NCBI RefSeq assembly: GCF_903166585.1
Contig: NZ_CAESCM010000002.1
Location: forward strand, 186,001-250,000
Direction of reading: 5' to 3'
Origin: Pedobacter ghigonis
GTDB taxonomy: Bacteria; Bacteroidota; Bacteroidia; Sphingobacteriales; Sphingobacteriaceae
DNA length: 64,000 bases
Position numbers and translations under genes: made by a program. The notes under the pieces are model-generated. The model was given only the letters and a program-made list of their open reading frames with translations, searched no databases and was not told the DNA's origin. Shown here piece by piece: positions 1-64,000 of this stretch; within the stretch, counting starts at the first letter, position 1, and each line of letters opens with the position of its first letter.

Positions 1-249
1 AGGTGTAGTGTGGAACACTTTCCTGATCACAAACTCATTCAATTCGAGTTCTTTTAATTCCTTGGAAAGGATTTTTGGAGTAATTTCTCCCAGCGATTTC
101 TGAATTTCGTTAAAACGCAGCGGCCGGTCCTGTAAACTCAAAATCAAAGGGAGTTTCCATTTACCGTTCAACACATACAGTGCATCCTTAATGGCATTCA
201 TGCTGGCGGTGCAGGCAGATTTATCGTGGTGTTTATCTTTTGGTCCCAT
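1..249 (-). CDS. HxlR-family winged-helix regulator (partial)
   Basis: The gene runs off the left edge; only the first 83 residues are visible, starting at ATG 249. They contain a Cys (ACTAS, residues 13-17) followed by the HxlR winged helix: DALYVLNGKWKLPLIL, then RFNEIQKSLGEITPKILSKEL, the recognition-helix region. HxlR proteins are dimeric regulators, some sensing electrophiles through this N-terminal Cys. It is divergent from the DoxX gene at 348, so it probably controls that gene and itself. A TAACTTTG -7 box lies 4 nt upstream of the start. Family assignment is firm; the inducer is unknown. Confidence 0.88.
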   Translation of the reverse strand, partial: MGPKDKHHDKSACTASMNAIKDALYVLNGKWKLPLILSLQDRPLRFNEIQKSLGEITPKILSKELKELELNEFVIRKVFHTTP

Positions 250-253
250 GAGG

Positions 254-334
254 CAAAGTTACGTGCTTTCCTAAACGATACCACTATCCTTTGGGAAAGT
301 AGTATCTTTTGGATAGTAAAAGTACCTAAGTTTG
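254..334. promoter_or_regulatory. Divergent promoter region with inverted-repeat operator candidate
   Basis: On the minus strand TAACTTTG (254-261) matches the Bacteroidota -7 box TAnnTTTG and serves the HxlR gene. On the plus strand TAAGTTTG (327-334) serves the DoxX gene. Between them ACTATCC (283-289) and GGATAGT (311-317) form an inverted repeat centred at 300, in the position expected for an HxlR dimer site. The -7 boxes are direct matches; operator function is inferred. Confidence 0.55.
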
Positions 335-347
335 CCTCAAAAAAATT

Positions 348-719
348 ATGAATACAAAAGCAATTCAGATTACGTATTGGATATCAACAGCATTGGTTTC
401 GTTGATGATGGTTTTTTCGGCCTATTCCTATTTTGCCAACCCGGAGGTTAAACAGGGTTTTCAGCATGTGGGTTTTCCCGATTATTTTAGGGTAGAATTG
501 GGGATTGCCAAATTATTGGGTGCAATTGTTTTGCTGGTACCCATTAAAGGTTTGATCAAAGAGTGGGCTTATGCCGGTTTTACAATTGTATTCGTTTCGG
601 CAAGTATTGCACACCTGGCCTCGGGCGATACCATTGGACATGCCAGTGCGCCCCTGATATTTCTGGCAGTTTTGACCTTATCGTACTTTGCTTACCATCA
701 AAGTAAAAAAGCGGGTTAG
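348..719 (+). CDS. DoxX-like membrane protein
   Basis: A 123-residue protein with four predicted membrane segments (about residues 8-30, 50-68, 73-92 and 98-117) and the DoxX-like pattern FRVELGIAKLLGAIVLLVP. DoxX-family proteins are small inner-membrane proteins linked to redox or thiol stress in some bacteria, but have no single defined activity. Its divergent placement next to an HxlR regulator is a common arrangement and suggests stress-inducible expression. An imperfect hairpin follows at 730-778. Confidence 0.8.
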   Translation: MNTKAIQITYWISTALVSLMMVFSAYSYFANPEVKQGFQHVGFPDYFRVELGIAKLLGAIVLLVPIKGLIKEWAYAGFTIVFVSASIAHLASGDTIGHASAPLIFLAVLTLSYFAYHQSKKAG

Positions 720-729
720 TTGCATTTAT

Positions 730-778
730 GGAGCTTAAGCAGTTTCATTTGTACTTTACAGTGAAACGGCTTAAGTCC
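730..778. repeat. Imperfect hairpin downstream of DoxX gene
   Basis: GGAGCTTAAGCAGTTTCA (730-747) and TGAAACGGCTTAAGTCC (762-778) are nearly perfect reverse complements, with one indel and one mismatch. No T-run follows, so it is not a classical intrinsic terminator; it may be a 3-prime mRNA-end structure. Confidence 0.5.
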
Positions 779-863
779 ATTTATTAAAACGATTTAGATT
801 GCATTGCAACAAATTAATGATGAAATATAAACTCTCGGGTTTTTATTTTATTTTGGGTTTGAT

Positions 864-2561
864 ATGAAAATCTATACCAAATATTCGGCCCTCGCTTTAT
901 TTGCCTCGATGGCTTTTTTTAACGCATTTAAGGATGGCGGTAAACCTCAAAAGAAGCCAGCTAAAGCTGACGAACGGCCTAACATCATTATAATTCTGGC
1001 CGATGATTTAGGATTCTCGGATATTGGCTGTTATGGTGGCGAAATTAAAACACCTAATATCGATTATCTGGCTGCTCAGGGCGTTCGTTTTAGAAATTTC
1101 TATAATACTTCGCGTTGTTGTCCTACACGGGCTGCCTTATTAACCGGGCTTTACAACCACAATGCAGGTATAGGCGAAATGACCCAGGACCGCAATATTG
1201 AAGGCTATCGCGGTGCCATAACCAAAAATGCCGTTACCCTGGCCGAGGTATTAAAAGATGCAGGTTACCGCACGGCTATGTCGGGCAAATGGCACGTTTC
1301 CAACACCGTTGAGCAACCCACGCCGCAAGCACAACAAGATTGGTTGAACCATAAAACAAGTTTTCCGCTGTTTTCGCCAATTGATCAATATCCCACCAAC
1401 CGGGGTTTCGAAAAGTTTTTTGGTACACTTTGGGGGGTAGTCGATTTTTTTGACCCTTTTAGCCTGGTAAGTGGTACCACGCCGATAACAGAAGTACCAA
1501 AAGATTATTACCATACCGATGCCATTAACGATACCGCATCGACCTACATCCGCGAATTTAGTAAAGGAGATAAGCCGTTTTTCCTGTATGTAGCAGAAAA
1601 TGCACCGCATTGGCCCTTACAGGCAAAACCCGAAGATATTGCCAAATATAAAGATACCTATAAAGCAGGTTGGGATGCAATCCGCGAAGCCCGTTATAAA
1701 AGAATGGTAACCATGGGACTAATTGATCCTAAAACGGCTCCGCTTTCCCCAAGAAAGGGGAGCGATAACTGGGAAAATAATCCCACAAAACAATTCGACG
1801 AAATGGCCATGGCCGTCCATGCAGCTATGATCGACCGCATGGATCAGGGGATTGGAAGGATTATTAAAGCCTTAAAGGAAACCAACCAGCTAGACAATAC
1901 GCTGATTGTATTCTTAAGTGATAATGGGGCAAGTCCGGAAGATGCCATGCGTTATGGCCCCGGTTTCGATCGCCCCAGCCAAACCCGTACCGGCGAAAAA
2001 ATTGCTTATCCCATTTATAAAAAAGTAATGCCGGGTCCGCAAATCAGTTATACCTCCATCGGGCCTATTTGGGCTAATGTGGCCAATACACCTTATCAGC
2101 TGGCGAAGGCACAATCTTACGAAGGCGGTGTACATACCCCGATGATTGCTTTCTGGCCAAAAGGCATTACGGCAAAGAAAGGTAGTTACAGTGATCAGGT
2201 TGGTCATGTAATGGATTTTATGCGCACTTTTGCAGAGCTTGGAAAGGCAAAATACCCAGTCAATTATAAAGGGAATATCATCAAACCTATGCAAGGCGAA
2301 AGTTTGATGCCGGCATTAAAAGGAAAGCAGGCGGTGGGGCACGATATGTTGTTTAATGAGCACTTTAACGCGCGTTATGTGCGCGCTGGCGATTGGAAAC
2401 TGGTTAATCTTGCGGGCGATTCGACCTGGCGTTTATACAACATTAAAAATGATAAAACCGAATTAAAAGATCTGGCAGCGCAAAACCCCGGCCGCGTAAA
2501 AGCATTAAATGCCAAATGGCAGGCCTGGGCAAAAGCAAATCACGTGTTGCCAAAAAAATAG
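864..2561 (+). CDS. Arylsulfatase (type I, formylglycine-dependent)
   Basis: A 565-residue alkaline-phosphatase-superfamily sulfatase. The N-terminus (KYSALALFASMAFFNAF) looks like an export signal, so it probably acts in the periplasm. Metal ligands are expected at Asp47-Asp48 (ILADDLG). The sulfatase signature C85-C86-P-T-R-A-A-L-L-T-G places the residue converted to formylglycine at Cys85. FLSDNG near residue 353 supplies further metal ligands. It hydrolyses sulfate esters; the substrate cannot be read from sequence. No SusC/SusD pair or glycosidase lies nearby, so it is not part of a visible polysaccharide locus. A strong terminator follows. Confidence 0.9.
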   Translation: MKIYTKYSALALFASMAFFNAFKDGGKPQKKPAKADERPNIIIILADDLGFSDIGCYGGEIKTPNIDYLAAQGVRFRNFYNTSRCCPTRAALLTGLYNHNAGIGEMTQDRNIEGYRGAITKNAVTLAEVLKDAGYRTAMSGKWHVSNTVEQPTPQAQQDWLNHKTSFPLFSPIDQYPTNRGFEKFFGTLWGVVDFFDPFSLVSGTTPITEVPKDYYHTDAINDTASTYIREFSKGDKPFFLYVAENAPHWPLQAKPEDIAKYKDTYKAGWDAIREARYKRMVTMGLIDPKTAPLSPRKGSDNWENNPTKQFDEMAMAVHAAMIDRMDQGIGRIIKALKETNQLDNTLIVFLSDNGASPEDAMRYGPGFDRPSQTRTGEKIAYPIYKKVMPGPQISYTSIGPIWANVANTPYQLAKAQSYEGGVHTPMIAFWPKGITAKKGSYSDQVGHVMDFMRTFAELGKAKYPVNYKGNIIKPMQGESLMPALKGKQAVGHDMLFNEHFNARYVRAGDWKLVNLAGDSTWRLYNIKNDKTELKDLAAQNPGRVKALNAKWQAWAKANHVLPKK

Positions 2562-2588
2562 CTTTAAGCATTAATTGTAATGATTGCC

Positions 2589-2630
2589 AGGCTGGAAAGA
2601 TTTACGGGGTTAATCTTTCCAGCCTTTTTG
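2589..2630 (+). terminator. Intrinsic terminator of the sulfatase gene
   Basis: A perfect 14-bp stem (2589-2602 with 2612-2625) with a 9-nt loop is followed by TTTTT. It overlaps the last codons of the convergent Lys-rich ORF on the minus strand. Confidence 0.85.
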
Positions 2631-2786
2631 CATTTTCTTATAGGCTTTTTTACTGATTTTAGATTTCTTCTTTGATCTCGATTTCCCTTTCTTTTTCCGC
2701 GCATTAATGTTGTTTACCAGCGAATTTTTAACGCCGAGTTTGTTTTTCTTGCCCTTCTTTTTTCCCTTTTTCTTTGCTTTTACCAT
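2610..2786 (-). CDS. Small lysine-rich basic protein
   Basis: From ATG 2786 it encodes 58 residues, about half Lys or Arg (KAKKKGKKKGKKNK, KKKGKSRSKKKSK), ending KAYKKMQKGWKD. A TTG 36 bp upstream would extend it to 70 residues, but the ATG is preferred. Composition suggests a nucleic-acid-binding protein, similar in flavour to histone-H1-like bacterial tails. No domain is recognised. Its 3-prime end overlaps the terminator of the sulfatase gene. It could be a fortuitous low-complexity ORF. Confidence 0.5.
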   Translation of the reverse strand: MVKAKKKGKKKGKKNKLGVKNSLVNNINARKKKGKSRSKKKSKISKKAYKKMQKGWKD

Positions 2787-2910
2787 CACGTATTTCAATT
2801 GCTGTGCTTGTTTAACATCCAATCAGGGAGAAAAGTTCCGATAAAATGCATTGAGCTTTTTAACAAAGCAAGTTGAGCTGTACAGCAAAACGCTGCGGTT
2901 ATAATCGCTA

Positions 2911-2918
2911 TACCTTTG
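2911..2918 (+). promoter_or_regulatory. -7 box of the SDR gene
   Basis: TACCTTTG matches TAnnTTTG and lies 23 nt before ATG 2942. It also argues against the upstream TTG at 2873 as the start, since that would precede the promoter. No clear -33 TTG at the usual spacing. Confidence 0.5.
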
Positions 2919-2941
2919 AGTTAAATAAAAACAGAAAGAAT

Positions 2942-3814
2942 ATGAAAATTTGGTTTATAACAGGTAGCGCCCGCGGTTTGGGCCGTAACCTAACAGAAAC
3001 AGTTTTGGCCCATGGAGATAAAGTTGCTGCAACTGCGCGAAATACAGATGCTTTACAAGATCTGGCAGCTCAATATCCGGATCAGCTTTTTCCGATCCAG
3101 CTGGATGTAACAGATTATGATCAGGTGCATTTGGCAGTAGAATCGGCGGTGGCACATTTTGGCCGGATCGATGTACTGGTAAACAATGCTGGGTTCGGGA
3201 TTGTAGGGGCCGCCGAAGCATTTACAGATGAGCAGGTGAGGAGCCAGTTGGAAACCAATCTGTACGCGCCTATTGAAATTACCAGGGCTGTTTTACCTTT
3301 TATGCGCAAGCAACGTTCCGGACGGATTTTACAAATCAGCTCGATAGGTGGTCGTGTGGGTAATGCCGGTATCGGTATTTATCAGGCTGCAAAATTTGGA
3401 TTGAGTGGCTTTAGCGAAGTGTTGGCAAAAGAAGTGGTCGATTTCGGGATTTATGTAACCAGTGTAGAACCCGGAGGTTTCAGAACAGATTGGGCAGGCG
3501 ATTCGATGACCTATGCGCCGCATATTGAAGGTTATGAAAAAGTAGAACAACGTGCCGAATATTTTAAAAACGGCGGGTTTGTACCCATGGGCGATCCGGC
3601 CAAGGCAGCCAAAGTAATGCTCGATTTGGTAGATAGTACTGAACCACCTGTGCATTTGGTTTTAGGCAGCGAAGCCATTGGTATGTTAAAAAATGCAGAT
3701 GAAGCACGTACCGCCGAAATGGAGAAATGGATGGCTGTGAGTGTTTCAACAGATCATGATGAAGCCGATAATTTCCTAACTTCAGATTTGGGCAAAACCT
3801 TTTTGAAAAAGTAA
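2942..3814 (+). CDS. Short-chain dehydrogenase/reductase
   Basis: A classical SDR of 290 residues. The NAD(P)-binding motif TGSARGLG is at residues 7-14, NNAG follows near residue 80, then the catalytic Ser (ISSIGG) and the YxxxK pair in GIYQAAKFG. The Rossmann fold and all catalytic residues are intact, so it should be an active oxidoreductase; the substrate is unknown. Start at ATG 2942 is chosen because the glycine motif should lie within the first 15 residues. It precedes an AraC regulator on the same strand, which may control it. Confidence 0.85.
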   Translation: MKIWFITGSARGLGRNLTETVLAHGDKVAATARNTDALQDLAAQYPDQLFPIQLDVTDYDQVHLAVESAVAHFGRIDVLVNNAGFGIVGAAEAFTDEQVRSQLETNLYAPIEITRAVLPFMRKQRSGRILQISSIGGRVGNAGIGIYQAAKFGLSGFSEVLAKEVVDFGIYVTSVEPGGFRTDWAGDSMTYAPHIEGYEKVEQRAEYFKNGGFVPMGDPAKAAKVMLDLVDSTEPPVHLVLGSEAIGMLKNADEARTAEMEKWMAVSVSTDHDEADNFLTSDLGKTFLKK

Positions 3815-3905
3815 ATGCAGCTGTATTGAACATGGCTATGGTGCAATAGCTGTGTTCTTGCTGCTTTATAATAGCTGCTAAGCTGCAATTGCTTTTTTTA
3901 TTTTA

Positions 3906-3913
3906 TAAATTTG
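3906..3913 (+). promoter_or_regulatory. -7 box abutting the AraC-type gene
   Basis: TAAATTTG at 3906-3913 ends 5 nt before ATG 3919. If used, transcription would begin at or very near the start codon, giving a leaderless mRNA. The -33 element is not clear. Confidence 0.45.
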
Positions 3914-3918
3914 ATTAC

Positions 3919-4725
3919 ATGCAAGAAAATAAAAAGCCCAATATTCTTTATTCCTGTTATTCGCAAAAAAACAGCGAAGGCGAGCAGTTTATTGCCCAGC
4001 ATAACTTTGGTTACATGATTTCGGGTAGTTCGGAGCATTTTATTGGTGGCGAACAATTTGTTTTCAAACCGGGTGATTTCCGTTTTTTTAAAAGAAACCA
4101 GCTTACCCGGTGGACTAAATTTCCACCGCCGGGTGGAGAATACCGGTCTATTTCGATTTCGATAGATCAGGATACCCTGCATAGCATTAGCGAAGAGTAT
4201 AACCTTAAAGCTACCGGTCCTGATAACGGGCGGGGAGCGATGCTTTTGGAGCCAAATAACCTGCTGAAGAACTATATCGATTCTTTAGGGCCATACCTGG
4301 ATGGCAATAATGAATTTAATAAAGGTTTAACCAATTTGAAGGTTAAGGAAGCAGTAATGGTTCTGCTCGAAACCAATCCGGGCTTAAAAAATGTGCTGTT
4401 CGATTTTTCTGAACCCGGGAAACTTGACCTGGAGGCTTACATGAACGAACACTATAAATTTAACGTAGATATTAACCGGTTTGCTTATTTAACCGGCAGG
4501 AGTCTGGCTGCTTTCAAGCGCGATTTCCAGAAAATTTTTAATACCTCGCCAAACCGCTGGCTACAGCAAAAGCGCCTGGCCGATGCCCATTACCTGATCA
4601 GGGAAAAAGGTTGGAAGTCATCAGATGTATACCTGGAAGTTGGCTTTAAAGATTTGTCGCATTTTTCTTTTGCTTTTAAAAAGGCTTATGGTGTTGCACC
4701 ATCGAGGATTGGAGCAATAGCTTGA
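3919..4725 (+). CDS. AraC-family transcriptional regulator
   Basis: A 268-residue regulator. The N-terminal half is a cupin-like sensory domain (FIAQHNFGYMISGSSEHFIGG, FKPGDFRFFKR). The C-terminal about 95 residues form two AraC helix-turn-helices, with FAYLTGRSLAAFKRDFQKIF, then SPNRWLQQKRLADAHYLI and DVYLEVGFKDLSHFSFAFKKAYG. Start at ATG 3919 is preferred over a TTG at 3889, which lies upstream of the -7 box. The nearest target candidate is the SDR gene just upstream. Confidence 0.88.
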   Translation: MQENKKPNILYSCYSQKNSEGEQFIAQHNFGYMISGSSEHFIGGEQFVFKPGDFRFFKRNQLTRWTKFPPPGGEYRSISISIDQDTLHSISEEYNLKATGPDNGRGAMLLEPNNLLKNYIDSLGPYLDGNNEFNKGLTNLKVKEAVMVLLETNPGLKNVLFDFSEPGKLDLEAYMNEHYKFNVDINRFAYLTGRSLAAFKRDFQKIFNTSPNRWLQQKRLADAHYLIREKGWKSSDVYLEVGFKDLSHFSFAFKKAYGVAPSRIGAIA

Positions 4726-4776
4726 AAATGATGACCTGATTTCAGATTTATGCTTTTTTACAGATTAGCAATAAAA

Positions 4777-4800
4777 AAAGCATCATTTTTATGATGCTTT
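4777..4800. terminator. Bidirectional intrinsic terminator
   Basis: AAAGCATCAT (4777-4786) pairs perfectly with ATGATGCTTT (4791-4800) around a TTTT loop. On the minus strand a run of seven T follows. It separates the convergent AraC and CDGSH genes. Confidence 0.85.
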
Positions 4801-4808
4801 AAAATAAG

Positions 4809-5033
4809 TTAAACTTTTTTAGGAGGAAGATCGAAGGCAATAGCCTCATGCTCAAAATGATCTTTGTGTGAGCCGTCGCAAAAAGGTTTATTTTTAGATA
4901 GGCCGCAACGACAGATCGATACTACTTCTCTGCCCTGTAAGCCATAAGTATTTCCGTTTCTATCTACAATTTCGAAATCGCCTTCTATTTTAACGGATCC
5001 ATTATTGTTAATGGTAAGTTTTGTTTTAGACAT
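4809..5033 (-). CDS. CDGSH iron-sulfur domain protein
   Basis: A 74-residue protein carrying the complete CDGSH [2Fe-2S] motif: Cys41-x-Cys43, then Cys52-Asp-Gly-Ser-His56 in FCDGSHKDHF. Proteins of this family (mitoNEET-like) bind a redox-active, labile cluster through three Cys and one His. Bacterial members are soluble and of uncertain role, with electron transfer or cluster donation proposed. It has no membrane anchor. Monocistronic, with the terminator at 4777-4800 downstream. Confidence 0.9.
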   Translation of the reverse strand: MSKTKLTINNNGSVKIEGDFEIVDRNGNTYGLQGREVVSICRCGLSKNKPFCDGSHKDHFEHEAIAFDLPPKKV

Positions 5034-5068
5034 GTGTTTTGTTAGTTTCCTGCAAAGCTAAAACATAC

Positions 5069-5803
5069 TTACCGCAATCTCAGATCTGATTTTAATTTAG
5101 AAACATTCTCTGGTTCGCTGCTTTGTTCCTTTTTTATCACATAGGCAGTCATCTCTGTCCTGATTTTAAAACCGAGTTTTTGGTATAATTTGATGGCACC
5201 CAGATTGTCGTTTTTAACATGTAAAAAGGGTATTTCAGCACGGTTAAGAATTCTTTTAAGCTGCTCCTGTAAAATCTTAAACGCATAACCCTTTCCCAAA
5301 TGATCGGGATGGGTACAAACAGCACTTACTTCCCGGTAAGGGCTGGGGAAGAACCGGTGACCTGCCATGGCAATCAATTGGTTTTCGGCAAATATGCCTG
5401 TGTAGTTACCCAGTTCTATTGTTTTGGCTAAGAACGGCCCCGGTTTAGTAAGCTCAACCAAAGCCGACATTTCGTTAACATGGCTTTGATCAAGGTCGGT
5501 CAGCCCTTCGTTTGTACTTTCGGGTACGTTTGGCCCCTCATAAACCAGCTGAAACATATCAATTTGCATGTGTAAAGTCCAAAAGGCTGGTATGTTTAAC
5601 GGCACTTTGGAAAAGATTACAAACAAACTGTCGGGTTCGCTGATCTCGTGAAGTGTCTTCAGATTTTCTGCCGAATTATCTTTTAAGCCTGCAAACGCAG
5701 CAATATCTTTACGGTAGTATTTAACCTCATCCGCGCCTTTTGCAAAATGCCGATGCGCAGATGTTAAGGCATGGTAGATGGGGTTATCTAACAGGTGTTC
5801 CAT
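5069..5803 (-). CDS. GNAT-family N-acetyltransferase (FR47-like)
   Basis: A 244-residue protein. The C-terminal half is a GNAT domain with acetyl-CoA loop VCTHPDHLGKGYAFKIL, followed by HVKNDNLGAIKLYQKLGFKIR. The N-terminal half is less conserved. The acceptor is unknown. A -7 box TATCTTTG (minus strand, 5808-5815) lies only 4 nt before the ATG, so the mRNA may be leaderless. Codon usage is like its neighbours. Confidence 0.85.
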   Translation of the reverse strand: MEHLLDNPIYHALTSAHRHFAKGADEVKYYRKDIAAFAGLKDNSAENLKTLHEISEPDSLFVIFSKVPLNIPAFWTLHMQIDMFQLVYEGPNVPESTNEGLTDLDQSHVNEMSALVELTKPGPFLAKTIELGNYTGIFAENQLIAMAGHRFFPSPYREVSAVCTHPDHLGKGYAFKILQEQLKRILNRAEIPFLHVKNDNLGAIKLYQKLGFKIRTEMTAYVIKKEQSSEPENVSKLKSDLRLR

Positions 5804-5871
5804 GCCACAAAGATATTCAATAGCTGATTAATATCCGGCTTTGCAGCGGCAAGTTACGATGGCGCCGTGTA

Positions 5872-6654
5872 TTATGAATGTAAAAATGATTCGATTAAAC
5901 CCGCAGTAAATTCGAGTGTTTTAGGGTTGATATCAGGTGCACATATCTCCCCAATCATACTACCATGTATGCCCGGTAAAATTGTTAAACGCGAATTTTC
6001 AATCAATCTCGACATTTTAACCAGATGTTCCGGCGTAATTACGTCGCGGTCGGCCAGCATTAATAAAGTATCAGCTTTAATTCCCGCAATTTCATCATCA
6101 CTCAGGTCAATGTAATTCAGCATGCGCTGCTTATCTTTCTCAAACATATTTTGCAGGCCTGCAGGATCGGGGTTCAATTCGAGATATGATTTTTTAAGTC
6201 CTTCGGGCATGTGTTCCAAAGTAAAGGCTCCAAAGCCATCATAAAAACCGTCTATTAGCCCTGTTTTCTGGTAATTGGCAGAAATAACAACAATTTTATT
6301 TACCACAATTGGGTAGCGTACAGCAATGTGAAGGGTAGTGGTACCACCATTGCTAAACCCCAGAAAATTGGCTTTAGCAATATTAAGCTGTTCGAGCAGT
6401 GTAACTACATCATTTGCATCCTGCTCAAAAGATTCAGGGGCATCGCGATCGCTGGTACGGCCATGGGCCTGCAGTTCAACAGCGATAAGTTTGTTGTTTT
6501 GGGCCAGATGGGGGATAAAATTGCCAAAGTTGGAGGGGATAGTAGAGCCGCCACCGTGGATCAATACCAGGGGAATTTCGCCCTTGCCATAAATCTCGTA
6601 ATACATATTAATCCCGTTAACGGACATTGTTTCAGCTATTTTTTCAATTTCCAT
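5872..6654 (-). CDS. Alpha/beta-fold hydrolase
   Basis: A 260-residue hydrolase. The oxyanion-hole motif HGGGS lies near residues 33-37, the nucleophile elbow GFSNGG places Ser101, and LMLADRDVITPEH (acid around Asp204) and GIHGSM (His230) complete the triad. No signal peptide, so cytoplasmic. Family members hydrolyse esters, lactones or C-C bonds; the substrate cannot be predicted. It lies downstream of no obvious operon partner. Confidence 0.85.
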   Translation of the reverse strand: MEIEKIAETMSVNGINMYYEIYGKGEIPLVLIHGGGSTIPSNFGNFIPHLAQNNKLIAVELQAHGRTSDRDAPESFEQDANDVVTLLEQLNIAKANFLGFSNGGTTTLHIAVRYPIVVNKIVVISANYQKTGLIDGFYDGFGAFTLEHMPEGLKKSYLELNPDPAGLQNMFEKDKQRMLNYIDLSDDEIAGIKADTLLMLADRDVITPEHLVKMSRLIENSRLTILPGIHGSMIGEICAPDINPKTLEFTAGLIESFLHS

Positions 6655-6818
6655 ATCTTTATTATTTGTATTAGCCTTTTTTAGCCCTTGCCAGTGGCCA
6701 TTTATTTTATAAATTTAGCATAAGTAAGCCATTAAATTATAGAACTGTTCTGGATATTTTTAAGTATATCGCACGTAATGTAGCTGTTTATCTACTGCTA
6801 TCTCTTAGCACTTACCTG

Positions 6819-7409
6819 ATGCTGATAGGAATTATCCGCTATTATCCGCTGCGCGATGATATTGGCTTTTTGCAGTTTAAAAAAGAATACCTGGATATTT
6901 TACCCTGGAAGATTGCTTTTTATACCCATGTGTTCACGATCATTTTTGCATTGCTGGCAGGCTTTACTCAGTTTTCTGCATCGATACTCGCTAAATATAA
7001 AGGGTTGCACCGTTTGGTTGGGAAGATTTATGTTTACGATATCTTTCTGAATTTCCCGGTAGCTTTTGTGATGGGCATTTATGCCAATGGCCTTTTACCT
7101 ACTAAAATAGCTTTTATTCTGTTAGATTGTTTGTGGTTTTGGTTCACTTATAAAGCGGTAACCGAAATTAGAAAAGGGAATGTTTTAGCGCATAAAGAAT
7201 TCATGATTCGCAGTTATGCGCTTACCTTATCGGCAGTTTCGTTACGGTTTTGGAAAATCATTATTTTAAGTTTTATGCATGTAGATCCTTTACCGCTTTA
7301 TATGATCAATGCCTGGCTGGGTTTTGTACCTAATTTGTTGTTCGCTGAGTGGCTGATTAGAAAAAGGCGACCAAAACTAGCGTTCAAAGCGCACATTGTA
7401 CAGAATTAA
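6819..7409 (+). CDS. DUF2306-type membrane protein
   Basis: From ATG 6819 it encodes 196 residues with several membrane segments and DUF2306-like features (HRLVGKIYVYDI, HKEFMIRSYALT). The reading frame stays open well upstream and encodes a plausible first helix (LDIFKYIARNVAVYLLLSLS), but has no ATG, GTG or TTG there. A CTG at 6750 is a possible real start. Function unknown; a haem or quinone link has been suggested for relatives but is not shown. The 3-prime end overlaps the convergent gene by 33 bp. Confidence 0.72.
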   Translation: MLIGIIRYYPLRDDIGFLQFKKEYLDILPWKIAFYTHVFTIIFALLAGFTQFSASILAKYKGLHRLVGKIYVYDIFLNFPVAFVMGIYANGLLPTKIAFILLDCLWFWFTYKAVTEIRKGNVLAHKEFMIRSYALTLSAVSLRFWKIIILSFMHVDPLPLYMINAWLGFVPNLLFAEWLIRKRRPKLAFKAHIVQN

Positions 7410-7586
7410 GGCTGCAATAGAACCGAAAATAATAATGCTGCTAAAGATAAAAACGGCAATAGAAATGGCTGTTACATGTTGATTATTTCGTGCTATCAGC
7501 TTTTTTCTGGTAAGTGCCGATATAAAGAAAGCTGCCAGTAAGGATATGAGTGCAGGAATGACAATAAAAATGAAGATAAATTCCAT
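7377..7586 (-). CDS. Small two-helix membrane protein
   Basis: A 69-residue ORF with two strong hydrophobic segments (residues 2-24 and 40-63) joined by a basic loop (TRKKLIARNN). No domain recognised. It overlaps the convergent DUF2306 gene tail-to-tail. The two-helix pattern and clean ATG start favour a real gene, but it is short. Confidence 0.55.
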   Translation of the reverse strand: MEFIFIFIVIPALISLLAAFFISALTRKKLIARNNQHVTAISIAVFIFSSIIIFGSIAALILYNVRFER

Positions 7587-7648
7587 GAGCGTAATTTTTT
7601 ACACTAAAGTAGCGATTAATTTGACAGGTGCTGATGGACTAAAAACAA

Positions 7649-7677
7649 AAAGCATTAACGGGTTAGATTAATGCTTT
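7649..7677 (-). terminator. Intrinsic terminator after the 7706-8314 lipoprotein gene
   Basis: AAAGCATTAA (7649-7658) and TTAATGCTTT (7668-7677) form a perfect 10-bp stem; on the minus strand it is followed by TTTTTGTTTTT. Confidence 0.8.
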
Positions 7678-7705
7678 AAAAAATATTTAGATCACATGGA
7701 ACAAA

Positions 7706-8314
7706 TTATGTCGTAAACTGGATTTGCTGCACCAGGTAAGCTTTGCCGAATTTTTGCAGATCGTGGGTAACTGTAACTTTAATGGCTTTCCATTTGGGCT
7801 GTAAGGTATGGTTTGTTCGCATTTCCTTTACGTTTTGCCAAATTTCTTCAAGCTGGCCTGCAACAGTGTTATTTGCGGCTGTGAACTGGAGTTTATCGGG
7901 GATGAAGTAATAATCGTTTCCTGTTTTGCTTAACCTGATCGTTGGCCCGCCAACAGCGTAATACACCAACATTTGGATTTCGAAAGATTCGGTTCCTTTA
8001 TATTTTTCCTGGTTAATAACCTTTACAAATTCGAAATAGTTGGAAGAAGCATCTTGAGGTGGATTATCGAGGTGGCGAAACCTTGCCTTTACCCGGTAAT
8101 TCGTGCCCGCTTCCCTCTGGTCAAAACCTGATAAATAAGAACCTGCATCAAGATTTTCGGGCATCTTAATTAAAATATCCTTTTCGGCACCATAACGGTG
8201 ATCAACAAGTAGCTCTACTTCTTGCCCGTTTTTTAAGTTGAGCTGGCCGTAGCGGGAGTCTTTTTTGCACGATAGAAAAGAAATGGTTAATAAAAACAGG
8301 ACTAGTTTTCTCAT
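7706..8314 (-). CDS. Hypothetical lipoprotein
   Basis: A 202-residue protein with a lipoprotein signal (MRKLVLFLLTISFLSC; lipid on Cys16), followed by a beta-rich region (YRVKARFRHLDNPP, SFEIQMLVYYAVGG). No named domain is recognised. It is probably exported and anchored to a membrane. Monocistronic, with its own terminator. Confidence 0.7.
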   Translation of the reverse strand: MRKLVLFLLTISFLSCKKDSRYGQLNLKNGQEVELLVDHRYGAEKDILIKMPENLDAGSYLSGFDQREAGTNYRVKARFRHLDNPPQDASSNYFEFVKVINQEKYKGTESFEIQMLVYYAVGGPTIRLSKTGNDYYFIPDKLQFTAANNTVAGQLEEIWQNVKEMRTNHTLQPKWKAIKVTVTHDLQKFGKAYLVQQIQFTT

Positions 8315-8542
8315 AATGCTTTGATGTGGTTTTGGTTAATTTAGTTTTTTAGGAAACGATTGGATAGTTGAAAACGCTACAGTTTATTATTTTGAAATTA
8401 AGCCTTTTTCTTCTCCCCATTATATTTTTAAATATTACCTCAAAAAATGCACACAAAGAATAGTCTGATCTTTTTTTACCCGATTTAGACTATTTCTGAT
8501 TAATTTGGGGTTTGATCCTTTAAGCAATAAATTATTTGAACA

Positions 8543-8911
8543 ATGAAATTGAAAATCATACCCATACTCATGCTGATATTAATTGCAGGATGTAAAAAAA
8601 CAAAGGTTTCCTATGATAAAAACACTGCAGCTTGTGGAATAAAAAATCCTTTGGAGAATCTGGCCTGGCTCAAAACCGAATTTCAGGATATAGCGGGGTT
8701 CCCTGAAATAAACGGGATCGTTCTTTATGAATTCAAAGGAAAGGAAGTGATTGATATTTACAAATCGTATTACAGCAGTTTAGATGGTCGTCAGTTTTAT
8801 TGTGATGGCAAACGGGTGCAGTTTGATACTGAGCAAGATCTTAAGGATTACACTCAGAACAGAAAAAAAGTCTCCATATTATTCGGGCAGAAGTTTGCGC
8901 TATCAAAATAG
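8543..8911 (+). CDS. Hypothetical lipoprotein
   Basis: A 122-residue protein with lipobox (LILIAGC, lipid on Cys17) and a core CGIKNPLENLAWLKTEFQD. Two further Cys (in AACGIKN and FYCDGK) could form a disulfide. Short lipoproteins with this N-terminal core occur across Sphingobacteriaceae as I recall; function unknown. Confidence 0.7.
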   Translation: MKLKIIPILMLILIAGCKKTKVSYDKNTAACGIKNPLENLAWLKTEFQDIAGFPEINGIVLYEFKGKEVIDIYKSYYSSLDGRQFYCDGKRVQFDTEQDLKDYTQNRKKVSILFGQKFALSK

Positions 8912-9018
8912 AAAGCTGAATAAAGCACGTAAGCTAAGCAATATGGATACCTTTGTTTATCATTTTAGATCATTTGGCATGCGAAAATTTAATTCCTGAC
9001 TTACGAAAGGACATAAAA

Positions 9019-9059
9019 AAAGCGCTGATTCAGTTTTATTAACTGTGTATCAGCGCTTT
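9019..9059 (-). terminator. Terminator of tRNA operon copy 1
   Basis: AAAGCGCTGAT (9019-9029) pairs with ATCAGCGCTTT (9049-9059), with a nested stem CAGTT/AACTG. A T-run follows on the minus strand. It lies 2 nt past the tRNA-Glu 3-prime end. Confidence 0.8.
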
Positions 9060-9061
9060 CG

Positions 9062-9133
9062 TAGCCCGTAGGGGAATCGAACCCCTGTTTCCAGAATGAA
9101 AATCTGGCGTCCTAACCCCTAGACGAACGGGCC
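9062..9133 (-). tRNA. tRNA-Glu (anticodon TTC), copy 1
   Basis: The minus strand folds as a 72-nt tRNA: acceptor GGCCCGT with ACGGGCT (G1-U72 wobble), anticodon arm CCAGATTTTCATTCTGG with TTC, and T-arm CAGGGGTTCGATTCCCCT. CCA is not encoded. Co-transcribed downstream of tRNA-fMet. Confidence 0.95.
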
Positions 9134-9163
9134 ATTAAATTAAAGAGTGTCTTTCAACTCCTT

Positions 9164-9239
<76 letters not shown>

Positions 9240-9278
9240 CTCTATGTATTCGCTTCAAATATCGCGTTTGAAGGAGTG

Positions 9279-9308
9279 CAAAAGTAGGTTTTATTTTTTA
9301 ATTTCCAA
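9279..9308 (-). promoter_or_regulatory. Promoter of tRNA operon copy 1
   Basis: On the minus strand TTG (9306-9308), a 19-bp spacer and TACTTTTG (9279-9286) match the Bacteroidota primary sigma consensus exactly. It lies 40 bp before tRNA-fMet. Confidence 0.75.
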
Positions 9309-9600
9309 ATCCTTTCCTGAAATATTTCCATCATAAAGTGTTTTTTTACCTCATTTAATTTTTGTTTGAGCTGTAAACAATTTAAAATGAAAGGCTTAAT
9401 GCGTATTGCCTCCAGTAAATTATTTTTCATTTTTTTATGTCAATCTATTTTTTCTAAAAACATTTGGATAATTCGCTATTGCTTCGTTTATTTGTTTAAA
9501 ATTAGTCTAAATAAGAATAATTATTTTCTCTCTTGTTCTTCGACTGTAAATTTTGCATTTCGATATAATTTTTGGTTAGTTATGTTGATTAAAAGTCCTG

Positions 9601-9631
9601 TTTACCCGCATCGTTATCGGATGCGGGTAAA
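9601..9631. repeat. Perfect 12-bp hairpin in a gene-poor region
   Basis: TTTACCCGCATC (9601-9612) and GATGCGGGTAAA (9620-9631) are perfect reverse complements around a 7-nt loop; flanking CCTG/CAGG extends it with a bulge. ATTTTTATT follows on the plus side. It resembles a terminator but no convincing gene ends here. Confidence 0.6.
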
Positions 9632-9715
9632 TCAGGCGCTATTTTTATTAAAGGTATGAATAAGAAGTTTTACCTCTAAAAAATCTTTATATCTTTAAGA
9701 GGTGTAGATAGTGTA

Positions 9716-10008
9716 ATGTTTGGAAGTTCTCTCCCGTTTGAGGCCAACCTGAATGTTTCGGAAATTACATAGGACAGTCTGATAATTATAAGGCAACTTT
9801 CAGCTTTGATCTTAATAAGGTATTAACTGGAATCTAGATCAGGGTGCTGGAACTCGGTGCCAGAAGTTACATTGGTAAAGATGGTAAAAAGCTTTACGTA
9901 ATTTGGAAAGGTGGTTCAGTTGATGAACATTTTATGATCGGGTTATTTAAAACTCGCAAACGGTGGCCGGTGTTGTTCTTGGCAAAGGATCAGAATAAAT
10001 CATTTTAG
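9716..10008 (+). pseudogene. Degraded ORF between the two tRNA pairs
   Basis: Coding-like peptide fragments occur in different frames: one from ATG 9716 ending at a stop after 18 codons, then a second frame (NYKATFSFDLNKVLTGI) with an internal TAG, continuing in frame (LELGARSYIGKDGKKLYVIW ... KRWPVLFLAKDQ) to TAG 10008. From GTG 9844 the last part is 54 codons. It reads like the debris of one gene of about 95 codons. No family recognised. Confidence 0.35.
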
Positions 10009-10067
10009 GATAACGATCAATTAAAGCGCTTTTTAGTTAGTGAGATTTTAAAAGCCGTATAAACAAC

Positions 10068-10094
10068 AAAAGCGATCATTTCTGATCGCTTTTT
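10068..10094 (-). terminator. Terminator of tRNA operon copy 2
   Basis: AAAAGCGATCA (10068-10078) pairs with TGATCGCTTTT (10083-10093). Its sequence is unrelated to the copy 1 terminator although the adjacent tRNAs are nearly identical. Confidence 0.7.
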
Positions 10095-10095
10095 G

Positions 10096-10167
10096 TAGCC
10101 CGTAGGGGAATCGAACCCCTGTTTCCAGAATGAAAATCTGGCGTCCTCACCCCTAGACGAACGGGCC
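10096..10167 (-). tRNA. tRNA-Glu (anticodon TTC), copy 2
   Basis: Identical to the copy at 9062-9133 except one D-loop base (plus strand CTCACC here, CTAACC in copy 1). Same 72-nt length, no encoded CCA. Confidence 0.95.
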
Positions 10168-10195
10168 ATTAAATTAAAGTGTCTTTCAACTTCTT

Positions 10196-10271
<76 letters not shown>

Positions 10272-10333
10272 CTCTATACAATTCGTTTTTTCTTGTTGAA
10301 TTAAATCCTTAACCCTGTTTCCGAATTGGAATG

Positions 10334-10364
10334 CAAAGATATAATTCGTTTCTTTGTACTGCAA
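10334..10364 (-). promoter_or_regulatory. Promoter of tRNA operon copy 2
   Basis: On the minus strand TTG (10362-10364), a 20-bp spacer and TATCTTTG (10334-10341). It differs in sequence from the copy 1 promoter, and abuts the era gene, which is divergent. Confidence 0.7.
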
Positions 10365-10386
10365 ATTTTTTTTAAAAAATATTTCA

Positions 10387-11283
10387 ATGGCGCATAAAGC
10401 AGGTTTTGTTAGTATAATAGGTAAACCCAATGTAGGTAAATCTACCTTAATGAATGTGCTTGTAGGCGAACGACTTAGTATTATTACCCCTAAGGCTCAG
10501 ACTACAAGGCACCGCATTTTAGGAATTGTAAATGAAGAAGAATATCAGATCGTTTTTTCTGATACCCCAGGTATAATTAAGCCAAAATACAGCTTGCAAG
10601 AGAGTATGATGAGCTTCGTTAATGGATCTTTAACAGATGCGGATGTACTTTTATTTGTAACCGATATTAACGAAGTGCATGATGAAGATGATGTGCTGGA
10701 GAAAATCCTGAACAAGGATATTCCAACCATTGTGTTGATTAATAAAATAGACCAGGCCACACAGGAACTGGTAGATGAAAAAATTGCTTACTGGAACGAA
10801 AAATTAAAACCAGTTGCCATTTATGCCATTTCTGCGCTGCACAAGCACAATGTGGATGGCTTACTGGATCGCGTTTTGGAAATGTTGCCTGAACACCCGG
10901 CCTATTACGATAAGGAAGATTTAACAGATCGTTCAGAGCGTTTCTTCGTTTCTGAAATTGTGCGCGAAAAGATCTTTTTAAATTATCAGAAAGAAATTCC
11001 TTACAGTACCGAAGTAATTGTAAAGAGCTTTAAAGAAGAACCACTTAAAAATGGCAAAGGTGAAATGATTAGGATTAGTGCCGAGATTGTGGTAGAACGC
11101 GATTCGCAAAAGAATATCCTGATTGGTACCGGCGGCAGCATGTTAAAGAAAGTTGGTACAGAAGCCCGTATTGAAATCGAGAAATTTTTAGATGCCAAGG
11201 TTTTTCTTGAGCTGTTTGTTAAGGTTATTCCTGATTGGAGGAGTAAAAAGAACTACCTGAAAAGTTTCGGTTACGAAAATTAA
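10387..11283 (+). CDS. era: GTPase Era
   Basis: A 298-residue Era, the GTPase that assists 30S subunit maturation by binding 16S rRNA near its 3-prime end. G1 is GKPNVGKS (residues 12-19), G3 DTPG (59-62), G4 NKID (119-122). The KH domain, with GTGGSMLKKVGTEAR, is C-terminal, and the protein ends YLKSFGYEN. Length is typical. Start at ATG 10387 is fixed by homology (MAHKAGFVSIIG); an upstream TTG at 10354 would add 11 residues. Divergent from tRNA copy 2. Confidence 0.96.
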   Translation: MAHKAGFVSIIGKPNVGKSTLMNVLVGERLSIITPKAQTTRHRILGIVNEEEYQIVFSDTPGIIKPKYSLQESMMSFVNGSLTDADVLLFVTDINEVHDEDDVLEKILNKDIPTIVLINKIDQATQELVDEKIAYWNEKLKPVAIYAISALHKHNVDGLLDRVLEMLPEHPAYYDKEDLTDRSERFFVSEIVREKIFLNYQKEIPYSTEVIVKSFKEEPLKNGKGEMIRISAEIVVERDSQKNILIGTGGSMLKKVGTEARIEIEKFLDAKVFLELFVKVIPDWRSKKNYLKSFGYEN

Positions 11284-11298
11284 TTTCGATTTTTAAGG

Positions 11299-11805
11299 AT
11301 GAAGAAAAACATAACGATCTTGTTGTTGTTCGTAAGCGCGGTGGTTGCCGCCCAGGAATCGAACAATGGTAAAAAACTATGGGCCAAATCAATCCTGAAC
11401 GAAAAAGCACCTGAGCTGGTTGTAGAAAAATGGATTTCGAAACAACCCGATACCAAAGGTAAATTTGTATTGATTGACTTTTGGGCAACCTGGTGTGGAC
11501 CGTGCAGGGCATACATTCCTTCGTTAAACGATATTCAGAAAAAGTACGCAGATAAAGTAGTTATTATTGGCGTTTCTGATGAGCCAGCCGAAAAAGTAGA
11601 AGCTTTTAATAATCCGAAAATTAATTACTTCGAGGCGATCGATACCAAAGGTGCTGTGAAAAACCAGCTGGAGGTTAAGGGTATTCCGCATGCCATTTTA
11701 ATCGATCCGAAAGGCATTGTGCGTTGGGAAGGTTTTCCTTTATTGAAGGATAATGAACTCACCGAGGAAGTGTTTAAAGGACTTTTGGAGAAGTATAAAA
11801 ATTAA
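11299..11805 (+). CDS. TlpA-like periplasmic thioredoxin
   Basis: A 168-residue exported protein. A signal peptide (MKKNITILLLFVSAVVAAQE) is followed by a thioredoxin fold with active site FWATWCGPCRAY (Cys66 and Cys69) and cis-Pro loop KGIPHAILIDP. TlpA/ResA-like proteins reduce protein disulfides or serve cytochrome maturation in the periplasm. It starts 15 bp after era and may be co-transcribed with it. The specific client is unknown. Confidence 0.88.
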   Translation: MKKNITILLLFVSAVVAAQESNNGKKLWAKSILNEKAPELVVEKWISKQPDTKGKFVLIDFWATWCGPCRAYIPSLNDIQKKYADKVVIIGVSDEPAEKVEAFNNPKINYFEAIDTKGAVKNQLEVKGIPHAILIDPKGIVRWEGFPLLKDNELTEEVFKGLLEKYKN

Positions 11806-11811
11806 TATTAA

Positions 11812-11841
11812 CTGAGGTTACGAAAAATAACCGTACCTTTG
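11812..11841 (+). promoter_or_regulatory. Promoter of der
   Basis: CTG (11812-11814, one off TTG), 19-bp spacer and TACCTTTG (11834-11841). The implied 5-prime UTR of about 110 nt contains the palindromic word element at 11861-11950. Confidence 0.5.
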
Positions 11842-11860
11842 CAGCCCGAAATAAATCGGT

Positions 11861-11950
11861 TAGTAGTTGATAGTCAATGGCTGATAGCCAAATAGTTTAA
11901 GCAGCTTGCCTAAACACCACGACCATTAACTATAAGCCATTAACTATCAA
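11861..11950. repeat. Word-palindrome element in the der leader
   Basis: TTGATAGTCAATGG (11867-11880) and CCATTAACTATCAA (11937-11950) are reverse complements at 13 of 14 positions. CCATTAACTAT is repeated in tandem at 11923 and 11937. The element lies between the der promoter and start codon, so it would fold in the der mRNA leader. Confidence 0.65.
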
Positions 11951-11960
11951 AAGAACACCC

Positions 11961-13262
11961 ATGAGTAATATTATAGCCATCGTAGGCAGGCCAAACGTAG
12001 GCAAGAGCACCCTTTTTAACCGATTAACCGAAAGCCGTAAAGCCATTGTTGATGATATGAGCGGTGTAACCCGCGACAGACATTATGGAGTGGGAGAGTG
12101 GACCGATAAGCAATTTACCGTAATCGATACTGGTGGTTATGTAGCCAATTCAGAAGATGTTTATGAAGCTGCAATCCGCGAGCAGGTATTAATCGCCATT
12201 GAAGAGGCCAGCGTGTTAATTTTCATGGTAGATGTAACTACCGGAATTACTGATTTGGACGATGACATCGCCCAGGTTTTGCGCAGAAGCGATAAGCCTG
12301 TTTTTGTTGCAGCAAATAAAGTAGATAACACTGCGCTTTATAACGAAATTCATACTTTTTATGGTTTTGGCTTAGGTGAGGTTTATCCGCTATCTTCTAT
12401 GACGGGTTCAGGAACCGGAGAATTACTGGATGAAATTGTCAAAAAATTCGATGATATCCCTGAGGAAGAAAACCAATTGCCAAAAATTACCATTGCTGGT
12501 CGCCCGAATGTGGGTAAATCTTCATTGGTTAATGCTTTAATTGGTAAAGAAAGAAATATTGTTACGGCTAATGCAGGTACTACCCGCGATTCGATTAAAA
12601 TTCACTACAACCAGTTTGGACATGAGTTTATGTTAATTGATACTGCCGGACTGCGTAAAAAAACAAAGGTTAAAGAAAACCTTGAATTTTATTCGGTAAT
12701 GCGTACCATCAAAGCTTTGGAAGAAGCTGACGTGGTGGTATTGATGATCGATGCACAGGAAGGAATCGAAAGCCAGGATATCAATATCTTCCATTTGGCT
12801 GAGAAGAACAAAAAAGGTATCGTAATTTTGGTAAACAAATGGGATTTGATTGAAAAGAATACCCAAACGATGAAAGCTTTCGAAGATCAGATTAAAGAAC
12901 GCATTCGTCCGTTTACCGATGTGCCGATTATTTTTACTTCGGTATTAAACAAACAACGTATTTTTAAGGCTATCGAAGCTGCTTTGGATGTATATAAAAA
13001 CCGTGGAAAGAAAATCCCTACATCAAAGCTAAACGACGTAATGTTGCCTTTGATTGAGAGCTTCCCGCCACCGGCATTAAAAGGTAAGCACATCAAAATC
13101 AAATACATTACGCAGATTAACGGAACATCACCAATGTTTGCTTTCTTCTGTAATTTACCGCAATACATTAAAGATCCTTATAAACGTTTTATCGAGAATA
13201 AACTGAGAGAGAATTTTGATTTCGCAGGTTCGCCGATCCAGATTTTCTTTAGACAGAAATAA
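11961..13262 (+). CDS. der: Ribosome biogenesis GTPase Der (EngA)
   Basis: A 433-residue protein with two tandem GTPase domains, the hallmark of Der: GRPNVGKS at residues 9-16 and again near 180, with DTGG and DTAG G3 motifs and NKVD/NKWD G4 motifs. A C-terminal KH-like domain follows ([15 protein letters not shown]). Der is needed for 50S subunit assembly. Length and start are typical. Terminator at 13288. Confidence 0.96.
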
Positions 13263-13287
13263 GCTTAAAGGCTAAAGCTGAAAGCAA

Positions 13288-13332
13288 AAAGCAGTGCAGG
13301 TATTCCGCAAGGAAAGCAGCACTGCTTTTTTT
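13288..13332 (+). terminator. Intrinsic terminator of der
   Basis: AAAGCAGTGC (13288-13297) pairs with GCACTGCTTT (13319-13328) and is followed by T residues. The 25 bp before it (GCTTAAAGGCTAAAGCTGAAAGC) repeat AAAGC-like words. Confidence 0.75.
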
Positions 13333-13491
13333 ATGGGTTATGTTTAATACAATGAAACAGTTGTTTTCACCAATATCATTCATAACAGAGCATTAAGCTT
13401 ATGGCCTTACATTTTTGATATGGTTAAAGATTTGAGGTGTTTAAATCTGTGTTCATCCTTTTTATCTGTGGTAAAAAACTAACTTTGTTGT

Positions 13492-14001
13492 ATGCAAATC
13501 GAAGTATTAAATAGCCAGGCAGCTGATATCGACATCATTTTCGATTTTTATGATATGGCTATTGCGCACCAAAAGAAAGTTTTTAACAAGCACTGGCAAG
13601 GTTTCAGTCGCGAGCTGGTGCAAACAGAAATTGCTGAAAACCGTCAGTATAAAATTCTGGTTGGTGGCGAAATAGCCTGTGTTTTTGCCGTAACCTTTAA
13701 CGATAAACTGATTTGGGGCGACCGCGATCAGGATGCCATTTATATCCACCGGATTGTAACCCATCCAAGTTTTAGGGGCTATGCTTTTGTTAAGGAAATT
13801 ATTAAGTGGGCCAGGGAATACAGTTTGGATAATGAGCTAAAATATATCCGGATGGATACTTGGGCTGATAACGAAAAGCTTTTGGAGTATTATACAGGTT
13901 GTGGTTTCGAATATGTTGGCGTGGTAACCATGCAAAAAACAGATGGATTACCCAAGCATTACGAGGGGATTAGCCTGAGCTTATTTGAAATTGTAGTGTA
14001 A
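13492..14001 (+). CDS. GNAT-family N-acetyltransferase
   Basis: A 169-residue GNAT protein: YIHRIVTHPSFRGYAFVKEII carries the acetyl-CoA binding region and ENEKLLEYYTGCGFEYVG-type motif B follows (DNEKLLEYYTGCGFEY). The substrate is unknown. TAACTTTG at 13480-13487 ends 4 nt before the ATG, so the transcript may be leaderless. It converges on the next acetyltransferase with 3 bp between stop codons. Confidence 0.82.
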   Translation: MQIEVLNSQAADIDIIFDFYDMAIAHQKKVFNKHWQGFSRELVQTEIAENRQYKILVGGEIACVFAVTFNDKLIWGDRDQDAIYIHRIVTHPSFRGYAFVKEIIKWAREYSLDNELKYIRMDTWADNEKLLEYYTGCGFEYVGVVTMQKTDGLPKHYEGISLSLFEIVV

Positions 14002-14004
14002 GCC

Positions 14005-14511
14005 CTACTTCAATTCAATTTTCCAGCTTAACATATCATCAACTTCTCCAATGTGTATAAAGCCGTTTTTTTCTAATATCGAGTAAGAAGCTACATTATC
14101 TTTGGTGGTTGCAGCAAAAACCGATCTTACTTTTGGCTGCTCTTTCGCCCATTGCAATATCCGGCCTACAGCCTCAGTCATAAAGCCTTTGCCTCTAAAT
14201 TCTTCGTAAGTGCCGTATCCGATTTCGATTTCTCCGTTTGGGTCAGGTTCGCCAACAAAACAAATATCACCTACCATTCGGTTATCGGGTTTCGAAATAA
14301 TTGTCCAGAGGGTGTGGTAAAGGTAATCCTTGTCTTTATCAAAAACGTTAGGCAAAATGGTTTGTTGTAATGCTTCCTGTAGTTCTGGTGCAATGTTTTT
14401 TTTCGTAGGCAGCAAGTGAAATTCTTTTTCTAAAGAATGGTCGTCTTTAATGTATTTTAATAATTGGTTGTGTGTTAGCGGCTTTAAAATGAGGCGTGGT
14501 GTTTCTATCAT
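14005..14511 (-). CDS. RimJ/RimL-type GNAT acetyltransferase
   Basis: A 168-residue GNAT of the RimL class: the opening TPRLILKPLT, then GEIEIGYGTYEEFRGKGFMTEAVGRIL (acetyl-CoA loop) and DNVASYSILEKNGF. Such enzymes acetylate protein N-termini or small amines. It is not clearly an orthologue of any named Rim protein. Convergent with the gene at 13492. Confidence 0.82.
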   Translation of the reverse strand: MIETPRLILKPLTHNQLLKYIKDDHSLEKEFHLLPTKKNIAPELQEALQQTILPNVFDKDKDYLYHTLWTIISKPDNRMVGDICFVGEPDPNGEIEIGYGTYEEFRGKGFMTEAVGRILQWAKEQPKVRSVFAATTKDNVASYSILEKNGFIHIGEVDDMLSWKIELK

Positions 14512-14585
14512 TTTTGATGATGATTAATCGGGCTCAATATAATGCTTTCGACGTTAAAATCAGGCTTTTTCAGAACAAGCTTATG

Positions 14586-15182
14586 TTAATAAACTTTTAT
14601 CACCTGCCCGGTAACAATGCCAAGCACACTCTTTTCAAAGGCTTTAATCACTTTCTCCATGGTTACGGGTATTTCACCAGGAAAAGCATCAAAATAAGCT
14701 GGCGAATCCTCAACTACATTCGGGCTAACCGCATTAAGGCGTACGCCGTTTTCGAGCTCGGGCGCTGCTGCAATTACAAATGAGTTTAAGCCTCCGTTTA
14801 CTGCACTTAGTGCTGCGCCTGCCGCCACCGGATGATCGGCCAGGATGCCCGATGTTAGGGTAAACGAACCACCTTTGTTAATGTAGTGCTGGCCAATAAG
14901 TACCAGATTAACCTGACCCAATAGTTTATCCAGTAAACCTTTTTTAAAAGTCTCGCCTGTCATTTCTTTAATTGGTGCAAAAGGTCCTTTGCCACTGGTG
15001 CTAATTAAGGCATCAAAAGGCCCTGTTTTTTCGAACATTGCTTTAATCGATGCTTCGCTGGTAATATCAACCTGAACATCGCCTTTGGTATTGCCCACAC
15101 GTATTACCTCATGTTTTTGAGCAAACGCATCGCTAACTTTTTTGCCTAAAGTTCCGGTTGCACCTACAACTATTATTTTCAT
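14586..15182 (-). CDS. Short SDR-like protein lacking the YxxxK pair
   Basis: A 198-residue Rossmann protein: GATGTLGKKV at the N-terminus binds a nucleotide, and LTSGIL provides the Ser-strand. Where the classical YxxxK should be, the sequence reads GAALSAVNGGLNSF, so the Tyr and Lys are absent. This is a recognised atypical SDR type, where catalysis uses other residues or is lost. RLNAVSPNVVEDSP is typical. Function unknown. Confidence 0.8.
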   Translation of the reverse strand: MKIIVVGATGTLGKKVSDAFAQKHEVIRVGNTKGDVQVDITSEASIKAMFEKTGPFDALISTSGKGPFAPIKEMTGETFKKGLLDKLLGQVNLVLIGQHYINKGGSFTLTSGILADHPVAAGAALSAVNGGLNSFVIAAAPELENGVRLNAVSPNVVEDSPAYFDAFPGEIPVTMEKVIKAFEKSVLGIVTGQVIKVY

Positions 15183-15261
15183 GCTTTTATGTTTAAAGGT
15201 TTTGTAATACTAAGTTAACGTTGCTATTAAACATTAAGGTCATTTAAAAGTTTGTATCGTG

Positions 15262-16395
15262 TTAATTTTGCAAAATTATTTCTGCTTTTAAATCGGTTAT
15301 AAACAGATCGATATGTGCTTTGGTTACATTGGGCATACAGATGATATGCGAATTTCCCTGTTCGGCAGCCAACTGCCATTTTTTACAGATTATGCCCGAT
15401 GGTGCAGGGAAGTTTACGGTAATGGCGTTGGTATTGCGCCAGGCATCGATTCCCATTTCTTTGAGTTTTAATTCGGTATATGCTGCAGTTTCCAAACTAT
15501 GCATGGCGCGTTCTTTTAAGCCTTCAAGGCCCAGGCGCTTAATGGTGTGCCACAAAAACAGTGGACTGTGCCCATTTCTTGATCCCGTAATGGTGGTATC
15601 AACACTGCCAATATAAGCTACAGAACGCGCAATTCGATCGCGGTTCGATTTTTTAGCAACTACCACACCACACGGCATGGGCGAACCAAAAAATTTATGG
15701 CCACTAATGGCAATGCTATCCGCTCCGTCTTCGAAATCAAATGCAGGGCGTGGCTCGATCAGGGCGCTGTACGTGCCTGAAAGGGCTGCATCGGCATGGA
15801 TATAATAATGCTGGATGGCCAATTTTTTTAAAATCGCTTTAATTTTAGCTACATCGTCGCGGGCTTCGGTCATGGTGGTGCCAATGTTGGCCATAATAAT
15901 AACGGGCATGTGGCGGTTCATTCTGATGGTGTATTCCAGGTCATCGTAATCGATTTCGCCACTTTCCTGCGTACGGATTACGATATTTGACATGTTGAGT
16001 AAATGCAGGTTTTTTTGAACGCTATAATGAGTGGCTTCAGAGTAATAAACCATGCCTTTTGGATGAAGCTCGCGGGCAAGGTATAATCCATATAAGTTAC
16101 CTTCCGAACCTCCGTTGGTTACATAGCCCCACCAGTTATCCTCGGGTGCGCGGAAAAGGTTAGCAAAGAACTGCACCACTTCTTTCTCCAGTTCACGCGA
16201 TCCTACGCCATAGGTAGAAGTAACAAAAGGGTCGCCGAGGTTATTCATCGGGTATTTTAAAAACTCAGCCAGTTCCTGATAATCGAAATCTTTTGCAACT
16301 GGATAACCCAGAAATAAATCGGTTTTACTTTTTACTTTTTCTAATAAATCACTTAATAGATGTTGATCTGTTGCTGATAATTTGCCTGCTGCCAT
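15262..16395 (-). CDS. hdc: Histidine decarboxylase (PLP-dependent)
   Basis: A 377-residue group II PLP decarboxylase, matching the length of bacterial PLP histidine decarboxylases. The PLP lysine is Lys234 in AISGHKFFGSPMPCGVV; His123 (ATHYS) stacks on the ring and Asp202 (HADAALSG) pairs with the pyridine nitrogen. It would convert histidine to histamine, though serine or related substrates occur in close relatives. A -7 box TAATTTTG (minus, 16415-16422) lies 19 nt before the ATG. No transporter or histidyl-tRNA gene is adjacent. Confidence 0.82.
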   Translation of the reverse strand: MAAGKLSATDQHLLSDLLEKVKSKTDLFLGYPVAKDFDYQELAEFLKYPMNNLGDPFVTSTYGVGSRELEKEVVQFFANLFRAPEDNWWGYVTNGGSEGNLYGLYLARELHPKGMVYYSEATHYSVQKNLHLLNMSNIVIRTQESGEIDYDDLEYTIRMNRHMPVIIMANIGTTMTEARDDVAKIKAILKKLAIQHYYIHADAALSGTYSALIEPRPAFDFEDGADSIAISGHKFFGSPMPCGVVVAKKSNRDRIARSVAYIGSVDTTITGSRNGHSPLFLWHTIKRLGLEGLKERAMHSLETAAYTELKLKEMGIDAWRNTNAITVNFPAPSGIICKKWQLAAEQGNSHIICMPNVTKAHIDLFITDLKAEIILQN

Positions 16396-16548
16396 AACAT
16401 ATTGAATATGCGGACAAAATTAGGTAAATCGAAATATAGTATTATTGTTTTGGCTTAAATAAGAATATTATATTGATTTTGGCTTGTTTTTTGAAATTGT
16501 ATTTTTGGCTCTGTGATTGAAATGCACCTCAATACAAATAAAATACGG

Positions 16549-18156
16549 CTATTGGAGATTAACCAATGCCTGTTTAACCGCATTATCTGTCTGATTTGCG
16601 GCTTTATAGTAGCCCACATCTCCTAAATAATAGCGGCAAAGTAATGCTTTAAGATCATTTTGAATTACTGTTTTTGCATTGTACAGTTGAAAACGATCTA
16701 TCGGAACATTTTTACGCTGGATAAAACCAATAAAATCTCTGAAATCGTTATCGGTAATAGTAAAGATATTAATATTCTGTTCTACAAAGCTTGCGCTATA
16801 TCTGCTGGTTAGTACATTAAATACATAATCTGAAAGCACTTTTTTGCTCACCAGATTGCTGTAAAATTTATTGTATCCGGTAGTATCCAGTTTTACGAAA
16901 ACATCAGGCTGTATACCGCCAATTGGTTTAATTTTTTTTACGGGTTGTGTATTTACGCCTTCTGCTTTTTCAATCGAATCCTGAAAGGAGGTGCGGTCGC
17001 CGGTTAACTCGCCGTCCATCATACGCTCATCCAGTTCGTGTTTATAGGCATCGTAACCTTTTTTGTACGATTTTTGGATGCTGCGACCAGATGGTGTGTA
17101 ATAGCGGGCAATGGTTAGATTCAGCGCAGAACCATCGCCAAAAGCAAATTGCTCCTGTACCAGGCCTTTACCAAAAGAACGGCGGCCAACAATTATGCCT
17201 CTACCTAAATCCTGAATTGCGCCGGCTACAATCTCGCTTGCCGAGGCAGTATTCTCGTTAATCAGCACAGCCAGCTTACCATTTTGAAAAGCACCTGTTC
17301 CGGTCGAAAAATAATCGGTACGCGGCTCATGTTTGCCCTGGGTATAAACAATTAATTTATTTTCGGCCAAAAACTGATCGGCAAGGCCGGTAGCTGCAGT
17401 AAAATAACCACCGCCATTATCGCGCAGATCGAGGATTAGCTTTTTCATACCTTTAGCCTTTAAGCTGTTGGCTGCTGCAGCAAAATCGTTATCGGTATTG
17501 GCACCAAACTTACTGATGCGTACATAACCTGTTTCGCTGTTGATCATATAAGCTGCATCAATACTGCTGATGTTTACCTTACCACGGGTAACCATAATCC
17601 GACTGCTTTGTGCAATGCCCGGGTGTAACAAAACTACGCTTACCCCAGTGCCTGCCCGGCCTTTAAATCGACCGGTAAGCTGATCTTTGGGTAAATTTCT
17701 TCCGCTAACTACTGCGGTATCGATACTCAGGATCTTATCGCCCAGTTTTATGCCCGCCTGTGAAGCAGGACCATCTTTAACAACACCCGTAACCATCATG
17801 GTATCGTTAAGCATGTAATATTCTATACCAACACCTTCAAAGTTCCCTTCCAGGTTATCGCTCATATCCTGCGCATCGGTTGGTGGCAGGTAAACGCTAT
17901 GCGGATCCAGTTGATGTAAAACGCTATCGATAGGTAAGTTTTGAAGCGAATCGGTATTGATATCATCAACGTAGTTGCCGTTAATGATGTGGAGGATTTC
18001 GTTTAATTTCTCGTCGCTGTTGCTGGCCAGCTGCGGACTTTTTTTAACGCCAAAGCCCTGGTCTTTGATAAATTTTATGCCCAAAAACATACCAGCTATT
18101 AAGATTACAGAATAGCTTATAGCGATCAGTATATTGTTACGGGTATTTTTTTTCAT
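16549..18156 (-). CDS. C-terminal processing protease (S41, PDZ)
   Basis: A 535-residue Ctp/Prc-type protease. A membrane anchor (residues 9-30) places it in the periplasm. A PDZ domain (about 108-195, FEGVGIEYY ... GPASQAGIKLGDKILSID) is followed by the S41 domain with catalytic Ser305 (NENTASASEI) and Lys330 (RRSFGKGLVQ), the usual 25-residue spacing. It trims exported proteins. TAAATTTG (minus, 18168-18175) lies 11 nt before the start codon. Confidence 0.9.
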   Translation of the reverse strand: MKKNTRNNILIAISYSVILIAGMFLGIKFIKDQGFGVKKSPQLASNSDEKLNEILHIINGNYVDDINTDSLQNLPIDSVLHQLDPHSVYLPPTDAQDMSDNLEGNFEGVGIEYYMLNDTMMVTGVVKDGPASQAGIKLGDKILSIDTAVVSGRNLPKDQLTGRFKGRAGTGVSVVLLHPGIAQSSRIMVTRGKVNISSIDAAYMINSETGYVRISKFGANTDNDFAAAANSLKAKGMKKLILDLRDNGGGYFTAATGLADQFLAENKLIVYTQGKHEPRTDYFSTGTGAFQNGKLAVLINENTASASEIVAGAIQDLGRGIIVGRRSFGKGLVQEQFAFGDGSALNLTIARYYTPSGRSIQKSYKKGYDAYKHELDERMMDGELTGDRTSFQDSIEKAEGVNTQPVKKIKPIGGIQPDVFVKLDTTGYNKFYSNLVSKKVLSDYVFNVLTSRYSASFVEQNINIFTITDNDFRDFIGFIQRKNVPIDRFQLYNAKTVIQNDLKALLCRYYLGDVGYYKAANQTDNAVKQALVNLQ

Positions 18157-18346
18157 CAGCGTTACTGCAAATTTATGAAAATTAGCGGGTTGATATATTT
18201 TTTAACTGCATTTTCTTGTCTTTTGTTTATAATTTTTAACATTAATTAACCTGAGTAAAGTGCCAATTGAATTTTGTGGTACATATTTTTGAATTTTTAA
18301 GGTAGTATTTAGAAAGAATTTACCGAATTTTATCAAAATTAAATTT

Positions 18347-19153
18347 ATGAACAGAGTAACCGAGCAAGAATCTAACTATAACCACATCGATCAGATGTCG
18401 GTGTTGGAAGTCTTGCAGGGCATTAATAACGAAGATAAAACTGTAGCGTTTGCTGTAGAAAAATCTTTGCCTCAGATCGAAAAATTAACTTCGGCAGTTG
18501 CCGAAAGAATGAAAAAAGGTGGCCGTCTTTTTTATATCGGAGCGGGTACGAGTGGGCGTTTAGGTGTGGTAGATGCATCAGAATGTCCGCCTACTTATGG
18601 CGTGCCTTTTGATTGGGTTGTCGGTATTATTGCAGGTGGCGATACGGCCATCAGAAGAGCTGTAGAATTTGCCGAAGATGATGCCGAACAAGCTTGGAAA
18701 GATTTACAGGAGTTTAATATTAACGAAAAAGATTGCCTGGTTGGCCTGGCCGCATCGGGTACTACCCCTTACGTTATTGGGGGACTAAATACAGCGCGTA
18801 AGTATGGGGTTTTAACAGGTTGCATTGTTTGCAATACCGGTGGGCCAATTGCTGCTGAATCTGATTTCCCGGTTGAAGTGGTGGTGGGACCCGAGTTTAT
18901 CACCGGTTCTACACGCATGAAATCGGGAACAGCACAGAAAATGGTTTTGAACATGTTAAGTACCACGGTTATGGTTCAACTCGGCCGTGTGGTAGGCAAT
19001 AAGATGGTTGATATGCAATTAACCAATCATAAACTGGTAGACCGCGGAACACAGATGGTTGCCGACGAGCTGCATATTGGCTACGAAGAAGCTGCTAAGT
19101 TGCTAAACCGCTACGGAAGTGTGCGTAAAGCAGTAGAAGCAGGGCAGCACTAA
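18347..19153 (+). CDS. murQ: N-acetylmuramic acid 6-phosphate etherase
   Basis: A 268-residue MurQ with the SIS sugar-phosphate domain (YIGAGTSGRLGVVDASECPP) and the family motif GSTRMKSGTAQKMVLNMLST. It cleaves the lactyl ether of MurNAc-6-phosphate to GlcNAc-6-phosphate in peptidoglycan recycling. It is slightly shorter than E. coli MurQ, lacking part of the C-terminal helical region. No MurNAc transporter or anmK is beside it. Confidence 0.92.
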   Translation: MNRVTEQESNYNHIDQMSVLEVLQGINNEDKTVAFAVEKSLPQIEKLTSAVAERMKKGGRLFYIGAGTSGRLGVVDASECPPTYGVPFDWVVGIIAGGDTAIRRAVEFAEDDAEQAWKDLQEFNINEKDCLVGLAASGTTPYVIGGLNTARKYGVLTGCIVCNTGGPIAAESDFPVEVVVGPEFITGSTRMKSGTAQKMVLNMLSTTVMVQLGRVVGNKMVDMQLTNHKLVDRGTQMVADELHIGYEEAAKLLNRYGSVRKAVEAGQH

Positions 19154-19156
19154 AAA

Positions 19157-19336
19157 ATGATTGAAGGATGGAATGACCGAATTAAAGATTGACTTTAAAC
19201 ATTCACTCATTCAAAATTCTTTCATTCAAAATTCGTTTAATCAAAATTAAATAATGATTGAAGGATAGGATGATTGAATTGGAGATGGGCTTAAACATTC
19301 ACTCATTCAAAATCCACACATTCAATAATGAAAAAC
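19157..19336. repeat. Tandem duplicated word-palindrome element
   Basis: Two copies of about 95 bp start at 19157 and 19254 with ATGATTGAAGGAT and share TTAAACATTCACTCATTCAAAAT. Each has a left half of TGA/GAAT words and a right half of ATTCA words, so it can fold back on itself. It fills the space between murQ and the next gene. Confidence 0.65.
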
Positions 19337-19337
19337 T

Positions 19338-19904
19338 ATGCACGAGATTGAGCCTTATTACCAGTGGAGAGATGATTATATCTCGGCAGAGGATGAGCGT
19401 TCCCCGTTTTACAATACAGAATATTCAGAGCTTTACTTCGATAAGCAGATTTATAATTTTTTGCTGCATCCGCAATGGGATGATTTTGGATCGAGTACAC
19501 TATACCTGAAAATACTTTACGCTGATTACGATCGTAGTTATGCCATTATCGAGCTGATTGGCGAGTGGAACGATGCCATTAACAACGATATTATGTTGCT
19601 AAAACGCGATGTGATAGAGCTGATGATGGACGAAGGCATTAATAAATTTATCCTCATTGGAGAAAATGTGCTTAATTTCCATACTTCGGACGATAGTTAT
19701 TACGAAGAGTGGTTTCAGGAAGTGGAAGACGGCTGGATTGTTGGTGTGAACTTTCAGCAGCATGTGATTTCCGAGTTTCGCGATAACAACATCGATTATT
19801 ACATTAACTTTGGCGGCGATTTCGATAATCTGCCCTGGCGTACATTAAAGCCACTGCAATTCTTTAAAAAAGTTGAAGAACTGCTGACAAAAAGATTGAA
19901 CTAA
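19338..19904 (+). CDS. Conserved hypothetical acidic protein
   Basis: A 188-residue, strongly acidic, Tyr- and Asp-rich soluble protein (HEIEPYYQWRDDYISAEDER; INNDIMLLKRDVIELMMDEG; GGDFDNLPWRTLKP). No signal peptide or membrane segment, and no domain I can name. It is flanked by repeats upstream and the Bax-inhibitor-like gene 40 bp downstream, with which it may be co-transcribed. Confidence 0.7.
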   Translation: MHEIEPYYQWRDDYISAEDERSPFYNTEYSELYFDKQIYNFLLHPQWDDFGSSTLYLKILYADYDRSYAIIELIGEWNDAINNDIMLLKRDVIELMMDEGINKFILIGENVLNFHTSDDSYYEEWFQEVEDGWIVGVNFQQHVISEFRDNNIDYYINFGGDFDNLPWRTLKPLQFFKKVEELLTKRLN

Positions 19905-19943
19905 ATGTTTATTTTTATATAATTTAATACACAAAAAATTAAA

Positions 19944-20699
19944 ATGGAACAACAAAATTATCAATATCAGGACAACAGTGTTTTTGTACAGGAAAAATCT
20001 GTTTCCAAAAAATTCTTCGCCAACGTTTTCTTATGGATGTTCGTTGCGTTGAGTTTATCCACTGTGGCTGCTTATCTTTTTGGTACCAACGAACAGTTGA
20101 TGCAGTATCTTTTAAATATTAACCCAGCAACAGGCAAAGTTAGTATGTCGATATTTGGTTATATAGCCATGTTCGCTCCACTAGGCCTGGTTTTATTAAT
20201 GGGCTTTGGCTTAAGTCGTTTATCATTGCCTGCTTTAATTGGCGTATTTGTACTTTACTCTGTATTAACCGGAATTAGCTTAAGTTTTATCTTGTTAACC
20301 TATACTTCTGGTTCGGTAGTAAGCTGTTTTGCAGGTGCAGCCGGAATATTCGGAATTATGGCGTTTATGGGTTACACAACAAATATCGATCTGAGCAAAT
20401 TTGGCCCGATTCTGATGGTTGGAGTAATTGGTTTAGTAATTGCCAGTGTAATTAACATGTTTATTCAGAGCGAACAATTTAGCTTGTTTATGGCTTTTAT
20501 TGGTATTGCAATATTTACTGCATTAACAGCTTATGATGTGCAAAAGATTAAAAGAATTGGAGAAGGTATTGAGGCCAGCGGAGAGCAGGTTCTTCAGATT
20601 GAATCTAAGAAAATGGCAATAGTTGCTGCCTTATCATTATACCTTGATTTCTTAAACATCTTTCTCTTCTTATTACGCATTTTCGGAAGCAGAAAATAA
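19944..20699 (+). CDS. Bax inhibitor-1/YccA-family membrane protein
   Basis: A 251-residue integral membrane protein with about seven hydrophobic helices and the UPF0005/BI-1 signature in its C-terminal part (FTALTAYDVQKIKRIGE, then ALSLYLDFLNIFLFLLRIFG). Bacterial relatives include YccA, an FtsH modulator, and BsYetJ, a pH-gated calcium leak. Exact role here is unknown. Confidence 0.9.
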   Translation: MEQQNYQYQDNSVFVQEKSVSKKFFANVFLWMFVALSLSTVAAYLFGTNEQLMQYLLNINPATGKVSMSIFGYIAMFAPLGLVLLMGFGLSRLSLPALIGVFVLYSVLTGISLSFILLTYTSGSVVSCFAGAAGIFGIMAFMGYTTNIDLSKFGPILMVGVIGLVIASVINMFIQSEQFSLFMAFIGIAIFTALTAYDVQKIKRIGEGIEASGEQVLQIESKKMAIVAALSLYLDFLNIFLFLLRIFGSRK

Positions 20700-20817
20700 A
20701 CGTTTTAAACAGAACAATATTCTTAAGGCTGTGCAGTTTTGCATGGCCTTTGTAATTTTATTTGGCCGCAAAGCGATAATTTTTGGAAATGATGCCGCTT
20801 TGTTGCATTTTTGTATG

Positions 20818-20917
20818 CTTATTAAGAAAGACGGAGGGATTAGACCCAACGAAGTCTTAGCAACCTGTGCCACACAAGGTGCTAAATTCTATTCTGCAAA
20901 TAGCGGAAACAGATAAG
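20818..20917 (+). ncRNA. SAM-I (S-box) riboswitch upstream of metH
   Basis: The segment contains the conserved S-box landmarks in order: CTTATTAAGAA (P1 5-prime), GGAGGGA, GACCC, CGAAGTC, AGCAACC, AAGGTGCTAAATTC, GGAAACAGATAAG (P1 3-prime, pairing with CTTAT). S-box RNAs bind S-adenosylmethionine and switch off methionine genes. It sits 165 bp before metH. The expression platform is unclear: only a weak stem TACGA-ttc-TCGTA (20926-20938) followed by CCAACTTTTT is seen. An ORF at 20731-20916 over it is spurious. Confidence 0.93.
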
Positions 20918-21082
20918 TTTAGGATTACGATTCTCGTACCAACTTTTTAGATAAGCCATTAATTTAGGAAACAAATATGAAGTATTAAGACAATTTTGCC
21001 TTTACTTTTTGCTGCCACCTAATAACAAGTGAGTTATCAATATTTCAACGCTTGATACTCGCTGCTTGCTACTACAACAACA

Positions 21083-24000
21083 ATGAGCATTAGAGAAGAA
21101 TTAGAAAAACGTATTTTGGTGATTGATGGTGCGATGGGTACCATGATTCAGCGATATACCCTAACTGAAGAGGATTTTAGAGGGGAACGCTTTAAAGATC
21201 ATCCCTGCGATGTAAAAGGCAATAACGATTTGCTTAACATTACGCGCCCCGATATTATCAAAACCATACACCTCGAGTACATGGCTGCCGGCGCCGATAT
21301 TATCGAAACCAATACCTTTAGTACGCAGCGCATTTCGATGGCCGATTACCAGATGGAAGACCTTTCTTACGAAATGAGTTTCGAAGGAGCCAGGGTAGCC
21401 AAAGAAGCGGCCAACGAGTTTATGGCGGCTAATCCCGATCGCAAGTGCTTTGTTGCCGGTGCCATTGGCCCAACCAACCGTACCCTTTCAATGTCGCCGA
21501 ATGTTAACGACCCTGGTTTTAGGGCGGTTTATTTCGATGAACTCGAAGAAGCTTATTACGAGCAGGTTCGCGGGTTAGTAGATGGTGGTTCGGATGTGTT
21601 GTTGATTGAAACTATTTTCGATACTTTAAATGCAAAAGTGGCCATTGTTGCCATTAAAAAATACGAAGAAGTAATTGGCCGTAAGCTGGAGATTATGATC
21701 TCGGGTACCATTACCGATGCTTCGGGAAGAACATTGTCGGGCCAAACGGCCGAGGCTTTCTTAAACTCTGTAATGCATGCCAAACCATTGAGTATTGGCT
21801 TTAACTGTGCATTGGGAGCTAAAGAAATGCGTCCGCATATTGAAGAGCTGGCTGCAAAAGCAGGTTGCTATGTTTCGGCCTATCCAAATGCAGGTTTACC
21901 CAACGAGTTTGGAGCTTATGATGAACAGCCACACGAAACGGCACACCTGGTTGATGATTTTATTGCATCGGGCTTTGTGAATATTGTTGGTGGCTGTTGC
22001 GGTACCACCCCCGATCACATTGGTTGCATTGCTAAAAATGCCCGGAAAGCTGAGCCTAGAAAATTACCTGTGCTCGAGCCTTATATGCGTTTAAGCGGAC
22101 TTGAGCCGGTAACCATTACACCTGAAAGTATTTTTGTAAACATAGGTGAAAGAACCAATATTACCGGATCGCCAAAATTCTCGAAACTGATTTTAGGTGG
22201 CGATTACGAAGCCGCTTTAGCCGTTGCCTTACAGCAGGTAGAAGGTGGTGCGCAGGTTATTGACGTGAATATGGACGAGGGGATGCTCGATTCGGAAGCA
22301 GCCATGACCAAATTTCTGAACCTGATTGCTTCTGAACCTGATATTGCCAAACTGCCCATCATGGTCGATTCGTCAAAATGGTCGGTGATTGAGAATGGCT
22401 TAAAGTGCTTGCAAGGGAAAGGGATTGTGAACTCGATTTCCTTAAAAGAAGGTGAAGAAAAATTCCGTGAAAGCGCCCGCAAAATTATGCAGTATGGTGC
22501 TGCTGTTGTGGTAATGGCTTTTGATGAGCAGGGACAGGCCGATAATTACGAACGCAGAAAAGAAATTTGTAAAAGAAGTTACGATATCCTGGTAAACGAA
22601 ATCGGCTTCCCGGCAGAAGATATTATTTTCGACCCGAATATTTTAACCGTGGCCACCGGACTGGAGGAACACAACAATTACGCGGTCGACTTTATTAATG
22701 CTACGCGGTGGATTAAAGAAAACCTGCCTCACGCCAAGGTAAGCGGTGGGGTTTCGAATATTTCGTTCTCTTTCAGGGGTAACAATGTGGTTCGCGAAGC
22801 CATGCACTCTGCATTTCTTTATCACGCCATTCAGGCAGGTTTAGACATGGGGATTGTAAATGCCGGTATGCTGGAGGTTTATCAGGAAATTCCACCCGAA
22901 TTATTAGAAAGGGTAGAAGATGTACTGTTAAACCGCAGAGAAGATGCTACTGAGCGTCTGGTAGAATATGCCGATACTGTAAAATCCAAAGGGAAAGAGA
23001 TTGTTAAAGATGAAGAATGGAGAAAAGGATCTGTTGAAGAAAGATTATCACACTCATTGGTAAAAGGTATTGTAGAATATCTGGATGACGATGTAGAAGA
23101 AGCCCGCCAGAAGTATGCCCGTCCGATTCAGGTAATTGAGGGGCCATTGATGGATGGGATGAACATTGTGGGCGATTTATTTGGTGCCGGTAAAATGTTC
23201 CTGCCCCAGGTAGTAAAATCAGCCAGGGTAATGAAAAAAGCCGTTGCATACCTCTTGCCTTTTATTGAACAGGAAAAACTCGACAATCCTGATCAGGATC
23301 AAAACTCATCGGCAGGGAAGGTTTTAATGGCTACTGTAAAAGGCGATGTACACGATATCGGTAAAAACATTGTGGGTGTAGTACTGGCTTGTAACAACTT
23401 CGAAATTGTAGATATGGGTGTGATGGTTCCTGCACAGGATATCATCAAAAAAGCCAAAGAAATAAATGCCGATATTATTGGTTTAAGCGGATTAATCACT
23501 CCTTCATTGGATGAAATGGTTCATTTTGCTAAAGAAATGGAGCGCGAAGGTTTTACCATACCTTTAATTATTGGTGGTGCAACTACCTCGCGTATTCATG
23601 CTGCGGTAAAAGTGGCACCAAATTATTCGGGTCCGGCCATTCACGTATTGGATGCATCGAGAAGTGTTACAGTGTGCAGCACTTTGATGAACCCCGATAC
23701 CAAAGACGAATACGTAGCCGGTATAAAAGCCGAATACGATAAAGCGCGTGAAGCACATTTAAACAAACGTTCGGATAAGCGTTTTAAAACATTGCAAGAA
23801 GCCCGCGAAAATAAATTTAAGATAGATTTTCAACCCAACCTGCCCGTTCCTGAATTTACCGGAACAAAGGTTTTTGATAATTACCCATTAGAAGAACTGG
23901 TACCTTACATCGACTGGACACCGTTTTTCCATACCTGGGAGCTTCGTGGAAGTTATCCGAAAATTTTTGACGATAAAAACGTAGGCGATGAAGCCAAAAA

Positions 24001-24784
24001 GCTTTTCGATGATGCACAAACCTTGTTAAAAAGAATTCTCGACGAGAAATTGCTAACGGCAAGAGGCGTAATCGGTTTCTGGCCGGCAAATGCAGATGGA
24101 GACGATATTCAGTTAACAGTTGACAGTAATCAGTTGGTAAATAACTCCGAACTGAAAACTGAAAACTCCCAACTGGTAACCATACATACCCTTCGCCAGC
24201 AGGCCGAGAAAGTAGACGGACAGCCTTATTATGCCTTGTCTGATTTTATTGCGCCGAAAGAAAGCGGTATTCAGGATTATTTTGGTGGCTTTGCTGTAAC
24301 AACGGGTATTGGTATTGATGAACTGGTGAACGAATTTGAAGCCAACCACGACGATTACAACAGTATTATGGCTAAAGCACTTGCCGATCGTTTAGCTGAA
24401 GCTTTTGCTGAGCGCATGCACGAGCGTGTACGTAAAGAATACTGGGGTTATGCCAAAGATGAAAATCTAAGCAATCAGGAACTGATTAAAGAAGAATATG
24501 CAGGTATCCGTCCGGCACCGGGTTATCCGGCCTGCCCGGAGCATACCGAAAAAGGAACTTTATTTGCGTTGCTTGATGCAGAAAATAAAATTGGTTTACG
24601 CCTCACGGAAAGTTACGCCATGTATCCAACAGCAGCCGTAAGCGGTTTTTATTTCGCACATCCCGATTCGAAATATTTTGGTTTAGGTAAAATTACCAAA
24701 GATCAGATTGAAGATTATGCCATCAGAAAAGATATGCCGGTTGAAGAAGTAGAACGGTGGTTAAGTCCGAATTTAGCTTATTAA
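21083..24784 (+). CDS. metH: Cobalamin-dependent methionine synthase
   Basis: A full-length 1233-residue MetH. Domains in order: homocysteine-binding (zinc Cys in GFNCALGAK and GGCCGTTP), pterin-binding ([16 protein letters not shown] onward), cobalamin-binding with [15 protein letters not shown] (the DxHxxG cobalt ligand) and the SAM-binding reactivation domain, ending with [15 protein letters not shown]. It methylates homocysteine using 5-methyl-THF. It is controlled by the S-box upstream and followed by metF, which supplies the methyl donor. Odd: residues about 1010-1033 are encoded by a palindromic word repeat like those found between genes. Confidence 0.97.
24110..24176. repeat. Word-palindrome element inside metH
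   Basis: The left half repeats CAGTT words (CAGTTAACAGTTGACAGT, CAGTTGG) and the right half repeats the complement AACTG (GAACTGAAAACTGAAAACT, CCAACTGG). It is read in frame between GDDIQ and TIHTLRQQ, where related MetH proteins usually have a short acidic turn. Confidence 0.7.
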
Positions 24785-24785
24785 C

Positions 24786-24835
24786 TCACTTTGTCATCCT
24801 GATCCGATAGCTATCAGATCAGGATGACAAAGTGA
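24786..24835. repeat. REP-like hairpin after metH
   Basis: A perfect 19-bp inverted repeat (24786-24804 with 24817-24835) encloses GATAGCTATC, itself palindromic. The arm contains TGTCATCCTGATC. Related words occur near 49734-49760. A second half-element (GAGATGCTTC ... AGCATGACAA) lies at 24891-24920. It may also act as a 3-prime end for metH mRNA, but no T-run follows. Confidence 0.75.
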
Positions 24836-24932
24836 AGAACATATAATTTTGATATAGCAGTCATCAAAAATAAAAACTGATATTGTGTTTGAGATGCTTC
24901 ATTGGCATTCAGCATGACAACTAAACCAGGTT

Positions 24933-25886
24933 ATGAAGATTACAGACCATATAAAAAACGCAAAGGGTAAAACCTTATTCTCTTTCGAATTATTGCCGCC
25001 AATGAAGGGGCAGAGCATCCAGTGGGTTTACGATGCCATTGATCCTTTGCTGGAGTTTAATCCACCTTTTATCGATGTAACTTCCCTACGCGAAGACTAC
25101 ATTTATAAAGAGCAGGAGAACGGTTTATTGCAAAAGGTTTCGTACCGCAAACGCCCTGGAACCATTGCCATTTGTGCAGCTATTATCCATAAATATAAAA
25201 TTGATGCCGTACCGCACTTAATTTGTGGTGGTTTTACCAAAGAAGAAACTGAAAATGCACTGATTGATCTGCAGTTTTTGGGGATTGATAATGTGCTGGC
25301 GCTACGTGGCGATGCCCGTCAGGCCGAAGCCTCATTTATTCCCACCAAAGGCGGTCACCATTATGCCACCGATTTGATTCAGCACATTAAAGATCATAAC
25401 AATGGTAAGTTTTTGCATGAGGATATCGATACCTACAAAAGTGATTTCTGTATTGGTGTAGCGGGCTATCCGGAGAAACATTTCGAAGCACCTAATTTAA
25501 ATGCCGACTTTAAATACCTGAAAAAGAAAGTAGATATGGGTGCTGAGTTTATTGTTACCCAAATGTTTTTTGATAATCAGAAGTATTTTGATTTTGTTAA
25601 AAAATGCAGGGAGAACGACATCAATGTACCGATTATTCCGGGGTTAAAACCAATCAGCACCTTAAAACAGTTAACGGTTTTACCTAAAATTTTCCACCTC
25701 GATTTGCCAAATGAGTTAACCGAAGCATTATCATATGCTAAGAATAATGCAGAGGCTAAAGAAATCGGTACCGAAGCCATGATTAAACAATGTAAAGAAC
25801 TGATGGATTTCGGCGCGCCTGTATTGCATTTTTATACCATGGGCAGACCGGAGCAAACCAAAGAAATTGCCAGGGCAATTTTTTAA
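24933..25886 (+). CDS. metF: Methylenetetrahydrofolate reductase
   Basis: A 317-residue MetF, a flavin TIM barrel making 5-methyl-THF for MetH. Landmarks: TLFSFELLPPMKGQ with the catalytic Glu, VLALRGDARQ, and EFIVTQMFFDNQKYFDF. It lies 148 bp after metH, separated by REP-like repeats. It may share the S-box-controlled transcript. A hairpin (25899-25929) follows the stop. Confidence 0.94.
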   Translation: MKITDHIKNAKGKTLFSFELLPPMKGQSIQWVYDAIDPLLEFNPPFIDVTSLREDYIYKEQENGLLQKVSYRKRPGTIAICAAIIHKYKIDAVPHLICGGFTKEETENALIDLQFLGIDNVLALRGDARQAEASFIPTKGGHHYATDLIQHIKDHNNGKFLHEDIDTYKSDFCIGVAGYPEKHFEAPNLNADFKYLKKKVDMGAEFIVTQMFFDNQKYFDFVKKCRENDINVPIIPGLKPISTLKQLTVLPKIFHLDLPNELTEALSYAKNNAEAKEIGTEAMIKQCKELMDFGAPVLHFYTMGRPEQTKEIARAIF

Positions 25887-25898
25887 CAGACTTTAAAA

Positions 25899-25929
25899 GA
25901 CCTGTCGGCTATTTAATCCCTACAGGTCT
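25899..25929 (+). terminator. Hairpin after metF
   Basis: AGACCTGT (25899-25906) pairs with ACAGGTCT (25922-25929). The loop is 15 nt and there is no strong T-run, so termination is possible but unproven. Confidence 0.4.
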
Positions 25930-25964
25930 GAATGTTTCCCGAACAACCTAAACTGTATTTGACC

Positions 25965-27356
25965 ATGAATCATTTAAATAAAGACCAGCAAAACCTCAAT
26001 ACCATCTTAACAGACGTAAAACAACAGGGGATGGCTTATTTAAATCAAATTCATGATCGCGCTATAGCCAATAACGGTGTTGTAGAACTGATAAATAGTT
26101 TAAATGAGGAAGGCCTTGGTGCTGCGGGTTCTTTAAAGCAATTTAACGAGCGGTTCGAACCTATTATCGTGGCATCGTCAGGTCCGCGTTATTGGGGTTT
26201 TGTAACTGGTGGCACAACGCCTGCTGCTATTGCCGGCGATTGGCTGGCTACCGTTTACGATCAAAATACCCAGTCGGCAAAAGGCAATGGCGATATTTCC
26301 GCTTTGATTGAGCTCGAAACGATACAGCTTTTATTGTCGCTTTTTAATTTACCTCCTCAGTTCTTTGGAGGTTTTGTTACCGGAGCAACCCTTTCTAATT
26401 TTACTTGCTTAGCAGTTGCACGACAATGGGTAGGTAAACAACAGGGTAAAGATTTTGCACGTGAAGGGATTACGGGTAAGGTAAATGTTTTATCGGCAAC
26501 TCCGCATTCATCGGCTGTTAAATCGCTGGCCATGCTGGGTTTGGGCAGTAACAATATTACGGCCGTTAAGGTAATGCAAGGTAATCGCGAGGCTCTTGAT
26601 GTTGCCGATTTGGAATTGAAAATACAGGCTTTAAATGGCGAGCCTTTTATTTTAATCTCCAGTGCCGGCACGGTTAATACGGTCGATTTTGATGATTTTG
26701 AAGCCATTAGCCAGTTAAAGCAAAAATATAATTTCTGGTGGCATATCGATGCGGCTTTTGGTGGTTTTGCAGCTTGTTCGCCCCAATACAGCCATTTGGT
26801 AAAAGGTTGGGAAAATGCAGATAGCATTACGGTCGATTGCCACAAATGGTTAAATGTTCCTTACGAAAGTGCTGTCTTTCTGGTTAAGGAAGTCCACCAG
26901 TTGTTGCAGGTCGAATCGTTTCAGAATTCAAACGCAGCTTACCTGGGCAATCCAATGGAAAATTTTAGTTATTTAAATTTCCTACCCGAAAACTCACGCA
27001 GGTTAAAAGCTTTGCCAGCCTGGTTTACGCTAACAAGTTATGGAAAACAGGGCTATCAGGAAATTGTAGAAAGCAACGTGGAAATGGCACTACGATTTGC
27101 CGATTTTATTAACCAAAATCAAGCTTTCGAATTGCTTGCTCCTGTACGCTTAAATACGGTATGCTTTACTTTAACCGATGAAAACCGCGTTCCGGATTTT
27201 CTAGATAAATTGAATGCTGGCGGAAAGGTATTTATGACACCAACTTTCTACAATGGAAAGAAAGGAATCCGTGCAGCCTTTGTAAACTGGCGAACAACAG
27301 TAGCAGATATTGAGCTTGCTACATCAGCCATGTGCGAAATTCTTACAGAACTTTAA
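25965..27356 (+). CDS. PLP-dependent decarboxylase (aromatic amino acid type)
   Basis: A 463-residue group II decarboxylase, larger than and distinct from the histidine decarboxylase at 15262. The PLP lysine lies in DSITVDCHKWLNVPYES and the ring-binding Asp in WWHIDAAFGGFAACS. Such enzymes act on aromatic amino acids, glutamate or 2,4-diaminobutyrate; substrate is not clear. ATG 25965 is chosen because the upstream ATG at 25932 abuts the metF hairpin and adds an unrelated peptide. Confidence 0.85.
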   Translation: MNHLNKDQQNLNTILTDVKQQGMAYLNQIHDRAIANNGVVELINSLNEEGLGAAGSLKQFNERFEPIIVASSGPRYWGFVTGGTTPAAIAGDWLATVYDQNTQSAKGNGDISALIELETIQLLLSLFNLPPQFFGGFVTGATLSNFTCLAVARQWVGKQQGKDFAREGITGKVNVLSATPHSSAVKSLAMLGLGSNNITAVKVMQGNREALDVADLELKIQALNGEPFILISSAGTVNTVDFDDFEAISQLKQKYNFWWHIDAAFGGFAACSPQYSHLVKGWENADSITVDCHKWLNVPYESAVFLVKEVHQLLQVESFQNSNAAYLGNPMENFSYLNFLPENSRRLKALPAWFTLTSYGKQGYQEIVESNVEMALRFADFINQNQAFELLAPVRLNTVCFTLTDENRVPDFLDKLNAGGKVFMTPTFYNGKKGIRAAFVNWRTTVADIELATSAMCEILTEL

Positions 27357-27367
27357 CCATAAATTTA

Positions 27368-27396
27368 TTGTTTTAAAAGCATAGCACTTATATTTG
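27368..27396 (+). promoter_or_regulatory. Promoter abutting the 27402 gene
   Basis: TTG (27368-27370), an 18-bp spacer and TATATTTG (27389-27396), 5 nt before ATG 27402. A full two-part match with almost no room for a leader. Confidence 0.65.
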
Positions 27397-27401
27397 CAAC
27401 A

Positions 27402-27704
27402 ATGAAGTTTTATGCTTTTAAATACGTACTGATTACCTGCATTGCGCTAACTTTTTTTATAAAGGTAAGCCATGTGGTTTCGTATTTAAGCTATTCTGCC
27501 GATAACATTGAGGCTTTATCAACGCATGATGATGCAACCGAAAAAGAAGAAAAAAAGGTAGAAACCGAATATGCAATTGAACAAGTTGCCTTTCATGGCC
27601 AAACTTATTTTCCGGTGTTAGCGGCTAAAAAACTAATTATTCCCAATCCTCCTTTTTCTCTGGTATACTTCCCCGAGGTTTTAACGCCGCCCCCTTCCGT
27701 TTAA
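27402..27704 (+). CDS. Hypothetical single-helix membrane protein
   Basis: A 100-residue protein with one N-terminal hydrophobic segment (YVLITCIALTFFIKV), an acidic-basic stretch (DDATEKEEKKVETEY) and a Pro-rich end (FPEVLTPPPSV). No domain recognised. Probably leaderless, since the -7 box ends 5 nt before the ATG. Confidence 0.6.
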   Translation: MKFYAFKYVLITCIALTFFIKVSHVVSYLSYSADNIEALSTHDDATEKEEKKVETEYAIEQVAFHGQTYFPVLAAKKLIIPNPPFSLVYFPEVLTPPPSV

Positions 27705-27782
27705 CTGCATTTTTGCATTTACCAGGTTTTACATTCTTGTGAAATCTCTTAGTCTATTTTAAAAAATACAAAACCATTATAT

Positions 27783-28196
27783 ATGAAACGAGCAATTTCA
27801 TTTGCAGTGTTTTTAATCGCTGCATCCCTAAAAATCAGTGCACAGGAAGTTGTGCAGAACAACATTAAGCCGATCGAAAATGCATTAAGCCAGGTTACAA
27901 AACTGCAACCTGTAAGTTTTAATTACGATAAGGCCTGGGCCGAAAAACTACGCTTATCGGCCAATCCTCAAATCGGCTTTGTAGGTGCCGAGGCTAAAAA
28001 AGCTGTTCCGGATCTTGTTTCGGTACAGGCAAAGGATTACTCTTCGGGTAAAAATGCCTTTAAAACTGCAACGATAACCAAGGTAGATTACGAAAGTTTA
28101 GTGCCGCTTCTGGTTGGCAGTATTAAAGAGCAACAACAGCAGATTGAAGAATTAAAGCGCGAAATTAAAGCTTTAAGGGCGCAACGTTCTAAATAG
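27783..28196 (+). CDS. Exported tail-fiber chaperone-like (S74) domain protein
   Basis: A 137-residue protein with a signal peptide (cleavage after ISAQ). The body resembles the intramolecular chaperone domain at the end of phage tail spikes and bacterial surface proteins: VSFNYDKAWAEKL, IGFVGAEAKKAVPDLV, DYESLVPLLVGSIKEQQQQIEELKREIKAL. The last 35 residues form a coiled coil. It stands alone without the long fibre usually attached, so its role is unclear. Confidence 0.72.
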   Translation: MKRAISFAVFLIAASLKISAQEVVQNNIKPIENALSQVTKLQPVSFNYDKAWAEKLRLSANPQIGFVGAEAKKAVPDLVSVQAKDYSSGKNAFKTATITKVDYESLVPLLVGSIKEQQQQIEELKREIKALRAQRSK

Positions 28197-28227
28197 CTAT
28201 ACAGATAGGCATTATGATCCTGTTAAC

Positions 28228-28263
28228 GAGATCGTCACCCTGAATTTATTTCAGGGTCTCTCT
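28228..28263. repeat. REP-like hairpin
   Basis: ACCCTGAA (28237-28244) pairs with TTCAGGGT (28250-28257) in the context GATCGTCACCCTGAATTTAT-TTCAGGGTCTC. A near-identical design (ATCGTCATGCTGAATTTATTT) occurs at 49684. Confidence 0.65.
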
Positions 28264-28281
28264 GTAATGAATTAATGTAAA

Positions 28282-28314
28282 AAAGGGATTCTGGCTTAAA
28301 ACCACAATCCCTTT
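28282..28314 (-). terminator. Terminator of the thr operon
   Basis: AAAGGGATT (28282-28290) pairs with AATCCCTTT (28306-28314); on the minus strand TTTTTT follows. It lies 25 bp past the thrC stop codon. Confidence 0.75.
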
Positions 28315-28338
28315 ATATGTTTATTATCTGTAATAATT

Positions 28339-29646
28339 TTATCCTTTCAGCAAATAAGCCTTAAAGCCTTCAAAATCTACTCCTAACTGATCAGCCTGTT
28401 TAGGTTTGCTTTCTAAATCGGTAACCTGCTCCGGAATTTCGATTTTCGCGGCAATCTCTTCAGGGAAGATATCCGGAAACTTGCAGGCGTGCGCTGTAGA
28501 TAAAAATACTGCTGCGCTTTCATCTGCCGGATTTTCGTTCCTGTATTTTTCTACTGCTAAATAGGCAATTGCCGTATGCGGACAAGCTACATAGTTAAAT
28601 TTATGATCAATCGCTTTAATTCCCGCAAGCGTCTCTTCATCAGTAAAACGATAAGCAGTAACCACTTTCTTCAAAGCATCTACATCCTGGTTAAACAAGT
28701 CCATAATCCGAACCCAGTTGCTTGGTGCACCAACATCCATTGCGTTCGAATAGGTTTGTGTCGATGGCTTAGTTTCGTAATTACCTGTTTCTAAAAAGCG
28801 TGGAACGGTATCATTCACATTCGTAGCCGCAATAAACTGTTTTACAGGTAAGCCCAGTTTGTAAGCCAGTAAACCTGCGCCAATATTACCAAAGTTTCCG
28901 CTAGGTACTGAGAAAACTACATCGCTAAGTCCTTGTTTTTTTAACTGGGCATAAGTATTGAAGTAGTAAAATGTTTGCGGAATTAACCTCGAAATATTGA
29001 TCGAGTTAGCTGAAGTAAGGCGGAATTTATTGTTCAGATCAGCATCTGCAAAAGCCTGTTTAACCAGCGCCTGGCAATCATCAAAAGTACCTTTTACCTC
29101 AATAGCACGAATATTTTGCCCATTGGTAGTTAATTGTAACTCTTGTATCGGACTAACCTTGCCCTCAGGGTATAAAATTGTAACACGCGTATTCGGTACA
29201 CCTAAAAAGCCAAGGGCCACTGCGCCGCCGGTATCGCCTGAGGTAGCTACCAGTACATCTAAAAGCTGCTCTCCGTCTTTTAAGAAATAAGCCATTACGC
29301 GACTCATAAAACGAGCGCCAAAATCTTTAAAAGCCAAAGATGGTCCGTGGAACAGCTCCAGCACAAAGGTTTTGTCATCCAGTTTCACTGCAGGTGCCTC
29401 AAAATTAATGGCATCCTCAATCAGAGCTTTTAAGTCATCAGCCGGAATTTCATCTTTCAACAGGGCAGAAGCTACCTGATAAGCAATTTCTGGTAAGCTG
29501 TATTGCTCAATATTTTCTACGAATGCAGCATCCAGCTGTGGAATTTCTACGGGCATGTACAATCCTTTATCCTGTGGCATGCTGTTAAAAACGGCTTCTT
29601 TAAAAGAAACACGTAAATCTTTATTGTTGGTTGAGTATAGTTTCAT
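28339..29646 (-). CDS. thrC: Threonine synthase
   Basis: A 435-residue ThrC, converting O-phosphohomoserine to threonine with PLP. The opening MKLYSTNNKDLRVSFKEAV is typical of the longer, E. coli-like class. The PLP lysine lies in HGPSLAFKDFGARF, and SGDTGGAVA binds phosphate. Last gene of the thr operon, with a terminator downstream. Confidence 0.95.
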   Translation of the reverse strand: MKLYSTNNKDLRVSFKEAVFNSMPQDKGLYMPVEIPQLDAAFVENIEQYSLPEIAYQVASALLKDEIPADDLKALIEDAINFEAPAVKLDDKTFVLELFHGPSLAFKDFGARFMSRVMAYFLKDGEQLLDVLVATSGDTGGAVALGFLGVPNTRVTILYPEGKVSPIQELQLTTNGQNIRAIEVKGTFDDCQALVKQAFADADLNNKFRLTSANSINISRLIPQTFYYFNTYAQLKKQGLSDVVFSVPSGNFGNIGAGLLAYKLGLPVKQFIAATNVNDTVPRFLETGNYETKPSTQTYSNAMDVGAPSNWVRIMDLFNQDVDALKKVVTAYRFTDEETLAGIKAIDHKFNYVACPHTAIAYLAVEKYRNENPADESAAVFLSTAHACKFPDIFPEEIAAKIEIPEQVTDLESKPKQADQLGVDFEGFKAYLLKG

Positions 29647-29718
29647 TGTTTTTAATGGAAAAGGTAAGATGGATGATGGAAAATGTGATTTACATCATCC
29701 ATCTCCCATTTTACATAT

Positions 29719-30651
29719 TTACATAACCTTCGGCCCTTCGGCGTTAACCGGAGAAACGAAAGCTTTGCTGTTAATATTAATTTTATGTAAATGTTGCTGC
29801 TGCGATTTGGTTATTTTTCGCGCAGTTTCTTCGTCTCTGGTTAAGGCGAAAACTGATGGACCTGATCCTGAGATGCCGAAACCGATAGCGCCATTTTCCA
29901 TAGCCAGGGATCTCATTTCTTCAAAACCGGGAATTAAAATTGAACGTGTTGGCTCTACCAGCACATCTTTCATGCTTCTTCCAATCAAATCAAAATCATT
30001 CATAAACAAACCGCTCACTAATCCGGCCACATTTCCCCATTGGGTAACTGCATCTTTAAGGGATACCTTACTGCGGATCATTTGGCGCGCGTCTTTAGTC
30101 GGCACATCTACCTCGGGGTAAACGATAGCCGCATACATGCCTGCGGGGGTGGGCAAAGAAATTACATCCAGTGGTTCGTAGCTTCTTACTAAAACAAATC
30201 CGCCAAGTAGGGCAGGGGCAACATTATCGGCATGACCGTAACCGCAGGCCAGTTCTTCACCTTTCATGGCAAAAGGAACCAATTCTTTGGTAGTAAGCAA
30301 ATCGCCCATTAATTTGTTAATCGCAAATAAACCGGCAACAGTACTTGCCGAACTCGATCCTAGACCACTTCCAATGGGCATCTTTTTGTGCAATTCAATC
30401 TCTACGCCTACATCTAAGCGGTTTATATGTTTAAGATAGTGCTGTACGCTTGCGCTAACGGTATTTTTTGCAGCGTCTAAAGGTAAGCGACCATCGTCGC
30501 CGGTAATCTTTTTAATTACCACCCCTGGTGTATCGGTTAAGCGCATTTCAACTTCATCGCCAGGTTCATTAACGGCAAATCCCAGAACATCGAAACCACA
30601 AACTACATTGGCAACAGTGGCGGGGGCGAAAACTTTTATACTTTTTTCCAT
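29719..30651 (-). CDS. thrB: Homoserine kinase
   Basis: A 310-residue GHMP kinase. The ATP-binding motif is MPIGSGLGSSSASTVAG, and FGISGSGPSVFAL near the C-terminus is the third GHMP motif. It phosphorylates homoserine to feed ThrC. It lies 72 bp upstream of thrC and 20 bp downstream of the DinB-like gene in the same operon. Confidence 0.95.
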   Translation of the reverse strand: MEKSIKVFAPATVANVVCGFDVLGFAVNEPGDEVEMRLTDTPGVVIKKITGDDGRLPLDAAKNTVSASVQHYLKHINRLDVGVEIELHKKMPIGSGLGSSSASTVAGLFAINKLMGDLLTTKELVPFAMKGEELACGYGHADNVAPALLGGFVLVRSYEPLDVISLPTPAGMYAAIVYPEVDVPTKDARQMIRSKVSLKDAVTQWGNVAGLVSGLFMNDFDLIGRSMKDVLVEPTRSILIPGFEEMRSLAMENGAIGFGISGSGPSVFALTRDEETARKITKSQQQHLHKININSKAFVSPVNAEGPKVM

Positions 30652-30671
30652 TATTAATAGGCTTAGCTTGG

Positions 30672-31124
30672 CTAAGCAGTTATTTGATTTAAATGATATT
30701 TTAAATGCACTAGGTAATCTTCAATAAAAAAAGAAAGCGTGTGCAGCTCGGTCTTTCCTTTTCCGGTATCGCAGGTATTTTGAAATTTTTCTTCTGGAAT
30801 ATTTTCAATAACCCGGATAATCTGGTAATTCAAAAGTTGCCAAAGACTTTTAACCTCAGCTATAGCTACCGCCTGATAATTTTGATAGGCTACCCATTCA
30901 TCCTGATGATAAATGATTTTAACCCCCTGCTCATATTGGCCAACAATTAAACGACGGATGTTATTAGATGCGCTATCGATCAAATGGCCCAACAATTCCT
31001 TTTTCGACCACTTGTGTGGCTGTGGCTTATCATTCCAGGTGGCTTCGATAATGTTTTCAAAATCGATCATCGCCTGGTTAACCAGAAGAAGGATCTCATC
31101 TTTTATGGCTAAAACTGAATTCAT
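30672..31124 (-). CDS. DinB-like protein inside the thr operon
   Basis: A 150-residue four-helix DinB/YfiT-type protein: HKWSKKELLGHLIDSASNNIRRL and DYLVHLKYHLNQI supply conserved His residues that bind a metal in this family. Members include thiol transferases, but most are uncharacterised. It begins 4 bp after the thrA stop codon, so it is certainly co-transcribed and probably translationally coupled. A role in threonine synthesis is not known. Confidence 0.82.
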   Translation of the reverse strand: MNSVLAIKDEILLLVNQAMIDFENIIEATWNDKPQPHKWSKKELLGHLIDSASNNIRRLIVGQYEQGVKIIYHQDEWVAYQNYQAVAIAEVKSLWQLLNYQIIRVIENIPEEKFQNTCDTGKGKTELHTLSFFIEDYLVHLKYHLNQITA

Positions 31125-31128
31125 ACTG

Positions 31129-33582
31129 CTAATTGCTTAAGGTGCCCACGTTAATAATGTCGGCAAAAACCCCCGCTGCTGTAACTTCTGCTCCTGCACC
31201 AGGGCCTTTTACCACTAAAGGACGCGATTTGTAACGATCAGTTGTGAAAGAGATGATGTTGTCACTTCCCGAAAGCATAAAGAAAGGATGGCTGTCATCA
31301 ACCATTTGCAGGCTGATTTCTACATTTCCGTCCTCCAGTTTACCAATGTAGCGTAAAACCTTACCGTCTTTGGCTGCGGTATTTTTCAAATCTTCAAAAT
31401 AGGCCGCGTTGGCTTGTAATTCTGCATAGAAATCTTCAACCGATGTTGCATTTAAACAAGCTTCGGGTAAAATATTATCGATTTTTACATCACTGGCCTC
31501 TAATGGATAACCGGCATCTCGCGCCAGGATCAGCATTTTACGCATAAAATCTTTTCCATTTAAATCATCACGCGGATCGGGTTCTGTATAGCCAAGTTCC
31601 TGCGCTTCTTTTACTGTTTCGTAAAAACCAGCCTCACCTTTAAAATTATTGAAGATATAAGAAATGGTTCCCGATAAAATGGCCTCGATGCGTGCTACTT
31701 TATCGCCGCTCATCATCAGTTCTTTTAAGGTACGGATAATTGGCAGGCCTGCTCCCACATTGGTTTCGTAGTAGAAATCAACTCCAAATTTGCGCGCAGT
31801 ATCTTTAAAAGATTTGTATTGTGCAAAATCGGCCGAGTTACCTTTTTTATTACAGGTTACTACCGAGATGCTGCTTTCGAATATACCCTGGTAAAATTCA
31901 ATTGGCGATTCAGCTGCGGTATTATCAACAAAAACACAGTTAGGTAGGTTCATGGCTTTCATTTTTGCCACAAATTCGGCCAGATTGGCTTGCTCACCTT
32001 TGCCATCCAATTCAGCTTCCCAGTTATCGAGTGATAAACCATCAGCATTAAATGTCATTTTCCGGGTATTGCTTATTCCGGTTACTTTCACTTGCAAATC
32101 GTTATTGGCGGCAAGGAAAGGCATTTGCTCTTTTAACTGATTAAATAAAGTTTTGCCGATATTTCCGGTTCCCAGGCAAAAAATGTTTAAAGTTCTTTTC
32201 AGGTCGGTAAAGAAAGCATCGTGCACTGCATTTACGGCTTTTGATAAATCGGCTGCACTGATAATTACCGAAATATTGTATTCTGATGAACCTTGTGCAA
32301 TTGCCCTTACGTTGATACCGTTACGGCCCAGCGCACTGAATAAACGCCCGCTCATGCCTGGAGTACGTTTCATGTTTTCGCCTACAATGGCCAAAACTGC
32401 CAGGTTATTTTCAACTTCTGGTAATTCAAGCTTTCTGGCATCCAGCTCCAGTTCAAATTCTTTTTTAATTAAGGTAATTGCATGTGCCGCATCAGTTGGC
32501 TTAACCGCAAAGGTGATGCTGTGCTCTGACGATGACTGTGTAATTAACACCACATTAATCTGCTCGCGCGATAGTAAAGAGAACAAGCGGCCGCTAAAAC
32601 CAGCTTTTCCCACCATGCCACTACCACTGAGATTGATGATGCTGATGTGATCGATAGAAGAAATTCCTTTTATGGGTAAGTTAGATGATTTAACATCGCT
32701 TTTAATATAGGTGCCTGCAAAATCCGGTTCGAATGTGTTTTTGATCACAATCGGGATTTTTTTCATGAATGCCGGGATCATGGTTGGCGGATAAATTACT
32801 TTAGCCCCAAAATAACTTAACTCCATGGCTTCGGTATAGCTCAGCTCAGGCAAAGAGAAGGCTTTTTTTACAATCCGTGGGTCGGCGGTCATCATGCCGT
32901 TTACATCAGTCCAGATTTCTATTTCTTCGGCATTTAAGGCAGCGCCCCAAACGGCGGCAGTATAATCAGAACCGCCACGGCCGAGGGTAGTTACCCGTCC
33001 TGCAGCATTACTGGCAATAAAGCCGGTAACAAAAAGTACCTTGTTTTTATTTTCCTGGTAAAAATTGTTAATCAGCATTTCGGTTAGTTCGGTATCTACT
33101 TTCGCCTGACCGAAATTGCTGTCAGTTTTAATAAAATCAGCACCGTTAACATAAAGGGCATCAGTAAAATGCTGTGAAGCAATGTGGCTGATCATGAAAG
33201 TAGAGCAACGTTCGCCATAACTCAAAATCTGATCTTTAGTTTGTAAGCTCAGCTCTTTTAGATTACTAACTGCCTGCAATAAATCTTCCAGTTCGTTAAA
33301 AAAGATTTTTAAACGGGTAAATACGGGGTTTTGTGCAGCAGCTGGTAAAAGCGAGCGAATTACAGCAAAGTGTTTTGCTTCAATTGCTTTTAAATGAGTA
33401 TCGTAATCTTCGCCACGTTCAGCCATTTCGGCCATCTCGGTAAGCAAATTGGTTACACCACTCATTGCCGATAATACAACTACCGGGCTGTTCTTCTGTT
33501 TTTCTTCGCCCACAAGGCGTAAGAGGGTTTTAATGTTCTCGGCCGAACCTACGGATGTGCCGCCGAATTTAAGTACTTTCAT
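31129..33582 (-). CDS. thrA: Bifunctional aspartate kinase/homoserine dehydrogenase
   Basis: An 817-residue ThrA. The aspartate kinase domain starts MKVLKFGGTSVGSAENI; two ACT-like regulatory segments follow (about 310-460, e.g. GMVGKAGFSGRLFSLLS and PGMSGRLFSALGRNGIN); the homoserine dehydrogenase domain begins near 465 (FCLGTGNIGKTLFNQL), ending at GPGAGAEVTAAGVFADI. The ACT region implies feedback by threonine. First gene of the thr operon, preceded by leader peptide and attenuator. Confidence 0.96.
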   Translation of the reverse strand: MKVLKFGGTSVGSAENIKTLLRLVGEEKQKNSPVVVLSAMSGVTNLLTEMAEMAERGEDYDTHLKAIEAKHFAVIRSLLPAAAQNPVFTRLKIFFNELEDLLQAVSNLKELSLQTKDQILSYGERCSTFMISHIASQHFTDALYVNGADFIKTDSNFGQAKVDTELTEMLINNFYQENKNKVLFVTGFIASNAAGRVTTLGRGGSDYTAAVWGAALNAEEIEIWTDVNGMMTADPRIVKKAFSLPELSYTEAMELSYFGAKVIYPPTMIPAFMKKIPIVIKNTFEPDFAGTYIKSDVKSSNLPIKGISSIDHISIINLSGSGMVGKAGFSGRLFSLLSREQINVVLITQSSSEHSITFAVKPTDAAHAITLIKKEFELELDARKLELPEVENNLAVLAIVGENMKRTPGMSGRLFSALGRNGINVRAIAQGSSEYNISVIISAADLSKAVNAVHDAFFTDLKRTLNIFCLGTGNIGKTLFNQLKEQMPFLAANNDLQVKVTGISNTRKMTFNADGLSLDNWEAELDGKGEQANLAEFVAKMKAMNLPNCVFVDNTAAESPIEFYQGIFESSISVVTCNKKGNSADFAQYKSFKDTARKFGVDFYYETNVGAGLPIIRTLKELMMSGDKVARIEAILSGTISYIFNNFKGEAGFYETVKEAQELGYTEPDPRDDLNGKDFMRKMLILARDAGYPLEASDVKIDNILPEACLNATSVEDFYAELQANAAYFEDLKNTAAKDGKVLRYIGKLEDGNVEISLQMVDDSHPFFMLSGSDNIISFTTDRYKSRPLVVKGPGAGAEVTAAGVFADIINVGTLSN

Positions 33583-33672
33583 TAGTATGGGGGTTTATGG
33601 TAATGAAACCTGCACAATGGCTTATTAAGTTGTTATTTGGGCTTGTTGTTGCAGTTTTCAATGGTTTTAGCT

Positions 33673-33707
33673 TAAAAAAAAAGCGTCCCGACTGGTGTCG
33701 GGACGCT
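33673..33707 (-). terminator. Transcription attenuator of the thr operon
   Basis: On the minus strand AGCGTCCCGAC (33707-33697) and GTCGGGACGCT (33692-33682) form an 11-bp perfect stem with a 4-nt loop, followed by nine T. It lies between the leader peptide and thrA, 90 bp before thrA. CGGGGC at the end of the leader ORF (plus 33745-33750) can pair with GTCCCG of the first arm (33699-33704), one G-U pair, as a candidate antiterminator. Confidence 0.85.
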
Positions 33708-33741
33708 CTCTGTGTTTTATGTTTTTTCAATTTACAACAAA

Positions 33742-33807
33742 TTAGCCCCGCTGGTTTATACCGGTGGTAATAATAATTGTTGTAATAATTGAAGAGTTAA
33801 AAATCAT
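33742..33807 (-). CDS. thrL: thr operon leader peptide
   Basis: A 21-codon ORF with core IITTIIITTG; eleven of its 21 codons are Thr or Ile. This composition matches leader peptides of threonine operons (E. coli ThrL is Thr/Ile-rich), where ribosomes stall on Thr or Ile codons when charged tRNA is scarce. It lies upstream of a strong terminator and thrA. Too short for normal gene finders; found by reading the leader. Confidence 0.85.
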   Translation of the reverse strand: MIFNSSIITTIIITTGINQRG

Positions 33808-34277
33808 GTTGTCTTGGTGTACTTTTTACACCGTAAAGTAGAAGATAATTTTTTTAAAATGCAAATGTTTTGTAATTTTTATTTCGAAATTTTTATTAAA
33901 ACGTTTAAGTAGGTGCGATAGCCATATTTTTCTAACATAAAATTTTTGCAAATAGAATTCCTGGTTTTTTCTGATTAGGCTAATCATAGATGCTGAAAGT
34001 AGCCAGAAGCAATACAATATTTTTTACATTTAGGTTGGCCCTAGTTATTACTGTTGTAACAAGAGAGGATAAGAATCGGAATATTTCAATAAAAACAACC
34101 AGAATATACAGGTTTTAAATTATTGTTTAACGTTTTACTTAGTGTAATTTGTATCTTTTTTTATTCTTGTAAAAAGGCTTGTAAATAACTGTAAATAAAA
34201 TATTTACATAATAGTGTATTTGCTACAATATGTAAAAAATTAGTTATGAAAACTAGTTTTTCTGCTTGATAAGTATT
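33808..34277. other. AT-rich intergenic region
   Basis: Divergent spacer between the thr leader and pckA. On the minus strand TTG, a 21-bp spacer and TACTTTAC resemble a weak thr promoter around 33835-33865. GGTGTACTTTTTACACC (33817-33833) is a small hairpin in the leader. The 63-codon ORF at 33826-34017 is judged spurious. Nothing else is recognised. Confidence 0.4.
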
Positions 34278-34285
34278 TACCTTTG
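34278..34285 (+). promoter_or_regulatory. -7 box of pckA
   Basis: TACCTTTG lies 22 nt before ATG 34308. It excludes the upstream ATG at 34266 as the start. No good -33 TTG; TTT occurs at about the right spacing. Confidence 0.5.
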
Positions 34286-34307
34286 CTGTACTAACTTACT
34301 TATTGTT

Positions 34308-35903
34308 ATGAGCAAAGAGAAACTGCAAAGGCCAGATTTAAGCTATTTAAATCTAGGCGAAAACGTTGCTGTAAAGTACCAATTATCTCCAACGGAATTA
34401 ATTGAAGATGCGTTATTGAATAAAGAAGGTACGCTGGCCTCATCAGGAGCGCTGGCGGTTGATACCGGAAAGTTTACCGGACGTTCTCCTAAAGACCGGT
34501 TTATTGTTTGCGACAGCGTTACCGAAGACCAGGTATGGTGGGGCGATGTAAACATTAAATTCAGCCCCGAGAAGTTCGATCAGTTATTTTATAAGCTAAC
34601 CGCTTATTTGGCTGACAAAACCATCTATGTTCGCGATTCATCAGCATGCGCCAACCCGGATTACGATATTTCTATCCGGGTAATTACCGAAACTGCCTAC
34701 CAGAATCTTTTTGCTCACCATTTATTTATCCGCCCTGAAGCGCATCAGCTGGGAATGACACCCGAGTGGACTATTATTGCTGCACCGGGTTTTCATGCCG
34801 ATCCTTCTATTGATGGAACGCGGCAGGAAAATTTCGCTATCCTGAATTTTACCAGGAAAATGATCCTGATCGGAGGAACCGGATACACGGGCGAAATTAA
34901 AAAAGGTATTTTCTCAGTACTGAATTTTATCCTGCCAGTATATAAGAATACACTTTCTATGCACTGCTCGGCCAATGTGGGTAAAAATGGCGATACAGCT
35001 ATATTCTTTGGTTTATCAGGAACTGGCAAAACAACACTTTCTGCCGATCCGGAAAGAGGCCTGATAGGTGATGATGAACATGGATGGGGAGCAAGTTCTG
35101 TATTTAACTTCGAAGGAGGTTGTTATGCTAAGTGCGTAGATTTAACCCAGGAAAAAGAACCTCAGATATATAATGCTATCAGAACAGGGGCTTTATTAGA
35201 GAATACCAACTTTTTTCAGGGTACAAAGGATGTAGACTATGCAAACATCGACAAAACTGAAAATACCCGTGTAGCTTATCCTATTAATTACATTGATAAT
35301 GCGATACTGCCATCAATAGCTGAGGTGCCCAAAAATATTTTCTTTTTAACCGCCGATGCATTTGGTGTATTGCCACCAATATCAAAATTAAATGTGGAGC
35401 AGGCCATGTTCCACTTTATGAGTGGCTATACCGCCAAAGTTGCCGGTACCGAAACCGGGGTAACCGAGCCTCAGTTAACATTTTCTGCATGTTTTGGCAA
35501 GGCTTTTCTTCCCCTGCACCCATCCAGGTATGCTGCATTACTGGGCGAAAAGATGGAAAAACACCAGGTAAATGTATGGCTGGTAAATACCGGCTGGACT
35601 GGTGGTGCTTATGGAATTGGTAAAAGAATGAAACTAAGCTATACCCGTGCCATGATTACGGCTGCCTTGAACGGAGATTTAGACCACAATAAATATAAGC
35701 AACATCATGTATTTAAATTAATGATGCCTTTAAGTTGTCCGGGTGTACCAAACGAAATTTTAGATCCGTCTAAAACGTGGGACGACCAGGAAGAATACTT
35801 TTTAAAGGCCTACGAACTGGCCAATGCCTTCACCGAGAATTTTAAACAGTTTGAGGTGCCCAAAGCATCAAAAAAGTATGACGAAGCGTTAAAATTATGT
35901 TAA
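34308..35903 (+). CDS. pckA: Phosphoenolpyruvate carboxykinase (ATP)
   Basis: A 531-residue ATP-type PEPCK, converting oxaloacetate to PEP for gluconeogenesis. The P-loop kinase-1a motif is GLSGTGKTTLSADP, followed by the metal motif LIGDDEHGW. The substrate motif FTGRSPKDRF is near residue 55. Length typical. Monocistronic: own -7 box and terminator at 35975. Confidence 0.96.
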   Translation: MSKEKLQRPDLSYLNLGENVAVKYQLSPTELIEDALLNKEGTLASSGALAVDTGKFTGRSPKDRFIVCDSVTEDQVWWGDVNIKFSPEKFDQLFYKLTAYLADKTIYVRDSSACANPDYDISIRVITETAYQNLFAHHLFIRPEAHQLGMTPEWTIIAAPGFHADPSIDGTRQENFAILNFTRKMILIGGTGYTGEIKKGIFSVLNFILPVYKNTLSMHCSANVGKNGDTAIFFGLSGTGKTTLSADPERGLIGDDEHGWGASSVFNFEGGCYAKCVDLTQEKEPQIYNAIRTGALLENTNFFQGTKDVDYANIDKTENTRVAYPINYIDNAILPSIAEVPKNIFFLTADAFGVLPPISKLNVEQAMFHFMSGYTAKVAGTETGVTEPQLTFSACFGKAFLPLHPSRYAALLGEKMEKHQVNVWLVNTGWTGGAYGIGKRMKLSYTRAMITAALNGDLDHNKYKQHHVFKLMMPLSCPGVPNEILDPSKTWDDQEEYFLKAYELANAFTENFKQFEVPKASKKYDEALKLC

Positions 35904-35974
35904 AAGTGCTTTAAAATGCATTTTTTGAGCAAAAAATTTGCAATTCGATTTTTTTTTAGTTTTTATTGTGAAAG

Positions 35975-36003
35975 AATTGCCTCCGGCTGAGGCAATTTTT
36001 TTG
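35975..36003 (+). terminator. Intrinsic terminator of pckA
   Basis: AATTGCCTC (35975-35983) pairs with GAGGCAATT (35989-35997) around CGGCT, followed by seven or more T. Confidence 0.85.
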
Positions 36004-36073
36004 TTATATGCCCAGGTGAGTTACCGTAAACTAAATGTTAAGTAACGATTTGATTGTTTATTGATTTATTAAT

Positions 36074-36102
36074 TTGTAATTTAAAATCAATTTATAAATT
36101 TG
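36074..36102 (+). promoter_or_regulatory. Promoter of the exbB operon
   Basis: TTG (36074-36076), 18-bp spacer and TAAATTTG (36095-36102). It implies a 5-prime leader of about 95 nt before exbB. Confidence 0.65.
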
Positions 36103-36201
36103 TTTTTCGCAACAAAATCAGATAAGACACGTTGTGTGTAATACAAAAGAAATAACAGCTAAAAATTAAAAACAAGAACTAAAACTAAAATTCAAAAAAA
36201 A

Positions 36202-37032
36202 ATGGCAAACGCACCAAAACCAACAACTGTTAAAAAAGAGAGCTCTTCAAGTGCATCTAACGTTTTCGCAACATTGGTAATTCCTATCTGTATTGTAATT
36301 GGCTTCATTATTTGGAGATACGTATTAGGAGATCCTTCTAACTTTATCGATAACAACAACGAAAACTTACCTTTGCCAAATAACTACCCTGGTACTGCAT
36401 ACAAAGGAGGTCCAATCGTAGCGGTATTAATCGGTTTATTATTAACTACAATCGTTTTCTCTATCGAGCGTTTAATCGTAATTAGCAAAGCAAGCGGTAA
36501 ATCTAGCTTAGATACATTCATCATTAAAGTTAAAGGTTTATTAAACGCTGGTAACATCGATGCAGCTAAAGCTGAGTGCGATAAACAACAAGGATCAGTT
36601 GCAAACGTAATTAAATCAGGTTTAAAAAAATATAGCGAGGTTGAAGCTGACACTAACTTAGATGTTGAGCAATCAATCGTTGCCATCCAAAAAGAAGTTG
36701 AAGAAGCTACTGCTTTGGAAATGCCTATGTTAGAGCAAAACTTAACGATCATCGCTACTTTGGTATCTATCGGTACGTTAATTGGTCTATTAGGTACAGT
36801 AACAGGTATGATCCGTGCATTCGCCGGTTTAGCAAACTCAGGAGCTCCAGATCAGGCTGCACTAGCGGTAGGTATCTCTGAGGCCCTAATCAACACCATG
36901 ACTGGTATCGCCGTTTCTACTTTAGCAATTATCATGTACAATATTTTAACTTCTAAAATTGACAAGTTAACTTATGCTATTGATGAAGCTGGTTTCAGCA
37001 TCGTTCAAACTTACGCTAGTTCGCATAAATAA
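36202..37032 (+). CDS. exbB: MotA/TolQ/ExbB proton channel
   Basis: A 276-residue ExbB. An N-terminal helix (about 20-36), a second (70-88), a long cytoplasmic loop, and two C-terminal helices with IATLVSIGTLIGLLGTVTGMIRAF and TMTGIAVSTLAIIMYNI, the conserved channel region. With ExbD and TonB it couples proton flow to outer-membrane transport. The Ser/Lys-rich N-terminus is longer than in E. coli. First gene of the cluster. Confidence 0.93.
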   Translation: MANAPKPTTVKKESSSSASNVFATLVIPICIVIGFIIWRYVLGDPSNFIDNNNENLPLPNNYPGTAYKGGPIVAVLIGLLLTTIVFSIERLIVISKASGKSSLDTFIIKVKGLLNAGNIDAAKAECDKQQGSVANVIKSGLKKYSEVEADTNLDVEQSIVAIQKEVEEATALEMPMLEQNLTIIATLVSIGTLIGLLGTVTGMIRAFAGLANSGAPDQAALAVGISEALINTMTGIAVSTLAIIMYNILTSKIDKLTYAIDEAGFSIVQTYASSHK

Positions 37033-37047
37033 TAAATTTTGAAAAAA

Positions 37048-37079
37048 TTTTTACCGGCTTTATGGAAAACCGGGAAAAA
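37048..37079 (+). repeat. Hairpin between exbB and exbD
   Basis: TTTTTACCGG (37048-37057) and CCGGGAAAAA (37070-37079) pair with one mismatch. It lies just after the exbB stop codon and could stabilise the exbB 3-prime end or partly terminate. Confidence 0.4.
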
Positions 37080-37109
37080 GATCATCATTATTAAAAAGTA
37101 ATTAAAATT

Positions 37110-37724
37110 ATGCCTAGAATTAAAGTTAAAAGAACAAGTACAGTAACAGATATGACCGCCATGTGCGACGTAGCTGCACTGTTACTTACGTTCTTCATAT
37201 TAACTGCTACGGCAAGACAACCAGAACCACTAGCGGTATCAACACCTTCATCTACGTATGAATTTAAGGTTCCAGCTGAAAACAATGCAATATTAACCAT
37301 TGGTCAGGGTAAGGTTTTCTTTGAAGTAGCAGGCCAGAAAGTTAGGGCGAGAACCTTAGAATTGATGGGGCAACAATACAAAATCAGTTTTACTCCGGAA
37401 GAAATTAAGAAATTCTCTGTAGTAGGAACATTTGGTGTGCCGGTTTCAAGCTTAAAATCGTTTTTAGCAATGTCTGGTGCAGATCGTATGAAACCAGGAG
37501 TTCAAACTGGTATTCCTACAGATTCTACTGATAACCAGTTAAACGCATGGGTTTTACATGCACGTACTGCAACTGCAGAGATTAATCAGCAACCAATGCG
37601 TGTAAGTATCAAAGGCGATTCTAAAGAGGAGTATCCGGTAGTTAAAAAAATCGTAGATGTTTTGCAGAAGCAAAAAGTGAACAAGTTTTTATTGGTTACT
37701 AACGCTGAAGCTAGAAAAAAATAA
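37110..37724 (+). CDS. exbD: ExbD/TolR biopolymer transporter, first copy
   Basis: A 204-residue ExbD. The single N-terminal helix carries the proton-carrying Asp in TDMTAMCDVAALLLTFFIL. The periplasmic domain is longer than in the second copy. It lies 77 bp after exbB and 3 bp before the second exbD. Two ExbD genes in tandem are usual in Bacteroidota and could form a mixed dimer in the ExbB pentamer. Confidence 0.92.
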   Translation: MPRIKVKRTSTVTDMTAMCDVAALLLTFFILTATARQPEPLAVSTPSSTYEFKVPAENNAILTIGQGKVFFEVAGQKVRARTLELMGQQYKISFTPEEIKKFSVVGTFGVPVSSLKSFLAMSGADRMKPGVQTGIPTDSTDNQLNAWVLHARTATAEINQQPMRVSIKGDSKEEYPVVKKIVDVLQKQKVNKFLLVTNAEARKK

Positions 37725-37727
37725 AAG

Positions 37728-38234
37728 ATGGCAGAATTAAACACAGGTGGGAAGAAAGCCACCCCGAGAGTAGATATGACGCCGATGGTAGATTTGATGT
37801 TCCTTTTGGTAACATTCTTTATCTTAACCACATCAATATCTACGCCACAGGCAATGGATATTGTTAAGCCTGATAAAGACGATAACAACAAAGACAACAG
37901 GTTGGAACTGAAAGCTTCTAAAACAATGACTATTTTATTAGGTAAAAATGATAAAGTAGCCTGGTACATGGGAGAAGCTGGTGCAACAGCTCCAACATAC
38001 GAAAGTTTAGCTCAGGTTGACAAGTCGATTATCGAAAACAGAAAAAAAGCAGATGCATCTGGAGTAAAAGGCGAATTTGTGGTTTTGGTTAAACCAACAA
38101 GTGGCTCAAACTTCAAGAACTTTGTTGACATCATGGATGAATTGGAAATATTAAAGGTTAAAGTTCGTCAGATTGATGATGACAATATCCTGGATAGTGA
38201 AAAAGAATCAATGAAATCTCAAGGTATTTTATAA
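37728..38234 (+). CDS. exbD: ExbD/TolR biopolymer transporter, second copy
   Basis: A 168-residue ExbD with VDMTPMVDLMFLLVTFFILTTS, carrying the conserved membrane Asp. The periplasmic part is shorter and differs from the first copy, so the pair is not a recent duplication. Starts 3 bp after the first exbD and 18 bp before tonB. Confidence 0.92.
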   Translation: MAELNTGGKKATPRVDMTPMVDLMFLLVTFFILTTSISTPQAMDIVKPDKDDNNKDNRLELKASKTMTILLGKNDKVAWYMGEAGATAPTYESLAQVDKSIIENRKKADASGVKGEFVVLVKPTSGSNFKNFVDIMDELEILKVKVRQIDDDNILDSEKESMKSQGIL

Positions 38235-38252
38235 TTCGTTAAATCAGTAATC

Positions 38253-39074
38253 ATGTCAAAATTAGATATATTAAGAAGGGAGTGGATTGATGTAGTTTTT
38301 GCTGAAAAAAACAAAAACTATGGCGCTTACCAATTGCGTAAAACCAATGGTACCAATACCACTCGGGCATTAATTATTGGTTCACTAGTATTTCTAGCGC
38401 TTTTCTTTGCTCCGAAAATTTACGGATTAATTAAAGGTTCTTTACAAGAGGATCAACAAGTAGAAAAGGCGAAAGAAGTTATTATTGCACCTCCGCCCCC
38501 AGTTAACCCAGAAACGCCACCTCCGCCACCGGTAGAGCCACCGCCACCAAAGGTAGATCAGGTAAAAATGCCACCTCCAATCGTAAAGCCAGATGAGCAG
38601 GTACGTGATGAGGAGCCACCAACAGTTGAGAAACTGAAAGAGGCTGATCCAGGTCAGAGAGATATTAAAGGTGATCCAACTGCAGATATCGTAATTGCTG
38701 CACCAGTTGGTGAAGGCCCAAAAAGAGAAGCAGCGGTTGCTGTTGATGATAACCAGGTTTATGACTTCGTTAGTATCGAGAAACAACCAGAGTTTCCGGG
38801 AGGCTTACCTAAGTTCTACAAGTACTTAAGCGGTGCGATTAAATATCCGCCAATGGCTCAGGAAAACAACGTACAAGGTAAAGTGTTTTTATCTTTCGTA
38901 GTAGAAAAAGATGGTAAATTAACCGATATTACAGTAACACGTGGATTAGGAAGTGGTACAGATGAAGAAGCAATCCGCGTATTAAAAGCAAGCCCACGTT
39001 GGAATCCAGGTATTCAAAATGGTAAACCAGTAAGGGTAAAATACAACATCAACGTTAACTTTACATTGAACTAA
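38253..39074 (+). CDS. tonB: TonB-family energy transducer
   Basis: A 273-residue TonB. The cytoplasmic start (MSKLDILRREWIDVVFAEKNKNYGAYQLRK) is typical of Bacteroidota TonB. One helix (about 38-54) is followed by a Pro/Lys/Glu linker (PPPPVNPETPPPPPVEPPPP) spanning the periplasm, then the TonB C-terminal domain (FPGGLPKFYKYLSGAIKYPP ... GKVFLSFVVEKDGKLTDI). It transfers energy to TonB-dependent receptors. Confidence 0.93.
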   Translation: MSKLDILRREWIDVVFAEKNKNYGAYQLRKTNGTNTTRALIIGSLVFLALFFAPKIYGLIKGSLQEDQQVEKAKEVIIAPPPPVNPETPPPPPVEPPPPKVDQVKMPPPIVKPDEQVRDEEPPTVEKLKEADPGQRDIKGDPTADIVIAAPVGEGPKREAAVAVDDNQVYDFVSIEKQPEFPGGLPKFYKYLSGAIKYPPMAQENNVQGKVFLSFVVEKDGKLTDITVTRGLGSGTDEEAIRVLKASPRWNPGIQNGKPVRVKYNINVNFTLN

Positions 39075-39080
39075 TTGTAG

Positions 39081-39317
39081 ATGTTAAATTTTGATATCTT
39101 TAAGCAAAAATCGCCTAAACAGCGGTTTTTGCTCATTTTAGGGCTAGTGGCCTTCCTGTTGTATCTTGTAATGGGACTTGCCTTCATCTTTTGGCCTCCG
39201 CTTGCTTTGCGTTTTAATTTCATCCCAACATGGGGTCGCATCGCAATAGGCATCTTTTTAATTTTTTATGCTTTTGTAAGATTGTTAAGTCTTGGAAGGC
39301 GAGACTCAAGCCAATAA
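39081..39317 (+). CDS. Small two-helix membrane protein
   Basis: A 78-residue protein with two hydrophobic segments (residues 14-33 and 45-68). It lies between tonB and the PstS-like gene, 6 bp after tonB, and its stop codon overlaps the next start (TAATG), so it belongs to the operon. Likely an inner-membrane accessory protein; function unknown. Confidence 0.72.
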   Translation: MLNFDIFKQKSPKQRFLLILGLVAFLLYLVMGLAFIFWPPLALRFNFIPTWGRIAIGIFLIFYAFVRLLSLGRRDSSQ

Positions 39318-40225
39318 TGAAAAATATTCTCTTCATTTTTATGGTACTTGCTTTAATCTCTTGTAAACGAAAAGATAAAAGTGCAGGTGTTAAAGAAACC
39401 CGAACCAGCGGAACAATGCGGATGCTCGTTGATGAAAGCGTTAGCCCAATTGTTCAGAAGCAAATCGATATCTTTCGCCTCGATTATCCTGATGCAAAGT
39501 TTGAAACGACGGTTAAACCCGAAGAAAAGATTATTGCAGCCTTTCTAAATGATAGCGTTCGTGTAATTGTAATGCCAAGATTGCTCACCAAGCAGGAAGA
39601 AAAGTATTACAACCAGCGTGGCATCAAAATCAATTCAATTCGTTTTGCTATTGATGGAATTGCATTAATTACAAACAAAGACAATATTGATAGTACTATT
39701 ACCGTTAAAGAAGTGGTTGATGTATTACAGGGGAGAAATTCAGATAAGAAACTGGTCTTTGATAACGCTTATTCAAGTACCTTTCAATACTTAAAACATT
39801 TGGCTAATATCAGCCAATTTCCCGCAAAAAACGTTTATTCAAAAAATTCCAGTAACGAAGTTATCAAACTTGTTGCGCAGGATAAAAATTTTATTGGTAT
39901 TTTGGGCGTGAATTGGCTTTCTGAACAGAATACCGAAATGGCTCAATACCTGGCTCAGGTTAAAATGCTGGGGGTTAAAAATGAAAAAGGAAAAGTAGGA
40001 AGCGATAAGTTTTATAAGCCCACGCAAGAAAATCTTATAAATGGAGTCTATCCGTTTCTAAGAAACGTAAATATAATTGAGTGCGAAGGTAGGGATGGTT
40101 TAGGCACAGGATTTGCAACATGGTTAAGAAGCCAGAGAGGACAGTTGATTGTACTTAAAACTGGACTTGGCCCGCACAAGTTAATGCCGAGAGAAATAAA
40201 TTTAACTAAAGAAAGTAATAAATAA
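39317..40225 (+). CDS. PstS-like substrate-binding lipoprotein
   Basis: A 302-residue protein with a lipoprotein signal (MKNILFIFMVLALISC, lipid on Cys16) and a PstS-like periplasmic-binding fold (GTMRMLVDESVSPIVQKQI, FAIDGIALITNKDN, LGTGFATWLRSQRGQLIV). ATG 39317 is chosen since it overlaps the previous stop codon in TAATG; a TTG or ATG at 39230 would run through that gene. No ABC permease is adjacent, so it is not a standard phosphate transporter; it may serve the TonB system. Confidence 0.82.
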   Translation: MKNILFIFMVLALISCKRKDKSAGVKETRTSGTMRMLVDESVSPIVQKQIDIFRLDYPDAKFETTVKPEEKIIAAFLNDSVRVIVMPRLLTKQEEKYYNQRGIKINSIRFAIDGIALITNKDNIDSTITVKEVVDVLQGRNSDKKLVFDNAYSSTFQYLKHLANISQFPAKNVYSKNSSNEVIKLVAQDKNFIGILGVNWLSEQNTEMAQYLAQVKMLGVKNEKGKVGSDKFYKPTQENLINGVYPFLRNVNIIECEGRDGLGTGFATWLRSQRGQLIVLKTGLGPHKLMPREINLTKESNK

Positions 40226-40269
40226 ATTATAAATTGAACCACGAAGTATTTAGAGATAATGCTTCATTA

Positions 40270-40297
40270 TTGTTAAAACCAATGTTGGGTAAGTTTG
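40270..40297 (+). promoter_or_regulatory. Candidate promoter of the TPR gene
   Basis: TTG (40270-40272), a 17-bp spacer and TAAGTTTG (40290-40297), 75 bp before the TPR gene. Confidence 0.45.
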
Positions 40298-40371
40298 GTT
40301 GGAGATTTTGGATAAAATAGAACTCGCTCCGGCCCGATTTGGAAAACATTTAAAAACAAAAAATTGATCCA

Positions 40372-42093
40372 ATGAAAATTTCAAAGAAAGCAATAACCTT
40401 AAATGTAGGTTTGGTGTTGATGGGTTCTGCAGTTTTTGCTCAAAGTTTAAGTGATGCGAAAAAAGCCATTGACGCAGAGCAGTATCAAAAAGCTTCATCG
40501 ATGCTTAAATCGTTGGTAAGCTCTAAAGCCTCTGATGGCGCAAATTATTATAACCTGGGTTTGGTTTACCTAAAAACAGGTTACATCGATTCAGCAAGAG
40601 CCGTTTTTACTAAAGGTGTAACTGCTGATCCGAAAAATGCTTTAAACCTGATTGGTTTAGGCGAGGCTGATTTATTGTCGAATAATGCCACTTCAGCAAA
40701 AACCAACTTCGATAAAGCGATTGAATTGGGTAAAAAGGATTATCAAACTTACTTGCAAATTGGTAGGGCATATTTAGCTCAGGATAAACCAAGTGATGAA
40801 GTTTCTAAACCTGATTTTACCAATGCGATTGCAAATATCACTAAAGCTGATGAGTTAGATTCTAAAGATAAAGATGCCGATGTATTTTTAGCGTTAGGGG
40901 ATGCTTATGCATTACAAAGAAAAAACTCTGAGGCATTAGGTCCGTACATGCGTGTTAATGATGTTGATCCTAACAACAGAAGAGCAAAAACGCAGATTGG
41001 CAAAATGTATAAGGAATCACGCGCGTTTCCTGAAGGCGAAAAAGAATTATTGGATGTAATTGCTGCAGATGCTAACTATGGCCCGGCTTACCGCGAATTA
41101 GGTGAGTTATACCTGCAATGGAGTAACTTCGGTACTGATAAAGAGAAAGCTGCAAAAGGAATCGAGAACTATAAAAAGTATCTTGATTTAACGGATAAAT
41201 CTTTAGAGTCTCAGTTACGCTATATGACGTTCTTATTCTATGCTAAAGATTTTAAAACTTTACAGCAAGTAGCTTCTGCTATTCAGGTTCCGGCAAATAA
41301 CCCTAAAGCAGCTGTTGTTGCCAGGATGAAAGGTTGGTCTGCCTACGAGAACGCACAGTATCCTCAGGCTTTAACAGATATGACCGATTTCTTTGCTAAA
41401 GAGAAAGATCAAGCTCGAATTTTAGCTAATGATTACCTTTATTTAGGTAAATCACAGTTAAAGGCAGGTCAGGATAGTTTAGCTTTAATAAACATCACTA
41501 AAGCAGTTGAGAAAGATTCTGTAAATGCTGATGCATTAGCTGAAGTTGCAAAAAGCTATTTTGATGCAAAGAAATATGAGAAATCTGCTCAGATTTACGA
41601 AAAAGCAATCAAAGCAAATCCTAATGGTAAAGGTTCGTTATATAACTACTATTACAGTGCACTGGCTTTCTATTTTGATTATGCCGGCAAATACAGCGCT
41701 AAACAAAATCCTTCTAAAGATGGTTTAGCAAAAGCTGATGCTGATATTGCAAAAGTAACGGAATTGGCACCTGATACTTATGATGCTTACTTATGGAGAG
41801 CACGTATCAATAACCTAATAGATGATGAAAAAGATCCTAAAGGTTTAGCTAACCCGTATTTTGAACAATTTATTCAAAAAGTGACTGAGAAACCTGAAGT
41901 AGCTACGGCTAGTGGTAAAAAACTTTCTGAAGCTTACGATTCATTAGGTGGTTTCTATTACTACAAGGATAAAGAAAAAGCGAAAGACTATTTTAACAAG
42001 AGTATCGCTGCTAACCCGGCAGGTACATTTGCCCCTGCAAAATTAAAGGAGCTAAATGCACCAGCACCAGCAGCTACAAAAGGCAAAAAATAA
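40372..42093 (+). CDS. Exported tetratricopeptide-repeat protein
   Basis: A 573-residue protein with a signal peptide (cleavage after VFAQ) and many TPR-like units across its length (e.g. NYYNLGLVYLKTGYIDSARAVFTKG, ADALAEVAKSYFDAKKYEKSAQIYEKA). Ends in an Ala/Pro/Lys tail. It is periplasmic and likely a scaffold. It follows the exbB-tonB cluster, as in other Bacteroidota, and a terminator lies just downstream. Confidence 0.85.
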   Translation: MKISKKAITLNVGLVLMGSAVFAQSLSDAKKAIDAEQYQKASSMLKSLVSSKASDGANYYNLGLVYLKTGYIDSARAVFTKGVTADPKNALNLIGLGEADLLSNNATSAKTNFDKAIELGKKDYQTYLQIGRAYLAQDKPSDEVSKPDFTNAIANITKADELDSKDKDADVFLALGDAYALQRKNSEALGPYMRVNDVDPNNRRAKTQIGKMYKESRAFPEGEKELLDVIAADANYGPAYRELGELYLQWSNFGTDKEKAAKGIENYKKYLDLTDKSLESQLRYMTFLFYAKDFKTLQQVASAIQVPANNPKAAVVARMKGWSAYENAQYPQALTDMTDFFAKEKDQARILANDYLYLGKSQLKAGQDSLALINITKAVEKDSVNADALAEVAKSYFDAKKYEKSAQIYEKAIKANPNGKGSLYNYYYSALAFYFDYAGKYSAKQNPSKDGLAKADADIAKVTELAPDTYDAYLWRARINNLIDDEKDPKGLANPYFEQFIQKVTEKPEVATASGKKLSEAYDSLGGFYYYKDKEKAKDYFNKSIAANPAGTFAPAKLKELNAPAPAATKGKK

Positions 42094-42111
42094 GTAAAAT
42101 TAAATTATTTA

Positions 42112-42143
42112 GAAAAGGCAGAGTTTGGTTACTCTGCCTTTTT
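42112..42143 (+). terminator. Terminator of the TPR gene
   Basis: AAAGGCAGAGT (42114-42124) pairs with ACTCTGCCTTT (42131-42141), followed by T residues. Its loop TTGGTT contains the -33 TTG of the nuoA promoter. Confidence 0.85.
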
Positions 42144-42155
42144 CTTTTACTTTTG
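42125..42155 (+). promoter_or_regulatory. Promoter of nuoA
   Basis: TTG (42125-42127), a 20-bp spacer and TACTTTTG (42148-42155), 19 nt before ATG 42175. The -33 TTG lies in the loop of the preceding terminator. Confidence 0.7.
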
Positions 42156-42174
42156 CATCACAAAATAAAAGATT

Positions 42175-42546
42175 ATGCAAGCGCAAAGTTCCTCTATAGA
42201 TTTTTTACCGATTATATTTCAAGTAATTGTTGCTTTAGGTTTCGTAGTAACCACTTTGGTAGCTACACACTTATTGGGTCCTAAACGTAAAACAGCCGAT
42301 AAATTAGAAACCTTTGAAGCTGGTATTAAAAGTGTGGGTAATGCACGTCAGCCTTTCTCCATTAAATATTTCGTAGTAGCAATACTGTTTGTTTTGTTCG
42401 ATGTAGAGGTTATTTTCATGTACCCATGGGCCGTAAATTTCCGTGCGTTAAAAATGGATGGTATGATAGAGATGTTCATTTTTATGGGCACTTTACTGTT
42501 GGGTTTCATCTACGTAATCAAGAAAAAAGTATTAGACTGGAACTAG
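42175..42546 (+). CDS. nuoA: NADH-quinone oxidoreductase subunit A
   Basis: A 123-residue three-helix membrane subunit of complex I. The family loop is present: GPKRKTADKLETFEAGI, then RQPFSIKYFVVAILFVLFDVEVIFMYPWA with the conserved acidic residue in the second helix. First gene of the nuo series; a word-palindrome element begins at its stop codon. Confidence 0.95.
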   Translation: MQAQSSSIDFLPIIFQVIVALGFVVTTLVATHLLGPKRKTADKLETFEAGIKSVGNARQPFSIKYFVVAILFVLFDVEVIFMYPWAVNFRALKMDGMIEMFIFMGTLLLGFIYVIKKKVLDWN

Positions 42547-42631
42547 TTAGTTAACAGTTTTTAGTTCGCAATTGGTAGTTAATAACCTGCGGTTGTATGA
42601 ACTGTAAACTGAAAATTGTCAACTACAAACC
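42545..42631. repeat. Word-palindrome element between nuoA and nuoB
   Basis: The left half repeats AGTT words (AGTTAGTTAACAGTTTTTAG, GGTAGTTAAT); the right half repeats AACTG/AACTA (GAACTGTAAACTGAAAATTG, TCAACTACAAACC). Starts at the nuoA stop codon. Confidence 0.7.
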
Positions 42632-42725
42632 AGGCGTGTATCACTTACACTAACTGGACTTAATTTCGGTTATTTAGAAAGGTTCTAAATCTGGTGAATC
42701 TAGCTCAATTGCCTTTTAAATATTG

Positions 42726-42733
42726 TAAATTTG
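42726..42733 (+). promoter_or_regulatory. -7 box before nuoB
   Basis: TAAATTTG (42726-42733), matching TAnnTTTG. A TTG at 42709-42711 is closer than ideal (14 bp). Transcription would start within the left arm of the hairpin at 42735. Confidence 0.45.
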
Positions 42734-42734
42734 C

Positions 42735-42765
42735 TGCTCATTCTTCAAAGGGATGAGCATTTTTT
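42735..42765 (+). terminator. Intrinsic terminator just before nuoB
   Basis: TGCTCATTCT (42735-42744) pairs with GGGATGAGCA (42750-42759), two G-U pairs, and is followed by six T. It ends 10 nt before the nuoB start codon. Confidence 0.65.
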
Positions 42766-42775
42766 GTTTATAAAC

Positions 42776-43318
42776 ATGAGTGAAATTAATATAGTTGATG
42801 CGCCTCCAGGAACCGAAGGGCCTGGCTATTTTGCCACCTCTTTAGATAAAGTGATTGGTTTGGCCCGCTCAAATTCTTTATGGCCGTTGCCGTTCGCAAC
42901 TTCTTGCTGTGGAATCGAATTTATGGCTACCATGGGTTCTCACTACGATTTAGGTCGTTTCGGTGCAGAGCGTTTAAGTTTTTCTCCCCGTCAGGCCGAT
43001 GTTTTAATGGTTATGGGTACCATCGCAAAAAAGATGGCTCCGGTATTAAAACAAGTATATATCCAAATGGCAGAGCCACGTTGGGTAATGGCTGTTGGTG
43101 CCTGTGCAAGTAGCGGTGGTATTTTTGATACTTATTCTGTTTTGCAGGGTATTGATGAGGTGATTCCGGTTGATGTTTACGTTCCGGGCTGCCCACCAAG
43201 ACCTGAAGCCATTTTAGATGGTTTCCAGCGTATCCAGGATTTGGTTAAAAACGAATCGGGAAGAAGAAGGAATTCTGATTATTACAAAGAACTTTTAGGT
43301 CAATACGGTATTAAATAA
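42776..43318 (+). CDS. nuoB: NADH-quinone oxidoreductase subunit B
   Basis: A 180-residue subunit that holds cluster N2: ATSCCGIEFMAT gives the paired Cys, VGACASSGG and VPGCPPRPEAI the other two. N2 passes electrons to quinone. ATG 42776 is taken because the TTG at 42731 lies within the promoter/terminator region. The stop overlaps the nuoC start by one base. Confidence 0.96.
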   Translation: MSEINIVDAPPGTEGPGYFATSLDKVIGLARSNSLWPLPFATSCCGIEFMATMGSHYDLGRFGAERLSFSPRQADVLMVMGTIAKKMAPVLKQVYIQMAEPRWVMAVGACASSGGIFDTYSVLQGIDEVIPVDVYVPGCPPRPEAILDGFQRIQDLVKNESGRRRNSDYYKELLGQYGIK

Positions 43319-43818
43319 TGGAAGAAGCGACACTAAATAATACTATCCTGGCAAAACTTAGCGAAAAGTTTGGCGAAAAGGTAACTGCGGTTGCCGAGCC
43401 TTATGGTTTGCTTACTTTTGCAACAACAAAAGATGTAATCATCAATGTGTTGTCGTTTCTTAAAAACGATTTAAAATTTAACTTCTTAACCGATATTACA
43501 GCGGTTCATTATCCGGGTAAAGATCATGGCATTGCAGTGGTTTATCATTTGCACAACATGGTTGAGCAAGTTAGGATTAGAGTTAAAGTTTTTATTTCAG
43601 AGCAAAATCCTACTATTCCTACGGCAACAACGATATGGAAAGGTGCAAACTGGATGGAGCGCGAAACTTACGATTTGTTTGGGGTTAAATTTGAAGGACA
43701 CCCTGATTTACGCCGTATTTTAAATATGGACGATTTAGGCGTTCACCCAATGTTGAAACAATATCCATTGGAAGATCCGAACAGAGTAGATAAAAAAGAC
43801 GAATTTTTTGGAAGGTAA
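43318..43818 (+). CDS. nuoC: NADH-quinone oxidoreductase subunit C
   Basis: A 166-residue peripheral-arm subunit (30-kDa family). The family signature ERETYDLFGVKFEGHPDLRRIL is present. C and D are separate genes here, unlike the fused nuoCD of E. coli. One-base overlap with nuoB. Confidence 0.95.
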   Translation: MEEATLNNTILAKLSEKFGEKVTAVAEPYGLLTFATTKDVIINVLSFLKNDLKFNFLTDITAVHYPGKDHGIAVVYHLHNMVEQVRIRVKVFISEQNPTIPTATTIWKGANWMERETYDLFGVKFEGHPDLRRILNMDDLGVHPMLKQYPLEDPNRVDKKDEFFGR

Positions 43819-43822
43819 TTTT

Positions 43823-45037
43823 ATGAATCATAACCATCCGGTATTTACAGATAACGACCCGCAAAGTGAGCTGGTAACCTTAAACTTAGGTCCAACCCAC
43901 CCTGCAACCCACGGCGTTTTTCAAAACGTTTTGCAATTAGATGGCGAACGTATTGTAAGCGGCGTTTCAACTATTGGGTATATTCACCGTGCTTTCGAAA
44001 AGATTGCCGAACACCGCCCATTTTATCAGATTACCCCACTTACCGACCGTTTAAACTATTGTTCTTCGCCTATTAACAATATGGGCTGGCACATGACGGT
44101 TGAAAAGTTGTTGAATATCCAGATGCCAAAACGCGTAGATTATCTTCGCGTAATTGTAATGGAGCTTTCGCGTATTGCCGATCACATTATCTGTAACACG
44201 ATTATTGGTCAGGATACCGGTGCAACAACCACTTTCCTTTACCTTTTCCAGTTCCGTGAGCACATTTACGAAATTTTTGAAGAGGTTTGCGGAGCACGTT
44301 TAACCACAAACATTGGCCGAATTGGTGGTTTTGAAAGAGATTTCAATGATATCGCCTTTGCTAAAATCAATAAATTCTTAAAAGAATTTCCGGTTGCTTT
44401 AAAAGAGTTCGAAAACCTTTTAACACGTAACCGTATTTTTATCGACAGGACTGCAGGTGTTGCGGAAGTAACCAAAGAAACAGCTTTAGAATACAGCTGG
44501 ACTGGTCCACTTTTACGCGCTACGGGTGTAGATTATGATGTTCGTGTAAGCGATCCATATTCTTCTTATCAGGATTTCGATTTCGAGGTTCCAGTAGGTA
44601 CGAGTGGCGACATTTACGACAGATATCTGGTTCGTAACGAAGAAATGTGGCAAAGTGTACGCATTATTGAACAGGCTTTGGAAAAATTGAAATCAGAAGA
44701 AAAAGGTATTTTCCATGCCGATGTTCCTGAATTCTATCTTCCTCCAAAACAAGAGGTTTACAACAATATGGAAGCATTAATCTATCACTTTAAAATTGTG
44801 ATGGGCGAAATTGATGCGCCAAAAGCAGAAGTTTATCACGCTGTAGAAGGTGGTAACGGCGAATTAGGTTTCTATCTGATCAATGATGGAGGACGTACAC
44901 CGTACCGTTTACACTTCCGCAGACCAAGTTTTATAAATTACCAGATGTTTGCGCCAATGAGCGAGGGCATGTTATTGTCTGATGCCATTATCAACATGAG
45001 TAGTATGAACATTATTGCAGGAGAATTAGATGCTTAA
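43823..45037 (+). CDS. nuoD: NADH-quinone oxidoreductase subunit D
   Basis: A 404-residue 49-kDa-family subunit lining the quinone site: GPTHPATHGVFQ with the conserved His, YIHRAFEKIAEHRPFYQ, DRLNYCSSPINNMGW, and the C-terminal end IIAGELDA. ATG 43823 lies 5 bp after the nuoC stop; an upstream ATG at 43808 would overlap nuoC. Confidence 0.95.
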   Translation: MNHNHPVFTDNDPQSELVTLNLGPTHPATHGVFQNVLQLDGERIVSGVSTIGYIHRAFEKIAEHRPFYQITPLTDRLNYCSSPINNMGWHMTVEKLLNIQMPKRVDYLRVIVMELSRIADHIICNTIIGQDTGATTTFLYLFQFREHIYEIFEEVCGARLTTNIGRIGGFERDFNDIAFAKINKFLKEFPVALKEFENLLTRNRIFIDRTAGVAEVTKETALEYSWTGPLLRATGVDYDVRVSDPYSSYQDFDFEVPVGTSGDIYDRYLVRNEEMWQSVRIIEQALEKLKSEEKGIFHADVPEFYLPPKQEVYNNMEALIYHFKIVMGEIDAPKAEVYHAVEGGNGELGFYLINDGGRTPYRLHFRRPSFINYQMFAPMSEGMLLSDAIINMSSMNIIAGELDA

Positions 45038-45545
45038 AGTAGAAGAACAAACACCTGTAACGTTTTCATCAGAATTGCTGGCCAAATTTGATGAAATAAA
45101 AAGTCGTTATCCGGAAGGAAAACAAAAATCAGCTTTGCTACCCTTATTACACCTGGTGCAGGCCGAATTTCTTTGGGTTCCAACATCGGCAATGGATCAA
45201 GTTGCTGCGTATTTAAATATTCAGCCAATTGAAGTATATGAGGTAGCAACATTTTATACCATGTACTTTTTAAAACCACAAGGTAAATATGCTTTGGAGG
45301 TTTGCCGTACAGGGCCTTGCTGCCTGGTAGGTGCCGAAAAAATATTAAGCCACTTAGAAGACAAGTTGGGCGTAAAAGAAGGTGAAGTAACTGCCGATGG
45401 CCTTTTCAGCTTTAGAGGAGTTGAATGTTTGGCCGCATGCGGTTTCGGTCCGGTGTTACAAATTAGTCCGGAATATACTTTCTATGAAAACCTAACTACC
45501 GAAAGTGTAGATAAACTGATTGAAGATTTGAAAAATAAGTCCTAA
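45030..45545 (+). CDS. nuoE: NADH-quinone oxidoreductase subunit E
   Basis: A 171-residue 24-kDa-family subunit with [2Fe-2S] cluster N1a: CRTGPCCLVGAE supplies two Cys and ECLAACGFGP the others. It overlaps nuoD by 8 bp. The last codons (AAT AAG TCC TAA) are the first words of the repeat that fills the nuoE-nuoF gap. Confidence 0.95.
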   Translation: MLKVEEQTPVTFSSELLAKFDEIKSRYPEGKQKSALLPLLHLVQAEFLWVPTSAMDQVAAYLNIQPIEVYEVATFYTMYFLKPQGKYALEVCRTGPCCLVGAEKILSHLEDKLGVKEGEVTADGLFSFRGVECLAACGFGPVLQISPEYTFYENLTTESVDKLIEDLKNKS

Positions 45546-45616
45546 GTCGCAAGTCTTAAGTCGGGAGTTAATTTAGACTCAAGACTATGGACTATTTGAC
45601 TACAGACTATAGACTA
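45537..45616. repeat. Word-palindrome element at the nuoE-nuoF junction
   Basis: The left half repeats AAGTC words (AAGTCCTAAGTCGCAAGTCT, TAAGTCGGG); the right half repeats GACT words (TTAGACTCAAGACTATGG, ACTATTTGACTACAGACT, ATAGACTA). The nuoE stop codon lies inside the left half. Confidence 0.75.
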
Positions 45617-45622
45617 ATTAAA

Positions 45623-46990
45623 ATGTCTCGAAAACTGTTACTTGAGCATATAAACGTACCAGGCATCAATACACTTGAAGTCTATCGCCAAAAAGGCGGG
45701 TACCGTGCCGTTGAAAAAGCCCTTAAAACTTTAACACCTGAAGAGATTGTTGAAGAAGTTAAGAAATCAGGCTTACGCGGTCGTGGTGGTGCGGGTTTCC
45801 CAACGGGAATGAAATGGAGCTTTTTGGCTAAGCCAGAAGGTGTTGCACGTTATCTGGTGTGTAATGCTGATGAGTCTGAGCCCGGAACTTTTAAAGACCG
45901 TTACCTGATGACATACATTCCACATGCTTTAATTGAGGGAATGATTGTTTCGAGTTTTGCTCTGGGAGCCAAGGTTTCATACATCTATGTTCGCGGAGAG
46001 ATGATGCCTCAGATCCGTATCCTGGAAAAAGCGATTGCAGAAGCAAAAGCTGCAGGATGGTTAGGTAAGAACATTTTAGGAACTGGTTACGATTTAGAAT
46101 TATATGTTCAGCCTGGTGGAGGTGCTTACATTTGTGGTGAAGAAACCGCTTTGTTAGAATCGCTTGAAGGTAAAAGAGGTAATCCACGTATTAAACCACC
46201 TTTCCCTGCTATTGCAGGTTTATATGGCTGCCCTACGGTAGTTAATAACGTAGAATCGATTGCTGCTGTAGTGCCAATTATCAATGATGGAGGCGATGAG
46301 TATGCTAAAATCGGTATTGGCAGAAGTACAGGTACCAAATTAATTTCAGCATCGGGTAATTTAGTAAAGCCTGGCGTTTATGAAATCGAATTGGGTTTAC
46401 CGGTAGAAGAATTTATCTATTCTGATGAGTATTGTGGCGGTATTGCCAATGGGAAACGCCTGAAAGCAACAGTTGCAGGTGGTTCATCGGTGCCAATTTT
46501 GCCAGCTAATTTAACTTTAAAATATGCCAACGGCGAACCTCGTTTAATGAGTTACGAATCCTTATCAGAAGGTGGATTTGCGACTGGAACGATGTTAGGA
46601 TCGGGTGGTTTTATTGCTTTTGATGAAGATCAGTGTATTGTTCGCAATACCTGGAATTTTTCTCGTTTCTACCACCACGAGAGTTGCGGACAATGTTCAC
46701 CATGTCGTGAAGGTACAGGCTGGATGGAAAAAATCCTCCACAAAATCGAACACGGTCATGGAAGCATGGAAGATGTTGATTTATTGTGGGATGTTCAGCG
46801 TAAAATTGAAGGAAACACGATTTGCCCCTTAGGTGATGCAGCTGCATGGCCAGTGGCAAGTGCTATCCGTCATTTCAGAGATGAATTTGAATGGCACATT
46901 AAAGAGCCGGTTAAAAGCCAGAGCCAAAATTATGGTATTGCAAATTATGCAAACCCGATTGAAAAAGCTCCTGTAACGGAAGAGAAATAA
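45623..46990 (+). CDS. nuoF: NADH-quinone oxidoreductase subunit F
   Basis: A 455-residue 51-kDa-family subunit, the NADH entry site. FMN/NADH motifs [16 protein letters not shown] and [19 protein letters not shown] are present, and cluster N3 is held by [13 protein letters not shown] and [15 protein letters not shown] 45623 is chosen; a TTG or ATG at 45587 would start inside the repeat element. Confidence 0.96.
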
Positions 46991-47001
46991 AATCGCATTG
47001 G

Positions 47002-47062
47002 TTCGTGTTTTCACGAAACGAAAGCTAAATAAATACAATTGGTTCGTGGTGGCACGAACCAA
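47002..47062. repeat. GTTCGTG hairpin pair between nuoF and nuoG
   Basis: Two hairpins: TTCGTG/CACGAA (47002-47017, TTTT loop) and TTGGTTCGTG/CACGAACCAA (47039-47048 with 47053-47062, GTGG loop). Both are preceded by ATTGGTTCGTG. A third copy is at 49651-49668. Confidence 0.75.
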
Positions 47063-47089
47063 GTAGAAAATAAAAGAATATCATTAACC

Positions 47090-48100
47090 ATGAGTGAAAA
47101 AGTTAAGGTTACGATAGATGGGATAACAGTAGAGGTTGATAACGGAACCACCATCCTGAATGCTGCAAGGCAAATTGGAGGTGATATCGTTCCGCCAGCC
47201 ATGTGCTATTATTCTAAGTTACAAGGCAGTGGTGGTAAATGCCGTACCTGTATTGTTAAGGTAACAAAAGGGTCGGAGAAAGATCCCCGCCCAATGCCAA
47301 AATTGGTTGCTTCTTGTCGTACAACTGTAATGGATGGGATGGAAGTGCTTAATATTACTTCGCCCGAAGTTTTGGAAGCACGTGCAGGTGTAGTAGAGAT
47401 TTTGTTGATTAACCACCCTTTGGATTGTCCGGTTTGCGATCAGGCCGGTGAGTGCGATTTACAAAATTTAGGTTACGAGCACGGTTTGCAAAAAACACGT
47501 TATGAGTTTGAGCGCCGTACTTTCGAGCGTATTGATATTGGCGATAAAATTCAGCTGCACATGAACCGTTGTATTCTGTGCTACCGCTGTGTTTTTACTG
47601 CAGATCAGATTACCAACAAGCGTGTTCACGGTATTTTAAACCGTGGCGATCATTCAGAAATTTCTACCTATATCCAGCAGGCGGTTGATAACGATTTCTC
47701 AGGAAACGTAATTGATGTTTGTCCGGTTGGTGCTTTAACCGATAAAACTTTCCGTTTCAAAAACCGTGTTTGGTTTACCAAACCAGTTGATGCACACCGC
47801 AATTGCGACCATGAAAAATGCAACGGTAAGGTAACCCTTTGGTATAAAGGAGAAGATGTGATCCGTGTTACTGCGCGCAAAGATCAGTTTGGCGAAGTAG
47901 AAGAATTTATCTGCAATACCTGCCGTTTCGATAAAAAAGCTACATCCGACTGGACAATCGAACATCCAACACATATTGATGATACTTCGGTAATTGCATC
48001 TAACCACTACGAAACATTAAAACCATTGCCGGTAATTAAGCCAAATGCAGCGTTACAGGCAGCGAATGAAATTGAATTACATAAAACAGTTAAATACTAA
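47090..48100 (+). CDS. nuoG: NADH-quinone oxidoreductase subunit G (short form)
   Basis: A 336-residue NuoG containing the N-terminal [2Fe-2S] domain (AMCYYSKLQGSGGKCRTCIV, ASCRTTV), the His-Cys segment (HPLDCPVCDQAGECDLQ) and two [4Fe-4S] clusters (RCILCYRCV; DVCPVGALT). The long molybdopterin-like C-terminal half found in E. coli (about 900 residues in total) is absent. One-base overlap with nuoH shows this is the true end. ATG 47090 is chosen over one at 47039 in the hairpin. Confidence 0.94.
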   Translation: MSEKVKVTIDGITVEVDNGTTILNAARQIGGDIVPPAMCYYSKLQGSGGKCRTCIVKVTKGSEKDPRPMPKLVASCRTTVMDGMEVLNITSPEVLEARAGVVEILLINHPLDCPVCDQAGECDLQNLGYEHGLQKTRYEFERRTFERIDIGDKIQLHMNRCILCYRCVFTADQITNKRVHGILNRGDHSEISTYIQQAVDNDFSGNVIDVCPVGALTDKTFRFKNRVWFTKPVDAHRNCDHEKCNGKVTLWYKGEDVIRVTARKDQFGEVEEFICNTCRFDKKATSDWTIEHPTHIDDTSVIASNHYETLKPLPVIKPNAALQAANEIELHKTVKY

Positions 48101-49137
48101 TGGATACAGGTTTTATCATAGAAAAATTTATTCTAGTAGCGGTAATTTTCGGTATCAGTTTGGTAATTGCCATGTATTCTACCTATGCTGAACGTAAGGT
48201 TGCTGCATTTTTGCAAGATCGTTTAGGACCGGACAGAGCTGGTCCCTTTGGTATTTTACAGCCTTTGGCCGATGGTGTTAAGATGTTTATGAAAGAGGAG
48301 ATTATCCCAACTACATCAAACCGTTTCTTATTTATTGCAGGGCCGGGTTTAGCTTTACTTTGTGCCTGTATTGGTACAGCAGTTATTCCCTGGGGTAGTC
48401 CGATAGAAATTGCCGGAAAAACAATCCCTTTACAGGTTACTGATATTAATGTAGGTGTTTTATACATTTTCGGTGTGGTTTCTTTAGGCGTTTATGGCGT
48501 AATGATTGGTGGTTGGGCATCTAACAACAAATATTCTTTGTTAAGTGCTATCCGCGCGGCATCACAAAATATCAGCTACGAGATTGCAATGGGTTTATCC
48601 ATCATTGCATTGCTTCTGATGACGAATACCCTAAGCTTAAAAGCTATTGTTGAACAGCAACATGGCCTTAACTGGAATGTGTGGTATCAGCCGCTTGGGT
48701 TTTTGATATTTATGGTATGCTCGTTTGCTGAAACCAACCGTGCTCCTTTCGATTTACCTGAGTGTGAAACTGAGTTAATTGGTGGTTACCATACCGAGTA
48801 TTCATCTATGAAATTAGGTTTCTACCTGTTTGCCGAATACATCAATATGTTTGTATCATCGGCTGTAATGGCAGCTTTATATTGGGGTGGTTACAATTAC
48901 CCTGGTATGGATTGGGTTGCAACACATGCAGGAACAACCTGGGCACCACTTATCGGTACTGCCGTTTTCTTTGGAAAAATATGTGCATTTATCTTTTTCT
49001 TCATGTGGGTACGCTGGACCATCCCGCGTTTCCGTTACGATCAATTGATGAATTTAGGTTGGAAAGGCTTAATTCCTTTAGCTATTGCCAACATTATAAT
49101 AACTGGAGTTGTGATTGCGATTATTGAGAAGTTTTAA
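48100..49137 (+). CDS. nuoH: NADH-quinone oxidoreductase subunit H
   Basis: A 345-residue membrane subunit with about eight helices, forming the quinone chamber. Signatures: RKVAAFLQDRLGPDRAGPFG, FAETNRAPFDLPECETELIGGYHTEYS and RWTIPRFRYDQLM. It overlaps nuoG by one base. Confidence 0.96.
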   Translation: MDTGFIIEKFILVAVIFGISLVIAMYSTYAERKVAAFLQDRLGPDRAGPFGILQPLADGVKMFMKEEIIPTTSNRFLFIAGPGLALLCACIGTAVIPWGSPIEIAGKTIPLQVTDINVGVLYIFGVVSLGVYGVMIGGWASNNKYSLLSAIRAASQNISYEIAMGLSIIALLLMTNTLSLKAIVEQQHGLNWNVWYQPLGFLIFMVCSFAETNRAPFDLPECETELIGGYHTEYSSMKLGFYLFAEYINMFVSSAVMAALYWGGYNYPGMDWVATHAGTTWAPLIGTAVFFGKICAFIFFFMWVRWTIPRFRYDQLMNLGWKGLIPLAIANIIITGVVIAIIEKF

Positions 49138-49139
49138 TT

Positions 49140-49643
49140 ATGGAATCATTAAGTAATAAGAAAAAAGTACTGGAACAAAAGCCACTGAGCTTTATGGAAC
49201 GGATGTACCTTCCGGCAATCGTAAAGGGAATGGGCATCACCATTAGCCACTTATTCAAAAAAGAGGCTACAGTAAGATATCCGGAAGTAGAACGCGAATT
49301 CTCAACCAACTTTAGGGGGATGCACTCGCTAAAGCGTGATGAAAACGGTAAAGAGCGTTGTACTGCCTGCGGTTTATGTGCTTTATCTTGCCCGGCCGAA
49401 GCAATTACCATGATTGCTGCAGAACGTAAGCCTGAAGAAAAACATTTATACCGTGAAGAAAAGTATGCTGCAACTTATGAAATTAACATGTTGCGTTGCA
49501 TTTTCTGTGGATTATGTGAAGAAGCCTGCCCGAAAGAGGCTATTTATTTAGACGGACCAATTGTACCTGCTGATTATTTGCGTAAAGATTTTATTTACGG
49601 AAAAGATAAATTGGTAGAGGCTCCGTTAGAAATGAAAAAATAA
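49140..49643 (+). CDS. nuoI: NADH-quinone oxidoreductase subunit I
   Basis: A 167-residue subunit with two [4Fe-4S] ferredoxin motifs, CTACGLCALSCPAEAI and CIFCGLCEEACPKEAI, clusters N6a and N6b. It lies 2 bp after nuoH. REP-like repeats follow before nuoJ. Confidence 0.95.
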   Translation: MESLSNKKKVLEQKPLSFMERMYLPAIVKGMGITISHLFKKEATVRYPEVEREFSTNFRGMHSLKRDENGKERCTACGLCALSCPAEAITMIAAERKPEEKHLYREEKYAATYEINMLRCIFCGLCEEACPKEAIYLDGPIVPADYLRKDFIYGKDKLVEAPLEMKK

Positions 49644-49650
49644 TAATATT

Positions 49651-49765
49651 GTTCGTGAGGACGCGAACCATATAACTGAGATAATCGTCATGCTGAATTT
49701 ATTTCAGCATCTCTTGTACAAGATCCTGAAATAATACCGATAGCTATCGGATCAGGAGGACGAAA
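49651..49765. repeat. REP-like repeat cluster between nuoI and nuoJ
   Basis: Three hairpins: GTTCGTG/CGCGAAC (49651-49668), ATGCTGAA/TTCAGCAT (49690-49710) and CCGATAGCTATCGG (49737-49750), the last within GATCCTGAAATAATACC ... GATCAGGAGGACG. The middle one matches the element at 28228, the last one the element at 24786. Confidence 0.75.
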
Positions 49766-49788
49766 AACAAATTAAAAACAACAAATTA

Positions 49789-50292
49789 ATGAGTACACAA
49801 GTATTCTATTTCGTAGCCACATTAAGTATCCTCTTTTCACTGTTGGTGATTTTTGCTAAAAATCCAATCCACAGTGTATTGTACTTAATCCTAACTTTTT
49901 TCACATTTACGGTGCATTATGTACTGTTGAATGCTCAATTTCTGGCTGTTGTAAACTTCATTGTTTATATGGGAGCCATCATGGTATTATTCCTCTTCGT
50001 ACTGATGTTGCTCAACCTGAATAAGGAAACAGAGCCATCAAAATCTCCATTAATTAAAATTGTTGGGGTAATTGCTGGCTGTTGCTTAATTGTAACCTTA
50101 ATTGGTTCGTTAAAAGCGGCAAGCATTAGCAGCCCGTTAATTTTAAAAAATCCGGGATTAGGTTTGGTAGAAAACTTAGGTAAAGAGCTTTTCGGACCAT
50201 TCTTGTTACCATTCGAATTATCATCTCTGTTACTGTTGGCAGCAATGGTTGGAGCCGTTTTATTATCTAAAAGAGATGAGGTAGAAGCATAA
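49789..50292 (+). CDS. nuoJ: NADH-quinone oxidoreductase subunit J
   Basis: A 167-residue membrane subunit with about five helices. FVVYMGAIMVLFLFV-type pi-bulge region is present (NFIVYMGAIMVLFLFVLMLL). Its stop codon overlaps the nuoK start by one base. Confidence 0.94.
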   Translation: MSTQVFYFVATLSILFSLLVIFAKNPIHSVLYLILTFFTFTVHYVLLNAQFLAVVNFIVYMGAIMVLFLFVLMLLNLNKETEPSKSPLIKIVGVIAGCCLIVTLIGSLKAASISSPLILKNPGLGLVENLGKELFGPFLLPFELSSLLLLAAMVGAVLLSKRDEVEA

Positions 50293-50621
50293 TGGAAAAT
50301 TTAACTACACAAATGGCAGGCGTTCCGCTAAACCACTACATCTATTTAAGTGCAATTATTTTCACTATTGGTGTAATTGGCGTGTTAACCCGCAGAAATG
50401 CAATCGTAATCTTTATGTCGGTAGAGTTGATGTTAAATGCAGTTAACCTGCTTTTAACCGCTTTCTCTGTGCATAGCAATGATCCTTCCGGACAGGTTTT
50501 CGTATTCTTCATTATGGCTTTGGCTGCTGCAGAAGTTGCAGTAGGTTTGGCCATCATCGTAATGGTGTACAGAAATACAAAATCGATAGATATTAATGTT
50601 TTAAATCGCCTTAAGTGGTAA
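50292..50621 (+). CDS. nuoK: NADH-quinone oxidoreductase subunit K
   Basis: A 109-residue three-helix subunit with conserved membrane Glu in MSVELMLNAVNLLL and AAAEVAVGLAI, part of the proton path linking J, K and N. Confidence 0.95.
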   Translation: MENLTTQMAGVPLNHYIYLSAIIFTIGVIGVLTRRNAIVIFMSVELMLNAVNLLLTAFSVHSNDPSGQVFVFFIMALAAAEVAVGLAIIVMVYRNTKSIDINVLNRLKW

Positions 50622-50634
50622 ATATATAATAAGA

Positions 50635-52539
50635 ATGACAATAGAACAATTGATTTGGTTGGTTCCGTTACTTCCTTTTTTAGGTTTTGTAATTAACGGA
50701 CTAGGCAGAAAATCTTTATCTAAAGGACTTGTTGGAATCATCGGAAGCGGCGTAATTTTAGCTTCTTTTATCATCAGCGTAGTTATTTTCTTTAGTTTAC
50801 AAGGCGATACCCAAAAATCTCACGAAGTATTTTTATTCGACTGGATTAGCGCTGGCGCATTACACATTCCTTTATCATTTTTGGTCGATCCGTTAAGCTC
50901 GATCATGCTTCTGATTATCACAGGAATTGGTTTTTTAATCCATTTATATTCTACAAGCTACATGCACGATGACGAAGGATTTGGTAAATTTTTCAGTTAC
51001 CTTAACCTGTTTGTATTCTTCATGCTATTATTGGTATTGGGGTCTAACTACATCGTGATGTTTATCGGTTGGGAAGGTGTTGGTTTATGTTCGTACTTGC
51101 TAATTGGTTTCTGGTATACCAACAGTGCCTATGCATCAGCAGCTAAAAAAGCTTTCGTAATGAACCGTATTGGTGATTTAGGCTTTTTGCTGGGTGTATT
51201 CCTAATATTCAATTTCTTCGGAAGTGTTGAATTCTCTAAAATTTTCCCTCAGGCAGCTAATATGTTGCCAGGTAAAGATACCCTGGTTTTGATTACCATT
51301 TTATTGTTTATCGGTGCCTGCGGTAAATCGGCGCAATTGCCATTGTTTACCTGGTTACCAGATGCGATGGCCGGACCAACTCCAGTTTCGGCGTTAATCC
51401 ACGCAGCTACGATGGTAACGGCAGGTATTTACATGATTGCGCGTTCGAGCGTATTGTTTGATCTGGCTCCGTTAACCCAGCACATCATTGCAATTGTTGG
51501 TGCTGCAACCGCTTTAGTTGCTGCCATTATCGCCTTAACACAAACGGATATTAAAAAGGTACTGGCTTATTCAACTGTATCTCAGTTGGGCTATATGTTT
51601 TTAGGTTTAGGCGTTGGTGCTTATACTGGTTCGTTCTTCCACGTATTAACCCATGCCTTCTTTAAAGCTTTATTGTTCTTAGGCGCTGGTTCGGTTATTC
51701 ATGCCATGCATCACGAGCAAGATATGCGCCACATGGGTGGATTAAGAGCTAAGCTTAAAACTACTTTTGCCACCATGATGATCGGTACCATTGCAATTGC
51801 AGGTTTACCACCATTCTCTGGTTTCTTCTCAAAAGATGAAATTTTGGCACATGCCTTTCAAGCCAGTCCAGTACTTTGGGGAATTGGCGTGTTAACCGCA
51901 TTCTTAACCGCATTTTACATGTTCAGGATGATGTTCCTTACTTTCTCTGGAAAATACCGCGGAACACACCACGCTGAAAGCCATATTCATGAGTCGCCAG
52001 CTGCAATGACATTGCCTTTGGTAATCTTAGCGATCCTTGCTGCAATTGGTGGAGCAATCAACTTCCCGCACATTTTTGGCGGTAACGAATGGCTGGCACA
52101 CTGGTTAACGGGAGCAGGTGTTGCCCAGCACGAATTGGATTTAAGTCATTCTACCGAACTCGCTTTAATGGGTACTTCGGTTGCGGCAGCAGTTATTGCT
52201 TTATTGTATGCTTATACTAAATATGTAAAAGGTGCACATGTTCCGGTTGCTGATGAGGCACCGCGTTCTGCATTGGCTAAATTATCATACAACAAATTTT
52301 ATTTAGATGAGATTTACGATTTCATAATTACAAAACCTTTAGATATCCTTTCGAAATTCTTTTACAGGATTATCGATAACAAGTTTATTGATGGTATTGT
52401 AAACGGATTGGGATGGAGTACAAATGAAGCCAGTAAAGGCCTTCGCCTGTTACAGAGCGGAAACGTTGGTTTCTACCTGTTTATGATGGTATTCGGTATC
52501 ATCGCGTTATTGATCTATACATTTAGTTACATATTATAA
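50635..52539 (+). CDS. nuoL: NADH-quinone oxidoreductase subunit L
   Basis: A 634-residue antiporter-like subunit with about 16 helices. Signatures: FIGWEGVGLCSYLLIGFWY, the channel core LPDAMAGPTPVSALIHAATMVTAG, and DIKKVLAYSTVSQLGYM. The C-terminus carries the lateral helix. It is the most distal proton pump. Confidence 0.96.
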   Translation: MTIEQLIWLVPLLPFLGFVINGLGRKSLSKGLVGIIGSGVILASFIISVVIFFSLQGDTQKSHEVFLFDWISAGALHIPLSFLVDPLSSIMLLIITGIGFLIHLYSTSYMHDDEGFGKFFSYLNLFVFFMLLLVLGSNYIVMFIGWEGVGLCSYLLIGFWYTNSAYASAAKKAFVMNRIGDLGFLLGVFLIFNFFGSVEFSKIFPQAANMLPGKDTLVLITILLFIGACGKSAQLPLFTWLPDAMAGPTPVSALIHAATMVTAGIYMIARSSVLFDLAPLTQHIIAIVGAATALVAAIIALTQTDIKKVLAYSTVSQLGYMFLGLGVGAYTGSFFHVLTHAFFKALLFLGAGSVIHAMHHEQDMRHMGGLRAKLKTTFATMMIGTIAIAGLPPFSGFFSKDEILAHAFQASPVLWGIGVLTAFLTAFYMFRMMFLTFSGKYRGTHHAESHIHESPAAMTLPLVILAILAAIGGAINFPHIFGGNEWLAHWLTGAGVAQHELDLSHSTELALMGTSVAAAVIALLYAYTKYVKGAHVPVADEAPRSALAKLSYNKFYLDEIYDFIITKPLDILSKFFYRIIDNKFIDGIVNGLGWSTNEASKGLRLLQSGNVGFYLFMMVFGIIALLIYTFSYIL

Positions 52540-52559
52540 AAAGGGTTCAAAAATAAATA

Positions 52560-54023
52560 ATGGAACAACTTTTACTACTTATATTTCTTCCGCTTGCGGG
52601 TGCTATTATTACAGCATTTGCAGGTAAGTCGGCTAAAATAGTGTCGACCGTATTTTCGGTGGTTTCCTTAGGGCTGGCTTTGTTTATCGCATGTAACTTC
52701 ATTCCGAATGCAAGTACACAGTTTGAAGCGAATTTACCATGGATTGCTGATCTGGGCATTAATTTCCATGCAGGTATTGATGGTATTAGCATGTTGGTGG
52801 TATTACTTACCAACTTATTAATCCCGATTATCATCCTATCGAGCTATAAACACGACTACAAAAATCCAGCTGCTTTTTACGCATTAATTTTATTTATGCA
52901 AACCGGCTTGTTACTGGTGTTTACAGCATTAGATGCTTTCCTTTTCTATATTGGCTGGGAAGCGGCATTAATTCCAATTTATTTCATTTGCGCATTCTGG
53001 GGTGGAAAAGACCGTATCCGCATTAACATGAAGTTTTTTGTGTATACCATTGCCGGTTCGTTATTTATGCTAATGGGTATTATTTACCTGTACTTACAAA
53101 ACCCGGCACATAACTTTGATATCCAGGCTTTTTATGCTTTAAATTTGGATGCAGCACAACAAGGGTGGATTTTCTGGGCTTTCTTTATTGCTTTTGCGAT
53201 TAAGATGCCAATTTTTCCTTTCCATACCTGGCAGCCAGATACCTATACTGCAGCACCTACACAAGGTACTATGCTATTATCAGGTATTATGTTAAAAATG
53301 GGTATTTATGGTGTAATCAGATGGTTATTGCCAATCGTACCTGCAGGCGTTCAGGATTGGTCTTGTTTAGCTATTAGCCTATCTATTATCGGTATCGTTT
53401 ACGCTTCTTTAATTGCCTTTACACAAAAGGATGCCAAACGTTTAGTAGCTTATTCATCAATTGCTCACGTAGGTTTAATTTCGGCGGGTATTTTTGCATT
53501 AAACCAGCAAGGTATGCAGGGAGCAATGGTTCAGATGTTGAGTCACGGTATTAACGTAGTAGGTTTATTCTTTGTTTTGGATATTATTTTCTCTCGCGTT
53601 AAAACCAATAAAATTGAAGAACTTGGCGGTATTGCCAAAGCAGCACCACACTTGGCAATTGCTTTTCTGATTATTGTTTTAGGAACAGTAGCTTTACCAG
53701 GAACAAACGGCTTTATCGGCGAATTTTTATTGTTGCTGGGTGTGTACAATGTTGGCATTTGGGCTGCTGCAATTGCGGGCTTAACCATCATTTTCGGCGC
53801 TGTTTACATGTTGCGCATGTATCAGAATGTAATGCTTGGCAAAACCAACGAATTAACCATCACTTTCACCGATATCCAGGGATCAGAGAAATTTGTCCTG
53901 TATTTGATCTGTGCTTTGATTATCGTTTTGGGTGTTTATCCGAAACCATTATTGCACTTAACAGAGGCATCTGTACAACATTTATTAGAACAGGTAAATC
54001 AAAAATTAACATCAGTAAAATAA
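52560..54023 (+). CDS. nuoM: NADH-quinone oxidoreductase subunit M
   Basis: A 487-residue antiporter-like subunit with about 14 helices. The conserved Glu is in FLFYIGWEAALIPIYF, and the channel motifs are FPFHTWQPDTYTAAPTQGT and DAKRLVAYSSIAHVGL. Lies 20 bp after nuoL. Confidence 0.96.
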   Translation: MEQLLLLIFLPLAGAIITAFAGKSAKIVSTVFSVVSLGLALFIACNFIPNASTQFEANLPWIADLGINFHAGIDGISMLVVLLTNLLIPIIILSSYKHDYKNPAAFYALILFMQTGLLLVFTALDAFLFYIGWEAALIPIYFICAFWGGKDRIRINMKFFVYTIAGSLFMLMGIIYLYLQNPAHNFDIQAFYALNLDAAQQGWIFWAFFIAFAIKMPIFPFHTWQPDTYTAAPTQGTMLLSGIMLKMGIYGVIRWLLPIVPAGVQDWSCLAISLSIIGIVYASLIAFTQKDAKRLVAYSSIAHVGLISAGIFALNQQGMQGAMVQMLSHGINVVGLFFVLDIIFSRVKTNKIEELGGIAKAAPHLAIAFLIIVLGTVALPGTNGFIGEFLLLLGVYNVGIWAAAIAGLTIIFGAVYMLRMYQNVMLGKTNELTITFTDIQGSEKFVLYLICALIIVLGVYPKPLLHLTEASVQHLLEQVNQKLTSVK

Positions 54024-54026
54024 GCA

Positions 54027-55400
54027 ATGAATATTATAATAACCATTAGTATAACAGCTTTTATTGTACTTTATGCAGGTTTGTTTAAAGCAAATAAAGC
54101 ATTATTGCCGCTTACCGTTGTTGGCTTACTTACTGCCTTAGGCTTTACTTTTTGTGCCTGGGGTGGCAATGCTGTTCATTTCGGAATGATGCAGACTGAT
54201 AATTTCGCCCTTGCATTTTCTGGCGTTTGTATAGTTGGTACACTTTTGATTTTCTTATTAACCCAAAACTATTTTCACGCTAAAAGCGATAACGTTGCCG
54301 AATATTATACCTTAATCCTTTTCGCCCTTGCTGGGATGATTATGATGGTATCGTATAAAAACATGGCGATGCTTTTTGTTGGTCTGGAAATTATGTCGGT
54401 AAGTTTATATATCCTTGCCGGTATCCGTAAAAGAGATTTTGCCTCAAACGAAGCTTCGTTAAAGTATTTCTTAATGGGTGCTTTTTCAACAGGTTTCCTG
54501 TTGTTTGGTATTACTTTAATTTACGGAGCTACAGGTTCTTTCGATTTAGATAAAATTCAGGCTTACCTGGTAAATAACAGTACTGCAGTTTCACCGATCT
54601 TTTATCCGGGCGTAATCCTGATGATGATTGGTTTATGCTTTAAAATAGGTGCAGCACCTTTCCACTTCTGGACACCGGATGTTTACGAAGGCGCACCATC
54701 TTTAATTACCACCTTTATGAGTACGGTAGTTAAAACTGCTGGTTTTGCTGCTTTTTTACGTTTGTTTGCCGGACCTCTTGAGCCTTTACACGAGTTCTGG
54801 GTAATGCCGTTAATCGTTATTGTTTGCCTGACTTTATTCATCGGTAACGTAACAGCCTTGTTCCAAAAGAACTTTAAACGTATGCTGGCTTATTCAAGTA
54901 TTTCGCATGCAGGATACTTATTGTTTTCTTTAATAGTTATAACTAAAAATTCTGGCAACAACGTATTGGTATATGCTGCCGCTTATACCTTTGCTTCGAT
55001 CATTGCCTTTGCGGTATTAATTCTGGTAAAACAGAAAACTGGTAGCGACAGCTTCGAAAGCTTTAACGGTTTAGGAAAGAAAAACCCATTGGTGGCTTTA
55101 TGTTTAACTGTTGCAATGTTATCATTAGCCGGAATTCCGTTAACAGCTGGTTTTATCGGTAAATACCTGATGTTCCTGAATGTAATGACCGAGTATAAAA
55201 CCTTATTGGTAGCTTTTGCTATTTTAAATGCATTGGTTGGTTTCTACTACTATTTCAGGGTTATTGTAGCCATGTGGTTTAAAGATGGCGCAGATACAAC
55301 CCTTACGACGCCTATACAATACAAAGTGGTACTATTGGTTTCAGTGGTAATTACACTTGTTTTGGGTATCTGTCCGGCAATAATTTTAAACCTGATATAG
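54027..55400 (+). CDS. nuoN: NADH-quinone oxidoreductase subunit N
   Basis: A 457-residue antiporter-like subunit with about 14 helices: MLFVGLEIMSVSLYILAG, FHFWTPDVYEGAPSLIT and FKRMLAYSSISHAGY. Last nuo gene, 3 bp after nuoM. No clear terminator follows, so the DedA gene may be read through. Confidence 0.96.
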   Translation: MNIIITISITAFIVLYAGLFKANKALLPLTVVGLLTALGFTFCAWGGNAVHFGMMQTDNFALAFSGVCIVGTLLIFLLTQNYFHAKSDNVAEYYTLILFALAGMIMMVSYKNMAMLFVGLEIMSVSLYILAGIRKRDFASNEASLKYFLMGAFSTGFLLFGITLIYGATGSFDLDKIQAYLVNNSTAVSPIFYPGVILMMIGLCFKIGAAPFHFWTPDVYEGAPSLITTFMSTVVKTAGFAAFLRLFAGPLEPLHEFWVMPLIVIVCLTLFIGNVTALFQKNFKRMLAYSSISHAGYLLFSLIVITKNSGNNVLVYAAAYTFASIIAFAVLILVKQKTGSDSFESFNGLGKKNPLVALCLTVAMLSLAGIPLTAGFIGKYLMFLNVMTEYKTLLVAFAILNALVGFYYYFRVIVAMWFKDGADTTLTTPIQYKVVLLVSVVITLVLGICPAIILNLI

Positions 55401-55447
55401 GTATGCTGTTGTTTAATAATTATTTGTAGTTTTACGAATAATTGAAT

Positions 55448-56107
55448 ATGCACGATTTTTGGAATAACCTGCATCAGCTAATTGATCCCGAGAAATTATT
55501 GAGGGAGGGCGGTTTCTATCTCGTTGTATTCGTAATCTATGCAGAAACCGGCCTGTTCTTTGGGTTCTTTCTCCCGGGCGATTATTTACTGTTCCTGGCT
55601 GGCATGTTTGTTGCTACCGGTAAACTGGATGTAAATATTGCTGTGCTTTTAGCCGGTTTATGTGTTGCGGCAATTTCGGGTAATTTTACGGGCTATTGGT
55701 TCGGACGTAAAACCGGGCCGGTATTGTACACCAGAAAAGATAGCTTCTTTTTTAAGAAACGTTATTTAAAAGCAGCAGAAGACTATTACCATAAACAGGG
55801 CGCATTCGCATTAATAATGGGCAGGTTTGTTCCGATTGTAAGAACTTTTGCACCTATTTTTGCGGGGGTAGTAAAGCTCGACTTTAAAAAATTTGCACTT
55901 TATAACGTAGTTGGAGGAACACTTTGGATCTGTTCTCTAACTTTATTGGGCTATTTTTTAGGTCGCCGCTTCGAAAAAGAAATAAACGATTATTTATTAT
56001 ATATTATTATTGGCTTTATCCTTATAACAACTATACCATTATTAATTACCTTTGTAAAAAGTAAAGTAGTGAAAGGTCCTGAAGAGGATAAAACAGATTT
56101 AAATTAG
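55448..56107 (+). CDS. DedA-family membrane protein
   Basis: A 219-residue DedA/SNARE-associated-family protein. Family motifs: [29 protein letters not shown] and [16 protein letters not shown] (containing the catalytically implicated Arg pair). DedA proteins include flippases for undecaprenyl phosphate and phospholipids. ATG 55448 is preferred to a TTG 6 bp upstream. Confidence 0.9.
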
Positions 56108-56109
56108 AA

Positions 56110-56661
56110 ATGGTAAAAGACGATCATCACGCGTGGCATAGCGTATCTCCTGGAAACAATGTTCCAGAAATTGTAAACGCAATTATTGAAATTCCAAAAG
56201 GTTCAAAAGCAAAATACGAAATAGATAAAGAATCAGGTCTGATTAAATTGGATAGGGTTCTTTTTTCATCAGTTATGTATCCGGCTAACTATGGCTTTAT
56301 TCCGCAAACTTATTGCGATGATAAAGATCCTTTAGATATCCTGGTTCTTTGTTCAGTTGATGTTTACCCAATGACTTTAATTGAAGCTAAAGTAGTAGGC
56401 GTAATGCACATGGTTGATAACGGCGAGCAGGACGATAAAATTATTGCTGTTGCAGCACATGATATGTCGGTAAACTACATCAACGATTTAGACCAGTTAC
56501 CTCCACACCAAATGAAAGAAATTGTTCGCTTCTTTCAGGATTATAAAGCATTAGAAGATAAAAATGTAACCATCGAACATTTATTAGGTGTTCGTTATGC
56601 GCATAAAGTAATTAAAGAAAGCATAGAACTTTATAACACAACATTTAGAGAATTAGCTTAA
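56110..56661 (+). CDS. ppa: Inorganic pyrophosphatase (family I)
   Basis: A 183-residue soluble pyrophosphatase. Metal-binding acidic cluster [12 protein letters not shown] is intact, with [13 protein letters not shown] and [19 protein letters not shown] at the active site. It hydrolyses pyrophosphate to drive biosynthesis. It lies 2 bp after DedA and overlaps the next gene by one base. Confidence 0.94.
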
Positions 56662-58088
56662 TGGATTTACCCACGGTCTGTTTGTTTTTAAATTCAGCGT
56701 TAAGTACAATACTGCCAACCCCAAATGTAGTTCTTGTAGCTTTACAGGAGCCCGATACCGGATCAGTTGGCTGGCGTTTGTTTTTCGCCTTATTTTTGGT
56801 GCTTTTAAACGGTTTCTTTGTGGCAGCAGAGTTTGCCATCGTAAAAGTCCGGGCATCACAAATAGAGATAAAAGCAAAATCAGGCAGTCGTGTTGGTAAA
56901 ATGGCTAAAAGCATCATCCATAACCTGGATGGTTATTTAGCCGCCACTCAGCTGGGTATAACGCTTGCATCACTTGGCTTAGGTTGGGTTGGTGAAGGCG
57001 TTATGCATACCATCTTTAAAAACCTTTTCGATAGTTTAGAATGGGGACTTAGCGATGCTTCCATCCATACGGCATCAACAATTGTAGCTTTCTCGTTAAT
57101 TACGATCATGCACATTGTTTTTGGCGAGCTGGCCCCAAAATCGTTTGCCATACAAAGGCCCGTAGCTACAACTTTATTCGTATCGTTACCGCTTCAGTTG
57201 TTTTATGTGGTATTCAAGCCCGCAATCTGGACTTTAAACAGTTTAGCCGCAGTTATTCTTAAACCATTTGGTATCGATACTGCTGGCGGTCACGAATCGC
57301 TGCACAGTACAGAAGAACTTCAATATTTACTCGATCAGGGTAAAGAAAGTGGTGCACTCGATAACAATGAGCACGAACTGATTAAAAACGTGTTCGATTT
57401 CAACGAGCGCGTGGTGAAGAACATTATGGTACCCCGAACTAAAATTTCGGGTATCGAACTTACTTCAGATAAAGAAGAGGTAATCGACACGATTATCAAA
57501 GAAGGCTATTCGCGTTTACCGGTGTACGATGATATTATGGATAAGATCGTAGGTATTATCCATGCCAAAGATATTTTGCCTTTGGTTGCAGCCGGTAACC
57601 AGCACTGGACTTTAAATGACATTATCAGGAAACCATATTTCGTAACGGAGACTAAAAAAATCAATGATCTGATGAGTGAGCTGCAAAGCAACCGCATTCA
57701 GATTGCCATTGTTTTGGATGAGTTTGGCGGAACTGCCGGTATGGTAACCTTAGAGGATATTGTGGAAGAACTTGTGGGCGAAATTCAAGATGAATACGAT
57801 GAAGAAAAACCACTGGTTGAGAAAGTATCGGACAACGAATTTATCGTAAATGCATTTGCAACAGTTTATGATGTAAATGAGCACCTGCCACACGATTTAC
57901 CTGAAGACGAAGATTTCGACACAATAGGAGGTTTGGTTTCGCATGTTTTCGGGCGTATACCTGAAGTTGGCGAAAGCAACGAATCGTATGGTTATTTGTT
58001 TACCATTCTTAAAAAAACAGAGCAGAATATCGAAACCATTAAGCTCGAACTGGTGATTAATCAAGCAGATATGGTTGATAATCACTAA
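56661..58088 (+). CDS. CNNM/CBS-domain transporter-like protein
   Basis: A 475-residue HlyC/CorC-type protein. An N-terminal DUF21 (CNNM) membrane domain (about 30-210, NGFFVAAEFAIVKVRASQIE) is followed by two CBS domains (VVKNIMVPRTKISGIEL; FVTETKKINDLMSELQSNRIQ) and a CorC/HlyC C-terminal domain (DNEFIVNAFATVYDVNEHLP). Such proteins are linked to Mg2+/Co2+ efflux. The older label hemolysin is misleading. Start overlaps the ppa stop. Confidence 0.9.
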   Translation: MDLPTVCLFLNSALSTILPTPNVVLVALQEPDTGSVGWRLFFALFLVLLNGFFVAAEFAIVKVRASQIEIKAKSGSRVGKMAKSIIHNLDGYLAATQLGITLASLGLGWVGEGVMHTIFKNLFDSLEWGLSDASIHTASTIVAFSLITIMHIVFGELAPKSFAIQRPVATTLFVSLPLQLFYVVFKPAIWTLNSLAAVILKPFGIDTAGGHESLHSTEELQYLLDQGKESGALDNNEHELIKNVFDFNERVVKNIMVPRTKISGIELTSDKEEVIDTIIKEGYSRLPVYDDIMDKIVGIIHAKDILPLVAAGNQHWTLNDIIRKPYFVTETKKINDLMSELQSNRIQIAIVLDEFGGTAGMVTLEDIVEELVGEIQDEYDEEKPLVEKVSDNEFIVNAFATVYDVNEHLPHDLPEDEDFDTIGGLVSHVFGRIPEVGESNESYGYLFTILKKTEQNIETIKLELVINQADMVDNH

Positions 58089-58096
58089 TTTCAACC

Positions 58097-58801
58097 ATGC
58101 ATATTTTTTACACACCGGATATCACCCAAAATACCTATACGCTTAACGAAGAGGAAAGCAAACACTGCGTTCGGGTACTTCGTTTAGCCGTTGGTGCTGT
58201 GGTTAACCTGGTTGATGGTAAAGGCGGTTTCTATACGGCCGAAATTACTTCCGATAATCCTAAAAAAGTTGCTTTATCGATATTAAAAGTAGAAACTGAG
58301 TATCATAAACGGAACCATTACCTGCATATTGCTGTAGCACCTACCAAAAATATCGATCGTATCGAATGGTTTTTGGAGAAAGCTACGGAGCTGGGGATTG
58401 ATGAAATTACCCCCATTATTACCGATCGCTCTGAGCGAAGGGTAGTAAAAGAAGACCGCTTGAATAAAGTAATCACCTCGGCGGTAAAACAGTCTATAAA
58501 AGCATATCACCCTAAACTGAACGATGCCATTGCGTTCGATGCTTTTTTGAAACAACCTTTTGAAGGTGAAAAACTAATGGCACATTGTATTGATGAAGGA
58601 GAGAAGCAGTATATTTCACAGCTTGTGGCACCACATCAAAAATATCTGATCCTGATCGGTCCCGAAGGAGATTTCACACCAGAAGAAGTGAATTTAGCTT
58701 TGAACAAAGGCTTTAAAGCATTAACTTTAGGTGATAACAGGTTGCGCACCGAAACTGCTGCGCTGGCTGTTTGTTTTGAAATCAATTACCTTAACCGATA
58801 A
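58097..58801 (+). CDS. rsmE: 16S rRNA m3U1498 methyltransferase RsmE
   Basis: A 234-residue SPOUT methyltransferase. The N-terminal PUA-like part (EEESKHCVRVLRL-type, NEEESKHCVRVLRLAVG) is followed by the SAM-binding knot: LILIGPEGDFTPEEVNLAL and LTLGDNRLRTETAAL. It methylates U1498 of 16S rRNA. Lies 8 bp after the CBS gene. Confidence 0.94.
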   Translation: MHIFYTPDITQNTYTLNEEESKHCVRVLRLAVGAVVNLVDGKGGFYTAEITSDNPKKVALSILKVETEYHKRNHYLHIAVAPTKNIDRIEWFLEKATELGIDEITPIITDRSERRVVKEDRLNKVITSAVKQSIKAYHPKLNDAIAFDAFLKQPFEGEKLMAHCIDEGEKQYISQLVAPHQKYLILIGPEGDFTPEEVNLALNKGFKALTLGDNRLRTETAALAVCFEINYLNR

Positions 58802-58805
58802 CCAG

Positions 58806-58841
58806 TTTGAAGTTTTCAGTTTTTAATTTTCAGTTTTCGAG
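58806..58841. repeat. Half word-repeat at the DUF4159 gene start
   Basis: TTTTCAGTTTTTAATTTTCA followed by GTTTTC repeats the word TTTTCAG. Only one half of the palindromic design is present. It starts 5 bp after the rsmE stop codon and encodes the first 12 residues of the next protein. Confidence 0.5.
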
Positions 58842-59505
58842 ATTCCGGACATGGACTGCATGCTTTGTGCTTTTAGTTTCCTGCATAAGTCTTTTCGCTT
58901 TCATTCCCCCAACCTACCGCATGGCGAAGCTGAAATATAACGGGGGTGGCGATTGGTATGCAGACCGTACCGCACTTCCAAATCTGATTGCTTTTTGCAA
59001 CGCCAACCTTAAAACTAATTTTTACGCCGAAGAAAGCATAGTAGAAGTTGGATCGAAGGAACTGTTTAATTACCCTTTTGTTTATATGACAGGGCATGGT
59101 AATGTGGTTTTTAGCGATCAGGACGTTAAAAATTTACGACAATACCTTATTGGGGGTGGTTTCCTGCATATCGACGATAACTACGGTTTGGATAAGTTTA
59201 TCAGGCCGCAAATGAAAAAGGTATTTCCTGAACTTAGTTTTGTGGAATTACCGGCAAACCATGTCATTTACAATCAGAAATTTAAATTTCCGGCTGGCTT
59301 GCCCAAAATACACGAGCACGATAATAAACGCCCGCAGGGATTTGCCCTGATCTATAAAGGCAGGATGGTCTGTTATTACACTTATGAATGCGATTTAGGG
59401 AACGGTTGGGAGGATTTCGGTACTTACCCTGAAGATACACAGGAAACACGCGCTAAGGCGCTTAAAATGGGCGCAAATCTGGTTCAATATGCTTTAACCC
59501 AATAA
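58807..59505 (+). CDS. DUF4159-domain exported protein
   Basis: A 232-residue protein with an N-terminal hydrophobic helix (TACFVLLVSCISLFAF) and the DUF4159 region (YNGGGDWYADRTALPNLIAFC, MTGHGNVVFS, GGFLHIDDNYGLDKF). DUF4159 is a glutamine-amidotransferase-like fold of unknown function. There is no ATG before the signal helix; TTG 58807 is the only usual start, and its first 12 residues come from a word repeat. The next in-frame ATG, 58921, would remove the helix. Confidence 0.82.
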   Translation: MKFSVFNFQFSRFRTWTACFVLLVSCISLFAFIPPTYRMAKLKYNGGGDWYADRTALPNLIAFCNANLKTNFYAEESIVEVGSKELFNYPFVYMTGHGNVVFSDQDVKNLRQYLIGGGFLHIDDNYGLDKFIRPQMKKVFPELSFVELPANHVIYNQKFKFPAGLPKIHEHDNKRPQGFALIYKGRMVCYYTYECDLGNGWEDFGTYPEDTQETRAKALKMGANLVQYALTQ

Positions 59506-59507
59506 AC

Positions 59508-60008
59508 ATGTACAAAGTAAAAGTCAACGATCAGTTTTTATTCGAGGTAGAAAATAAGGATTCAGCATTTTTAGTAAATGGCGACCCCGTTCAACTTGAT
59601 TTAAGCGAAATAAACAACAGCCACGCACATATTTTATATCAGCATAAATCTTTCCGTACAGAAATTGTGGAGGTTAATAAAGCGGAGAAAACCTGCAGGA
59701 TTAAAGTAAATGGAAACACTTACCAGATTAGTATTGAAGATCAGTTTGATGCCTTGCTGAAGCAACTCGGACTTGATAACCTAACGGCAAATAAAGTATC
59801 TGAAATTAAAGCACCTATGCCTGGTTTGGTATTAAAGGTTCTGGTAGCTGAAAATACTGAAGTTAAAAAAGGCGATAACCTGCTCATTTTAGAAGCAATG
59901 AAAATGGAGAACATCCTGAAATCTTCTACCGATGGTACCGTTAAAAAGGTTTTGGTAGTGCAGGGCGATAAAGTAGAAAAGAACCAGGTGTTGGTTCAGT
60001 TTAAGTAG
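59508..60008 (+). CDS. Biotin carboxyl carrier-type protein
   Basis: A 166-residue protein. The C-terminal about 70 residues are a biotinyl domain with EAMKMEN; Lys132 is the biotin site. The N-terminal part resembles the BT domain of acyl-CoA carboxylases. It is likely the carrier of a propionyl- or acetyl-CoA carboxylase whose other subunits are elsewhere, since none lies in this window. Starts 2 bp after the DUF4159 stop. Confidence 0.85.
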   Translation: MYKVKVNDQFLFEVENKDSAFLVNGDPVQLDLSEINNSHAHILYQHKSFRTEIVEVNKAEKTCRIKVNGNTYQISIEDQFDALLKQLGLDNLTANKVSEIKAPMPGLVLKVLVAENTEVKKGDNLLILEAMKMENILKSSTDGTVKKVLVVQGDKVEKNQVLVQFK

Positions 60009-60009
60009 C

Positions 60010-60130
60010 GTTTTTGCGAGGCACGAAGCAATCTTAATGCGTATGCAAGGTAGCGATCGTTGTGGGCTTGCCTGCCTGTTTGCAGGCAAGCTTCGTCGGC
60101 TGAAAAAGCCTGCTCACAATGACGACTTTG
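60010..60130. repeat. REP-like element after the biotin carrier gene
   Basis: TTTTTGCGAGGCACGAAGCA starts the element and CACAATGACGAC ends it. Inside is a perfect 10-bp hairpin GCTTGCCTGC/GCAGGCAAGC (60066-60091). This resembles the interspersed GCGAGGNACGAAGCAATC repeats I associate with Sphingobacteria genomes. Confidence 0.65.
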
Positions 60131-60176
60131 GATGGCTTACGATCGCCTTAAACTAATTACAAAATATAAAACATAA

Positions 60177-60208
60177 AAAAGTCCCGGCTGTTTAAAACCG
60201 GGACTTTT
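60177..60208. terminator. Bidirectional terminator before gldJ end
   Basis: AAAAGTCCCGG (60177-60187) pairs with CCGGGACTTTT (60198-60208), with T-runs on both sides. It separates the biotin carrier gene and gldJ. Confidence 0.85.
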
Positions 60209-60213
60209 CTTTT

Positions 60214-61905
60214 TTATTTACCTCTGCTTACCCTGTAAGGTTTTTGCGGAGGGTTTTTAAAGCTTCTTTTTCCTGCTGTGCTAATTTCTGGTGCACCAAG
60301 CATCGTCATGGCGCAACGGAAACCAACTTCGGCTGATGATTCATCCTGTTGCATAAAACGACGGGTTGCCGGGTTTAACCAGTAAGCCATGTCGTTCCAC
60401 GAACCGCCTTTATAGACTCTCGATTTATCGTTAACCAACGTTACACCTTCTTCATTTAACAAGGTATTCTGTCTGTCGCGATACCCTCTTTGGTCGGCCT
60501 GGTAGCTTGTAGAAGCAGTGGCTCCCTGAGGATCTGTTGATTTAGAAATCGAATCGGCACGTTTAGTTTGCGCTTGTTTCTCTGCCCAGGTTTGTTTGCG
60601 GCCTGAATATGCATTTTCCTTAATCGGATTGCCATACTTATCCAGTGCAATTTTGCCGTTTTGAGCATCTTCTAGTTTTTTATTGGTGAAATAGTTACCA
60701 CGGTAAGGGTTAAATGCATCAGCATCGGTAAATGTACCCGTTCTGTATACGTCGTTTACCCATTCGTTCACGTTTCCAGCCATGTTATACAAACCAAAAT
60801 CGTTTGGTGTATATTGGATAACCGGAACAGTTAAATCACCTTTATCATTCAATGAACCGCCCACACCCATGTAATCGCCGGGTGCCCTTTTAAAGTTGGC
60901 CTGAATCATACCTCTGGTTTTCTTTTTGGCCGAACTTACGCCTAAACCATTCCATGGGTAGATTTTATTTTGGTTAATATTTTCATATTCTGTATTACCA
61001 ATTAAACCTAAAGCGGCGTATTCCCACTCTGCTTCGGTTGGTAAACGGTAAGGCTGCATAATTACACCATCCTCTAAAGTCGCATTTCTTCTCGGCTGAC
61101 TGTTTCTTCCACCACCTGTAGCTGCTGTTGAAGCGCCTGCTGTAGTAGTTGCCGAACCAGACCTGGTATTGTAGTCAACTGGTGCGTTCCTACCTTTATC
61201 ATCATACTGGCCGTTTAAATAAGCATCAGTATTAAATGGTTTGTCAGGTCTTTGGGTTGTAGCTGCTGCAGTAGCATTATTGTTTCTGCCTGTGTTTCCA
61301 CCAGCTAAAGTTCTATAGTCGGTTAAGATACCTTTTTCACGTAAGATAAATTCGTTTGCTCTGGAAGTTCTCCATTCGCAATAGCGTGAAGCCTGTTCCC
61401 ATGATACACCTACAACAGGATAATCGCGGTAAGCCGGGTGCCTTAAATAGTTGTCTACGTAAGGTTCGTTGTAAGATAGCGCACGACGCCAAACCAAAGT
61501 ATCGGGAAGCTCATTGTAATAATACTCACGATCTTCAGGATAATTGTACCTGATCCAATGTAAATACTCTAACCAATCGGTGTTCGAAACTTCTGTTTCA
61601 TCCATGTAAAAAGACGGAACGGTAACTTGTCTTTTGTAGTTGTAGATATTAGGCTCAACACCTGCCACCTCAATGGCACTACCACCAACTACCAAAACAC
61701 CACCTTCAATCGGGATCAAACCAGGGCCTGGTGCACGCTTGTATTGCGTAGCTACGGCAAAAGCACCAGATTGATTCTTTTTGCTTTTCCTATCTGCATA
61801 GGGAATACCTGTTTTGCTAGAACTGTTCCCACCTTTAGAGCTACAGCCAGAAAGGAGGGCGGCTAATGATAAACAAGTAAAAGAATATAGTATTAGTTTT
61901 TTCAT
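60214..61905 (-). CDS. gldJ: Gliding motility lipoprotein GldJ
   Basis: A 563-residue lipoprotein (lipid Cys21 in LAALLSGCSS) with an FGE-sulfatase-like (SUMF1) fold: GGVLVVGG, FYMDETEVSNTDWLEYLHW, YPVVGVSWEQASRYCEWR, RLPTEAEWEYAALG, and VYKGGSWNDMAYWL. GldJ supports type IX secretion and gliding in Flavobacterium; it is not the enzyme making formylglycine. A Gly/Asn/Thr-rich insertion (about residues 200-275) is low complexity. ATG 61905 is chosen over the TTG 9 bp upstream. Confidence 0.9.
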   Translation of the reverse strand: MKKLILYSFTCLSLAALLSGCSSKGGNSSSKTGIPYADRKSKKNQSGAFAVATQYKRAPGPGLIPIEGGVLVVGGSAIEVAGVEPNIYNYKRQVTVPSFYMDETEVSNTDWLEYLHWIRYNYPEDREYYYNELPDTLVWRRALSYNEPYVDNYLRHPAYRDYPVVGVSWEQASRYCEWRTSRANEFILREKGILTDYRTLAGGNTGRNNNATAAATTQRPDKPFNTDAYLNGQYDDKGRNAPVDYNTRSGSATTTAGASTAATGGGRNSQPRRNATLEDGVIMQPYRLPTEAEWEYAALGLIGNTEYENINQNKIYPWNGLGVSSAKKKTRGMIQANFKRAPGDYMGVGGSLNDKGDLTVPVIQYTPNDFGLYNMAGNVNEWVNDVYRTGTFTDADAFNPYRGNYFTNKKLEDAQNGKIALDKYGNPIKENAYSGRKQTWAEKQAQTKRADSISKSTDPQGATASTSYQADQRGYRDRQNTLLNEEGVTLVNDKSRVYKGGSWNDMAYWLNPATRRFMQQDESSAEVGFRCAMTMLGAPEISTAGKRSFKNPPQKPYRVSRGK

Positions 61906-62511
61906 ATAATGCAACGGGATATAGCCTAATGGCCTTTCAACCGATAAAATTAAACAATTTTAAATGAATATATAAATAATGTGACAATAAAATATCTAAT
62001 ATATTTTTAAGCCATAACGTGTTATTTTTCTGCGTATTGTGTCTGTTTACTTTTTCAACGAAATTTTAGCTAAATAATTATAAATAAGCGAGATAATTTT
62101 TAAGTTCTTTAAAAACACTGCCAGTTTTTTCTCAATCTGCGAGTATGCAAGGAAATAGGCTTTGGCTCATTTTGTATAGGTTCTGAGCTGAAACAGTAAA
62201 GTGGTGGAATCAGAAATTCTTTTCAATAAAGCTGAATGGCAATTAAACACTGTTATTCGAAAATTTTGTTCACCGAATAAAAAACTATCGAAAATTAAGT
62301 TTATAATTGAATAAGATAATCGTGCTAAATTGCTGTTAATTTAATATTTAGGTTAAATGCAGTCACAGCGATATGTAAAAATCGTAGGTTTAATTAGTAA
62401 TTAATGATAGAATTCGTAATTTGGTGAAATATAATTTTTGGTTTTACGTTACAAGATATATTCTCTAGTATTTGCTAAGTACCAAAATCTAAAATTACGG
62501 ACCTTCAAAGG
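61906..62511. other. AT-rich intergenic region between gldJ and porV
   Basis: Divergent 606-bp spacer. No ORF, tRNA or strong hairpin is visible. It should contain promoters for gldJ and porV, but no exact TAnnTTTG box with a good -33 TTG was found close to either start. Confidence 0.5.
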
Positions 62512-63702
62512 ATGAATTTCAAGTATATCAGTAAGCTTGCTTTTTCTGCACTCTCCATGGCATTGCTGTATGGCAAAACAAATGCTCAGGTAACCATAGG
62601 GAATACACAGACAAATGGAAGTGAATCGAACAATATTGTAACAGCAGTTCCGTTCCTGCTTATTACGCCCGATGCCCGTGCCGGCGCAATGGGCGATGCA
62701 GGTGTAGCTGTAGCCGGAGATGTAAATTCGGCCAGTATTAATGCTTCGAAGCTGGCATTTTTGGATAAACCTTATGGCTTTTCCGTTTCTTACAGCCCCT
62801 GGTTAAAAAGCCTGGTGCCCGATATTAACCTGGCTTACTTAAGTGGTTTTTATAAATTAGACGATCGCAATACCATTGGCGCTTCGTTAAGGTATTTTTC
62901 TTTAGGATCAATTCAGCTTACCGATATTAATCAGCAGGATTTGGGTATTTCAAACCCTAACGAGCTGGCTTTTGATGTTTCTTTTGCCCGTAACTTTGGC
63001 GAAGAATTTTCATTGGGAACTTCTGTAAGGTACATTTATTCTAATCTGGCTTCTGGTCAGTTTTCATCTTCAGGACAGGTACACAGTGGAAATGCTCTTG
63101 CAGTTGATGTTTCCGGATTGTACAAAACCAGTACCTCGATGTTTGGTAAACAGGCTATCCTTTCGGCCGGTGCCAATATTTCTAATATCGGTACAAAGAT
63201 GAGCTATTCAGATGGTGGCCAGAATTTTTTCCTGCCCACTAATTTTAAACTGGGCGGCGCATCAACCATTATTGTTGATGATTTTAGTACCATTACCCTT
63301 GCACTCGATTTTAATAAACTATTGGTGCCTACACAACCGATATACGATTCGAACAACAATATTGTAAGTGGCAAAGATCCGAACCGCTCGGTACCTTCAG
63401 GTATTTTTGGTTCGTTTAGCGATGCACCGGGAGGATTTAGCGAAGAGCTTAAAGAGGTTGGCATTTCAACCGGACTGGAATATTGGTATAACCAACAATT
63501 TGCGGTAAGGGCTGGATACAACTACCAAAGCCCGATGAAAGGCGATAGCCGCTATTTTACCCTCGGTCTTGGCCTGAAATACAACGTTTTTAACATCGAT
63601 TTCTCATATTTATTGGCCAATGCGCAAACTAGTCCGCTGGCTAATACCTTACGTTTTGGTCTTTTGTTTAACTTTGGCGACAAGAAAGCAGTTAAAAATT
63701 AA
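62512..63702 (+). CDS. porV: Type IX secretion outer-membrane protein PorV
   Basis: A 396-residue outer-membrane beta-barrel (PorV/LptO) with signal peptide cleaved after TNAQ. Signature: PFLLITPDARAGAMGDAGVA, then FLDKPYGFSVSYSPWLK; ending LRFGLLFNFG with a terminal aromatic-rich strand. PorV shuttles type IX cargo to the PorU sortase. porU, often beside porV, is not present in this window. Confidence 0.93.
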   Translation: MNFKYISKLAFSALSMALLYGKTNAQVTIGNTQTNGSESNNIVTAVPFLLITPDARAGAMGDAGVAVAGDVNSASINASKLAFLDKPYGFSVSYSPWLKSLVPDINLAYLSGFYKLDDRNTIGASLRYFSLGSIQLTDINQQDLGISNPNELAFDVSFARNFGEEFSLGTSVRYIYSNLASGQFSSSGQVHSGNALAVDVSGLYKTSTSMFGKQAILSAGANISNIGTKMSYSDGGQNFFLPTNFKLGGASTIIVDDFSTITLALDFNKLLVPTQPIYDSNNNIVSGKDPNRSVPSGIFGSFSDAPGGFSEELKEVGISTGLEYWYNQQFAVRAGYNYQSPMKGDSRYFTLGLGLKYNVFNIDFSYLLANAQTSPLANTLRFGLLFNFGDKKAVKN

Positions 63703-63749
63703 TCCTTTTAACGATTTCTGTTACAGTTTAACAATTAACCCAAATTTCA

Positions 63750-64000
63750 ATGAAAATTAGAGTAGGCTTCGGATTTGATGTGCACCAGTTAAAAGATCAG
63801 CACCCTTTTGTAGTAGGAGGTGTAACGCTCGATCACCATAAAGGGGCTTTTGGTCATTCTGATGCAGATGTATTGCTGCACGCCATTTGCGATGCACTTT
63901 TAGGTGCGGCCAACCTTCGCGATATTGGTTTCCACTTTAAAAATACAGATGAAAGATGGAGAGGAATAAGCAGTTTAATCCTGTTGAAGGAAACCGTTAA
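63750..64000 (+). CDS. ispF: 2-C-methyl-D-erythritol 2,4-cyclodiphosphate synthase (partial)
   Basis: The gene runs off the right edge; 83 codons are visible. FDVHQL carries the zinc-binding Asp and His, and GHSDADVLLHAICDALLGAANLRDIG is the IspF signature. IspF acts in the MEP isoprenoid pathway. It lies 47 bp after porV. Confidence 0.94.
   Translation, partial: MKIRVGFGFDVHQLKDQHPFVVGGVTLDHHKGAFGHSDADVLLHAICDALLGAANLRDIGFHFKNTDERWRGISSLILLKETV

Follow-up and report, generated by a model that had tools for sequence, protein, structure and literature searches.

We uncovered a class of DNA elements, represented at several loci in a Pedobacter ghigonis genome, that is defined by a period and a mirror symmetry and by no single sequence. 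In each element a core of 4-5 bases recurs at 7-base steps, a loop follows, and the core then recurs at the same step as its reverse complement; most elements occupy the gap from a stop codon to the gene that follows. We interpret these loci as heptad-word palindromes that would be born in 7-nt steps together with a mirrored copy, be kept as hairpins or loops, and be exchanged by recombination, a reading to which we assign a probability of about 0.45. Repeat finders and the catalogues of MITEs and REPs group elements by sequence; hence, they scatter into unrelated scraps a class in which only the period and the mirror are common to all members. The constant design with changing words at gene ends points to both a making process and a use for the hairpin.

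Word palindromes in the window

The window, i.e., the whole stretch of 64,000 nucleotides analysed here, is part of contig 2 of a 5.92 Mb assembly (genome label G000). The genes metH (Met_synt_B12), nuoA (Oxidored_q4), nuoF (Complex1_51K), der/engA and a DUF4159 gene were named by Pfam, and the names nuoB to nuoE and those of the other nuo genes come from operon order alone. A preliminary description of this DNA had listed six loci, in each of which short words are repeated in one direction and then as their reverse complement. Their parts are the following:

11864..11948, + strand: palindrome of TAGTTGA type, flanked by a promoter-like TACCTTTG box and the der/engA start (11961), almost invariant across species
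19157..19243, + strand: first of two tandem TGAAT/ATTCA palindromes, best period 8, directly 3′ of the stop codon of the ORF 18347-19153
19254..19324, + strand: second TGAAT/ATTCA palindrome, in the same spacer
24110..24137, + strand: left arm of element 24110, CAGTTNN words, in frame within metH (ORF 21083-24784), in the activation domain
24150..24176, + strand: right arm of element 24110, AACTGNN words
42544..42582, + strand: left arm of element 42545, CAGTTNN/TAGTTNN words, starting on the stop codon of nuoA (gene 42175-42546, Oxidored_q4)
42600..42626, + strand: right arm of element 42545, AACTGNN words
45537..45569, + strand: left arm of element 45537, AAGTCNN words that overlap the final codons and the stop codon of nuoE
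45576..45616, + strand: right arm of element 45537, GACTNNN words, its end 6 bases 5′ of the ATG of nuoF (45623; Complex1_51K)
58807..58840, + strand: CAGTTTT period-7 run in the N-terminal coding part of the DUF4159 protein, without a hairpin; not an element of the class

The TACCTTTG box 5′ of der is presumably the TAnnTTTG promoter motif of this phylum. The elements sit in gaps between genes, save 24110, which is in frame within metH. Seven segments, with the 19157 locus taken as two halves, were folded as RNA against 200 dinucleotide shuffles each, and the fold z was −3.80 for 11861, −3.88 for 24110, −3.25 for 42545, −3.83 for 45537, and −2.39 and −2.30 for the first and second halves of 19157; in the same test 58806 (+0.08) formed no hairpin. 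Against 2000 dinucleotide shuffles, identity at a 7-base offset was raised in 11861 (P 0.0035), 42545 (P 0.0005), and 24110, 45537 and 58806 (0/2000 shuffles as high in each). It was not above the shuffles in either half of 19157 (P 0.43 and 0.38), where the best offset is 8, with identities of 0.42 and 0.44 that carry no P value. The 58806 run is the start of an ORF with a TTG codon (LKFSVFNFQFS...), the first 25 codons of which are open in 17/17 relatives having the gene, and we exclude it from the class because it is coding sequence without a hairpin. Five of the six described word palindromes (11861, 19157, 24110, 42545 and 45537; z −2.3 to −3.9) were thereby upheld and the sixth, at 58806, was lost.

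The preliminary description had also proposed to find such elements by a high density of a k-mer in one half and of its complement in the other. This marker proved weaker: inverted 6-mer matches between halves exceeded the shuffles in 2/7 segments (11861, P 0.0005; 24110, 0/2000), the remaining 5/7 having P of 0.12 to 1, and when the whole window was scanned by 5-mers for half/half asymmetry, the loci did not stand apart from eight Markov-3 sequences, A+T-rich words swamping the scan. Given that word asymmetry is mostly at shuffle level and that period and hairpin are above it, the true signature of the loci is period 7 (or 8) with a hairpin.

In 13 hand-picked elements from several loci and species, 327/398 core bases and 49/109 between-core bases are paired; the stem is made up of short helices in series, which in several elements are separated by internal loops of about 2x2. 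Some elements (G154 C44 and G197 C10) are mirror-perfect with the between-core bases included, and others mirror in their cores only. No T run of the kind that marks an intrinsic terminator was seen on reading 3′ of the right arms of 45537 and 42545.

Five words in one frame of metH

A metH match is present in 142/145 genomes of the genus, and the DNA of 72 was read. Among these 72, the insert is of the CAGTT/AACTG type in 15, GAGTT/AACTC in 11, AAGTC/GACT in 14 (2 of them chimeric), ATGGA/TCCAT in 11 and CAGGTT in 1; the remainder comprises a CCCC-type or DUF559 insert in 2, a one-sided array in 1 and no insert in 17. In the two chimeric alleles (G307 and G208), which were scored as AAGTC by the left arm, the right arm is of another type and the mirror is broken; the short remnants in G188, G246 and G013 were scored under their own type. 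Not one stop codon interrupts the stretch in any of the 72 genomes, 54 of which have a two-armed insert or remnant. Several lengths within a type are 21 nt apart, which corresponds to three heptads (99/78, 114/93/135 and 105/126 nt); others depart from this, namely G188 (81 nt), G013 (78 nt), G255 (111 nt) and two genomes in which the ATGGA-type insert forms tandem copies that are still in frame, of 225 nt (L148, G194) and 243 nt (L149, G185).

When 52 metH flanks are placed in a tree, the word types are scattered over it, and neighbours are often of different type (G259/G161, G145/G173, G088/G182, G261/G234 and G254/G245). Therefore, the types have been swapped or rewritten between close species. 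Because they are alignable between species, scattered on the tree and in two cases chimeric, the metH alleles are also inherited and exchanged. At the empty site of G081 an ACAGGTT occurs where G125 has the CAGGTT array; in a local-seed test, however, real and control words did not separate, 11/23 unrelated control words being likewise present in empty metH sites. Its five texts at a single codon position, all within one genus, make metH a ready model site.

Word replacement and hairpin selection between nuoE and nuoF

At the nuoE/nuoF junction a palindrome is found in 21 genomes of the genus (that of P. ghigonis included), with AAGTC/GACT words in 16, GAGAT/ATCTC in 3 (G161, G232 and G145) and the CCCC type in 2 (G185 and G248). 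The spacers were measured at 74-79 nt, with one of 137, each figure being 2 too long. Six further stretches among 20 fetched were readable: in G224, G243, G256, G115 and G164 there is no insert and the two genes overlap as TAATG, and G265 has a different spacer. The nuoE tail of G164 ends in ATCTCACATCTAAAAAATAATG, which matches the last bases of the ATCTC-type element in G232; this might reflect a local seed of the word, but G164 could also be a deletion product. G232 bears another word than its close relative G252, the divergence between them reaching about 12 bases into nuoE and about 15 into nuoF, a pattern that looks like a very short recombination tract.

Mean pairwise difference among the 16 AAGTC-type sequences is 6.3% for the 44 core columns, 27.4% for the 27 between-core columns and 34.9% for the loop, against a baseline of 38.8% at the four-fold degenerate sites of eight nuo genes. 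The between-core bases drift at a rate not far below the synonymous one while pairing stays. In the consensus hairpin of 22 pairs, 27 changes keep a pair (24 one-sided and 3 two-sided) and 7 break one, these being counts over related sequences and hence not independent events; by expectation, 23/44 possible single transitions keep a pair and transversions never do, and transversions make up about half of the changes in unpaired columns (45/88). Of all cells, 98.0% are paired versus a shuffled mean of 97.1%, with 0/500 shuffles as high, a margin that is small because the columns are conserved. Three pairs have double changes, which 2/500 shuffles reach.

The covariation is carried mainly by G-U changes together with these three double changes. 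It is weak, since own arms pair no better than arms taken from different species (mean −22.5 kcal/mol for own left with own right arms versus −23.2 with the right arms of other species, 16 sequences), and coevolution of the arms, as gauged by own-versus-cross pairing, was accordingly dropped. As kept G-U pairs count only in RNA, we read the selection as acting on RNA, and the hairpin seems, from these substitutions, to be selected at the transcript level at this one locus. The cores being under selection, the repeated word is partly kept and not only made.

The expected turnover of such spacers between relatives was borne out by the replaced words at metH and nuoE/nuoF, but not at 11861, which has undergone none and is near-identical in the 8 relatives compared.

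CAGTT/AACTG elements: arm order and spread

The triple AACTGNNAACTGNNAACT has 36 copies in G000, where its reversed control has 0, and is present in 82/201 genomes of the family; within the genus sample its distribution is patchy, from 0 to 68 matches. The reversed pattern scores in some other genera, up to 50+50, as perfect tandem arrays match both ways. The order of the arms is fixed: among neighbouring arrays at most 150 bp apart, CAGTT-then-AACTG occurs 19 times and the opposite order 0 times, same-direction pairs numbering 5 and 3. Because most of the 19 ordered pairs are orthologues of the nuoA and metH elements, a genome-wide count of order was made, in which CAGTT..AACTG is found in 23/201 family genomes and AACTG..CAGTT in 1 (G124, two loci).

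With regard to common descent, a GCCAACTGAAAACTG phrase recurs in six genomes (G000, G173, G154, G185, G194 and G197). Within G000, the 31 AACTG arrays share 10 neighbouring between-core pairs versus 9.6 after shuffling (P 0.47), and no common loop was noticed among same-word elements at different loci.

When 84,980 species genomes were scanned for the CAGTT palindrome, at least 115 stretches outside the genus matched, with record titles for 80. By title, the matches listed fall into about twelve phylum- or class-level groups: Bacteroidota, Cyanobacteria, Chloroflexota, Planctomycetota, Acidobacteria, Alpha-, Beta-, Gamma- (Nevskia) and Deltaproteobacteria, Poribacteria, Thermodesulfovibrionales and a Dialister. 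Many of these genomes are metagenome-assembled, with taxonomy as in the record titles, and the local G+C of the listed stretches ranges from 0.34 to 0.70. Among the matches listed, 10/106 elements lie within ORFs versus 821/1110 random 60-mers. Their distance to the neighbouring stop codon has a median of 10 and is at most 15 in 64/103; that to the neighbouring start codon has a median of 50 and is at most 15 in 25/75. That CAGTT recurs in phyla so far apart is more suggestive of one particular source than of random seeds, a point against the origin proposed below.

These data bear on the earlier contention that the elements are not copies of one ancestor. It stands for the class as a whole, in which the words differ and the between-core bases of the 31 arrays agree at chance level; it is to be tempered insofar as alleles are inherited and exchanged, CAGTT/AACTG recurs in distant phyla and the nuoE/nuoF cores are selected. 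One-ancestor copying fails to explain the class, of which recombination and RNA-level selection explain a part.

Period 7 and mirror partners regardless of word

In 1.26 Mb of stretches, orthologues included, there are 79 arrays of period 7 and at most 13 at any other period from 5 to 13. Other words of the same design occur in the listed stretches outside the genus, such as GGTAATN, GATTGNN, GGTGANN, GGAATNN, AGGTTNN and more. Since most arrays come from stretches chosen for a CAGTT partner, an unmasked count of arrays with a partner (161/381, control 7) is inflated. We relied on a masked set, in which the CAGTT surroundings of the 115 listed stretches, themselves selected for CAGTT, were masked and arrays of at least 3 units were counted. 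This yielded 113 period-7 arrays in 48/115 of the listed stretches, with between-core bases identical in 34 and varied in 79, versus 6, 12, 33, 5, 0 and 15 arrays at periods 6, 8, 9, 10, 11 and 12, respectively. A reverse-complement partner within 150 bp accompanies 29/113 masked arrays, compared with 5 for the reversed word and 1 for the complement alone; 84/113 have no partner at that stringency. One-armed arrays exist (L024 and L027). Together with the different words at orthologous sites, these word-independent period-7 palindromes in other phyla strongly support the earlier proposal of a shared architecture with differing text.

The arms also differ in base composition. Where the left arm lacks CAGTT, G exceeds C in the 5′ arm of 24/29 elements, falls short of it in 4 and equals it in 1, three of the 24 being nuoE/nuoF orthologues and one (L057) having an AACTG right arm. 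In the listed CAGTT elements outside the genus, a G excess is found in only 62/123, a C excess in 32 and equality in 29.

Beside the main period, period 9 forms a smaller second peak in the masked set, with 33 arrays of which 7 have a mirror partner. Palindromes may also be nested: in L234 a GGCACAAAG-type word palindrome surrounds a CAGTT element, and at L242:7598-7730 a CAGTT palindrome lies within the loop of an AGGTTCA/GAACCTC palindrome.

Proposed origin and alternative explanations

The heptad-word palindromes would, as a best guess, originate by tandem expansion of some seed in 7-nt steps, the second arm being a fold-back (template-switch) copy of the first. Between-core bases are paired in 49/109, so that only some elements still show what an exact fold-back copy at birth would leave. 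Where relatives lack the insert, the genes nuoE and nuoF overlap (TAATG); we suggest that an insert may survive by folding out of the mRNA, whereby the neighbouring stop and start codons would stay close. Alternatively, a loop in the protein may tolerate it. The pairing constraint would then hold the cores alike while the between-core bases drift, and recombination would swap word types between species. The preliminary description had named slippage in a fold-back as an example of a generating process, but plain slippage does not predict the 7-base step. No birth event was seen among the compared genomes.

Going further, it is possible, if on balance unlikely, that many phyla share a DNA-making process that adds a local or templated word in seven-base steps and mirrors it, perhaps at breaks and gene ends, with the products being domesticated as RNA hairpins and protein loops. 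If the class is one thing, it would constitute a large cross-phylum source of new intergenic hairpins and protein loops and give a direct handle on the birth of gene spacers and loops, with the seven-base step being a fingerprint for tracing the responsible enzyme.

The main rival to this origin in seven-base steps is mobility: the elements would form a superfamily of non-autonomous MITE- or REP-like sequences, small in size and comprising several word families, moved by transposases favouring gene ends, and different words at one site would be independent insertions or the result of allele exchange. The occurrence of CAGTT/AACTG in many groups and at numerous loci within a genome (G000: 36 triples, reversed 0), its patchy distribution in the genus (0 to 68), the GCCAACTGAAAACTG phrase common to six genomes, and the resemblance of CCCC-type palindromes at the same sites to short forms of DUF559 elements all accord with mobility. 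However, the between-core series in the 31 G000 arrays agree only at chance level and no common loop was noticed; no target-site duplication was recognised by eye in comparisons of filled and empty sites; G000 has no match to a Y1/REP-type transposase despite its 36 triples; and one period is common to many words. On the whole, we regard this explanation as rather unlikely, though it is the strongest of the alternatives.

It is also conceivable, by analogy with fused telomeres, that both 3′ ends of a break are extended with G-rich 7-nt repeats by a telomerase- or terminal-transferase-like polymerase and then joined head-to-head. Such extension would fit the fixed arm order, the often independent between-core bases of the two arms, the one-armed arrays (84/113 masked arrays without a partner), and the greater G content of the strand to be extended in 24/29 non-CAGTT elements (C-richer in 4, equal in 1). 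However, near-perfect palindromes exist (G154 C44 and G197), the G excess reaches only 62/123 in the listed CAGTT elements outside the genus, and the many words per genome would need many templates, which makes this an improbable source.

A slightly poorer candidate still is that the elements are clustered binding sites of nucleic-acid-binding proteins, the palindrome reflecting two-sided binding and the words differing with the regulators. While conserved cores with drifting spacers, and a position adjoining gene ends, would be natural for binding sites, whole words are exchanged at the same site between close species, the words are many, one element lies within the metH coding sequence, and RNA pairing accounts for the pair-keeping substitutions. 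Finally, chance low-complexity sequence, with which the shuffle-level word asymmetry in 5/7 segments and in the whole-window scan agrees, is refuted for 5/6 loci by hairpin z, the period-7 and partner excesses and conservation, and is scarcely credible.

Comparison with known repeats

Several known repeats share parts of this design. The short tandemly repeated repetitive (STRR) heptanucleotides of cyanobacteria are degenerate 7-base tandem units between genes; STRRs are known as tandem arrays, and are not known to have the mirror partner and the free choice of word of the present elements. The Rickettsia palindromic elements are palindromic inserts of about 100-150 bp lying in frame within genes, with a consensus for each family. 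The metH insert is likewise palindromic and in frame (no stop in 72 genomes), but in contrast to those elements it has no family consensus, there being five metH words besides the CCCC type, and its unit is a heptad. REPs and REPINs are many-copy intergenic palindromes that go with RAYT (Y1) transposases; here, too, there are many copies of intergenic palindromes, but no short fixed consensus. PF01797 (Y1_Tnp) has 0 matches in G000 and is present in 28/36 genus genomes, and REP/RAYT was rejected as the mover on account of the former. MITEs are short inverted-repeat inserts between genes. In the word elements, no consensus ends or duplicated target were recognised by eye on comparing filled and empty sites; the CCCC-type palindromes with DUF559 fit MITEs better.

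The closest parallel is the heptamer TAACTGA, reported as direct repeats in Beggiatoaceae, Cyanobacteria and five Bacteroidetes (MacGregor 2015, PMC4679880). In the parts of that report consulted, the sets are intergenic, near start and stop codons, and differ by 7-nt indels between Cyanothece strains; close relatives without the repeats have shorter spacers; one of 170 sets is an inverted repeat, the others being direct; related heptamers are stated to be rarely or never repeated, with reference to the BOGUAY main genome; and protein binding is proposed for the repeats (PMC4679880). The present elements are alike in having a 7-base unit and an AACTG core (36 triples in G000; period identity in 24110 and 42545). 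They differ in that 113 masked period-7 arrays of other words occur in the listed stretches, and that AAGTC, GAGTT, GAGAT and ATGGA occur at orthologous sites. The same parts of the TAACTGA account include no regular palindromic pairing, equivalents with other words, replacement of words at a site or analysis of constraint. In a literature search that reached few subscription papers, neither heptad elements that are mirror-paired and word-free nor the rewording of a single site came up. Thus, heptamer direct repeats were already known, and the mirror-paired, word-free form appears to be new as far as that search reached.

CCCC-type palindromes, DUF559 elements and other gene junctions

At some of the same sites we found CCCC-type palindromes, among them the metH site in L166 (G258) and L335 (G130). 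In G258, an in-frame metH insert of 528 nt encodes a DUF559 domain, which we take to be endonuclease-like, between CCCTTCCC/GGGAAGGG-type arms. DUF559 genes can lie between CCCC-type palindromes, with inverted repeats of at least 14 bp in 5/30 loci examined (L152, L153, L155, L167 and L176), and DUF559 elements may be the full-length form of the CCCC-type palindromes. DUF559 was also considered as the mover of the word elements and rejected, G000 having one DUF559 match versus 36 AACTG triples; we retain it for the CCCC type only.

CCCC-type palindromes also lie exactly between stop and start codons at nuoC-nuoD (L074/L075) and nuoH-nuoI (L068) in G150, G268 and G185; these nuo genes overlap or lie 2 nt apart, and the palindromes are absent in the other relatives compared. 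In the nuoI-nuoJ spacer and that at 25886-25932, close species differ in which of several further palindromic families (GTCATTGCGAGG..., ACCTCGCAGGT... and others) is present, one taking the place of another. At 11820-11960 in the window, the der leader 3′ of the TACCTTTG box, which is near-identical in 8 relatives and in this is unlike the other elements, holds a small ATG...TAA/TGA reading frame (MADSQIV). At the nuoK-nuoL junction of G217 (L069) lies an insert of 174 nt whose last part nearly copies the nuoK end, as though by duplication of the junction.
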